A stretch of 39,987 nt of DNA from Accumulibacter sp. (GTDB lineage Bacteria; Pseudomonadota; Gammaproteobacteria; Burkholderiales; Rhodocyclaceae). The notes under the pieces were generated by a model. The model had not been told where the DNA came from. It made no database searches and saw nothing but the letters and a program-made list of their open reading frames with translations. Of this stretch, positions 1 through 39,987 are shown piece after piece. The stretch spans positions 1 to 39,987 of the forward strand of contig JAEUOJ010000146.1 of assembly GCA_016789495.1 (NCBI GenBank). Reading direction: 5' to 3'. The translations under genes were made by a program, and so were the position numbers. Within the stretch, counting starts at the first letter, position 1; each line of letters opens with the position of its first letter.

Positions 1-457
1 TCGAAGGCAGAACGATGACCAGGGTGGCGAACATTCCCGGCGCTTTCTCGGTATCGCGGTGGCTGACAAAGAAACTGCCGGCGTCATAGACCAGCATCTT
101 GTACAGCTCGGCGGTAACCGGTTCAAGGACGCCAAGGCCGACGGCACTGCGCGCGACAATCTGGCCGAGGTCGTTCTCCCAGTGCCGGCCGCCGAGGAGG
201 ATACGATCGGCGGCGATCTGCCAGGTTTTGCGGACGGCGGTATCGATCAGCGTGTCGGCACCGCGCCCATACGGCGCCTGCTCGGCAACCGCGATCAACT
301 GTTCGGCTTGTGCCGGCAGCAGAGGCAGCGAAATCTGCCCAACATCGGCAACCTCGAGTCTGGGCAGGAAAAAGTCGTGCGTGCCGTAAGCATAGAAATC
401 GCCAGGACGGTTGACGGTTCGTAGAATGTCGGCAAGATGCGGCGTAATGGCGGGCAT
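1..457 (-). CDS. 2OG-Fe(II) oxygenase family protein (5' part, cut by window edge)
   Basis: The first 152 residues of a minus-strand gene run off the left edge of the window. The ATG at 457 has a GAGG nine bases upstream. Around residue 124 the protein reads VYDAGSFFVSHRDTEK, the start of the double-stranded beta-helix core of prolyl-4-hydroxylase-like dioxygenases. H133 and D135 form the HxD iron-binding pair. The second histidine and the 2-oxoglutarate-binding arginine would lie outside the window. Enzymes of this family use Fe(II), oxygen and 2-oxoglutarate to hydroxylate proteins or small molecules. The substrate cannot be told from this fragment. The HRDTEK context resembles large bacterial 2OG oxygenases of unknown substrate. 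Family assignment is fairly sure; function is open. Confidence 0.75.
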   Translation of the reverse strand, partial: MPAITPHLADILRTVNRPGDFYAYGTHDFFLPRLEVADVGQISLPLLPAQAEQLIAVAEQAPYGRGADTLIDTAVRKTWQIAADRILLGGRHWENDLGQIVARSAVGLGVLEPVTAELYKMLVYDAGSFFVSHRDTEKAPGMFATLVIVLPS

Positions 458-986
458 GGCCAGTGACCTCGGCGTGGGGGAAATTGTGAAGAGCGCGTGC
501 CCGCCAGTTTACCGCCTGCCACCGCCTATGTATCTGGTGCGGCGGCCGATGCGGTCCACACCCACGGGCTGACACCGCGCCGTCGTGTTCGGGAAGAAGC
601 GAGGCCGGAAGGCTGGCCAGCGTGCCCCCACCCGCGCCACGCACTAGACCCGGTCAGGCGGCTCTGCCCGTTGCCCCGTCGCCGTGTGACCGATCGATGA
701 GCGGATTTTCGAGCCATGCGCGTCGCCGCATGCCTGTCGGCGAATGCCATGAAACCTGCCGTCCCGCCAGTGCCGGGTCTGGACGCTCGGCGCAGAAAAC
801 CAACCCGCCGACCCCGCAGCGACCGCCAGCGGTTTTTTCGCCTGCCCACCGACAAGCTGCTGACGGGGCACATCGCACCGGCGGCAAAATTCGGCTACCA
901 TCTCGCGGTGAAGCCGGGAGGCGACGCCCGGTCGCCAAGCCCTGCCACCATTTTTCACTCAACGACTTTTCGGACCTTTATCGATC
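458..986. other. Intergenic region with no supported gene
   Basis: This 529-base stretch separates two divergent genes. The open frames in it are rich in Arg, Pro and Ala, lack a recognisable domain and have no convincing ribosome binding site, so none is called. One short hairpin is visible, GGCGAC at 920-925 with GTCGCC at 931-936, without a following T tract. No clear promoter was found for either flanking gene, though they must start transcription somewhere here. Confidence 0.5.
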
Positions 987-1571
987 ATGGCCATCACCCC
1001 TTCCCGTTCCGCATCCTCTCCCGCCCCGCGTAAAACCGGCTGGCTGTGGCTGCTGTTATTGGTTCTGCTCGTTCTTCCGGCACTATGGATCTGGGCGATG
1101 ATGTCGTGGAGCTATTCGTCAGGCGAGCGCGCCGGCTGGGTGCAGAAGTTTTCCAAGAAAGGCTGGATCTGCAAAACCTGGGAGGGCGAGCTGGCGCTGG
1201 TGACCATGCCGGGGACGGCGCAGGAGAAATTCCTGTTCACCGTCTGGGACGACGGCGTCGCCAAACAAATCAACGAGGCGATGGGCAAACGCGTATCCTT
1301 GCATTACGACGAAAAGGTCGGCCTGCCTGGCAGTTGCTTCGGTGAAACCCGTTACTGGGTGCGCGGCGCCAAGGTGGTCGACGAAATCCCGCTGGCGCCG
1401 GGAATCGTCGTTCCAACACCGTCTTCCGCAGCACCGAACGCACCACAGCCTCCAACCGCAGCGACCGTTCCGGCAGCCGCTCCGGCCCCCGCTCCGACCA
1501 CGGCAAATGTCCCGATCGGCACCCCGGCGCCGGCGACAGCCACGGCACCGGCCGAGAAAGCGGCAAAATAA
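987..1571 (+). CDS. Conserved hypothetical membrane protein with Pro/Ala-rich tail
   Basis: The product has 194 residues. A single strongly hydrophobic helix at about residues 18-41 (WLWLLLLVLLVLPALWIW) is preceded by basic residues, which suggests an N-terminal anchor with the rest in the periplasm. The middle part, about residues 50-135, contains FSKKGWICKTWEGELAL and resembles a conserved protein of unknown function found across beta- and gammaproteobacteria. From about residue 140 the protein is a low-complexity Pro/Ala/Thr tail, probably disordered, ending in EKAAK. It stands alone, with the next gene converging from the other strand. No enzymatic motif was recognised, and any functional name would be a guess. 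Confidence 0.7.
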   Translation: MAITPSRSASSPAPRKTGWLWLLLLVLLVLPALWIWAMMSWSYSSGERAGWVQKFSKKGWICKTWEGELALVTMPGTAQEKFLFTVWDDGVAKQINEAMGKRVSLHYDEKVGLPGSCFGETRYWVRGAKVVDEIPLAPGIVVPTPSSAAPNAPQPPTAATVPAAAPAPAPTTANVPIGTPAPATATAPAEKAAK

Positions 1572-1701
1572 AGGGGTGGATATCTTTCTCTCTGGTTTCC
1601 ATGATTCCACCTTGGGAATCCCGGACCAACCTTCAGTTATTGGAAGCTACAGCTTCCCGATTTGTTCCAAGCTTCTCCGGTTGGATTAAAGGAAGCGATG
1701 G

Positions 1702-1727
1702 CGTTGCCAAGTTGGACCTTGGCAACG
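1702..1727. repeat. Perfect 10-bp inverted repeat between convergent genes
   Basis: CGTTGCCAAG at 1702-1711 and its exact complement at 1718-1727 enclose a 6-base loop. A smaller one, GGAAGCT at 1642-1648 with AGCTTCC at 1651-1657, lies upstream, and CCAACC at 1626-1631 can pair with GGTTGG at 1679-1684. The stretch 1572-1842 separates the stops of two convergent genes, so termination hairpins are expected. Neither hairpin is followed by a clean T tract on either strand. Apart from these structures the region holds nothing recognised. Confidence 0.5.
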
Positions 1728-1842
1728 AGAAAAACCGAGAAAGCCCTCCTGACCGCTGAAGTTAGGATTCGCCGATTCTCAGCCACCCGCCCTACTCGCC
1801 ACCGGGGTTGGCCAGGCTTTTCGACCGATCCCTCGCGCTAGT

Positions 1843-2961
1843 TCAGGAGGCGCCTTGTTCATCCGGCACCGACGACTTGCCCGGCGCGCTCGGCGCCACT
1901 TGCTTCAAGAATTTGTCGATTTCATCGAACGCCTGGCGGGCCTCGGCGAGGTCGGGGTAGAAAATCTGCCAGACATGCACCACGCGCGACCAAAGCTGCA
2001 GGCGGACCGGCGATCCGGCGGCACGGGCTTTGTTGGTGTAGCGAATGCAGTCGTCACGCAGCATTTCGGCGTCGCTGGCCTGGATCAGGATCGGTGGCAG
2101 ATTGGCCAAGTCGCCGAACAATGGCGAAATCAGCGGCCGGGCCGGCGGCGTCCGGCTTTGCAGCCAACCGATCCATAACAGCGTCGAGCGCGGCAGCCAT
2201 AGCAGTGGGGCAAGCACCGGCCCGAGCAGTGGGTCGGTCAATCGATTCGATTTGATGCTCGGGCTGCCCAGCGTCATGTCGGTGACCGGCGACAAGGCCA
2301 CGGCGGCGTCCGGACGCCGCGCCCCTTCATCACGCAAGGCCGCCAGCAAGGACAGGGTCAGGTTGCCGCCGGCCGAGTCGCCGGCAACGAACAAGACCTT
2401 GGCCGGCGCGGGTCCTTGTGGACCGTTGGCGACCAGCCAGTCGTAAGCGCTTCGGCAATCGTCGATACCGGCACGGCGAGGATGTTCCGGTCGCAGGCGG
2501 TAATCGATGGACAAGATCGCTCCGCCGGTGATTTCGGCCAGTCTGGCGGTGATCACCCGGTGGCTGCGCGAACTGCCCATGGCAAAGGCGCCGCCATGAA
2601 TGTAGAGCAGCCGCCGGTCCGGATCGGCCGACGGCGCCAGCACCCATTCGCCCGGTACCCCATTGGCGGTGACCGGAATGAAACTGACGGCGTAGCGTCG
2701 GTCGCCGAACAGATCGTCCATGCCGCGGCGGAGCATGGCCAGCCGCTGCCGCGAAGGAGCACCCATCGCCGGTTCGATCAAGCTGGCCAGTTTTGCCACC
2801 GCCGCGCGGTGCCCCTGGTCATCGGTACTGACAAAGCGCTCGATCGTTGCCTCACCCGCCTGATCCCAGACCCGGACATCTGGTCCGCGCAGATAAAAAA
2901 AAGCGATGCCGAACCACAGCGCCATCGCGATCAGCCATACCACCAGAACGGTTTCAATCAT
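1843..2961 (-). CDS. Membrane-anchored alpha/beta hydrolase (HSL-type esterase)
   Basis: The product is a 372-residue carboxylesterase/lipase of the hormone-sensitive lipase family. HGGAF at residues 122-126 forms the oxyanion hole. GDSAGG holds the nucleophile S196, and D297 (in SDAEML) and H329 (in VVHVW) complete the triad. An N-terminal hydrophobic helix at about residues 4-24 suggests membrane anchoring. The reading frame extends to a GTG at 2997, but the ATG at 2961 has a GAGGA upstream and begins just before the hydrophobic helix, so it is preferred. The natural substrate, a short- or medium-chain ester, is not predictable. The gene lies 118 bases downstream of the flavoprotein gene on the same strand, with a short hairpin (GCTGAG at 3025, CTCAGC at 3036) between them. 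Confidence 0.88.
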   Translation of the reverse strand: MIETVLVVWLIAMALWFGIAFFYLRGPDVRVWDQAGEATIERFVSTDDQGHRAAVAKLASLIEPAMGAPSRQRLAMLRRGMDDLFGDRRYAVSFIPVTANGVPGEWVLAPSADPDRRLLYIHGGAFAMGSSRSHRVITARLAEITGGAILSIDYRLRPEHPRRAGIDDCRSAYDWLVANGPQGPAPAKVLFVAGDSAGGNLTLSLLAALRDEGARRPDAAVALSPVTDMTLGSPSIKSNRLTDPLLGPVLAPLLWLPRSTLLWIGWLQSRTPPARPLISPLFGDLANLPPILIQASDAEMLRDDCIRYTNKARAAGSPVRLQLWSRVVHVWQIFYPDLAEARQAFDEIDKFLKQVAPSAPGKSSVPDEQGAS

Positions 2962-3079
2962 TTTTAGGACATCCTCGCAAAGCTGTACAGACAGCACGTT
3001 GTATCTGGAGACCTCCCGCGCCCTGCTGAGGCATGCTCAGCCACCCCAGCGGCGCGCGCTCACCCACAACCGTGACCAC

Positions 3080-4681
3080 TCAACGGTGCAACAGTCGGTC
3101 AATCACCGCTTCGGCGATCCGGATGCCGTCCACTGCCGCCGAGAGGATCCCTCCCGCATAACCGGCGCCCTCGCCGGCCGGAAACAACCCTCGGACATTG
3201 ACACTCTGACCATCGGCGCCACGGGTGATCCGCACCGGTGACGAGGTGCGGGTCTCGACCCCGGTCAGCACCGCGTCATCGCTCGCAAACCCCTTGATCT
3301 GCCTGTCGAACGCCGGCAGCGCTTCGCGGATGGCGGCAATGACGTAGTCGGGCAAGGCGCGGGTCAGGTTGGTCGGCCGGACACCGGGCAGATAAGACGG
3401 CAGCACCGAACCCCAGGCCGAGCTCGGCCGCTCGGCAAGAAAATCGCCGACACGCTGCCCGGGTGCTTCGTAGGTCCCGCCGCCCAACTCGAAAGCGGTC
3501 GTCTCGAGTTGGCGTTGCAGGGCGATGCCGGCCAACGGCCCGCCGGGGTAGTCCGCCGGCGAGATGCCGACGACGATGCCGGCGTTGGCGTTACGCTCGT
3601 TGCGCGAATACTGGCTCATGCCGTTGGTCACCACCCGTCCGGCTTCGGAAGTGGCGGCAACAACGCTGCCACCTGGACACATGCAAAAGCTATACACCGC
3701 CCGGCCATTGCGACAGTGATGCACCAGCTTGTAATCGGCGGCACCGAGCCGCGGATGGCCGGCATGCGGTCCAAAGCGCGCTTGGTCGATCAGCGACTGC
3801 GGATGTTCGATCCGGAAACCAATCGAAAACGGTTTGGCCTCCATGAACACACCGGCGGCGAGCAATTGCTCAAAGGTGTCGCGGGCGCTGTGACCGAGCG
3901 CCAGGATGACGTTCTCCGCCGGCAATTCCTCACCAGAGGCGAGTCGCACGCCCCGCAGTTCTCCCGCTTCGATCAGCAAACCGGTCAGTCGCTGTTGAAA
4001 GAGGACTTCGCCGCCAAGTTGCTGGATTTGGCCGCGCAACCGTTCGACCATGCCGACCAGACGAAAGGTACCGATATGCGGCTTGCTGACATAGAGGATT
4101 TCCGGTGGCGCGCCGGCGTTGACCAATTCCTCCAGTACCTTGCGGCCATAATGCTTTGGGTCGCGGATCTGACTGTACAGCTTGCCGTCAGAAAAGGTGC
4201 CGGCCCCGCCCTCGCCAAACTGGACGTTCGATTCCGGATCGAGCACTTTTTTGCGCCATAGACCCCAGGTGTCCCGGGTCCGTTCGCGCACCGTCTTGCC
4301 ACGTTCGAAGACGATGGGACGAAAACCGGCCTGCGCCAGCGTCAATGCCGCGAAGATGCCCGCCGGGCCGAAGCCGACGACGACAGGCCGTTGAGTGAAG
4401 TTGGCCGGAGCCCGGCCGACGCTGCGATAGCGCATCTCGGGTGTCGGCTGCAGGCGATAGTCATCGGCGAACCGGGCCAGCAGACCCTGCTCGTCGGCCA
4501 GCGCGACATCAACGCTGTAAATGTAGCTCGGCATCCCGTGATGACGGAAATCGACGCTGCGCTTATGAACCGACAGGTGATCGAAGACCGTGCTGTCCAG
4601 GCCGAGGCGCGCGGCCACCGCCGCGCTCAAGGCTTCGGGAGGATGATCGAGCGGCAATCGAATTTCACTAACACGCAGCAT
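3080..4681 (-). CDS. FAD-dependent dehydrogenase, COG2509 family
   Basis: The 533-residue protein has an N-terminal domain of about 100 residues, then a dinucleotide-binding motif GFGPAG at 113-118 with the following acidic strand end (IVFERG) for the FAD ribose. Further family signatures are SNVQFGEGGAGTFSDGKL near residue 170 and a C-terminal FPAGEGAGYAGGI that closes the FAD site. This matches the widespread uncharacterised family of FAD-dependent dehydrogenases (COG2509), related to HI0933-like flavoproteins. The electron donor, acceptor and substrate are unknown. It starts with ATG at 4681, 69 bases after the aldolase stop, so it could be transcribed with the mtnA pair. The family is well supported; the biochemical role is not known. 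Confidence 0.88.
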   Translation of the reverse strand: MLRVSEIRLPLDHPPEALSAAVAARLGLDSTVFDHLSVHKRSVDFRHHGMPSYIYSVDVALADEQGLLARFADDYRLQPTPEMRYRSVGRAPANFTQRPVVVGFGPAGIFAALTLAQAGFRPIVFERGKTVRERTRDTWGLWRKKVLDPESNVQFGEGGAGTFSDGKLYSQIRDPKHYGRKVLEELVNAGAPPEILYVSKPHIGTFRLVGMVERLRGQIQQLGGEVLFQQRLTGLLIEAGELRGVRLASGEELPAENVILALGHSARDTFEQLLAAGVFMEAKPFSIGFRIEHPQSLIDQARFGPHAGHPRLGAADYKLVHHCRNGRAVYSFCMCPGGSVVAATSEAGRVVTNGMSQYSRNERNANAGIVVGISPADYPGGPLAGIALQRQLETTAFELGGGTYEAPGQRVGDFLAERPSSAWGSVLPSYLPGVRPTNLTRALPDYVIAAIREALPAFDRQIKGFASDDAVLTGVETRTSSPVRITRGADGQSVNVRGLFPAGEGAGYAGGILSAAVDGIRIAEAVIDRLLHR

Positions 4682-4750
4682 GGCGGCTTTCGGGGTTCAC
4701 ACCGTCGGAACGGTCGGGGTCAATCGGACAGGGCATCTTGCGCCGACCAC

Positions 4751-5404
4751 TCAATCTTGCTGGCCGTAACCGGCAAATTTCTCTAGCACCCGCGACATTT
4801 CGGCGACATCCAGCAGCACCGGCTGACCGAGCTGACAGGCGCGCCAATACTGCTCGCAAAGCGCTTCGAATTCGCTGCCCAAGGCCAACGCTCGCGGCAA
4901 ATCGTCGCCAAAAACCACCATCCCATGGTTGGCGAGCAGACAGGCGCGGCGGTCGGCAATCGCCGCCAACAACGCGTCCGAAAGCTCCTGGCTACCAAAA
5001 GTGGCGTAAGCGGCGCAGCGAACGTTGTCGCCGCCAAAGCGGGCGATCATGTAATGAAACGGCGGAATCTCGCGACGCAGGCACGCCAGACTGGTGGCAA
5101 AAGGCGAATGTGCGTGCAGAATCGCGCCGGCATCGGGCCGGGCGCGATAGAGGTCGCGATGGAAGCGCCACTCCGACGACGGCAATCGGCGACCCAGCGT
5201 CCGGCCATCGAAAGTCATCTCCACCAGATCGTCCGGCTCGAGTCGTTCATAGGCCATACCCGAGGGAGTGATCAGAAAGCCCTCGGCGCCAGTCGGTTCG
5301 CAACGCACGCTGAGGTTGCCCGCCGTGCCGCAATTCAGGCCAGCGGCCTGCATCTGCCGAGCGGTCGCGATCAAACGGCGGCGCAGATCGTCAGCGGCGG
5401 TCAC
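4751..5404 (-). CDS. Class II aldolase, FucA-like; candidate MTRu-1-P aldolase
   Basis: The 217-residue protein aligns along its length with L-fuculose-1-phosphate aldolase: GTAGNLSVR near 26, LITPSGMAYE near 44, SSEWRFH with the catalytic E78, zinc ligands H97 and H99 in HAHS, H160 in NHGM, and the terminal LEKFAGYG. Such enzymes cleave sugar phosphates to dihydroxyacetone phosphate and an aldehyde. The start codon overlaps the end of mtnA by four bases, so translation is probably coupled. That partner makes 5-methylthioribulose-1-phosphate, for which a class II aldolase is known in Rhodospirillum rubrum and some E. coli (the DHAP shunt, giving DHAP and methylthioacetaldehyde). The alternative is MtnB, the dehydratase of the aerobic methionine salvage pathway, which has the same fold. 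The close FucA resemblance favours an aldolase; the substrate is inferred from context. Confidence 0.85.
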   Translation of the reverse strand: MTAADDLRRRLIATARQMQAAGLNCGTAGNLSVRCEPTGAEGFLITPSGMAYERLEPDDLVEMTFDGRTLGRRLPSSEWRFHRDLYRARPDAGAILHAHSPFATSLACLRREIPPFHYMIARFGGDNVRCAAYATFGSQELSDALLAAIADRRACLLANHGMVVFGDDLPRALALGSEFEALCEQYWRACQLGQPVLLDVAEMSRVLEKFAGYGQQD

Positions 5405-6504
5405 GGCTCCGCCTCCGGGTAAAGCCCACGCAAGCCGATGGGGCTCGCTTCACAAACACCGCGCTCGGTGATGATCGCGCTGACCAGCGCCGCCGGGGTG
5501 ATGTCGAACGCCGGATTGACGACGGCGGCCGTCAGCGGCAATTGGCGTAGGCTGGCCAGTCGTCCGTCGTCGCCCAGACCGTGCAACAGACGCAACTCGT
5601 CGCCGGAACGTTCCTCGATCGGAATCGTTTCACCGGCGGCGCAGCAGAAATCAATCGTCGGCCGCGGCGCGGCGACATAGAAAGGCACTCCGGCGGCACG
5701 AGCGGCCAGCGCTTTCAAGTATGTGCCGATTTTGTTGGCCACGTCACCGTTGGCGGCAATCCGGTCGGCACCGACGATCACGGCGTCGCAGGCGCCGCGC
5801 GCCAGCAGCCAACCGGCGGCGTTGTCGGCGATCAGCGTGTTCGGCACGCCATGCTCAGACAACTCCCAGGCGGTCAGCAGGCCCTGGTTGCGTGGCCTCG
5901 TTTCGGAAACCCAGGCGTTTACCGCCAGGCCAGCGTCGAAGGCGGCATAGATTGGCGCCAGCGCCGTACCGTGATCAACCGTCGCCAGCCAGCCGGCATT
6001 GCAGTGGGTCATGATGCGCAGAGGCTCGCCTGGTCGGCTCAAGAATGGGCGAGACTCAGCCAGTCGGCGCAACAGCTCGACTCCGTGCCGGCCGATCGCG
6101 CGGCATTGCTCGACATCCTCCTCGGCCAGCCGTGCCGCCTCAAGCCACGCAGCGGCGGCGCGCTGGTCCGCGGGCAACGGCCGCAAGACGGTATCCAGAC
6201 GCCTCAGCGCCCAGTGCAGGTTGACCGCTGTCGGTCGGGTGTCGGCCAGCAACGCCATGCAGGACGTCAAGCTGGCGTCGTCGGCGCTGTGGCGCATCGC
6301 CAACGCCACGCCGTAGGCTGCGCTGACGCCGATCAACGGCGCGCCCCGCACCTGCATCTGGCGGATGGCTTCGGCAATCGTCTCGACGGTCGACAAGCGC
6401 AACACCCGGAAGGCATGCGGCAAAACGGTCTGATCGATGATCTCGACCGCCTGACCGTCGGCGCTGGGCCAGATCGCGCGGGTGTGAACGCCGTTGACTT
6501 TCAT
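5401..6504 (-). CDS. mtnA: S-methyl-5-thioribose-1-phosphate isomerase
   Basis: The 367-residue protein converts 5-methylthioribose-1-phosphate to 5-methylthioribulose-1-phosphate in the cytoplasm, recycling the methylthioadenosine left by polyamine and homoserine-lactone synthesis. Family signatures are the N-terminal IDQTVLPH, QVRGAPLIGVSAAYG at 51-65, THCNAGWLAT with the catalytic C168, and VGADRIAANGDVANKIGTY with D247. These match the Cys/Asp pair known in Bacillus MtnA. Length and both ends fit the family. The ATG at 6504 is the first codon that allows the conserved N-terminus. Its stop overlaps the class II aldolase start by four bases. No mtnC, mtnD or mtnK lies nearby, so the route after isomerisation is probably through that aldolase. 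Confidence 0.95.
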   Translation of the reverse strand: MKVNGVHTRAIWPSADGQAVEIIDQTVLPHAFRVLRLSTVETIAEAIRQMQVRGAPLIGVSAAYGVALAMRHSADDASLTSCMALLADTRPTAVNLHWALRRLDTVLRPLPADQRAAAAWLEAARLAEEDVEQCRAIGRHGVELLRRLAESRPFLSRPGEPLRIMTHCNAGWLATVDHGTALAPIYAAFDAGLAVNAWVSETRPRNQGLLTAWELSEHGVPNTLIADNAAGWLLARGACDAVIVGADRIAANGDVANKIGTYLKALAARAAGVPFYVAAPRPTIDFCCAAGETIPIEERSGDELRLLHGLGDDGRLASLRQLPLTAAVVNPAFDITPAALVSAIITERGVCEASPIGLRGLYPEAEP

Positions 6505-6585
6505 GCGCGCATTTTATCGGTTCACCCGGGAAGCGTCGGCGAAAAAATGGGCCGCAGAAAAACGATCCACCACCCGCGCCGGCGA

Positions 6586-7506
6586 TCAGGCGATCCGCAA
6601 TTCCTCCGGCGAGACCAGCAGATAACGCGCAAAGCGATCGTCCTGGCGGTCGCCTTCGTCGCTGACGATGATCAGTCGGGGCTGACCGTCGATGATCGCC
6701 GGCGCCACGCCTTCGGCGTGCCGGAAACCCGCCACACCGGGAACGGTAACCCGGCGCGGCGCGCTGTCGGCGTCGCCATTCCAGAACCACAACTCGAAAT
6801 CGACCTTTTCGCGAGCGATCGGACCAGCGATGAGCAGATAGCCTTCCAGAAAAGGGACGTAGGACAGGCCACGTAGTCCCTTGCCGCCAAGATCGACGGT
6901 GATCAACGGGCTGGCGATCTGCGGCAGGGCATCGTCATCGAAAATCGCCGACAGATTTTCGATGCCGGCGATGATCGCCCGGCCGTCGAGCAAGGGACTA
7001 CGAAAACCGACCAGCAAGCGACGTTGATCGGCGCTGATCGCCAGCCCCTCGATGTTCAGCCCACCGTCCAGCTTGACCTGGCGGATTTCGGCAGCGGCGG
7101 CCAGCACCGGGTGCGCGGCGGTCAATGCGCGCTTGAGATGGTCGACCACTTTCGGTTCCTTGACCTGATCGCCATCGAGCCGAAAACGCACCAGCCGTTC
7201 GCGTGCGTCGCGTTCCTCGCCTTGATCATCGCGCGAGTGCGAGGTAATCGCGTAGATGAACCCGAGATGATCGGTGGTCACGCCCTCCAGATCGTCTAGC
7301 TTCCAGAAATCACCCTGGCCCCAGGACCAGAACGGTTGATCGAGTTCGGTGCGTTTGATGTCGCCATGGCGCAGGCTGAGCACGCTCAAAGCATGTTTTT
7401 TTTCATCTTCGACGACCAGCAAGCGGCCGTCGGCGAGTTGAGTGATACCGGACGGTTCGTAACAGCCGCTCAGTTCCTGGAATCGATCAAAAAGGTTGAA
7501 GGTCAC
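6586..7506 (-). CDS. DUF3616 family protein
   Basis: The frame is open to 7653, but the upstream part overlaps nirH and looks non-coding. The GTG at 7506 has GGAGAG about seven bases before it and starts directly at the conserved VTFNLFDRF, giving 306 residues. The protein matches DUF3616: repeated beta-propeller-like strands, EDEKKHALSVL near residue 30, WKLDDLEGVTTD near 70, YAITSHSRD near 84 and LNIEGLAIS near 145. No signal peptide is visible, so a cytoplasmic location is likely. Its biochemical function is unknown. It follows nirH on the same strand after 85 bases containing a small hairpin (GGCCG at 7576, CGGCC at 7586), and precedes mtnA by 81 bases. Whether it belongs to the heme d1 operon or simply neighbours it is open. 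Confidence 0.8.
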   Translation of the reverse strand: MTFNLFDRFQELSGCYEPSGITQLADGRLLVVEDEKKHALSVLSLRHGDIKRTELDQPFWSWGQGDFWKLDDLEGVTTDHLGFIYAITSHSRDDQGEERDARERLVRFRLDGDQVKEPKVVDHLKRALTAAHPVLAAAAEIRQVKLDGGLNIEGLAISADQRRLLVGFRSPLLDGRAIIAGIENLSAIFDDDALPQIASPLITVDLGGKGLRGLSYVPFLEGYLLIAGPIAREKVDFELWFWNGDADSAPRRVTVPGVAGFRHAEGVAPAIIDGQPRLIIVSDEGDRQDDRFARYLLVSPEELRIA

Positions 7507-7591
7507 GACAGCGCTCTCCTGGCAATGGAACGTCGGAACGTCGGTGGGAAAGTAACGATGCCGCCGAGTATCGAGGGCCGACCGACGGCCG

Positions 7592-8071
7592 TCAACCGAT
7601 CCGCAGGCCGGTTTTCTTGAGAATCGTCGTCGAGAACAACACATCGTGGGCACAGTCCGCCCCTAGCAGGGCCGCGATCACCGCCACCTTCTCGAGCACT
7701 TCGTCGCGCGAGCTGCCATGCACCATGGCGAACAGGTTGTACGGCCACTCCGGGAGTCGGCGCGGGCGGTGGTAGCAATGGGTGACGAAGTCGAGCGCGC
7801 CGATCTGTTCGCCGAGTCGATCGACGCGATCGTCAGGCACGTCCCAGACGCTCATGCCGTTGGCGGTATATCCGATGGCGTAATGATTGGGCACCGCGCC
7901 GATACGGCGGATGAGGCCATCGGCGAGCATCCGGCGCAGCCGTTCGATGACCTCGGCGGAGGAAATGCCCAGTGCCTCGGCCAACTCGTGATATGGCTGC
8001 GCGACGAGCGGCAGGCCACCCTGAGTGGCGAGCACCAGTCGACGATCGATGTCATCGAGCGGCCGGTTCAC
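7592..8071 (-). CDS. nirH: Heme d1 biosynthesis protein NirH (siroheme decarboxylase subunit)
   Basis: The 159-residue protein is an AsnC/Lrp-like fold member of the NirD/L/G/H family, which removes two acetate carboxyl groups from siroheme to give didecarboxysiroheme in heme d1 synthesis. The helix-turn-helix-like part is at residues 5-60. The family signature HCYHRPRRLPEWPYNLFAMVHG lies near 107-128. The reading frame extends to 8209, but that part overlaps nirG out of frame. The GTG at 8071 shares four bases (GTGA) with the nirG stop and matches the family start. Product length is close to other NirH proteins. G versus H (or L) is assigned from order and from the WPYNLF motif shared by the L and H subunits. 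Confidence 0.88.
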   Translation of the reverse strand: MNRPLDDIDRRLVLATQGGLPLVAQPYHELAEALGISSAEVIERLRRMLADGLIRRIGAVPNHYAIGYTANGMSVWDVPDDRVDRLGEQIGALDFVTHCYHRPRRLPEWPYNLFAMVHGSSRDEVLEKVAVIAALLGADCAHDVLFSTTILKKTGLRIG

Positions 8072-8532
8072 TCGCGCACCGCCAGTTTCATTTCGACGAA
8101 ATACTCCTTGCATTTGGGAAATGTGAATACCGGCAAGCCGGTCGCGGTCTCGATGCGCCGAATGAGCTCGTCGATCGCCGCGGCGCTCTCGGTGGCCAGG
8201 ACGAACCACATATTGAACGGCGTGCCGCCCGCACTTTCACGACGGTAGTTGTGCGCCACTTCCGGAAAGGCGTTGACCCGTTCGACGACCTGCTGCCAGT
8301 CAGCGTCGGCGACTTGCATCGCGGCCAGAACAAAGGCGCCGCCCATCCGTTCGACCTGATACATCGGGCCGAAACGGCTAAGCAGGCCGCGGTCGAGCAG
8401 CCGCTGCAAACGATCGAGCAAGGTCGATTCGTCGATGCCGAGCGCGGCGGCGGCGGCGGCATACGGACGGTCGACGAGCGGAAAATCGCCTTGCAGCCGA
8501 TCGATGATCGTGCGGTCGAGGGCGTCGATCAT
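8068..8532 (-). CDS. nirG: Heme d1 biosynthesis protein NirG (siroheme decarboxylase subunit)
   Basis: The 154-residue protein is of the NirD/NirG type. An AsnC-like N-terminus begins MIDALDRTIIDRLQGDFPLV, and the conserved HNYRRE and FNMWFVLATE lie around residues 93-110. It acts with NirH and NirDL in decarboxylating siroheme. A GTG at 8595 would add 21 residues, but the ATG at 8532 matches the start of known NirG proteins and is used. The start lies 107 bases after the nirDL stop, a longer gap than elsewhere in this operon, with no recognised feature. Its stop overlaps the nirH start by four bases, so the two subunits are probably translationally coupled. Confidence 0.88.
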   Translation of the reverse strand: MIDALDRTIIDRLQGDFPLVDRPYAAAAAALGIDESTLLDRLQRLLDRGLLSRFGPMYQVERMGGAFVLAAMQVADADWQQVVERVNAFPEVAHNYRRESAGGTPFNMWFVLATESAAAIDELIRRIETATGLPVFTFPKCKEYFVEMKLAVRE

Positions 8533-8639
8533 CGTCTCATGCGATGGATGAATCGCTGCCGACGCGAAGACGAGCCGCGGACAGTGCAAATGCACGCCAA
8601 GGCGAGAGCGGCCAAGTCACCGAGGACTTAGGGCTGGAA

Positions 8640-9617
8640 TCAGGCATAGTGCGCGCCGTTTTGCTTGAAGCGCGTCAGAGAAAAAAGCGTCGCATGCGCG
8701 AAATCGTCGAGTTGCAGTCGCCTCCGCAAGGCGGCGATTTTCGCTTCGACCTCGGCACGCGCCTGACCGTGAATCATGCAGAACAAGTTGTAGGGCCACT
8801 GCGGCAGGACGCGCGGCCGCTGATAACACAGGGTGACCCCGTTTTCGCCGGCCAATCGCTCGCCGACCTCGGCCACCCGTTCGTCGGGAATGTCCTGCAC
8901 CAGCATGGCGTTGGCGGTGTAGCCGAGTTCGCGATGACGGACGATGACACCGAAGCGCTTGATGATCCCGTCGGCGCACCAGCGGCGAATCCGTTCAATC
9001 ACTTCGTTTTCGTCACAGCCTATTCGGCTGGCGAGCACCGCGAACGGCCGGATGAACAACGGCAGCCCTTCCTGCAAGGCCATCACCAAGCGCCGTTCGC
9101 GTTCACCGAGCGGCTCCGGCGGAACGAAAGCCTGTCGTTTGGCCAACACTTTCGGCGCCGCGGCGCGACCGTCGAGCGCGAAACCGAGATCGATATGGAA
9201 TTCGTGCAATAAGGGCAGAAGCAGCAGGGGCAGCCCGGTTTCCCGTTCGATGGCTTCGAGGGTCGCCTGCAGACGAGTCTCCGAGCCGGCGGTGACGACG
9301 AACCATAGGTTGTAAGTGTGCTCGCGCTCGTAGTTGTGGTTGACTTCCGGAAAGCGATTGACGATCGCTGCCACCGCCGCCAGCCGTTCCGGCGGCACGG
9401 CGAGCGCCACCAGCATGCTGGCGCCGATCCGTTTGGGAGCGAATACGGCGCCGACGCGGGCGATCTTGCCCTCGCGACGCAGGCCGTCGAGCAAATTCAG
9501 CACCACCCGCTCGGGAACGCCGAGACGGCGGGCGATTTCGGCGAAAGGCGCCGGCAACAACGGGAAATCACGCTGAAAGTCGTTCAGCAAGCGGAAATCG
9601 GGGGTCTGCTCGCTCAT
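8640..9617 (-). CDS. nirDL: Fused siroheme decarboxylase subunits NirD-NirL
   Basis: The 325-residue protein holds two tandem AsnC-like units. The first, about 1-155, has DFPLLPAPFAEIARRLGV and the HNYERE/YNLWFVV pair of NirD. The second, about 165-325, has GLPLFIRPFAVLASRIG and the QRPRVLPQWPYNLFCMIHG signature of NirL. It therefore corresponds to NirD and NirL joined in one chain, a fusion known in other denitrifiers. With NirG and NirH it decarboxylates siroheme. The start could be a TTG at 9626 that overlaps the nirF stop (TTGA), or the ATG at 9617. ATG is chosen because it is the stronger codon, but no good ribosome binding site decides it. The operon order is nirF, nirDL, nirG, nirH. 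Confidence 0.92.
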   Translation of the reverse strand: MSEQTPDFRLLNDFQRDFPLLPAPFAEIARRLGVPERVVLNLLDGLRREGKIARVGAVFAPKRIGASMLVALAVPPERLAAVAAIVNRFPEVNHNYEREHTYNLWFVVTAGSETRLQATLEAIERETGLPLLLLPLLHEFHIDLGFALDGRAAAPKVLAKRQAFVPPEPLGERERRLVMALQEGLPLFIRPFAVLASRIGCDENEVIERIRRWCADGIIKRFGVIVRHRELGYTANAMLVQDIPDERVAEVGERLAGENGVTLCYQRPRVLPQWPYNLFCMIHGQARAEVEAKIAALRRRLQLDDFAHATLFSLTRFKQNGAHYA

Positions 9618-9622
9618 GGCAT

Positions 9623-10789
9623 TCAAAAACCGGTCCGCTGCGCACGGCTGGTGAAAAAGATGCCGCTAGGCGCATCGACCGTTAACTCGCCAATCTGATT
9701 GAAGGTCGCGGTATCGTAGATCAGCACTTTGTTGTCGTCGCGCGCCGAGATCCACACTTCTTCGCCGCGCGGCGTGAATTCCATGTGCAACACCGCCCTG
9801 CCCGGTTGCAAGGTTTTCACCACCTGGCCGCTGAGGGTGTCAAAGACTTGCACCCAGCCATTGTCCGGAAAGGCGAAATTGATCCAGATCTGCCTGCCGT
9901 CGGGACGCGCCATCACGAACACCGGCTGCCCCTTGACCGGAATGCGACCGACTTCCCGCCAATCGCTACCAGAAACGATCAGCACTTCGTGACGGCCGAT
10001 CGCCGGCAGGTAGACGTTGCCCTGCGCCATCGACCAGCCACGCAGATGGGGCATCTTGAAGACGGGCAGTTTCTCCTGTCCGCGTCCGTAACCTTGCAGA
10101 ATCCGTCGGCTGCCGAGCTGAGGCTGCCAGGTATCGAGCCAGGCGACACCATCCTCGCCGAACAACCCAGCCAGATAATGACGGCCATCGGGAGTGACCA
10201 GACCATCATAAGGTTGACGGCCAGCGGGAAAACGCTCGGTCTTCGGATGGCGTGGATCGGAAAAATCGCTGAGCCAGATTTCGCCGCCTTCGAACAAGGC
10301 GTAGGCGAAGCGTTGTCCCGGCAGATCGGCGAGACCGACCACCTTGGAAAACTGCCCCGGCGCGTATTCGGCGGCGACATCGGCGAGCGGTTCAAGCGTC
10401 TCGGCATCGAAAGCACGGATGCCGCCGGGCGTGTAATTCTGGGCAACGACGATCCGGCCGTTTTGTGAAATCGCTCCGCCGATGGCGTTACCGGCCTGCA
10501 GCAGCCGCTTGACCAGTCGTGCCTCGAGCAGATCGACCTTGTTCACGCCACCATCTCGACCGAAGACGTAGGCGTAGCGGCCATCGCGGGAATAGACCAC
10601 CGAGGCGTGCGATAGGTCGCCCAGGCCGGCGACACGGGCATACGCCGCGCGGCGGCTGGTGTCGATCAGGGTGACCTGGCCGCTGCCGCGTTCGATGATC
10701 AGACCGAGATCGCCGGTGCCGCGCAACGACGGTCCGGAGCAAGCGCTAAGAAACAGAAAAGCCAGGCCGGCGAGGAGTTTGTAGATCAT
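9623..10789 (-). CDS. nirF: Heme d1 biosynthesis protein NirF (periplasmic lipoprotein)
   Basis: The 388-residue protein is related to the d1 domain of cytochrome cd1 and acts late in heme d1 synthesis in the periplasm. Residues 1-17 form a lipoprotein signal with lipobox LSAC, placing the lipidated Cys at 17, as in Pseudomonas NirF. Beta-propeller repeats follow, including SRDGRYAYVFGRDGGV near 70 and QNGRIVVAQNY near 112. The frame is open to 10870, but only the ATG at 10789 places the signal peptide at the N-terminus. It is the first gene of the nirF-DL-G-H cluster and is preceded by 140 bases holding an inverted repeat. No nirS or nirJ lies beside it, so the rest of the pathway must be encoded elsewhere. 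Confidence 0.94.
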   Translation of the reverse strand: MIYKLLAGLAFLFLSACSGPSLRGTGDLGLIIERGSGQVTLIDTSRRAAYARVAGLGDLSHASVVYSRDGRYAYVFGRDGGVNKVDLLEARLVKRLLQAGNAIGGAISQNGRIVVAQNYTPGGIRAFDAETLEPLADVAAEYAPGQFSKVVGLADLPGQRFAYALFEGGEIWLSDFSDPRHPKTERFPAGRQPYDGLVTPDGRHYLAGLFGEDGVAWLDTWQPQLGSRRILQGYGRGQEKLPVFKMPHLRGWSMAQGNVYLPAIGRHEVLIVSGSDWREVGRIPVKGQPVFVMARPDGRQIWINFAFPDNGWVQVFDTLSGQVVKTLQPGRAVLHMEFTPRGEEVWISARDDNKVLIYDTATFNQIGELTVDAPSGIFFTSRAQRTGF

Positions 10790-10822
10790 CACGATGAATC
10801 CAGCAAAAAACAGTCGACAAGC

Positions 10823-10888
10823 GGTCGATGACCGGCCAAGAAGCAGACCGGTTGTTGAAGGGGTACTCACACCCCAAGGTCATCGACC
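10823..10888. repeat. 11-bp inverted repeat with inner hairpin upstream of nirF
   Basis: GGTCGATGACC at 10823-10833 is the exact complement of 10878-10888. Inside lies a second small hairpin, GGGGT at 10860-10864 with ACCCC at 10871-10875. The structure sits between the HDOD gene stop and the nirF start, both on the minus strand. It could end HDOD transcription or form part of the nirF leader. There is no T tract, and no TTGAT-N4-ATCAA box for FNR/DNR-type regulators was seen in the gap. Confidence 0.5.
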
Positions 10889-10929
10889 CGACATGGTACG
10901 CTTCCCGACCCTCCGCGGGACGCCGTCGA

Positions 10930-12105
10930 TCAAAGTTCGATTGTTTCAGCGAAAGCCAAAGACTGCAACTGCGCGCGGTTGAAACGATCGGCGGTCAAAC
11001 CGAGCATCGCCGCTTGCTCGGCGATCGACACGCCGTCGCTGCTCTCGCTGGCGCGGACCAGATCGAGGAATGGCTGGTAACGGCCGCCATTGCCCAGCAA
11101 GGCGTCGATAATCGTCTCGGGTAAGCTCATCGTTTCGACAAGGGTTTCCATCGACACGCCGAACAGCGCGTCGAGTAGCGAAAATGCGCCTGTGAGAAAC
11201 AGATTGTCGTTTTCGGCGCGGTCGACCAGACCCTCGGCGAGCAGTTCCATCAACCGTGCGCGGACCAACGCGGTATGCATCATCGCCGGAGCCATCGGCG
11301 CCTTGCTGGCCGTAGACAGCAGCAACGACAACCAGCGGTTGAGTTTTTCGTAGCCGAGCAGGGTCACCGCGTGGCGGAAGGACTGGATTTCACAGCTCAG
11401 ACCCATTCCAGCCGAGTTGATGTAGCGCAACAATTTGTAGGAGATCGCCACGTCCTGTTTGAGCACGGCCTCGATCTCGCGAACGTCGGCATTGTTGCGC
11501 ACCAGGTTCAACAGCCGGATGAGGTTGGCCTGCGCCGGATTGAGCGCTTTGGCCGGCGTCGGCCCGGGCTTAGTGAAGAACCAACTGGCGGCGGCGGCAA
11601 GGCCACCATCCATGCAGGCATAGAAATCATCCGCCTGGTCGACGTTGAAAACAATGCCGATACCGTGGTTTCGGGTCCGCGCGGCAAGCAACTTGATCTG
11701 CGGCAAGCCCAACGTCTGTCGGTCGAAGCCGATGAATCGAAACGGCAGACCGGTGGCGAGCGCTTGCGGCGCGGCACGGTCGAAGTGCAGGCAGACCGAA
11801 GGTTGCCAGTCGCGCAATGCCTGGACCAGCTCGGGGCCATTGCCGGTGACCAGATCGTTGCCGCGGACTTCGAGGGTGACGTTTTCCGGCATGCTCCATT
11901 CGAGCAGAGTCGCTTCACAGACCTGAGCGCCGCAACCGACGAAAACCGGTTTTTCTCCCTTCGGCCACGCGTCGGCGACGGCACTCAGCGCCCGGGTGGC
12001 ATCGAGCAGGGTTGCGCCGTCACCGAAATGGAGTTGCAAGCGGGTGGCGATGATCCGACTCTGGCGATTGACCAGCGGCTGGCGGGAAATGAAGACGTCT
12101 GACAT
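10930..12105 (-). CDS. HDOD-domain signalling protein with degenerate EAL-like N-terminus
   Basis: The 391-residue protein has the YuxH-like architecture: an N-terminal region beginning MSDVFISRQPL that resembles a degenerate EAL domain, then an HDOD domain at about residues 190-390. HDOD landmarks are the helix with VLKQDVAISYKLLRYINSAG and SFRHAVTLLGYEKLNRWLSL. The classical EAL and Mg-binding residues are not evident, so phosphodiesterase activity is unlikely. Such proteins are signalling outputs with roles in stress and motility. The frame extends to 12162 and an ATG at 12111 is also possible, but the ATG at 12105 fits the family start, with AAGG about ten bases upstream. It precedes nirF by 140 bases; any link to denitrification is unproven. 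Confidence 0.87.
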   Translation of the reverse strand: MSDVFISRQPLVNRQSRIIATRLQLHFGDGATLLDATRALSAVADAWPKGEKPVFVGCGAQVCEATLLEWSMPENVTLEVRGNDLVTGNGPELVQALRDWQPSVCLHFDRAAPQALATGLPFRFIGFDRQTLGLPQIKLLAARTRNHGIGIVFNVDQADDFYACMDGGLAAAASWFFTKPGPTPAKALNPAQANLIRLLNLVRNNADVREIEAVLKQDVAISYKLLRYINSAGMGLSCEIQSFRHAVTLLGYEKLNRWLSLLLSTASKAPMAPAMMHTALVRARLMELLAEGLVDRAENDNLFLTGAFSLLDALFGVSMETLVETMSLPETIIDALLGNGGRYQPFLDLVRASESSDGVSIAEQAAMLGLTADRFNRAQLQSLAFAETIEL

Positions 12106-12225
12106 ACGCATCGAACCTTGCAAAAGAATCCCAGGAGCCCGTCGGGCTGGACACGGCGCCACTGCGCCGGTGGGAAAAGCGCTCTCCCACTCGGCTCGAA
12201 ACGATCGCTCAAGCCCGACAGCGGC

Positions 12226-13242
12226 CTAGCAGCCAGCGAAATCGAACGCGTCGGCAAAGAATTCATCAGCGGGCAGATGACCCCGACCGATGAACTCCCG
12301 CCTGGCGACCTCGATCATCGCCGGCGCACCACAAACATAGACCTGATTGCCCGAAAGATCCGGGTAGTCGGCCAGTACCGCCTCATGCACCAGACCACGG
12401 CGGCCAAGCCAAAGATCAGCGGCGGGTGAGTCGGAAAGCACTGGCGTAAACCTTATGTTAGTGTGGTCGACAGCCCATTGTTCGGCAAGTTGGCGCATGT
12501 ACAACCCGATGCCAGTACGAGCGCCCCAGAACAGGTGTAGCCGCCGCCGACTGCCGCGAGCGATCGCCTCTTCGATGATCGCCTTGATCGGCGCAAAGCC
12601 GGTGCCGCCGGCGACCAGCAGCGCCGGCTTGTCCGGGTCGTCGCGCAGGAAAAAGCCGCCCAAAGGACCGCGCAGACGAAGAATGTCGCGTTCCTTCATC
12701 GCTTCGAAGACGTGCCCGGTGAACCGCCCGCCAACGATGTGACGAATATGCAGTTCCAGCATTCCGTCGCCGCGTGGCCGATTGGCCAGCGAAAAAGCGC
12801 GGCGGTGGCCTTCGGGCAACAAAATGTCTACGTACTGGCCGGCGAGATACGACCAGTTCCCGCCGGCCGAGATCTTCAACTCGACGATCATCACCTCTGG
12901 CGCGATACGGGTCAGCCGGTGCACGCGCGCCGGGAAGATTTTCGGCGGCGCACCAACCGACAACGCCGCCTGGGGACAATCGATCACCAGATCGCTGCGC
13001 GCCCGGGCGCAGCAGAGCAGGATCGTTTGCGCGGTCGCTTTGGCTTCGTCGAGCAGTGCCGTCGGCGGTTTGAGATAGTCGATCTGGCCGTCGAGAAGTT
13101 TGGCCCTACAACTGCCGCAAAGGCCATCCCGGCAGTTGTAGGGCAGACTGAGCCCTTGTCGTAGCGCGGCATCGAGGACGGTTTCGTCCGACGCGGTCAT
13201 GATCGACTGTTTGCTCGGCTCAAGGGTAACCCGGAAACCCAT
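12226..13242 (-). CDS. 2Fe-2S ferredoxin/FAD/NAD(P)H reductase
   Basis: The 338-residue protein is a three-domain electron-transfer reductase. A plant-type ferredoxin domain at 1-92 carries C37, C42, C45 and C77. An FAD-binding domain follows, with RAFSLANRP near 167. A NAD(P)-binding domain begins with LLVAGGTGFAPIKAIIEE near 230 and ends with YVCGAPAMIE. Betaproteobacterial members are often named CDP-6-deoxy-delta-3,4-glucoseen reductase by similarity to AscD. No deoxysugar gene lies nearby, so that name should not be taken as a function. GGGAGAG just before the ATG at 13242 supports the start. The gene diverges from the SDR gene with 38 bases between them. Its redox partner is not in the window. 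Confidence 0.88.
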   Translation of the reverse strand: MGFRVTLEPSKQSIMTASDETVLDAALRQGLSLPYNCRDGLCGSCRAKLLDGQIDYLKPPTALLDEAKATAQTILLCCARARSDLVIDCPQAALSVGAPPKIFPARVHRLTRIAPEVMIVELKISAGGNWSYLAGQYVDILLPEGHRRAFSLANRPRGDGMLELHIRHIVGGRFTGHVFEAMKERDILRLRGPLGGFFLRDDPDKPALLVAGGTGFAPIKAIIEEAIARGSRRRLHLFWGARTGIGLYMRQLAEQWAVDHTNIRFTPVLSDSPAADLWLGRRGLVHEAVLADYPDLSGNQVYVCGAPAMIEVARREFIGRGHLPADEFFADAFDFAGC

Positions 13243-13280
13243 GCGCTCTCCCTATGGTCCGATTCCGGTAAAATCACGCG

Positions 13281-14180
13281 GTGCAGAACTTATTGATCGT
13301 CGGATGTGGTGACATCGCCCAGCGGCTGCTGCCGCGGCTGCGTCGTCGTTACCGTGTTTTCGCCCTGCTGCGTGATTCCGGACAGTGTGCCTTCTGGCGC
13401 GAGCACGGTGCCGTGCCGATCGTCGCCGACCTCGATCAGCCCGCCAGCCTGCGGCGGATCACCGGTCTGGCACAACTGGTCATCCACCTGGCGCCGCCGC
13501 CCGAAGCCAAAAACCGTCCGTTAGACCGCCGTGACCCGCGCACCAAGCAATTGTTGGCGGCACTGGCACGCCAAGCCAGTCTACCACAGCGCATCGTCTA
13601 CATAAGCACCAGTGGCGTCTATGGTGATTGCCACGGTGAACGGATCGATGAGACCCGGCGCCTCCGGCCAACCACGGCGCGGGCCTACCGACGGGCGGAT
13701 GCCGAGCGTCAATTACGCGCTTTCGGCCAACGCGGCGTGGTGGTCAGCATCTTGCGGGCACCGGGGATTTATGCTGCCGATCGTTTGCCGATCGAACGCT
13801 TGCGCCGGGGACTGCCGGTGTTGCGGGCCGAGGAGGATGTATTCACTAATCATATCCATGCCGAAGATCTGGCTAATCTGACGCTGGCCGCGCTACGCCA
13901 TGGCCGCGCCAATCGCACGTACAATGCCAGTGATGATTCGCAGATGGCGATGGGCGACTATTTCGATCTGATCGCCGATCGCTTTGGCTTGCCACACCCG
14001 CCGCGGCTGACGCGACAGGATGTGCAGGCTGGAATTTCCCCGCAGCAATGGTCGTTCATGAACGAATCGCGGCGCTTGCGTAACGATCGACTCAAAAACG
14101 AATTGCGCGTCCGCTTGCGCTATCCGCATGTCCGCGACGGGATCGAAGCGGCGTGGCAGGAGACCATGAAGCGATGTTGA
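13281..14180 (+). CDS. NAD(P)-dependent SDR/epimerase-like protein, YeeZ-type
   Basis: The 299-residue protein begins with a GTG codon and a Rossmann strand-turn, LLIVGCGDIAQRLLPRL, the glycine motif that binds NAD(P). YISTSGVYGDCHGERIDE near residue 108 and the AYRRADAERQL segment are typical of atypical or extended SDRs related to E. coli YeeZ. In the latter segment the usual YxxxK catalytic pair appears degenerate (YRRAD). This suggests a binding role or altered chemistry. The substrate is unknown. The gene starts a plus-strand set: hemJ begins inside its last codons, with the ATG at 14174 against the TGA at 14178-14180, so the two are co-translated. Family assignment is good; function is unknown. 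Confidence 0.85.
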   Translation: MQNLLIVGCGDIAQRLLPRLRRRYRVFALLRDSGQCAFWREHGAVPIVADLDQPASLRRITGLAQLVIHLAPPPEAKNRPLDRRDPRTKQLLAALARQASLPQRIVYISTSGVYGDCHGERIDETRRLRPTTARAYRRADAERQLRAFGQRGVVVSILRAPGIYAADRLPIERLRRGLPVLRAEEDVFTNHIHAEDLANLTLAALRHGRANRTYNASDDSQMAMGDYFDLIADRFGLPHPPRLTRQDVQAGISPQQWSFMNESRRLRNDRLKNELRVRLRYPHVRDGIEAAWQETMKRC

Positions 14181-14590
14181 TCGTCAAGATCCTGCATTTG
14201 TGGATGGTGGTCAGCTGGTTTGCCGGGCTATTCTACCTGCCGCGGATTTTCGTGAACCTGGCGATGGTGCCGGTGGATAGTGTCGCCGAACGCGAGCGTT
14301 TGCTGCTGATGGCAGGCAAGCTCTATCGTTTCATGACTCCGCTCGGCGTGCTGGCGGTAGTCTTCGGCTTGTGGTTGTGGTTTGGTTTCGGCTTTACCGG
14401 CGGCTGGCTACACCTCAAGACCACGTTGGTGGTGCTGTTGCTCGCTTACCATTTTTATTGCGGACGGCTGTTGCGCGACTTCGTGACCGGCCGCAACCGA
14501 CGGAGCCACGTCTGGTTCCGCTGGTTCAACGAGCTGCCGGTCGTGCTTCTGCTGGCGGCCACCTATCTGGCGGTTGTCAAACCGTTCTAG
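14174..14590 (+). CDS. hemJ: Protoporphyrinogen IX oxidase HemJ-like membrane protein
   Basis: The 138-residue, four-helix membrane protein has the HemJ (UPF0093) pattern: KILHLWMVVSWFAGLFYLPR with H8, then LHLKTTLVVLLLAYH with K82, and a C-terminal NELPVVLLLAATYLAVVKPF. The His and Lys correspond to the conserved heme-binding and functional positions of the family. HemJ oxidises protoporphyrinogen IX to protoporphyrin IX in the inner membrane during heme synthesis. The frame is open from 14153, but the ATG at 14174 gives the family start and overlaps the upstream SDR stop. Some pipelines call such proteins CopD family. The location a few kilobases from the heme d1 genes may be chance. Confidence 0.85.
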   Translation: MLIVKILHLWMVVSWFAGLFYLPRIFVNLAMVPVDSVAERERLLLMAGKLYRFMTPLGVLAVVFGLWLWFGFGFTGGWLHLKTTLVVLLLAYHFYCGRLLRDFVTGRNRRSHVWFRWFNELPVVLLLAATYLAVVKPF

Positions 14591-14608
14591 TCCCTACGGG
14601 AGAGTCCG

Positions 14609-15781
14609 TTGGAAAACTTCTTTGCCAGTTGTCCGCGTGGACTGGAACTCGTGCTGGCCGACGAATTGCTCGCCGCCGACGCTCGCCAGGTGCAACCGAT
14701 TTCCGGCGGCGTGCACTTCGTCGGCGATTGGCCATGCTGTTATCGGGTCAACCTGACGTCACGGATCGCCACCCGCGTTTTGTGGCGCGTCGAGCAGGCT
14801 CGCTACGCCAAGGAGGATGATATCTATCGACTGGCACTGGCAACGCCCTGGCCAAAGTGGTTCACCTATGAACAGAGCATCCGGGTCGACGTCAATGCCG
14901 TGAAATGTCCCTTGAAAAGCTTGGAGTTCGTCACCCTGCGCATCAAGGACGCGATCTGCGATCGCTTTCGCCGGGACACCGGACGTCGTCCGGACGTCGA
15001 TACCCGACAACCCGAGATACGCGTGCAGGGTTTCGTCAGCGCCGACGAATGCATACTTTATCTCGACACCAGCGGCGCACCGTTGTACCAGCGCGGCTAC
15101 CGGCAAAAAACCGTAGACGCGCCGTTGAAGGAGAATCTCGCCGCCGGCATCCTGCGACTTACCGGTTGGCAAGCAACGCAACCCCTGCTCGACCCGATGT
15201 GCGGCAGCGGCACCTTTCTGATCGAAGCGGCGATGATCGCTCTCGGTATCGCCCCCGGCGCCCGTCGGCCGTTTGCCTTCCAGAAACTGCGCGATTTTCA
15301 GCCCGCGCTCTGGCAAAAAATGCTCGCCGACGCCCAAGTCGCCGAACGGCCGGCGCTCGCGCTACCACTTTTCGGCAGCGACCAGTCGCCAGCGGCGGTG
15401 CGGGCGACGATGGCCAACCTCGACCGTGGCGGCTTGCTGGCTTCGGTGACGCTGACCACCGCTGATCTCCTGACGATCGAGGCGCCGGCCGCCGGCGGCG
15501 TGCTGGTGGCCAATCCACCCTACGGCGAACGCGTTTCCGACCAAACGGAACTGGCGGCGTTCTATCCCTTGCTCGGCAACGCGCTCAAACGGCACTTTGC
15601 CGGTTGGCGTTGCTTCCTGATCAGTTCCGACCGGCAACTGCCGAAACTGATCCGGTTGACACCCAGCAAACGTACCCCGCTGTACAACGGCGCGCTCGAA
15701 TGTCGGCTGTACGAATTCCGGATGGTTGCCGGCAGCAATCGCCAGACCGACGACAAAACAACCCATTCGCCCGGAGACTGA
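14609..15781 (+). CDS. rlmL: 23S rRNA guanine-N2 methyltransferase, RlmL-like (THUMP + MTase)
   Basis: The 390-residue protein has an N-terminal ferredoxin-like/THUMP region at about 1-155, then a SAM-dependent methyltransferase. SAM motif I is DPMCGSGTFLIEAAMI near 197, and the catalytic NPPYGERV lies near 300. This corresponds to the N-terminal half of E. coli RlmL, which methylates G2445 of 23S rRNA. The C-terminal RlmK half found in the E. coli fusion is absent. TTG at 14609 is the likely start: GGGAGAG lies just upstream, 18 bases after the hemJ stop. The protein ends in a polar tail (RQTDDKTTHSPGD). The target is inferred from the family; other THUMP methyltransferases of this group modify different guanines. 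Confidence 0.87.
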   Translation: MENFFASCPRGLELVLADELLAADARQVQPISGGVHFVGDWPCCYRVNLTSRIATRVLWRVEQARYAKEDDIYRLALATPWPKWFTYEQSIRVDVNAVKCPLKSLEFVTLRIKDAICDRFRRDTGRRPDVDTRQPEIRVQGFVSADECILYLDTSGAPLYQRGYRQKTVDAPLKENLAAGILRLTGWQATQPLLDPMCGSGTFLIEAAMIALGIAPGARRPFAFQKLRDFQPALWQKMLADAQVAERPALALPLFGSDQSPAAVRATMANLDRGGLLASVTLTTADLLTIEAPAAGGVLVANPPYGERVSDQTELAAFYPLLGNALKRHFAGWRCFLISSDRQLPKLIRLTPSKRTPLYNGALECRLYEFRMVAGSNRQTDDKTTHSPGD

Positions 15782-16084
15782 GCCTGGCCAGGCCTGTCGT
15801 TTTCCCCGGCCGTTGGCAAGATTTCAACGAGTCGAGTGACTGGCCAAAACATGCGGACACTTGCCCTTTGCCCAGCGGGTCTCCGGCCGAAAGCTGCACC
15901 CGGCGTCGGCGCGGCGCATTGACAACGTGTTCCCGAAACCGGTAAACAGTGTTAAAGACCGCCAGGTCCGTATCGGATGCGCACCCCGGCCGCAACGGTC
16001 GCCCCCGCCCCCGGTTTTCGGAAATTGTTTTTAAAGTCGAGCGGTGTTTATACTTGCCTCGCCGCGCCACTGGAGATTATCCCG
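15782..16084. other. Intergenic region upstream of yqhD-like gene
   Basis: This 303-base gap follows the rRNA methyltransferase gene. Its left part shows no gene and no clear terminator. The right part holds promoter candidates for the alcohol dehydrogenase gene. A weaker one is TTGACA at 15919-15924 and TAAACA at 15943-15948 with an 18-base spacer. The better one near 16025-16054 is listed separately. Open frames on the minus strand here are low-complexity and have no recognisable domain. Confidence 0.5.
16025..16054 (+). promoter_or_regulatory. Candidate sigma-70 promoter of the yqhD-like gene
   Basis: TTGTTT at 16025-16030 and TATACT at 16049-16054 are separated by 18 bases. A start about seven bases after the -10 box would give a leader of only some 24 nt before the ATG at 16085, just enough for the GGAG ribosome binding site. 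The match to consensus is good at -10 and moderate at -35. Confidence 0.5.
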
Positions 16085-17242
16085 ATGCTCAATTTCACTT
16101 TCCATAACCCGACCAAAATTGTTTTCGGCACCAATGCCATCGAGCGTATCGACGAATTGCTGCCTGCCGATGCCCGGGTACTGATCCTGCTCGGTGGCGG
16201 CAGCGCCCGCCGCAATGGCACCCTTGGCGAAGTACGCGCGGCGCTCGGCGAACGCGAGGTCCAGGAATTCGACGGCATCGAAGCCAACCCGACTTACGAA
16301 ACACTGATGCGCGCCGTCGAGCAGGTTCGACGCGAAAAGCTCGACTTCCTGCTCGGTGTCGGTGGGGGCTCGGTGATCGACGGCAGCAAATTCGTCGCCG
16401 CCGCCGTGCCGTTCGAGGGGGACCCCTGGCAGATCATGCTTTCGCATGGCGCCGAGGTGCGGCATGCCCTGCCGCTGGCCAGCGTGCTGACCTTGCCGGC
16501 GACCGGCTCGGAGATGAACTGCGGTTCGGTGATCACGCGCCACGAAAGCAAGACCAAACTGGCTTTCCTCAATCCGCGGGTCTATCCGGTATTCTCGATC
16601 CTCGATCCGACCAAGACTTACACCCTGCCAGCGCGACAGATTGCCAACGGCATCGTCGACGCCTACGTCCATATCGCTGAACAATACCTGACCTATCCGG
16701 TATACGGCAGGGTTCAGGATCGCTTTGCCGAAGGGCTAATGCAGACATTGATCGATATCGGCCCGCGTTGCTTGAACGAGACGGAGAATTACGAGTTGCG
16801 CGCCAACATGATGTGGGTGACCACCATGGCGCTCAACGGGCTGATAGGCGCTGGGGTGCCGCACGATTGGGCGACCCACATGCTCGGTCACGAGATCACC
16901 GCTTTGCACGAAATCGACCACGCGCGAACGCTGGCCATCGTCCTGCCGTCGATGTTGCAAGTCCGTCGTCAGCAGAAACGCGCTAAAGTGTTGCAATACG
17001 CCGACCGCGTCTGGCAGCTGCGCGATGGTGACGAAGAGCAACGGATCGATCAAGCGATACGCCGCACCGCTGAGTTTTTCGAGAGCCTCGGCATCCCGAC
17101 CCGTTTTTCCGCCTACGGCCTCGGTACCGAAGTGATCGAGCCCCTGGTCGAACAACTGGTCGCGCACGGGATGACCGAACTCGGCGAACATCGGGACATC
17201 ACACCGGAAATCAGCCGACGGGTCTATCACGGGGCCTTGTAA
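16085..17242 (+). CDS. yqhD: NAD(P)H-dependent iron-type alcohol/aldehyde dehydrogenase, YqhD-like
   Basis: The 385-residue protein is almost the same length as E. coli YqhD (387). GGGS at 37-40 and GVGGGSVIDGSK at 91-102 bind the nucleotide. The metal ligands D192, H196, H265 and H279 line up with D194, H198, H267 and H281 of YqhD at a constant offset of two. YqhD reduces a wide range of short-chain and peroxidation-derived aldehydes with NADPH, so a detoxifying role is likely. The frame is open from 15977, but the ATG at 16085 has GGAG upstream and gives the family start MLNFTFHNPTKIVFG. It appears to have its own promoter. Whether the true substrate is butanal-like or methylthioacetaldehyde-like cannot be told. 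Confidence 0.9.
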   Translation: MLNFTFHNPTKIVFGTNAIERIDELLPADARVLILLGGGSARRNGTLGEVRAALGEREVQEFDGIEANPTYETLMRAVEQVRREKLDFLLGVGGGSVIDGSKFVAAAVPFEGDPWQIMLSHGAEVRHALPLASVLTLPATGSEMNCGSVITRHESKTKLAFLNPRVYPVFSILDPTKTYTLPARQIANGIVDAYVHIAEQYLTYPVYGRVQDRFAEGLMQTLIDIGPRCLNETENYELRANMMWVTTMALNGLIGAGVPHDWATHMLGHEITALHEIDHARTLAIVLPSMLQVRRQQKRAKVLQYADRVWQLRDGDEEQRIDQAIRRTAEFFESLGIPTRFSAYGLGTEVIEPLVEQLVAHGMTELGEHRDITPEISRRVYHGAL

Positions 17243-17338
17243 GCGGTCGATGAGCGGGCCTATCAAACGATTCGGAACGTCAGGGTCCGGTAATAGCGGC
17301 GCGAAACCCGTGGCTGGCCGATTTTTTTCCGGACACCG

Positions 17339-18433
17339 ATGACGTCAGCGGTTAGCGACCAGCGCTTGCCGGAGGAAAAATCACCGCCCGCCGCGCCAAC
17401 GCGCCTGCCTCTGTATCTGACGCTGGCCTACGTGGTACTGATCATCTACGCCAGTCTCTACCCGTTCAAGCCATGGCGCGATTTCGGCGTTTCGCCGCTG
17501 GCTTTTCTCGAGGCGCCGTGGCCGCGTTTTTGGACCGGCTTCGACCTGGGCATCAATATCGCCGCCTACGTCCCGCTCGGCTTTCTGCTGGCTTTGGCCT
17601 TGCGCCAGGTGATGGGCCGATGGTCGGCGGCCTTGCTCGGGCTGGTGCTGGGCAGCCTGCTCAGTTTCTGTCTCGAATGCCTGCAGAGCTGGTTGCCATC
17701 CCGGGTGCCGTCGAATGTCGATCTCGGTTGCAACGCGCTCGGCGCCACGCTGGGCGCGATGGTCGCCGCTTACGCCGGCAAGCGAATCTTCCGTCGCATC
17801 GTCCAACTGCAACGCGAAGCGCTGGCGCCGATTCCTTACGCCGAATTCGGGCTGGTTCTGCTCGGCATCTGGTTACTGACGCAACTTTCTCCTGAAACCG
17901 TGCTCTTCGGTGCCGGCGATTTGCGCAGCGTATTCGGTTTGACTCCGGCCGTACCGTACGCCGCGCCGTCGTTCTTCGTCCTCGAAACCGGCGTGATCGC
18001 TTGCAACAGCCTGGCCATCGGACTGTTCGCGCGAACCTTGCTCAATGACCGTCGAATGCCGTACCGGACCTTGGCCATGTTCATGTTTCTGGGGTTGTTC
18101 ATTCGCACTATGGGCGCGGCCGTGCTGGTCACACCACAGGACGCCCTGTCCTGGCTGACACCGGGAGCCCGACTGGGATTGTTGATCGGCGGTCTGTTGT
18201 TATGGCTGATGTTGTTGCTACCGGCGACTCTGCGGGTGACCTTAGCCGGCGCGGCACTAATGGCCGGAACAACTCTGGTCAATCTCACCCCGCCGAATCC
18301 ATACTCGGAAGCGGCGCTGGCCGCCTGGCGGCAGGGCCATTTCCTCAATTTCAACGGTCTGACGCGCTGGATGGCCAGTCTCTGGCCGTTCGTCACCCTG
18401 CCCTACCTGATCGCTCTCGGCCGCCGCTTGTGA
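17339..18433 (+). CDS. VanZ family membrane protein
   Basis: The 364-residue protein is largely hydrophobic, with about nine or ten predicted membrane helices. The N-terminal 160 residues form a VanZ-like domain with the characteristic YASLYPFKPW near 40, the helix with INIAAYVPLGFLLALALR near 75 and FCLECLQSWLPSRVPSNVDLGCN near 115. The C-terminal half adds further helices without a recognised domain. VanZ-type proteins are linked to teicoplanin resistance in enterococci, but most Gram-negative members are uncharacterised and found near envelope genes. The gene is 96 bases downstream of the alcohol dehydrogenase gene and ends 21 bases from the stop of the convergent dnaJ-like gene. No resistance role should be inferred. 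Confidence 0.85.
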   Translation: MTSAVSDQRLPEEKSPPAAPTRLPLYLTLAYVVLIIYASLYPFKPWRDFGVSPLAFLEAPWPRFWTGFDLGINIAAYVPLGFLLALALRQVMGRWSAALLGLVLGSLLSFCLECLQSWLPSRVPSNVDLGCNALGATLGAMVAAYAGKRIFRRIVQLQREALAPIPYAEFGLVLLGIWLLTQLSPETVLFGAGDLRSVFGLTPAVPYAAPSFFVLETGVIACNSLAIGLFARTLLNDRRMPYRTLAMFMFLGLFIRTMGAAVLVTPQDALSWLTPGARLGLLIGGLLLWLMLLLPATLRVTLAGAALMAGTTLVNLTPPNPYSEAALAAWRQGHFLNFNGLTRWMASLWPFVTLPYLIALGRRL

Positions 18434-18454
18434 CGCGGGTGATCGAGCGGTCGC

Positions 18455-19489
18455 TCAATCGGCGCTGGTCGACGAATGAGTGGGCAATTGCGCCTGCCAA
18501 GCCGCCAACGACGGCGCGCGTTGCTGACAGTCGCTCAGCAAGGCGTGATCCAGGCGATTGAGCAATTCGAGTTCGTGTTCGACCAGACGGTTGGGGTAGA
18601 CGCTCTCGAAATGAACTACCAAGTCGCCCGCTGAATCGTCGATATGCTTGCCGGGCAAACCGAGTCCGGGCAGACGGAATTCCAGCGACGGCTGTGGATA
18701 CGCCGGCAAATCGATGCGGGCTAGGCTGTTCAAGGTCGGCACCTCGACCGCCCCGCCGGCAAGCAGGCGGTAAATGCTCACCGGCACCTCGCAAAGCAAA
18801 TCCTTCCCTTCGGCGACAAACAACGGGTGAGCGAGAAATTTGATTTCCAGATACAAATCACCGGCGGTCGCCGTTTCGTTGCCCGCTGGCAAGGGCGCTT
18901 GCCCGGCAAGTCGCAAACGCTCGCCTTCAAGCACGCCGGACGGCACGATCACGTTCAAGGTCCGCAGATCCTCGCGCCAGCCGCTGGCCGCGCAAGTCGG
19001 ACAGGCACTCTTCCGCAAGTACCCCCGGCCACCGCAGCCGCTGCACAAACCGGTCCGCCCACCAGCTCGCGGTACGCGGCCGCAACCGCTGCAGGCACTG
19101 CAGGGAACCGAATTCTGATGCTGGATGATGCCGCTGCCTTGGCAATTTTCACAGCGGACGCGGTGCGCCAGCTCGATGTTCTTTTGACTGCCGAAAGCCG
19201 CTTCCTCCAGGGTCAGCGACAAAATCTGCGTGCAATCGTGTCGCAATGCTTTCGGTGGACTGCCTGCGCTCTCGCCACCGACCGCCATTCGCCAGGCCGC
19301 CAATTGTTGTGGATCGAGCAGACTCGCGTACGCCGCATTGGCGCGCTTGAATTCGGTTTCGGCGACCACCGACGGATTGCGATCGGGATGCCAATGCATG
19401 GCCAGCCGGCGATACGCCTGCCTGATTTCCGTAAGCGACGCGTCGTGATTAACGCCCAGGATGGCGAAAGGATCCTCGCTACTGTTCAT
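18455..19489 (-). CDS. DnaJ-type Hsp40 cochaperone with zinc-finger domain, lacking a G/F region
   Basis: The product has 344 residues from the ATG at 19489 (MNSSEDPFAILGV); the frame extends to 19525. The J domain is at about 5-68 with HPD at 34-36, which stimulates DnaK ATPase. Four Cys motifs follow near 110-175: CENCQGSG, CSACSGCG, CSGCGGRG and CPTCAASG, the last departing from the CxxCxGxG consensus. The C-terminal substrate-binding domain starts at LRTLNVIVPSGV. The Gly/Phe-rich linker of canonical DnaJ is missing, and the J domain is joined to the zinc region by a short charged segment. No dnaK or grpE is adjacent. It is probably an accessory DnaJ paralogue rather than the housekeeping one. 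Confidence 0.88.
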   Translation of the reverse strand: MNSSEDPFAILGVNHDASLTEIRQAYRRLAMHWHPDRNPSVVAETEFKRANAAYASLLDPQQLAAWRMAVGGESAGSPPKALRHDCTQILSLTLEEAAFGSQKNIELAHRVRCENCQGSGIIQHQNSVPCSACSGCGRVPRAGGRTGLCSGCGGRGYLRKSACPTCAASGWREDLRTLNVIVPSGVLEGERLRLAGQAPLPAGNETATAGDLYLEIKFLAHPLFVAEGKDLLCEVPVSIYRLLAGGAVEVPTLNSLARIDLPAYPQPSLEFRLPGLGLPGKHIDDSAGDLVVHFESVYPNRLVEHELELLNRLDHALLSDCQQRAPSLAAWQAQLPTHSSTSAD

Positions 19490-19892
19490 CGACCGAAGAA
19501 TGGGGGAGTCGGCACGGAACACCACGTCATGAACCGGAATGGCAGACGGCAGGAAGTGCGACTGGTTCGCATTCTACGCCATCGTCGCCCGAAAAGGTTC
19601 CGCTTGCGCACCGGAACACCCGGAAGAATCCAGCCGACATTCTTGATCGACAAAGCGGGACAACAACGGTTACGCAAGCAGTTAACCGCGCCGTAGGATT
19701 GGCGCGTCCGCGAAAGATACGCCGATCGGCTTCTGGCCGCTGCGGTCGAGGCGCGTACGATTCCCTACAAGCCCAAGTCGGTGTCGATCCCCAGCGAATT
19801 CATCGCCACGACCGGTCGACAGCGGGCCGAGCCGGTCGAGGTTTCAGCACAACGATCGCCGTCGACGCCGTTCGTACCTCGGAACCTGGCAA
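19490..19892. other. Intergenic region with a possible gene remnant
   Basis: Both neighbouring genes are on the minus strand, so this 403-base gap should hold the end of terC transcription and the dnaJ-like promoter; neither could be pinned down. On the plus strand, about 19697-19850 reads as a coding-like frame rich in G and C at third positions (DWRVRERYADRLLAAAVEAR and on). It begins directly after a TAG with no plausible start codon and runs out into the terC antisense frame. It could be a fragment of a decayed gene, but no family was recognised. Confidence 0.3.
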
Positions 19893-20621
19893 TCAACGAT
19901 CCTCCTGGCCATCGAACAGCAGACGCTCGTGCCGTGTTTTACGATTGGCCAGATATTTGCCAACCAGCACCACCAGCAGACAGCCGATCCCCGCGACCAC
20001 TTGGCTTTGATAAGGAATGATCTGACGCCACTCGACCGGCCAGACCGGATCGGTGACCAACATGCCGCCGCCGATCCAACCGAGCAATCCGCCGCCAGCC
20101 GTAATCACCATGGGGTAGCGATCCATCAGTTTCAAAACCAGTTGGCTACCCCAGACAACGATCGGAATCGACACGACAATGCCGAACACCACCAGAGTGA
20201 TCGAGCCGTGGGCCGCTCCAGCGACGGCAATGACGTTATCCAGGCTCATCACCGCATCGGCAATGATGATCGTCTTGATCGCGCCCAGCAGATTGCTGCT
20301 ACCCTGGACCTCACCATGCCCGTCGTTGTCGCCGGGAAGGATCAACTTGACGCCGATCCAGAACAGCAGCGCGCCGCCGACGATCTTCAGATAAGGCATC
20401 GCCAAGAGCTGCAACGCGAAGTAGATCAGCACGACACGCAGCCCGATGGCACCGACGACACCCCAGAAAATGCCTCGATTTCTTTGTTTCTCGGGCAGTT
20501 TCCGACACGCCAGGGCGATCACCACCGCGTTATCGCCACCAAGAAGGATATCGATGGCGATGATCTGCAACACAGAGAGCCAAAAGGCTGGCGAGGCGAG
20601 ATCGGGCATGAGCGGACGCAT
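19893..20621 (-). CDS. TerC family membrane protein (YjbE-type)
   Basis: The product is a 242-residue inner-membrane protein with about seven helices. The two inverted halves typical of TerC/LysE-fold transporters each carry an acidic, polar helix: LLGGDNAVVIALACR near 27 and IIIADAVMSLDNVIAVA near 118. The YjbE-like subgroup is associated with metal-ion export, manganese in characterised relatives; tellurite resistance is not implied. The start is either the ATG at 20621 or the one at 20609. An AGAGG lies immediately before the first, which is too close, and about 12 bases before the second, so the choice is open. The upstream 197 bases were examined for a yybP-ykoY manganese riboswitch and none was recognised. 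Confidence 0.87.
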   Translation of the reverse strand: MRPLMPDLASPAFWLSVLQIIAIDILLGGDNAVVIALACRKLPEKQRNRGIFWGVVGAIGLRVVLIYFALQLLAMPYLKIVGGALLFWIGVKLILPGDNDGHGEVQGSSNLLGAIKTIIIADAVMSLDNVIAVAGAAHGSITLVVFGIVVSIPIVVWGSQLVLKLMDRYPMVITAGGGLLGWIGGGMLVTDPVWPVEWRQIIPYQSQVVAGIGCLLVVLVGKYLANRKTRHERLLFDGQEDR

Positions 20622-20818
20622 CCTCTGATGGTTATGCCTGAAGTCCTGGCCAGATTGGCCCGAGCACGGGTCAATGGCTGACGACGACGGCGAATCAAAC
20701 AGCGGGCGATTGTCTCATATCTGCCTGGCCATGCCGTCAACCGGCGCGCCAAACTGGCGTGCAAGAACAGGATCGGCCTGCTGGGAAGAGATTGCAAGGG
20801 CTGAAGAAGCGCGATCGA

Positions 20819-23800
20819 CTATCGGCCGAACCGGTAATTCCATAGCAGATCGAGCGCATTTTCCGATCCGGCACGACCAATCAGCGACAGGTTGCGGCTG
20901 AGCCTGACGGTCAATTTGACGACGCTGCCGGCACCGGTCAGCGATTGGTCATAACTGATCTGCATGTTGGTCGCCAGGCGCTTGCCGATGCTGACGATTT
21001 GTCCGCTGGTGGTCTCCGCGCCGGCAAAGCCGGCGCCGCCGACGATCCGGCTGGTTTGCCGACGACCGCCACCACCGACGGTGCCGCTGACAATGGCGAA
21101 TTCGTCGATGCCGAGATCACGCTGCACGGCCTTCAACGGACCACCGTCCTGACCGCCGAGCAGCGACTGCGCCGCCGCCAGCAGCACCGCCGATTCGTTG
21201 CCGCCTTGTTGCTCCGGCGAATGTCCGAGAACCAGCCAGGACAGCTTTTCGCCGTCCGGCATCTCCGGTTCCGATACTAGGCGAACGATCGGCTTTCTGA
21301 GAGTGCCAGTGACCTCGACACCCGGTTCGACGGGCAGGTTGGCGCGAACGGCTCGGACGTTCAGACCGGGGTTATCGATCAAACCATTGAAATTGAGGAG
21401 ACCGCGGACGATCGCCAATTGTTGACCGTAGGCGTCGAAGCGCCCGCCGACGGTGCGGATCGTGCCGGTCGCCCGCGGCAAACCCGCTCCCTCGGAGCGA
21501 ATCTTCAACTCGCCAGCCAATCGGCTGTCAACACCGACACCCCGAAACAGAAAATGACGTCCGAGATCGGCCTCGAGATTCAGAGCCAGCAAACGGGCGG
21601 CCGCCGAAGGTTTGGCGTCGGCCGCCGACTTGATCACCACGTCGTCGGACAAACGCGCCGTCGCTTTCTTTTGCATCTCCCAATACGCGGCATCGACCTG
21701 CAGTTTCCCCGCCACATCGAGCTGATTTCCGCCGAGCTTCATCCGCAGGTCGCCGGAAACCAGCAGCCATTGCTCCGGACGCTGCCAGGCGCCCAAGCGT
21801 TCGGCCTTGATGTTCAGCACCCCGTCCGCCTGGCCGGTGCGCAGTTCGCCGCTGGCTTCCAGTCGACCGGACTGGCCGATCAGTGCCGTCGCGTCGATTC
21901 CGGACGCGACTTGCAGGGGACGCGGCAGGCCCTGCAGAACACTGTCGAAGGTCAGCTGCTTGAGCAGCAGACGGACGTCGCCGGCTTGGTCGCCCGTCAG
22001 TAGGATCGACAATCGGCCGTTTTCCAGACGCAGACCTTGGTCGACATTGCGGACGACCAGCCCGGCACCTTGCAACTCACCACTGAGTCGAGGCTGCGCC
22101 GGCGTCCCGCCGACATCGAGATGGCCGGCCAGCCGCCCGGCCAGTTGCCAGGCCGGGCCAAGCAGGGACCCGGCCCAGCCGAGATCGGCAACGTCCAGAC
22201 GCAGTTGACCACCCCAGGGCGCGTGCGGATCGAGCAGCCGATCCGACGATCCCGCGGCACGCAACTGGCCGGCAAGCTCTCCGAAACGGCGCCCACGCAA
22301 GCGGAGCATGCCGTCAAGGCGGCCGCTGGCGGCCTGGACGGCGAGTTCCGCTTCGGTCAGACCCAACGGCAGGCCGCCGATCAACAGATCGCCTTGCTCA
22401 CGCCAAAGACGCAGGCGGCCCGACGGCGCGCGGCGGCCACCGATCGTCGACAGATCCCACTCGCCATGGACCAGCAACGGTTCGCCGGTGCTTTTCACCT
22501 CCGCCAGTGATTCGGCCAAGGCGGGGAATTCAGTCAACAGCGGCAACAGCGCCAAGCTGCGCAGACTGCCGGCGCTTTGCCAACGTCCGCCTTCGATATC
22601 CAGTCGGGCGAGTTTCAGTGTCCCGCCACCGAGCTGAAGTTCGCCCGCTCCGCCGATCACTCGTCCGCCGGCCAGCCGCACCGGCCATGGCGCGAGCAGG
22701 CGCAGCACCGGTTTCTGGCGGTCGAAGCGCGAGGACAGCGTCAATTCGCCGAGCGTGCCGGTCCAAGTCGGACCGCCCGGCGTCGCCGCCAGACCACCCT
22801 CCAGGGACAGTTCGACCCCTCGCCGCTCGGGCAAATTTCCCGAACCGTACACTCGATGGCGACTGCGCGATCCATCGGCGGTCAATCGCACATTCTGCAA
22901 CAGCACTTCGCCCTTCGCTCCGGCCAAGGTCTCCAGACGCAAGTTGCCGGCCAGAACGCCCTGTTCACCGGCGCCCAGCCGGACCAGCAGCTCCAGGCCG
23001 TGGATCTCGCCGACTTGGCTCGCGGCCAGGCGGGTCGATCGCAAATTGGCGTCGATTTCCGGCGACTGGACACTGCCGGACAGGACCAGTTGACCGTCGA
23101 CATCACCGGCAAGGCCGAATGGCGCCAGCCGGGGAGCGGCAATCCGCAACACCAGGCGATCACCCGGCTTGCCGAAGGCACCCTGCGCTGTCAGGCGGTT
23201 ACCGGCAGCGGCCAAATCGATGTTCGCCTTGCGCAGATGATCGCCGGACAAATCGATTTCGCCATGGCCGAGCAAGGGCTGATCGCCGAGACGACTGTCG
23301 CGCAATTGAAAACGGCCGAATAGCGTCGGCGAGGGTTTAAGCTGGCCTTGCATCTCGAAGCTGGCGTTCAGTCGCGCCGCCGGCAACTGCGCGAAGCGGT
23401 TGGGGTCGAAATTGTTCAGCAGACCTCGCAACTCGAACGGACGGTTGTCGCCGCGTGCCATTTTTCCGCTGGCTTCGAGACCGGCGTCGCCGGTCGTCAG
23501 GCGCAGGGTTTGCGCGACAAGGGTCAGCGGATCGACGGTCAAACTGGCGGCCAAGGCGAATCGCGGGTCGCGCAGACTGGTGTCGATCGATTGACGATGC
23601 AAGGCCAATTCGGCGCGCAGCGACCCGTTCAGCGTCGTCGGCCGCAAACGGCCGTGCACGGCATGAGCGTCGAGCTTTTCAACGACCAGATCGAGGAGCA
23701 GGGCGCCTTGACGATACGTCCCCTGCCCCCGCAAACGGCCGTTGCCGGACAGCCTGGCGTCGATTCCGGCCAGGTGCCACGCCCCCTGCCGGACGTCGAG

Positions 23801-24850
23801 CTCGGTACGTAATTCACGCAGCGGCACGCGTTGTTGGTCCACCGATCCGGCCAGGCGATTGTTTACGATCAGACGACCGTCCAGTACGTCCAAGGTATCG
23901 CCCCGCGGCCGCAGCTCGACATCGATGTCGAGTGTCGCCGCCGGTACGCCGGCAAACCAGGCGGAGGGGTCGACACCGGTCAGATGCACCATCGCCTGGC
24001 CCAGCGGTTGACTGGCGAAAGCGGCGATCCGCGCCTGCATCGTGCCGGCAAAGCGTTCGTCCGGACGTGCCTCCAGCGTTCGTGCCTGCCCGAAAATCGC
24101 GAAATCGGCCAGCGGACCGTCCGCATTCAGCACGAAGCGCAAGGGACGGCCGACGGCTTCTCCGTTCAGTTCGGCGCGCGCAGCCAACTGGAACGGTGGA
24201 TCGGCGGCCAGGGACGCCTCGCCAGCCATCGTAAGTTGTCCGACCTGCGCGTGCATTTGCCCGAGGCGATGGCTGCCCGCCGCGCTGCTCAGACTGGCGC
24301 TGAAATCGGCGGCGATCGGTTTTGCAGCGCCATCGGGCAACGCGTGATCGGCGAGTTCAATCAAGCCAATCTGCAGTAGCTCGATGTCCACCGCCAACGG
24401 CAAGCGCAGACTGGCCGGCGGCGACGTCGGTACGTCGCTGCCAAGATGAGCGACACGCAGGGTATCGACGACCAGCCGAACGAGGGCCAGTTTCCCGGAC
24501 AATAATTGTTCAGGTCGCCAGTCGACCCGCAGTTGATTCACCTTCACATCCAGCGAATGATCGCGCCAACGCAATGCCGGGACGATGAAGGACCCGGCCA
24601 GCGAGCCACTGGGCGGTTCGATCGTCAATTGACCGTCGGCTGTCCCCTCGGCCAGCCGACACAGCAGCCGCAAGCCGGTCTCGCTAACCAGCAGCGAGAC
24701 CAATGCCGCTGTGAGCAGCCACGCGGCGACCGGTAGATATCGCCAACGCCATAAGCGGCGACGCGGCGCGGCCGCCGGGAGCGGCGATTCGCCCCCTGCC
24801 GGCGGATCCGGCGCGGGTGGCGGTTCGGCAGGCGGGAGTTGATCGTTCAA
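20819..24850 (-). CDS. tamB: Translocation and assembly module subunit TamB
   Basis: The 1343-residue protein is anchored in the inner membrane by one helix at about 39-57, after a Pro-rich cytoplasmic start. It spans the periplasm as a long beta-taco/groove built from AsmA-like repeats, and ends in the DUF490/TamB domain. Recognisable C-terminal parts are the FNGLIDNPGLNVRAVR segment, LSWLVLGHSPE, and the final ALDLLWNYRFGR. TamB works with TamA in outer-membrane protein assembly and, with relatives such as YhdP and YdbH, in phospholipid transport to the outer membrane. The start is a TTG that overlaps the tamA stop by four bases (TTGA). No ATG is near, so coupled translation from TTG is the likely arrangement. 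Confidence 0.94.
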   Translation of the reverse strand: MNDQLPPAEPPPAPDPPAGGESPLPAAAPRRRLWRWRYLPVAAWLLTAALVSLLVSETGLRLLCRLAEGTADGQLTIEPPSGSLAGSFIVPALRWRDHSLDVKVNQLRVDWRPEQLLSGKLALVRLVVDTLRVAHLGSDVPTSPPASLRLPLAVDIELLQIGLIELADHALPDGAAKPIAADFSASLSSAAGSHRLGQMHAQVGQLTMAGEASLAADPPFQLAARAELNGEAVGRPLRFVLNADGPLADFAIFGQARTLEARPDERFAGTMQARIAAFASQPLGQAMVHLTGVDPSAWFAGVPAATLDIDVELRPRGDTLDVLDGRLIVNNRLAGSVDQQRVPLRELRTELDVRQGAWHLAGIDARLSGNGRLRGQGTYRQGALLLDLVVEKLDAHAVHGRLRPTTLNGSLRAELALHRQSIDTSLRDPRFALAASLTVDPLTLVAQTLRLTTGDAGLEASGKMARGDNRPFELRGLLNNFDPNRFAQLPAARLNASFEMQGQLKPSPTLFGRFQLRDSRLGDQPLLGHGEIDLSGDHLRKANIDLAAAGNRLTAQGAFGKPGDRLVLRIAAPRLAPFGLAGDVDGQLVLSGSVQSPEIDANLRSTRLAASQVGEIHGLELLVRLGAGEQGVLAGNLRLETLAGAKGEVLLQNVRLTADGSRSRHRVYGSGNLPERRGVELSLEGGLAATPGGPTWTGTLGELTLSSRFDRQKPVLRLLAPWPVRLAGGRVIGGAGELQLGGGTLKLARLDIEGGRWQSAGSLRSLALLPLLTEFPALAESLAEVKSTGEPLLVHGEWDLSTIGGRRAPSGRLRLWREQGDLLIGGLPLGLTEAELAVQAASGRLDGMLRLRGRRFGELAGQLRAAGSSDRLLDPHAPWGGQLRLDVADLGWAGSLLGPAWQLAGRLAGHLDVGGTPAQPRLSGELQGAGLVVRNVDQGLRLENGRLSILLTGDQAGDVRLLLKQLTFDSVLQGLPRPLQVASGIDATALIGQSGRLEASGELRTGQADGVLNIKAERLGAWQRPEQWLLVSGDLRMKLGGNQLDVAGKLQVDAAYWEMQKKATARLSDDVVIKSAADAKPSAAARLLALNLEADLGRHFLFRGVGVDSRLAGELKIRSEGAGLPRATGTIRTVGGRFDAYGQQLAIVRGLLNFNGLIDNPGLNVRAVRANLPVEPGVEVTGTLRKPIVRLVSEPEMPDGEKLSWLVLGHSPEQQGGNESAVLLAAAQSLLGGQDGGPLKAVQRDLGIDEFAIVSGTVGGGGRRQTSRIVGGAGFAGAETTSGQIVSIGKRLATNMQISYDQSLTGAGSVVKLTVRLSRNLSLIGRAGSENALDLLWNYRFGR

Positions 24851-26559
24851 AATGGCACGGCGACCGAGAAATCGAGGCGAAACTGGCCTGTCCGTTGACC
24901 ATACGCCAGATCGACGCCCAGCGGCCCGGCGGGGCTTTTCCAGCGGACGCCGATCCCGTAACCGAGCGCCAGGCGCAGCGACTGCCGATCCTCGGTGGCA
25001 TCACCGGCGTCGACGAAAACGGCCGCGCCCCAGTTGGCATTCAGCCAGTGCGTGTATTCGCCGGACAGCGTCGTCAGGTAACGGCCGCCAAGCGTTGCCG
25101 CCCCCTGCCGCACGCCTAGGCTTTGATAGGCATAGCCCCGCACCGAATTGCTGCCGCCGGCGCGAAACAGGAAATCCTGTGGAATCCCCCGCGATGAACG
25201 CGCAAGAGTGGTTCCCAATTCGGCGCGGAAGAGCAACGCGTCGCTCGCGCTCAAGGACACGCCCTGACTGTAACGAAAATAGCTGCGCAGAAAATTCTGA
25301 TTGGAAAGCAGTTGTTTGCTGGCGCCGCCCACTTGCAATTGTAGAGAGATTCCGTCGGCGGGGTCGAGCGGGTCGCGGGCGTCACGCCAGGTCCAGCCGA
25401 TCTGCGCCGTCAATGCCCGGTTGGTCGATGACGGAGCGCCATCCGGCGTCTGCCGTTCCTGCTGCCAATTGATCCCCAAACGCCGTTCGATCTTGCCCGA
25501 CTGCTCGACGCGCGTCGCACCGATCGCCCAGCGCCTGAGAGCCAGGCCCTCGATCGACGAGTTTTCGAACGCCATCCCGAAACCGTCGCGCTTCGGATCG
25601 CCGTCGGGAGGAAGAAAAATATCGGCGAAGGCGGTCTGCCGCAATTGTTCGAGCCGCATTCCGGACTGCAATTCCCAGGCGCGCCCGAACAGGTCGATAT
25701 CGCGGAAACTCCCTTCGGCACGAGCGCCGGTGTTGCTGCTATAGCCACCTCCGAACGACAGTTGATAGGGTTGTCGTTCGCGAACCAATACCTTCACCGG
25801 CGCGATAAGCCAGCCATCCGCGCCCCTCCTGGCCTGGGTCGGATCGCGATCGAGCGTCACACTGACCGACGAAAAGTAAGCCGTGCTTTGCAAAGACGCC
25901 TGCAGCGCGAACAACGCGTCTTCGTTGTACGCCTCGCCCGGCCGTATCTGACGATTCAGCTTGTGGAGCAAATCCACCGGGAAACGATTTTGTCCGCTGA
26001 TCCGCAACTCGCCGAAACGGTAGCGGGGACCGGTCTCGGCACGCACCCGCAGGTCGACCCGCTGCGCCGACGGATCGACCTCGGCCCGGGTGAAGCTCAA
26101 CCGGGCGTCGGCGAACTCACGGGACAGCAGTTCGCCGAGCAACGCCTGCTTGGCTTCATCCCAGGCGACCTGACGAAAAGGCTGACCGCCCGGCAAACCC
26201 CAGGCGGCGATGACCGCTTGTCGTCGGGCGTCGTCGATCTCACCGACGATCTCGATCGCCACCTCGCCGATCAATGACCGTGCGCCGGGATCGACGGTCA
26301 GCCGCCACTCGTTTTCATGCCGGAACAAAGCCACTTTCGGCGAGAAATAGCCCTCGGCAGCCAGGATTTCGGCGACCTCGGACTGCATTTTGCGTTCGAA
26401 ACCCGGCGCCTCCCGATCGTCACGATCGGCGAAGTCGTCGAGAGTCAACTGACGCGCCAGAAATTCGTGCACTTCGGCCGGCGCCTGAAGAGTGACAGCG
26501 GCGGCATGAGCCCCCCAATGGACCAGCAGCGGCACGACGAGAACGAGCATTTTCAGCAT
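24847..26559 (-). CDS. tamA: Translocation and assembly module outer-membrane subunit TamA
   Basis: The 570-residue protein starts with a signal peptide (hydrophobic residues 4-18, then WGAHAAA). POTRA-like domains span about 25-265, including LRISGQNRFPVDLLHKLN. A C-terminal 16-strand BamA/TamA-type barrel ends in the family's terminal aromatic (SVAVPF). The barrel contains SFGGGYSSNTGARAEG near 268 and FRAGGSNSVRGYAYQSLG, which carries the conserved VRGY/F motif of the L6 loop. It folds outer-membrane proteins together with TamB. An internal ATG three codons later is also possible. The gene leads a two-gene operon. Its promoter should lie in the following 418-base gap, but none is clear. 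Confidence 0.94.
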   Translation of the reverse strand: MLKMLVLVVPLLVHWGAHAAAVTLQAPAEVHEFLARQLTLDDFADRDDREAPGFERKMQSEVAEILAAEGYFSPKVALFRHENEWRLTVDPGARSLIGEVAIEIVGEIDDARRQAVIAAWGLPGGQPFRQVAWDEAKQALLGELLSREFADARLSFTRAEVDPSAQRVDLRVRAETGPRYRFGELRISGQNRFPVDLLHKLNRQIRPGEAYNEDALFALQASLQSTAYFSSVSVTLDRDPTQARRGADGWLIAPVKVLVRERQPYQLSFGGGYSSNTGARAEGSFRDIDLFGRAWELQSGMRLEQLRQTAFADIFLPPDGDPKRDGFGMAFENSSIEGLALRRWAIGATRVEQSGKIERRLGINWQQERQTPDGAPSSTNRALTAQIGWTWRDARDPLDPADGISLQLQVGGASKQLLSNQNFLRSYFRYSQGVSLSASDALLFRAELGTTLARSSRGIPQDFLFRAGGSNSVRGYAYQSLGVRQGAATLGGRYLTTLSGEYTHWLNANWGAAVFVDAGDATEDRQSLRLALGYGIGVRWKSPAGPLGVDLAYGQRTGQFRLDFSVAVPF

Positions 26560-26977
26560 GGCGGGCGGGGGTCGCTACGATCGGGCAACAGACCTGGCAA
26601 GGATAAACCCTTTGCCCGGCGAACCGCTCAATCAAATGCAACTCGCCGGTCAACCCCCCGCTGCCTGACCGCGAATCGACGGCGGGACGGGCGACCACTA
26701 GCACAGCAGGGATCTGGCTTGCTGCCGCCAGCAAACCGAACTTCCCGCCAAGGCAGGCAGACCGCCTGGAAGCCCCGGATGATCCGTTCGATTTGCCCGG
26801 CGGGCAATCGGCGATGGCCTTTATATTTTGCTGTTCCGACCCTGACAATGTGCGGAAAATCACGGAAAACCGATTCGGCAACTGCTTAAATACGGCATCG
26901 CGCGCCATTTGCCACCGACTATCGATTCGTCGGCGTGGGTTTGGTCAATGAGGCCGTCACCGGCAGGAGAAACCACC
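26560..26977. other. Intergenic region between divergent tamA and an exported-protein gene
   Basis: No gene is called in this 418-base gap. Visible structures are a tight hairpin TTGCCC at 26793-26798 with GGGCAA at 26802-26807, followed on the plus strand by an AT-rich TTTATATTTTG at 26820-26830, and a weaker one around 26596-26615. The AT-rich stretch is the likeliest place for plus-strand promoter elements, but no pair of boxes with good spacing was found. Known riboswitch classes were not recognised. Confidence 0.45.
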
Positions 26978-27499
26978 GTGAATACTTCTTCAGGATTGAT
27001 CCGCCAATGCTTGATCACTGGATTGACCAGCCTGGTCTTTTCTGCGGGCGCAGTCGCCAACATCATGCCGAACCTTGTCGAATACCCGTCTGAAAGACCG
27101 GCCCAGTCCGCCGGCAAAAAGCGGCCGCTCGACAATCCGCACAAATCGCTAGGCCAGAGAACGATCAGCGACTTCTCCACCAATCCGTTCGTCAACCAGT
27201 CAGGATTCGACAGCGAGAACCATCATTTCGAAATCACTTATGCCATGCTCAGTGGTCTGGCTTCGGCTGAACAGCCGACCGACCTGGGTTACGGCACCGA
27301 CGGTTCAAGCAACAACCCGGACCTTCCAGGGGGGATTCTTTTCCGACGCGTCGTTCTGGACGACAACGATTACACCAGTTACCCGGACACCGCACTCTTG
27401 GCCACGCTGTTCCTGGTCGTCGGCTTGATCGGTTATGCTCAGCACCTGATCAGGAAAAATCGGCAACAACCCAAGCGACGTCCTCTTTTTCCGGCTTGA
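26978..27499 (+). CDS. Exported protein with C-terminal LFRR-TM-basic-FPA module (copy 1)
   Basis: The product has 173 residues. The GTG at 26978 is chosen because GGAGA lies seven bases upstream and it starts directly at a signal peptide (hydrophobic residues 11-25, cleavage probably after AVA). The middle, about 30-120, is polar, without cysteines and without a recognised domain. From residue 121 the chain shows LFRR, an acidic stretch, a membrane helix (LLATLFLVVGLIGYA), a basic segment and a terminal FPA. Helix plus basic tail resembles C-terminal sorting signals such as PEP-CTERM, but no PEP motif is present. The next gene carries the same module. An intrinsic terminator follows at 27569. 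Function is unknown; the secreted, membrane-tethered topology is inferred. Confidence 0.75.
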   Translation: MNTSSGLIRQCLITGLTSLVFSAGAVANIMPNLVEYPSERPAQSAGKKRPLDNPHKSLGQRTISDFSTNPFVNQSGFDSENHHFEITYAMLSGLASAEQPTDLGYGTDGSSNNPDLPGGILFRRVVLDDNDYTSYPDTALLATLFLVVGLIGYAQHLIRKNRQQPKRRPLFPA

Positions 27500-27759
27500 G
27501 CATCGCCGGTCTGCCGGTATCACCGCGAGCCAAACAACAAAATTGGTCCGGAGCGGCTCCCTTCTATCGACGACGTTCTTTGTCGTCTTTTTTTTGCTTT
27601 TTCTCTGGTTAGCGGTATTACGACACGCTTGGATTTTACACATTCTGCTTCAATGAACCGTGAACAGAGCGGCGGCAACACTCTCCGCCGTCTGCGAATA
27701 GCGATCTTGAATCGACGCGTTCAAGACCATTCTGATTCCGCACCATAGGAGCAGCGTCC
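27500..27759 (+). promoter_or_regulatory. Spacer between the paired exported-protein genes, with upstream hairpins
   Basis: After the terminator at 27569-27595 this spacer holds two inverted repeats ahead of the second gene. CGGCGG at 27670-27675 pairs with CCGCCG at 27685-27690, and TCTTGAA at 27705-27711 pairs with TTCAAGA at 27720-27726. They may be leader hairpins or an operator. A TTGGAT near 27629 is a possible -35 box but lacks a good -10. An AGGAG at 27747-27751 precedes the ATG by eight bases. Confidence 0.4.
27569..27595 (+). terminator. Rho-independent terminator after exported protein copy 1
   Basis: GACGAC at 27569-27574 pairs with GTCGTC at 27582-27587 across a 7-base loop and is followed by eight T residues (27588-27595). 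It lies about 70 bases after the stop of the first exported-protein gene, so that gene is probably a single transcription unit, separate from the second. Confidence 0.85.
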
Positions 27760-28191
27760 ATGAAATCCACCCAATCCACATTTCGTCGATTTCTCTTGAT
27801 AGGTCTTGGCGTTTTGAGCGCCAATATCGTTGCAGCGGCCGGTCCGCAACCCGTCGAAAGGGAAATCAGGCCACCGACACTGGCCAGTCAGCAAGCCAGC
27901 CCAACGCCGCATCAAGGAATCGACTCTTCCGCACAAAAGACGGTCATCCCCCCCGCCCCCCGGATGCCGAGTGGGGAAACGATCGATAGCGCCCGTTGGG
28001 TCCTAGGTGGTGACGCCAACGCCAACGATGTGGCGTTGTTTCGTCGTTTCATCGCCAGTGGCCAAAACAACAGCGAATTGTCCTTGCCCTGGCTGCTGAG
28101 CGTCGTTGTCCTGCTGATCGGCGGCGTCGCCTATGGACAACGTCAGGGGAGAAAGAGCAAGCCAAAACAGCCATCGCATTTTCCGGCGTGA
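27760..28191 (+). CDS. Exported protein with C-terminal LFRR-TM-basic-FPA module (copy 2)
   Basis: The product has 143 residues. AGGAG eight bases before the ATG supports the start. Residues 1-27 form a signal peptide (FLLIGLGVLSANIVAAA). The centre is Pro/Ser/Gln-rich and low in hydrophobicity, with no known domain. From residue 93 the protein repeats the module of the preceding gene: LFRR, about 15 polar residues, a helix (LLSVVVLLIGGVAYG), RKSKPKQPSH and a terminal FPA. Aligned from LFRR without gaps, the two tails share Tyr at position 33, Gln at 35 and Arg-Lys at 39-40, although the rest of the proteins differs. This suggests a common C-terminal sorting or anchoring domain on divergent secreted parts. 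No homologue of known function was recognised. Confidence 0.75.
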   Translation: MKSTQSTFRRFLLIGLGVLSANIVAAAGPQPVEREIRPPTLASQQASPTPHQGIDSSAQKTVIPPAPRMPSGETIDSARWVLGGDANANDVALFRRFIASGQNNSELSLPWLLSVVVLLIGGVAYGQRQGRKSKPKQPSHFPA

Positions 28192-28308
28192 CGATGCGCC
28201 GAGAACGTTTGTCCGCTCGCCGCGCAGCCGATGATGGCGGGCAGACATTCCTTCGCACGTCATGCGCTGATTTGACCAACCAACCTCACGATCCGCGCGG
28301 GCGAGGAT

Positions 28309-29226
28309 TCATGCGCCCATGCGGATCAGACGGCGGGGTCGCAAGGTCCCGGAGGCGTCAAGTTCGCCCAAGCCGAGCAGACGAACGCCTTCATAAACCC
28401 GATATTTGCCTTCCTGGCCCTGGACTGGTACAGGGTTGCCATGCATGAAACGTTGCGCCTGCTCTTCAGTCAGAAAAACGGCAGGCAGGCTTTGCAGCAG
28501 CAAATCCGGCGGGTGAAGCCAGGCCAGACGGTCGGCTTCGGCAAGTTCGGCCAACTGTTCGAGAGTCACCGCCCCGTCCAACGTCAAAGTGCCGACCGCC
28601 GTTCTCCGAAGCGCGGTCAGATGCGCACCGCAACCGAGCGCGTTGCCCAGATCCTCAGCCAGCGTTCGGATGTAAGTCCCTTTGCTGCAAACGACACGTA
28701 ACCGGCTCCGATCATCGGCAAAGTCCAGCAGCGCAAGCTCGAAGATCGTCACCTCGCGCGCTTCGCGGTGGACGACGATGCCCTGACGCGCCAGTTCATA
28801 AAGCGGTTTGCCGTCGCGCTTGAGAGCTGAGAACATCGGTGGCACTTGGTGCTGTCGGCCCTGGAAGCGCTGCAGTACCGCTTCGAGTTCGCATCGCTCG
28901 AAAGCAACCGCCCGGCGTCGGACCACACTGCCCTCCGCGTCACCGGTGTCCGTGCTAACGCCAAACAGCAACTCGGTTTCATAGGTCTTGTCGGCATCGA
29001 GCAGATCGACGGCAAACTTGGTCGCCTCACCGAAACACAGCGGCAACAAGCCGCTGGCCATCGGGTCGAGGGTACCGGTATGGCCCGCCTTGGCCGCCGA
29101 AAACAGTCGCCGGACGCTTTGCAAGGCGGCGTTTGAACTCGATCCGGTCGACTTGTCGAGCAACACGACTCCGTCGACGCGGCGCCAGGTTTTTCGAGGG
29201 GCGGCGGGTTCAGAACGCGGCTTCAG
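28309..29226 (-). CDS. truB: tRNA pseudouridine-55 synthase TruB (probable CTG start)
   Basis: TruB makes pseudouridine 55 in the T loop of tRNAs. The first standard start codon, GTG at 29166, would begin inside the conserved VDGVVLLDK and drop the family's N-terminus. Reading upstream in frame gives KPRSEPAAPRKTWRR and then VDGVVLLDK, a typical TruB start, back to a CTG at 29226 that overlaps the rbfA stop (CTGA). With that start the protein has 305 residues, close to the family length. Catalytic Asp lies in AGHTGTLDPMASG; KTYETELLFG and GTYIRTLAEDLG are further motifs; a C-terminal PUA-like domain follows. It is the last gene of the rimP-nusA-infB-rbfA-truB operon. A lost ATG through sequence error is the alternative explanation. 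Confidence 0.88.
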   Translation of the reverse strand: MKPRSEPAAPRKTWRRVDGVVLLDKSTGSSSNAALQSVRRLFSAAKAGHTGTLDPMASGLLPLCFGEATKFAVDLLDADKTYETELLFGVSTDTGDAEGSVVRRRAVAFERCELEAVLQRFQGRQHQVPPMFSALKRDGKPLYELARQGIVVHREAREVTIFELALLDFADDRSRLRVVCSKGTYIRTLAEDLGNALGCGAHLTALRRTAVGTLTLDGAVTLEQLAELAEADRLAWLHPPDLLLQSLPAVFLTEEQAQRFMHGNPVPVQGQEGKYRVYEGVRLLGLGELDASGTLRPRRLIRMGA

Positions 29227-29648
29227 AGCGGTTTGACGGATTCGGCGCTGCTGTTGGCGAGCGGTTCGACATCGGCGGGTTGATCGGCTTCGGAAAGCGC
29301 AACCGCCTCGCCGATCAGCCGCGTCAATTGGGCGCCACGTTCCAGCGAATCGTCGAAGATGAAGTGCAACTGTGGTGTGGTATGAATTCGGATGCGTTTG
29401 CCCAACTCGCCGCGCAGAAATCCGGCGGCTTTGTCCAGGGCGGCTTGCACCGTTTGCAGTTGTTCGCTACCGGCCAGGGTGCTGAAATAGACCTTGGCAT
29501 GCGCGTAGTCGGGAGTGAGCTGCACATCGGTAAGGCTGACCATCCCAACCCGCGGATCGCGCAGCTCGGTGCGCAGCAATTCAGCCAGCTCGCGCCGAAG
29601 CTGTTCACAGATCCGATCTCGCCGGGAAAATCCCCTCTTGATAGCCAT
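29223..29648 (-). CDS. rbfA: 30S ribosome-binding factor RbfA
   Basis: The 141-residue protein has the RbfA KH-like fold: RICEQLRRELAELLRTELRDPR near 12, VSLTDVQLTPDYAHAKVYFS near 37, and LGKRIRIHTTPQLHFIFDDS near 82. It binds the 30S subunit in late maturation of 16S rRNA and is needed for growth in the cold. The ATG at 29648 follows the infB stop with no gap (TAA then ATG). Its stop overlaps the proposed truB CTG start, so translation along the operon is tightly coupled. The tail after residue 115 is acidic and variable, as in other members. Confidence 0.95.
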   Translation of the reverse strand: MAIKRGFSRRDRICEQLRRELAELLRTELRDPRVGMVSLTDVQLTPDYAHAKVYFSTLAGSEQLQTVQAALDKAAGFLRGELGKRIRIHTTPQLHFIFDDSLERGAQLTRLIGEAVALSEADQPADVEPLANSSAESVKPL

Positions 29649-32570
29649 TTACAACGTCCGCGCCACTTCGGTGACATCGAAGGCTTCGATTTGGTCGTTT
29701 TCTTCGTAGGCGTTGAAATTTTTCAACGACAAACCGCACTCGAAACCGCTGCGAACTTCCTTGACGTCGTCCTTGAAGCGTTTGAGCGACTCGATTTCGC
29801 CTTCCCAGACCACGATGTGCTTGCGCAGAACGCGTACCCGCGAACTGCGCTTGATGACCCCTTCGAGGACATAGCAGCCAGCGATGGTACCGATGCGGGT
29901 GGCCCGGAAAACCTGCCGGATCTCGACCAGGCCGGTGATTTCCTCGCGCTTCTCCGGCGCCAGCATGCCGGACAGCGCCGATTTGACTTCATCGACCGCG
30001 TCATAGATGATGTTGTAATAACGAATGTCGACGCCCGCCGTTTCCGCCGCTTTGCGCGCCCCGGCATCGGCACGGGCATTGAAGCCGATGATCACCGCCT
30101 TCGACGCTTGCGCCAGATGGACATCCGATTCGCTGATCGCGCCGACCGCGGCATGGATCACGTTGACTTTCACTTCGCCGGTCGACAATTTCTGCAGCGA
30201 CTGAACCAGCGCTTCCTGTGAACCCTGTACGTCGGCCTTGATGATCAGCGCCAGCACCTTGGCCTCGGCCTCGGTCATCTGGTCGAGGATGGTCTCCAGA
30301 CTGGCGGCCTGTTTGGTGGCCAGTTTGACGTCGCGGTACTTGCCCTGCCGGAACAGGGCGATTTCACGCGCCTTGCGTTCGTCGGCGAGGACCACCGCTT
30401 CCTGGCCCGCGGCCGGCACATCGGACAGACCCAAGATCTCCACCGGAATCGACGGGCCGGCTTCCTTGACCACTTTGCCGTTTTCGTCGAGCATCGCCCG
30501 CACCCGCCCGAAAACCTGGCCGGCGAGCAGAACGTCGCCTTGCCGCAGCGTGCCGGACAGAACCAGCATCGTCGCCACCGGACCCCGTCCACGGTCGAGG
30601 CGCGCTTCGATGATCAAACCTTTGGCCGGCGCATTCTTCGGCGCCTGCAGTTCGAGCACTTCGGCCTGCAGCAGGACGTTTTCAAGCAGCTCGTCGATAC
30701 CCGCTCCGGTTTTCGCCGACACGTGGACGAAAGGCGCATCGCCGCCGTATTCCTCCGGAACGACCTGCTCGGTCACCAGTTCCTGCTTGACACGATCGGT
30801 GTTGGCGCCGGGTTTGTCGATCTTGTTCACCGCCACGATGATCGGCACTCCGGCTGCTTTGGCATGGTGGATCGCTTCGCGGGTCTGCGGCATCACCCCG
30901 TCATCGGCCGCGACGACCAGAATCACTAGGTCGGTCGCCTTGGCGCCGCGCGCACGCATGGCGGTAAAGGCTTCGTGACCCGGCGTATCGAGGAAGGTCA
31001 CCATCCCACGCTCGGTCTGGACATGATAGGCGCCAATGTGCTGGGTGATCCCGCCCGCTTCGCCACTAGCCACCCGCGTACGGCGAATGTAATCGAGCAG
31101 CGAGGTTTTGCCGTGGTCGACGTGTCCCATCACCGTCACCACCGGCGCCCGCGTCTCCAGCGGAACGTCCTTGATATCAACCGAATCGTCGAGGAAGGCG
31201 TCGGGATCGTCGAGCTTGGCGGCAAAGGCCTTGTGACCCATTTCTTCGACGATGATCATCGCCGTTTCCTGATCAAGCACTTGGTTGATGGTCACCATCG
31301 AGCCCATTTTCATCAGCGCCTTGATCACCTCGGTGGCTTTGACCGCCATCTTATGAGCCAGATCGGCCACCGAAATCGTTTCGGGAACATAGACTTGATG
31401 AATGACCGGCTCGACCGGCAATTGGAATGAATGCTGCTCTTCCTCGGCGCCCCCCCGCGCCGGCCGCTTGCCATGTTTGTTGTCTCGCCAACCCGAGGTC
31501 GCGGTGACACCACGCGTTTTGAGTCCCGGCCGTTTGTTGGCGCCTTCGTTTTTCCAGGGCCCCTTTTGGTCGGCGGCCTTCTTTTCCGGGCTCTTTTTGT
31601 CGGCGGTCTTCTTATCGTCGCCGGTCGTCGGCTTCGCCGCCGGTTTGTGCAAGGTTTTGTCTTCGGCTGGACGGTCGCTGGCAGTTTGCGCGGCGACTTG
31701 CTTGGCGGCGCCAGCGGCTTTGGCGGCCACCGCTTTTTCCTCGGCTTCCTGCTTCAGGCGGGCGAGGTCGGCGCTGCGCTGCTGCTTGCTCTTGAACTCG
31801 GCTTCCTGAATCGCTCGCAATTCGGCGTTACGTCGGTCTTCCTCGGCGCGAAGCCGTTGTTGTTCTTCACCGATGATCGACGCGCGGGTAACCACTTTTT
31901 TGGCACCCGGTTTCGCCTCGGCAGCGTGCCCGCCTTTCGCGCGGTTCACGGCGTTGGCCGGTGGATTGGCGTTGGCAGCCGGCTCCGGTTTGCTTTCGAC
32001 AGCCGGTTTGATCTCATCGACGGGCTCGGGCGGACTCTGCTCAGGGGCAGGCTCCATGATCGCCTCGACCGCGGGCGGCTCGGCGGACAAATCGGCAACC
32101 GGCTCGCGGTGTTCGGCGGTTTGGACGACGACCGGCTCGTCAGCGGGCATGACCACCGGTACGGTAACAGCCGGTTCGGTGAGTGGTTCGGTGACCGGTT
32201 CGGTGACCGGTTCGGTGATAGCGGACTCGACGACGGCCGCTGGCACGGGCGGCTCGGCTCGCGGCTCCAGGGTGTCGCGCTTGACCAGAACCCGCTTTTT
32301 GCGCACCTCGACCTGGACGGTATGCGACTTGCCATGGGCGTCCTGCGCGCGAATCTCGCTCGTTTCCTTGCGCGTCAGGGTGATCTTGGTCTTGGCTTCG
32401 GTCTGGCCGCGGGAACGGCGCAGATAATCGAGCAAGCGGGATTTGTCCTGTTCGGACAACACGTCGTCGGCCTGACGCTTGGCGACACCAGCTCTTTGCA
32501 ACTGCTCGAGCAACGTTCCGGCAGGCATCTTCAACTGCGTGGCAAATTGGGCAACACTTGTTTGCGCCAT
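29649..32570 (-). CDS. infB: Translation initiation factor IF-2
   Basis: The 973-residue GTPase brings initiator tRNA to the ribosome. Residues 1-55 form the IF2-N domain ([20 protein letters not shown]). A long low-complexity region of Glu/Pro/Ala and Lys/Ala repeats runs to about 380. The G domain near 475-640 has GHVDHGKTS (G1), DTPGHEAF (G3) and NKID (G4). Domains II, III and IV follow, ending in the fMet-tRNA-binding C-terminus. AGAGGA six bases before the ATG supports the start. The disordered part contains a 12-bp DNA repeat coding for E-P-V/L-T units. It is transcribed after nusA and before rbfA, the usual order. Confidence 0.97.
32173..32220. repeat. Four 12-bp tandem repeats inside infB
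   Basis: Four consecutive units of GGTTCGGTGACC or near copies lie at 32173, 32185, 32197 and 32209; the two middle ones are identical. On the coding strand they encode repeated Glu-Pro-Val/Leu-Thr steps in the disordered N-terminal region of IF-2. The array is in frame, so copy-number change would alter length without a frameshift. Confidence 0.85.
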
Positions 32571-32589
32571 ATGAGTTCCTCTTTCCCGC

Positions 32590-34062
32590 TTACTCGAACC
32601 AGTGCGCGCGCGCCGTGGTGATTAGTTGTTTTGCCCGTTGGGCATCGATACCGGTGATTTCGGTCAGTTCATCGACCGCCAGATCGGCCAGATCGTCACG
32701 TGTCTTGATCCCGCTGCCGGCGAGCTTGCCAGCCAAGGTCTTGTCCATGCCGTCGAGTCGGAGCATGTCGTCGGCGACATCCTCGAGCTTCTCCTCGGTG
32801 ACGATCGCTTCGGTCAGAAGCACATTTCGCGCCCGCTCGCGCAATTCCTGAACCGTCGCTTCGTCAAACGATTCGATTTCGAGCATTTCGTGCAACGGCA
32901 CGTAGGCCACTTCTTCGAGCGTCGAAAACCCTTCATCGATCAGGATGTTGGCCACTTCTTCGTCAACATCGAGCTTTTCAATGAACAGCACCCGGATCGC
33001 AGCCGCTTCGGCTTCGACAAGAGTCTTCGATTCTTCCTCGGTCATCAGGTTGATGTTCCAGCCGGTCAGTTCGGACGCCAGGCGAACGTTCTGACCGCCG
33101 CGGCCGATGGCGATCGCCAGATTCTGCTCATCGACGACCACGTCCATGCTGTGTTTTTCTTCATCGACGATGATCGAGCTGACTTCGGCCGGCGCCAGCG
33201 CACCAATGACGAACTGTGCCGGATCGGCCGACCAAAGGACGATATCGACGCGCTCACCGGCCAATTCGTTGGTCACCGCGGTCACCCGCATGCCGCGCAT
33301 GCCGACGCAGGTACCGATCGGGTCGATGCGCTGGTCGTTCGACTTGACGGCGATTTTGGCGCGCATGCCCGGGTCGCGGGCGGCCGCCTTGATTTCCAGC
33401 AAGCCATCGTCGACTTCCGGAACTTCCTGGGCGAACAGCTTGATGATGAATTCCGGCGCGGTGCGCGACAGAACCAGTTGCGGCCCCCTGGCCGAGCGGT
33501 CGATGCGCAACAGGAAGGCCTTGACTCGGTCGCCAATGCGCAGGTTTTCACGCGGAATCATCTGGTCGCGCGGCAAGACCGCTTCGAGTTTGCCCGTTTC
33601 GACGATCGCGTTGCCCCGCTCCATGCGCTTGACGCTGCCGGTAACCAGGTGTTCCTTACGGCTCAGGAAGTCATTGAGGATTTGTTCACGCTCGGCATCA
33701 CGAATTTTCTGCAGGATCACCTGCTTCGCCGCCTGCGCGCCGATGCGCCCGAAATCGATCGGTTCAAGCGCCTCCTCGAGGAAGTCGCCGATTTCGACTT
33801 CCGGATCCTGTTTGAGCGCGTCCGACAGCGGGATCTGGTACTCCTCGTGCAGATAATCGCCATCGTCGACGATTTCCCAACGACGGAACGTTTCGAAATC
33901 GCCGCTTTCACGGTCGACGACCACGCGGACGTTGGCGTCGTCGTGGATGCGCTTCTTGGTAGCCGAGGCCAGCGCCATTTCGAGCGCACCAAAGACGATG
34001 TCCTTGGTGACATTCTTTTCACGGGCCAGGACATCGACCAGGAGCAAGATTTCGCGGCTCAT
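32590..34062 (-). CDS. nusA: Transcription termination/antitermination factor NusA
   Basis: The 490-residue protein binds RNA polymerase and controls pausing, intrinsic termination and antitermination. The N-terminal polymerase-binding domain is at 1-125 ([20 protein letters not shown]). An S1 domain is at about 135-200, KH1 and KH2 are at about 230-345 with [18 protein letters not shown] and [18 protein letters not shown], and two acidic C-terminal repeats reach the end as in E. coli. A near-perfect ribosome binding site, AGGAGGTGAT, lies between the rimP stop and the ATG at 34062. NusA is known to regulate its own operon in E. coli, which matters here because the rimP leader carries terminator-like hairpins. 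Confidence 0.97.
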
Positions 34063-34076
34063 ATTCTCATCACCTC

Positions 34077-34544
34077 CTAAACCTGCTTGTCATTCGATTT
34101 CGTCAGTTCGTAGCGGGGAATCAGCCGAGCCTTGTCGATATCGCTCAAGTCGAACTCGAATTCGCCGGAATCGCTGCGCAAGCGGATACGGCCGTCCTGC
34201 ACACCCACCAGTTGACCACTGAAATTGCGTCGACCGGCCAGAGGCAACCGCAACTTGAGGCTGATTTCCGAACCCGCGAATCGTTCGTAATCCGCCTCCT
34301 TTTTCAACGGGCGGTCCAATCCCGGTGACGAGACTTCCAGCCGGTCATAATCGATGTCTTCGACGATCAACACGCGCGACAACTGGTTGCTGACCAACGC
34401 ACAGTCTTCGATGTCCACCCCGCGCGGCTTTTCCGGCTTGTCGATGAAGACACGCAGGACGCTGCCGCGCTGGCTGCGCTCGACATCGACCAGCTGGTAG
34501 CCGAGACCAGCGACTGTTTTTTCAATGACTTCGTGAACATCCAT
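34077..34544 (-). CDS. rimP: Ribosome maturation factor RimP
   Basis: The 155-residue protein assists 30S assembly. Conserved parts are [20 protein letters not shown] at 3-22, LRVFIDKP near 30, [20 protein letters not shown] near 73 and the C-terminal SH3-like domain with GVQDGRIRL. The ATG at 34544 matches the family start; an in-frame TTG at 34556 lies in the T tract of the leader hairpin and is less likely. It has no clear Shine-Dalgarno sequence, which is unusual for the head of an essential operon. Transcription should start near 34614 from the promoter listed separately, so the message carries two hairpins before the start codon. Confidence 0.95.
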
Positions 34545-34554
34545 GGCTGCAAAC

Positions 34555-34576
34555 AAAAAATGGGCAAAACGCCCAT
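34555..34576 (-). terminator. Terminator-like hairpin B in the rimP leader
   Basis: On the minus strand ATGGGC and GCCCAT (34560-34576) form a 6-bp stem with a 5-base loop GTTTT, followed by a run of T ending at 34555. It lies downstream of the rimP promoter and stops ten bases before the rimP ATG, leaving no room for another promoter. It must therefore be read through for the operon to be expressed from the promoter at 34621-34649. Confidence 0.8.
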
Positions 34577-34580
34577 CCCG

Positions 34581-34603
34581 AAAAAATTGCCCCCTGGGGG
34601 GGC
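34581..34603 (-). terminator. Terminator-like hairpin A in the rimP leader
   Basis: GCCCCC and GGGGGC (arms 34598-34603 and 34589-34594) make a 6-bp all-GC stem with a 3-base loop, followed by AA and six T residues on the minus strand. It precedes hairpin B by about 12 bases. CGCCC in its 5' part could instead pair with GGGCG of hairpin B, which would give a mutually exclusive fold; that alternative is inferred from complementarity only. Confidence 0.7.
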
Positions 34604-34620
34604 GAGCGGAAAACCGTTGG

Positions 34621-34649
34621 ATTATAACGAGAAAAGTGGCGCAGGTAAA
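34621..34649 (-). promoter_or_regulatory. Near-consensus sigma-70 promoter of the rimP-nusA-infB operon
   Basis: Read on the minus strand, TTTACC (34649-34644) and a perfect TATAAT (34626-34621) are separated by exactly 17 bases. The -35 box is the loop of an inverted repeat, GGCGCA and TGCGCC (34638-34655). This hairpin followed by ACTTTTCTCGTT could serve as a weak terminator for the upstream rluB transcript. Transcription should begin near 34614, giving a leader of about 70 nt that includes hairpins A and B. Confidence 0.8.
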
Positions 34650-34673
34650 TGCGCCAAGCGACCGGCGGATCAG

Positions 34674-35783
34674 TCAGCGCGCACGCGGTCGAGGCGAGGA
34701 AAACGCGGGCGCCATCTCCAGATCGACCAACAACTTGCGGACCTCGGCCTCGCTCAACTCGCGATGCTGCCCGCGTTTCAGTTGCGGCGGGAGCAAGAAC
34801 GAACCGTAGCGGATGCGGATCAGCCGGCTGACGACGACGCCGACCGCTTCGAACATCCGCCGCACCTCGCGATTCCTGCCTTCGGCCAGCGCGACCCGAT
34901 ACCAGCGATTGGCGCCCTCACCGCCCGCTTCCTGGAAGCTGGAGAACTGGGCCACGCCGTCCGTGAGTTCGATGCCGGCAAGCAGGCGCTCTTTAGCGTC
35001 CTCCGGCAATTCACCGAGAACGCGCACCGCGTATTCTCGGATCAGTTGATAACGCGGGTGCATCAACCGGTTGGCCAGATCGCCCGAGGTGGTCAGTAAC
35101 AGCAGGCCACTGGTGTTGAAATCGAGACGACCGACGGCAACCCAGCGGCCGGCGGCCATCCGTGGCAGCGCGGTAAAAACCGTCGGTCGGTGCACGGGAT
35201 CGTTACGGGAAACGATCTCGCCTTCCGGTTTGTGATAGATCAAAACCCGCGGCAGCCGTTCGGAGAAACGCAGGGGGACCAGCTTGCCGTTGACCTTGAC
35301 CCGGTCGCCGAAACTCACGGTCTGCCCCAGTTGCGCCGGAACGCCATTGACCATGATCCGACCGGCGGTGATCATCTCTTCCATTTCGCGACGCGAGCCG
35401 AGTCCACTGTTGGCCAGCAGCTTGTGCAGGCGTTCCGGCTTTCCTGGTCGTTCCTCGTGCCGCCTTCGCCCCGTGCCGACCGTCTGAATGCTGGATCGAG
35501 CCGGGCTGTAAGGCCGTTCCGAGGCCGGCTGCTTCGAGAAACTTGTGGGTTCCTTGGCTTTTTCAGGCCCTTGCCGCGGATTGCCGCCGGCGGCGGGGAA
35601 GGCCCTCCCCGGCCTCGCTGCTCCGCCAGCCGACGTCGGTCGCCGGCCGGCCGGCCGGGGTGGATTGGGTGAAGTGGTGAAAGCGGCGGCGATGGACTTG
35701 GTCGTCGTTCGACGACCGCGCCCGCCAGCCAGCGGCTCGGGGCGCGACCTCGCGACGGTGGTTTTGCGTTTGTCAGTCGGCAT
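34674..35783 (-). CDS. rluB: 23S rRNA pseudouridine synthase RluB
   Basis: The 369-residue protein makes pseudouridine 2605 (E. coli numbering) in 23S rRNA. The frame is open to 35852, but the ATG at 35783 has GGAG ten bases upstream and is used. Residues 1-115 are a disordered, Arg/Pro/Lys-rich extension not needed for catalysis. An S4 RNA-binding domain follows ([21 protein letters not shown]). The catalytic domain has [14 protein letters not shown] with the active Asp and [15 protein letters not shown] near the end. RluB is separated from the related RluE and RluF by its S4 domain and length. It follows scpA-scpB, an arrangement common in proteobacteria, and its 3' end abuts the rimP promoter. 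Confidence 0.9.
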
Positions 35784-35963
35784 GGTTGGCAAACTCCAGA
35801 GAGGTGTGCAGCTGGTCTGGCCGCCTGTCGGACGGGCGGGATTGAAGCGCAACAGGTGGCAGACAGGCGCAGGTTGTCACGGATGGCAAACGAACAGTGT
35901 GGGCCATCCACGCGCTAAGCGGGAAAAAATCCGCAGTCGCTCCACGTCTTGCAGAGCACCGGG

Positions 35964-36527
35964 TCAGGGCTGACAGTCCGCCAGGGACGGCAACTCGGCC
36001 AGACTGCGCAAACCGAGGTCGTCAAGAAATTTCCGGGTCGTCGCCAGCAACGCCGGGCGGCCCGGGGTATCGCGGTGACCGACGACATCAACCCAGCCGC
36101 GCTCTTCGAGGACCCGGATCACCTGGCTGGCGACGGTGACGCCGCGGATGTCCTCGATGTCGCCGCGCGTCACCGGCTGGCGGTAGGCGATGATCGCCAG
36201 CGTTTCGAGAACCGCGCGCGAATAACGCGGCGGCTTTTCGGGATTCAGTCGTTCCAGATACGGCAGGTACTCGCCGCGGGTTCTGAAACGCCAGCCACTG
36301 GCCACCGCCAGCAACTCGAGTGGCCGTGATGCCCATTCGGCGCGAAGTTCCTCAAGCAACTGCTGCAAGATCTCGTTGCCGATCTGTTCGGCGAACAGCT
36401 TGCGCAACTCACTCAGCGGCAAGGCTTGACGAGCACTGAGCAACACGGCTTCCAGCACGCGCTTGGCTTCAGCCGGCGCGATCGCGGCTTCAGGATATCG
36501 ATTCGATTCCGGTGTCACCAGGTTCAT
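35964..36527 (-). CDS. scpB: Segregation and condensation protein B
   Basis: The 187-residue protein is the dimeric winged-helix subunit of the SMC-ScpAB condensin complex. Conserved parts are the N-terminal [21 protein letters not shown], then [29 protein letters not shown] near 104, and the second winged helix with [26 protein letters not shown]. It binds ScpA and helps chromosome segregation. The ATG at 36527 lies 38 bases inside the 3' end of scpA, in another frame. An in-frame GTG at 36518 would shorten this only slightly. Confidence 0.93.
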
Positions 36528-37368
36528 CCCGCAACCTCAAATAAATCGGCGCAAACGCCTCCACTTGTGTCATCTCGAGCAAATGTTCGCGCGCCAGTTC
36601 GAGCAACGCCAGGAAATGCACCACCAGCACGGCCACTCCCGCCGCCGGGTCGAACAACTCGCTGAATTCGCTGAAACCGCCAACGCGGCGCAATTGGCGA
36701 AGGATGCTGGCCATATGTTCGCGTACCGACAATTCTTCACGTTGCAGCACATGACGGCTGTGCAACCTGGCCTGCTTCAGCAGTCCCTGCCAGGCACGTT
36801 GCAAATCGGCGACCGTCACCTCCGGCAAGCGCCGCAGTGATTTTTCGACCCAGACCTCGATCCATTCGAAATCACGCTCGGCTTGCGGCAGTTCGTTGAT
36901 TTCCTGCGCCGCCAGTTTCATCTGCTCGTATTCGACCAACCGGCGTACCAGTTCGGCGCGCGGGTCTTCCGTCTCCTCGCCGGTGGATGTTGTCGGACGC
37001 GGCAGCAACATCCGCGACTTGATTTCGATCAGCATCGCCGCCATCACCAGGTAATCCGCCGCCAGTTCGAGGTTTTGCTTGCGCATGGCCTCGACATAGA
37101 GCAGGTACTGATCGGTCAACGGTGCCATCGGAATGTCGAGCACGTTGATGTTCGCCTTGCGGATCAGGTACAACAACAAATCCAACGGCCCTTCGAACGC
37201 CTCGAGCATCACCGCCATCGCATCCGGCGGGATGTATAGATCGTGTGGCAACTGCTCCAACGGCTGGCCATAAACCCGCGCCGGTGGCGTCGAACCGACC
37301 GGCTCGACAAGGCTGGCCTGAGCGGTTGCCTCCCAGGGATCGGCGGTCACCGTCGCAGATGGGTCCAC
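36490..37368 (-). CDS. scpA: Segregation and condensation protein A
   Basis: The 292-residue kleisin bridges the SMC heads. After a variable N-terminus of about 50 residues comes [33 protein letters not shown], the SMC-neck binding part, then [20 protein letters not shown]. An acidic linker follows, and a C-terminal winged helix with [20 protein letters not shown]. The start is GTG at 37368, 13 bases after the trpS stop, so trpS, scpA, scpB and perhaps rluB may be co-transcribed. The partner SMC protein is not in this window. Confidence 0.93.
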
Positions 37369-37381
37369 GGAAGCGGTCGAC

Positions 37382-38584
37382 TCAGCGATAATTCAGCCCC
37401 ATCGCCGAGCGAACGTCATGCATCGTTTCGGCCGCCAAATGTCGCGCCTTGTCGTTGCCTTCGGCGATGATCGACCGTACCCGCGCCGGGTCGTCGAGAT
37501 AGGGCTGGGCACGCTCACGCATCGGCGCCTGTTCCTTGAGAATGCCGTCGATCACCGGCTGCTTGCATTCCAGGCAGCCAATGCCGGCGCTGCGGCAACC
37601 TTGCTGCACCCAGGACTGACAGTCCGCGTCCGAATAGACCTGGTGCAGTTGCCAGACCGGGCATTTCTCCGGATTGCCGACATCGTTGCGGCGCACCCGG
37701 GCCGGGTCGGTCGGCATCCGCCGCACCTTTTGGCTCACCGACACCGCGTCTTCGCGCAGGGTGATGGTGTTGGCGTACGATTTGGACATCTTCTGACCGT
37801 CGAGCCCGGGCATCCGCGAAGCGGCGGTGAGCAACGCGCCAGGTTCGACGAGAATCGTCTTGCCACTCCCCTCGAGATAGCCATGCAGACGCTCACGGTC
37901 GGACTGGGACAACGAGGCCGCGCCGGCGAGCAAGTCACGGGCGCGTTCCAGCGCCGCCAGCTCGCCTTGCTGCTGAAATCGCTTGCGGCAATCCTCGTAG
38001 ATCCGGGCGTTTTTGGCGCCGAGCCTGGAGATCGCCAACTGCGCGCGTTCTTCAAAATCCGCTTCACGGCCGTAAAGATGGTTGAAACGTCGGGCGATTT
38101 CCCGAGAAAACTCGATATGCGGAACCTGATCCTCGCCAACCGGCACTTGGTCGGCGCGGTAGATCAGGATGTCGGCAGCCTGCAACAACGGATAACCCAG
38201 AAAACCGTAGGTTGATAAATCCTTGTTTTCGAGCTTTTCCTGCTGATCCTTATACGTCGGCACCCGCTCGAGCCAACTGAGCGGGGTGAGCATCGACAGC
38301 AGCAGATGCAGTTCGGCGTGTTCGGGAACCTGCGACTGGATGAATAGCGTCGCCCGCTGCGGATCGACGCCAGCGGCCAGCCAATCGATGACCATATCCC
38401 AGGTGGCGGAAACGATCCCTTGCGGATCATCGTACGTCGTGGTCAACGCGTGCCAGTCGGCGACGAAAAACAGGCAAGGATGTTGATTCTGCAGGTCGAT
38501 CCAGTTTTTCAGCACCCCGTGGTAGTGGCCCAGATGCAGGCTGCCGGTCGGGCGCATGCCGGAAAGGACGCGTTGAGCGTACAT
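37382..38584 (-). CDS. trpS: Tryptophanyl-tRNA synthetase with probable Fe-S motif
   Basis: The 400-residue class I synthetase charges tRNA-Trp. GSLHLGHYHG (HIGH-like) lies near residue 15 and QKMSKS near 270. It is longer than the E. coli enzyme (334) because of an insertion between the KMSKS loop and the C-terminus. That insertion carries C308, C330, C337 and C340 spaced x21-x6-x2. A C-x22-C-x6-C-x2-C motif binds a 4Fe-4S cluster near the anticodon site in the Thermotoga maritima enzyme, so a similar cluster is likely here. The frame has a TTG two codons upstream, but the ATG at 38584 is preferred. The gene follows the site-2 protease gene by 17 bases and precedes scpA. Confidence 0.95.
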   Translation of the reverse strand: MYAQRVLSGMRPTGSLHLGHYHGVLKNWIDLQNQHPCLFFVADWHALTTTYDDPQGIVSATWDMVIDWLAAGVDPQRATLFIQSQVPEHAELHLLLSMLTPLSWLERVPTYKDQQEKLENKDLSTYGFLGYPLLQAADILIYRADQVPVGEDQVPHIEFSREIARRFNHLYGREADFEERAQLAISRLGAKNARIYEDCRKRFQQQGELAALERARDLLAGAASLSQSDRERLHGYLEGSGKTILVEPGALLTAASRMPGLDGQKMSKSYANTITLREDAVSVSQKVRRMPTDPARVRRNDVGNPEKCPVWQLHQVYSDADCQSWVQQGCRSAGIGCLECKQPVIDGILKEQAPMRERAQPYLDDPARVRSIIAEGNDKARHLAAETMHDVRSAMGLNYR

Positions 38585-38601
38585 AGGCAATCTTCAGTGG
38601 T

Positions 38602-39255
38602 TCAGGAACGAATTTGGAAAATGACTTCGACCAGCCTGGTGATCAGGTGGATCAGCGGGTCGAGCAGCCAGCTCAGCACCCCGGAGGCCAATAACACCAG
38701 CAGGATCGGAAAACCGAAGCGCTCCAGTTGCGCGAATCGCCAAGCGAGTCTGGGCGGCAACAGGCTGACGGCAATCCGTCCTCCATCGAGCGGTGGCAAC
38801 GGGAAAAGGTTGAGGACCATCAAGGCGATGTTCACCGCGATGCCGATCTCGGCCATGCGGGTCATCGGCAAACTGAAAAAATTGATCGGCAGCAGCCAAG
38901 CCAGCTTCAGGAGTGCCGCCCACGCCAGCATCATCGCCAGATTCGCCGCCGGACCGGCGGCGGCGACCCACAGCATGTCCGCCTTCGGGTGACGCAAACG
39001 GCCGAAATCGACTGGCACCGGCTTGGCCCAGCCAAAGAGAATGCCCCCGGTGGACACCAGCAGGATCAAGATCGGCACGAGAATGGTGCCGAACAGATCG
39101 ATATGCTTGAGCGGATTGGCGGTAATCCGCCCTTCCTGCCATGCCGTCGGGTCGCCGAAGTAGCGCGCCGCGTAACCATGCGCCGCTTCGTGCAGGGTGA
39201 TCGCCAGAATCACCGGCAGCGCCGCAATGGCAATCGTCTGGAGCAAGGCATTCAT
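38602..39255 (-). CDS. Site-2 protease family membrane metalloprotease (M50)
   Basis: The 217-residue inner-membrane protein has HEAAH at 22-26, the zinc-binding motif in the first helix, and NLFPLPPLDGGR near residue 170, the second conserved motif that supplies the Asp ligand. NPLKHIDLFGTILVP near 48 is typical of the small group of site-2 protease homologues lacking a PDZ domain. Such proteins may cut membrane-bound substrates, but targets of this subgroup are unknown. The start overlaps the stop of the YciO-like gene by four bases. A different frame starting at 39268 is a shadow of this gene. Confidence 0.92.
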   Translation of the reverse strand: MNALLQTIAIAALPVILAITLHEAAHGYAARYFGDPTAWQEGRITANPLKHIDLFGTILVPILILLVSTGGILFGWAKPVPVDFGRLRHPKADMLWVAAAGPAANLAMMLAWAALLKLAWLLPINFFSLPMTRMAEIGIAVNIALMVLNLFPLPPLDGGRIAVSLLPPRLAWRFAQLERFGFPILLVLLASGVLSWLLDPLIHLITRLVEVIFQIRS

Positions 39256-39890
39256 CGCCCGTTCTCAATCAGACCCAGCGGCGCCAGATCACCGAGGCCG
39301 GCGCGGATCAGTTGTGGCTGCGCAGCGGTCAGATCGACGATCGTCGTCGGCTCGATGCCGCAAAAACCGCTGTCGAGGATCAAATCCAGTTGACTGTCGA
39401 GACGATCCTGAATTTCCCAACCTTCGGTCAATGGAGTTTCGTCACCGGCGACGATCAAGGTCGAGGTCAGCAACGGCTCGCCGAGTTGTTCGAGAAAAGC
39501 CAGGGCAACGACGTGCTTGGGGACGCGCAGACCAATGGTTTTACGCTTGGGATGCATCACTCGCCGCGGCAGTTCGCGGGTGCCTTCAAGAATGAAAGTG
39601 TAGGGTCCCGGGGTGGTGGCCTTCAACAATCGGTAACGGGCATTGTCCACCCGTGCGAACTGGCCAAGCTGGGACAGGTCGCGGCACATCAAGGTCAGGT
39701 GATGACGGTCGTCGAGCGCGCGCAAGCTGCGAATCCGCTCGACAGCCGCCTTATCCCCCAGATGACAACCCAGGGCATAACTGGAATCGGTCGGCAGGGC
39801 GATCACCCCACCGCGCCGCACCATTTCCGCCGCCTGCAGCAATAACCGCGGTTGCGGATTGCTTGGATGAACCACCAGATAATGCGCCAT
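39252..39890 (-). CDS. YciO/Sua5/YrdC family protein
   Basis: The 212-residue protein has the YrdC-like fold: GGVIALPTDSSYALGCHL at 27-44, then KAAVERIRSLRALDDRHHLTLMC with the nucleotide-binding basic patch, TPGPYTFILEG near 93 and GLRVPKH near 119. TsaC/Sua5 members make threonylcarbamoyl-AMP for the t6A modification of tRNA. This sequence is closer to YciO (TPGPYTFIL, PTDSSYALG), whose own activity is weak or unclear, so it is named for the family only. It lies between a PHP phosphatase and the site-2 protease gene, a pairing also seen as yciV-yciO in E. coli. Confidence 0.88.
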   Translation of the reverse strand: MAHYLVVHPSNPQPRLLLQAAEMVRRGGVIALPTDSSYALGCHLGDKAAVERIRSLRALDDRHHLTLMCRDLSQLGQFARVDNARYRLLKATTPGPYTFILEGTRELPRRVMHPKRKTIGLRVPKHVVALAFLEQLGEPLLTSTLIVAGDETPLTEGWEIQDRLDSQLDLILDSGFCGIEPTTIVDLTAAQPQLIRAGLGDLAPLGLIENGR

Positions 39891-39906
39891 TGACCGCCGC
39901 CTGGCT

Positions 39907-39987
39907 TCAGGCGTCGAAAACGTCCCAGACGGGGGTCAGACCGTCGGGAAGCGGCGCCAATTTACCGAGATCGACATGGCTTTCTCC
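39907..39987 (-). CDS. C-terminal end of a PHP-domain phosphatase (cut by window edge)
   Basis: The last 26 codons of a minus-strand gene enter the window from the right edge and end at a TGA at 39907-39909. They encode GESHVDLGKLAPLPDGLTPV and then WDVFDA. This resembles the C-terminus of PHP-domain proteins of the YciV/RnaAM type, where the metal-binding SDFHGPGES motif is followed by VDLGRLPPLP. Those enzymes dephosphorylate 3',5'-nucleoside bisphosphates or trim RNA 5' ends. The position beside a yciO-like gene matches E. coli. The catalytic domain is outside the window, so the call rests on a short segment and on gene order. Confidence 0.6.
   Translation of the reverse strand, partial: GESHVDLGKLAPLPDGLTPVWDVFDA

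Follow-up and report, generated by a model that had tools for sequence, protein, structure and literature searches.

Using NCBIfam models, rimP, nusA, infB (encoding IF-2), rbfA and truB have been identified on the minus strand of the window, by which is meant the whole stretch of 39,987 nucleotides that was analysed (Table 1). The gap between rluB and rimP is exactly 34545-34673 on that strand, with the rluB stop ending at 34674; scpB, also named by NCBIfam, lies upstream of this leader. The window's genome has a single match to rimP, and the closest NusA proteins in the genome collection, at 90-92% identity, belong mostly to Candidatus Accumulibacter.

The anatomy of the leader can be read directly. 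A -35 element, TTTACC, and a -10 element, TATAAT, are followed by two hairpins, here called T1 and T2, each with a tail of six T; in T1 the stem and the T6 are separated by a two-base AA spacer, and from the end of the T2 T6 to the rimP ATG (34544-34542) there are just ten bases, 34554-34545. The promoter with its 17-nt spacing, the two T6-tailed hairpins and the ten bases had all been described in the earlier note, and all were found as claimed when the sequence was checked. The predicted start site lies near 34613, and there would appear to be no room for a promoter 3' of T2, because only those ten bases remain before the ATG. They contain no Shine-Dalgarno-like AGGAG (34545-34554, minus strand), and translation may use other signals. 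Immediately past the rluB stop, a hairpin of 7 pairs tailed by CTTTTC overlaps the -35 element; it is apparently not conserved in relatives and has been taken as chance or as the end of rluB.

Table 1. Genes and leader features on the window, with the strand and the basis or make-up of each (tail positions are counted from the last C of the T2 GCCC)
Feature	Position	Strand	Basis or make-up
rluB, 23S rRNA pseudouridine synthase	34674..35852	-	NCBIfam, 284.9 bits, just under the cut-off of 290
Hairpin overlapping the -35 element	34637-34656	-	7 pairs, CTTTTC tail
-35 element TTTACC	34644-34649	-	Sequence reading and consensus scan
-10 element TATAAT	34621-34626	-	17-nt spacer to -35
T1	34581-34603	-	GCCCCC-CCA-GGGGGC 34603-34589, AA, T6 34586-34581
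T2, rimP-leader terminator	34555-34576	-	ATGGGC-GTTTT-GCCCAT 34576-34560, T6 34560-34555
T2 tail	34547-34554	-	G +8 (34554), TTT +9 to +11 (34553-34551), GCAG +12 to +15
RF02420 match	34553-34595	+	20.8 bits, cut-off 50
rimP	34077..34544	-	NCBIfam
nusA	32590..34062	-	NCBIfam
infB (IF-2)	29649..32570	-	NCBIfam
rbfA	29223..29648	-	NCBIfam
truB	28309..29166	-	NCBIfam

In a 70-nt fold the minimum-energy structure holds both T1 and T2 (-24.2 kcal/mol). The fold z-scores of the leader pieces are modest, from -0.7 to -1.9, and between 30000 and 39987 neither consensus promoters (2, as against 1.7 in shuffles) nor consensus terminators (12, as against 10.9) are found above chance, so that such matches alone mean little and conservation becomes the main support. 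A stricter terminator scan of 745,021 bases from six genomes, on both strands, gave 125 terminators other than T2, or about one per 12 kb of strand, which makes two within 50 nt unusual; these 125, taken under the same T-tract rule, are the background used below.

The leader sets compared are partly hand-chosen and are not random samples. The betaproteobacterial set of 168 comprises the window, 78 of the 80 loci nearest by NusA, 29 further loci and 60 chosen places, while that from the other Gammaproteobacteria (106, below called the other class leaders) comprises 30 loci, 60 chosen places and 16 further ones; 10 leaders lie outside the class. Two copies of the window (L001, L003), three loci that are not rimP (L002, L004, L005), two on contigs without rimP (L017, L065), one at the same place as L201 (L280) and E. 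coli itself (L115) were dropped, and L284 and L291 were assigned to the class by their family label. The non-redundant sets, of 133 betaproteobacterial and 69 other class leaders, were defined by 8-mers in common over the 60 nt that precede T2, and too short an upstream stretch removes leaders from some of the counts (132 rather than 133). The near relatives are 25 leaders: L006-L029 and L074, with a NusA identity of at least 80%, minus L017 and plus the window.

T2 is by far the better represented of the two hairpins. Defined as GGG[CT]..[AG]CCC plus at least four T within 250 nt upstream of rimP, it is found in 161 of the 168 betaproteobacterial leaders, in 74 of 106 other class leaders and in 2 of the 10 outside the class, and is absent, in this form and distance, from 7, 32 and 8 of them, respectively. 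Among 200 whole genomes of the order, TGGGC-N(2-8)-GCCCATTTTTT occurs in 142, usually in one copy, as against apparently a single genome for the reversed pattern. Of 150 motif places listed, 113 have rimP less than 300 nt downstream and 7 are elsewhere; the other 30 are in genomes without a listed rimP position, so that 113 of the 120 assignable places are rimP leaders. Covariation is seen at the next pair inward from GGGC/GCCC, where Watson-Crick combinations make up 81 of 122 cases in the betaproteobacterial leaders (mean 39.1 and maximum 58 after column shuffling) and 50 of 66 in the other class leaders (35.1 and 42); the second outer pair of T2 is G-T, A-T or G-C in 64 of 69 of the latter. 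Conservation and covariation, both observed directly, thus indicate that T2 is a paired RNA element under selection. Reading the palindrome as a DNA operator is disfavoured, since that second outer pair is often G-T (31 of the 69 other class leaders); the T-tract, present on one side only, also argues against it. The two bottom pairs of the stem are both weak in 121 of 133 betaproteobacterial T2 and 39 of 69 other class T2, compared with 40 of the 125 background terminators; in the window they are T-A and A-T. Three gammaproteobacterial leaders (L159, L171 and L192) keep a T2-like hairpin with a poor T-tract, as if it had decayed to a pause or processing hairpin.

Of the 132 non-redundant betaproteobacterial leaders, 109 have a -10-like hexamer in the 75 nt before T2 (mean 36.9 and at most 43 in shuffles), 59 of them with an exact TATAAT; for the other class leaders the figure is 30 of 69 (shuffles 18.6 on average, 25 at most), and among the near relatives an exact TATAAT is found at this distance in 23 of 25. 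With the hexamers so close upstream, T2 would often lie within the first tens of transcribed bases. This bears on the suggestion that T1 and T2 mainly terminate the scpB-rluB unit, with rimP being transcribed by read-through or from an unrecognised start and with no regulated attenuation. The position of rluB, directly upstream and on the same strand, is in keeping with that suggestion, as is the E. coli operon, where the C-rich-first terminator follows the metY tRNA, and similar layouts are seen in other leaders, in which T1 might do no more than close the upstream transcript. Against it stand a hexamer placed near T2 in far more leaders than in any shuffle, a T2 sequence that is kept whatever its distance from the start codon, and a motif whose assignable places are rimP leaders in all but 7 cases, and we consider this explanation quite improbable.

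A distinctive property of T2 lies in its tail, which is numbered from the last C of GCCC, putting the base of the stem at +2. After the T run of +2 to +7 comes a purine at +8, in 89% of the betaproteobacterial and 84% of the other class leaders, and then T at +9, +10 and +11 (99, 100 and 94%, and 94, 93 and 86%, respectively). The betaproteobacterial tail continues with G at +12 (83%), a pyrimidine at +13 (96%), a purine at +14 (91%, with G in 71%) and G at +15 (64%), little being conserved beyond that; +12 and +13 are weakly conserved in the other class leaders. The pattern TTKSTGG was too strict to capture this, being found in 13 of 229 class genomes and missing the window, and position-wise counts were used instead. 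When the comparison is confined to leaders with at least five T in +2 to +7 (131 of the 133 and 64 of the 69), a purine at +8 together with TTT is seen in 116 of 131 betaproteobacterial T2 and 49 of 64 other class T2 and in just 2 of the 125 other terminators, making the interrupted U-tract specific to this element. Leaders with a start codon 45 nt or more away (25 and 26 of them) still have the TTT, T at +11 being down to 76% in the first group, and it is therefore not simply a translation start signal.

The meaning that we give to this interruption is drawn from Bacillus subtilis, where release is reported 7-9 nt downstream of the stem base (PMC8060035). From a stem base at +2, that distance falls on the TTT, so that the purine would be a distal interruption of the U-tract. 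Distal interruptions and weak stem-base pairs have been described for both NusA- and NusG-dependent B. subtilis terminators (PMC8060035), and the window's T2, with its weak stem base and its purine at +8, fits the sequence traits of the NusA-dependent ones. The fixed break appears to be a newly measured signature, of which no mention was met in the available text of PMC2965389 or in the literature surveyed, though the logos or supplement of that paper, or Mondal et al. 2016, may already display it. A more far-reaching possibility, which we offer tentatively and would not yet favour, is that selection keeps the rimP-leader terminator suboptimal as a dedicated sensor of NusA, such that release needs NusA, or NusA and NusG. 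The flaw in it might then consist of the fixed purine followed by UUU, plus the G-Y-R tail in betaproteobacteria, a part of the proposal that we hold just as tentatively. If true, one design would be common to Beta- and Gammaproteobacteria, and the conservation of the sequence of T2, and not just of its structure, would be accounted for. A fixed, element-specific flaw of this kind in so compact a leader offers a one-base test of the readout of NusA levels.

The same tail invites two other interpretations. TTRTTT could be a contact for NusG, which would pause the polymerase and drive termination at T2 alone or along with NusA: TTNTTT is reported as the B. subtilis NusG pause motif, the NusG-dependent terminators of that organism have weak terminal pairs and distal interruptions (PMC8060035), and a pro-pausing NusG is described as widespread beyond the gammaproteobacteria. 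The key T residues, however, are at -12, -11, -8, -7 and -6 relative to the paused end (PMC8060035), and setting the TTT of +9 to +11 at -8 to -6 would place that end 14 nt past the stem base, beyond the 7-9 nt; moreover, the NusG of the window's genome has S-T, and neither the N-T of B. subtilis nor the S-V of E. coli. Termination at T2 through such a NusG contact seems unlikely. The S-T of this NusG, as aligned with the E. coli and B. subtilis proteins, is in itself an intermediate state at residues linked to pausing.

The consensus of his-type pauses is a pyrimidine followed by G at the pause. The T2 tail could also be such a hairpin-stabilised pause, located after the U-tract, with pausing rather than release as the main event; the stem base at +2 is 11 nt before +13, NusA-stimulated pauses are described as having their hairpins 10-13 nt upstream of the pause, and the betaproteobacterial preferences at +13 (pyrimidine, 96%) and +14 (G, 71%) are what one would look for. 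The window has C then A at these positions, rather than a pyrimidine then G, and the weak conservation of +12 and +13 in the other class leaders also speaks against a pause of this type, which we regard as highly unlikely in general. It has been set aside for the T2 of the window itself, where the 11-nt spacing fits but an A stands at +14 where G is expected.

T1 has a much narrower distribution. Ahead of T2, 22 of the 25 near relatives carry T1 together with a T-tract, with loops and some pairs changed (19 of 21 in an earlier hand-picked set of near relatives, without L023, L025, L027 and L029). Across the non-redundant sets, a T1-like hairpin within 65 nt was counted in 23 of the 132 betaproteobacterial leaders (shuffles average 6.4 and reach 12) and in 15 of the 69 others of the class (average 2.9, reaching 7); 13 of these 15 are C-rich-first. 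Judging from these counts, T1 is real but optional and limited to certain lineages. The conservation of the hairpins in relatives, on which the earlier note had made its case depend, thus holds for T2, with its 161 of 168 betaproteobacterial leaders, but not generally for T1.

An alternative CGCCC/GGGCG pairing was also taken there as a hint of mutually exclusive folds. In a switch of this kind, pairing between the 5' arms of the two hairpins, C-rich in T1 and G-rich in T2, would cost the leader both terminators in response to a protein, the ribosome or another signal. The arms are indeed complementary, their duplex in the window amounting to -13.5 kcal/mol, and at the stage where the 5' arm of T2 has just emerged it is the minimum-energy fold in 8 of the 25 near relatives; furthermore, a clear potential antiterminator has been reported for the gammaproteobacterial tandem form (PMC2965389). 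In the window, however, T1 plus T2 comes to -21.9 kcal/mol and a fold constrained to include CGCCC/GGGCG to -15.1, and at the partial stage, with the T2 5' arm only, the window is one of 11 of the 25 that keep T1; another 6 fold otherwise, so that 17 of 25 do not prefer the exclusive pairing. In the complete leaders T2 is formed in 22 of 25 near relatives, the exceptions being L025, L026 and L028, in the last two of which (MAGs labelled Accumulibacter) the 5' arm of T2 is sequestered by a longer outer stem enclosing T1. Most leaders, besides, carry T2 without any T1-like hairpin. As a potential antiterminator, then, the pairing is preferred at the partial stage in 8 of 25 near relatives and not in the window. 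For some members of the clade a switch is conceivable in these models, though not a consistent one, and we do not think it probable that the leader works in this way.

The arrangement that we consider probable is a tandem rimP-leader attenuator, in which NusA-stimulated premature termination at T2 would act as negative feedback, with T1 adding to the effect. As we infer it from the leader's anatomy, RNA polymerase would start about 10 nt before T1 and, with a start upstream of T1, every transcript from the promoter would pass both T1 and T2. T2 would be a weak intrinsic terminator: its stem is short and closes at the bottom with two A-U pairs, and a purine interrupts its U-tract. NusA, the product of the second gene of the operon, would aid formation of the T2 hairpin in the RNA exit channel and would lengthen the pause on the imperfect U-tract; more NusA would then mean more of the short terminated RNA and less rimP-nusA-infB mRNA. 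T1 would act in the same direction, as an additional stop confined to certain lineages, and transcripts reading through from rluB may be caught there too. A promoter-proximal attenuator of this essential operon, with NusA as the likely factor, is what the earlier note had envisaged, and it gains support from the published reading of the rimP leader (PMC2965389). NusA is essential, and most reports of its feedback have come from B. subtilis and E. coli; the present leader extends the proposed control to environmental betaproteobacteria such as Accumulibacter.

Among the Rfam families, nothing was found at gathering level in the window, and RF01770 (rimP; cut-off 47 bits) gave no match there at E values up to 10 and none in the whole genome; the cut-off was reached in the E. 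coli control and in none of 56 class genomes, 5 of which had weaker matches. The suggestion is that this model covers little of a class in which T2 is common (74 of 106 leaders). The consensus hairpin of RF02420 (Bp1_162, described as an sRNA of Burkholderia) corresponds to T2 in reverse complement, and the sub-threshold match of this family in the window is on the strand opposite to T2. In 100 genomes of the order the family gave two matches, of 33.7 and 33.4 bits, both below the cut-off of 50, and the better one sits on a rimP leader (L293, at about 1500-1530). This family may therefore be a wrong-strand reading of the rimP leader, in which case one Rfam sRNA family would be the wrong strand of a known element.

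The rimP-leader attenuator was described in 2010 by Naville and Gautheret, including its tandem form and with NusA proposed as the factor (PMC2965389), so that the element, the tandem form and the NusA idea are already published and the window is a further example. The published element has a GGGc..gCCC stem and a U-stretch, with a distance of 4 to 130 nt between terminator and gene start, and in the tandem form an inverse CCCg..cGGG hairpin upstream (PMC2965389). The window shares all of these: its leader heads rimP-nusA-infB and has GGGC-GTTTT-GCCC-A-T6 (34574-34555) 10 nt from the ATG, with an inverse CCC..GGG hairpin upstream in the form of T1 (GCCCCC/GGGGGC plus T6). The tandem form was ascribed in the text to several Gammaproteobacteria, whereas here it is found in an Accumulibacter-like betaproteobacterium, and the T1 of the window differs in ending 14 nt before the GGGC of T2 and in having an AA spacer before its T-tract.

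A role for NusA as the attenuation factor, also put forward in the earlier note, agrees with the autoregulation of NusA stated for B. subtilis and E. coli and suggested for Streptococcus agalactiae. In the E. coli metY-rimP-nusA-infB operon, terminators t1 and t2 precede rimP and control of the operon by NusA is stated (PMC6511841); the tandem hairpins seen before rimP there, which we take to be t1 and t2, are C-rich-first and then G-rich-first with T-runs, as in the window, but a tRNA gene (metY) precedes them and the second T-run is followed by ATGTC, without the R-TTT tail. Fusions of the E. coli rimP 5' UTR plus ORF dropped in a rho mutant (PMC7815308), an effect that the proposed attenuation does not simply explain. 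In S. agalactiae, a Firmicute, termination has been placed 31 nt after the operon's own start upstream of rimP, and NusA feedback has been suggested (PMC4448216); the short terminated RNA and the feedback idea are alike. B. subtilis belongs to another phylum, but its NusA is autoregulated by NusA-stimulated intrinsic termination in its own leader (Mondal et al. 2016, cited in PMC12288461 and PMC8060035), that is, before its own gene, as proposed here for T2, and the NusA- and NusG-dependent terminators of that organism share with T2 the distal interruption and the weak A-U stem base (PMC8060035).
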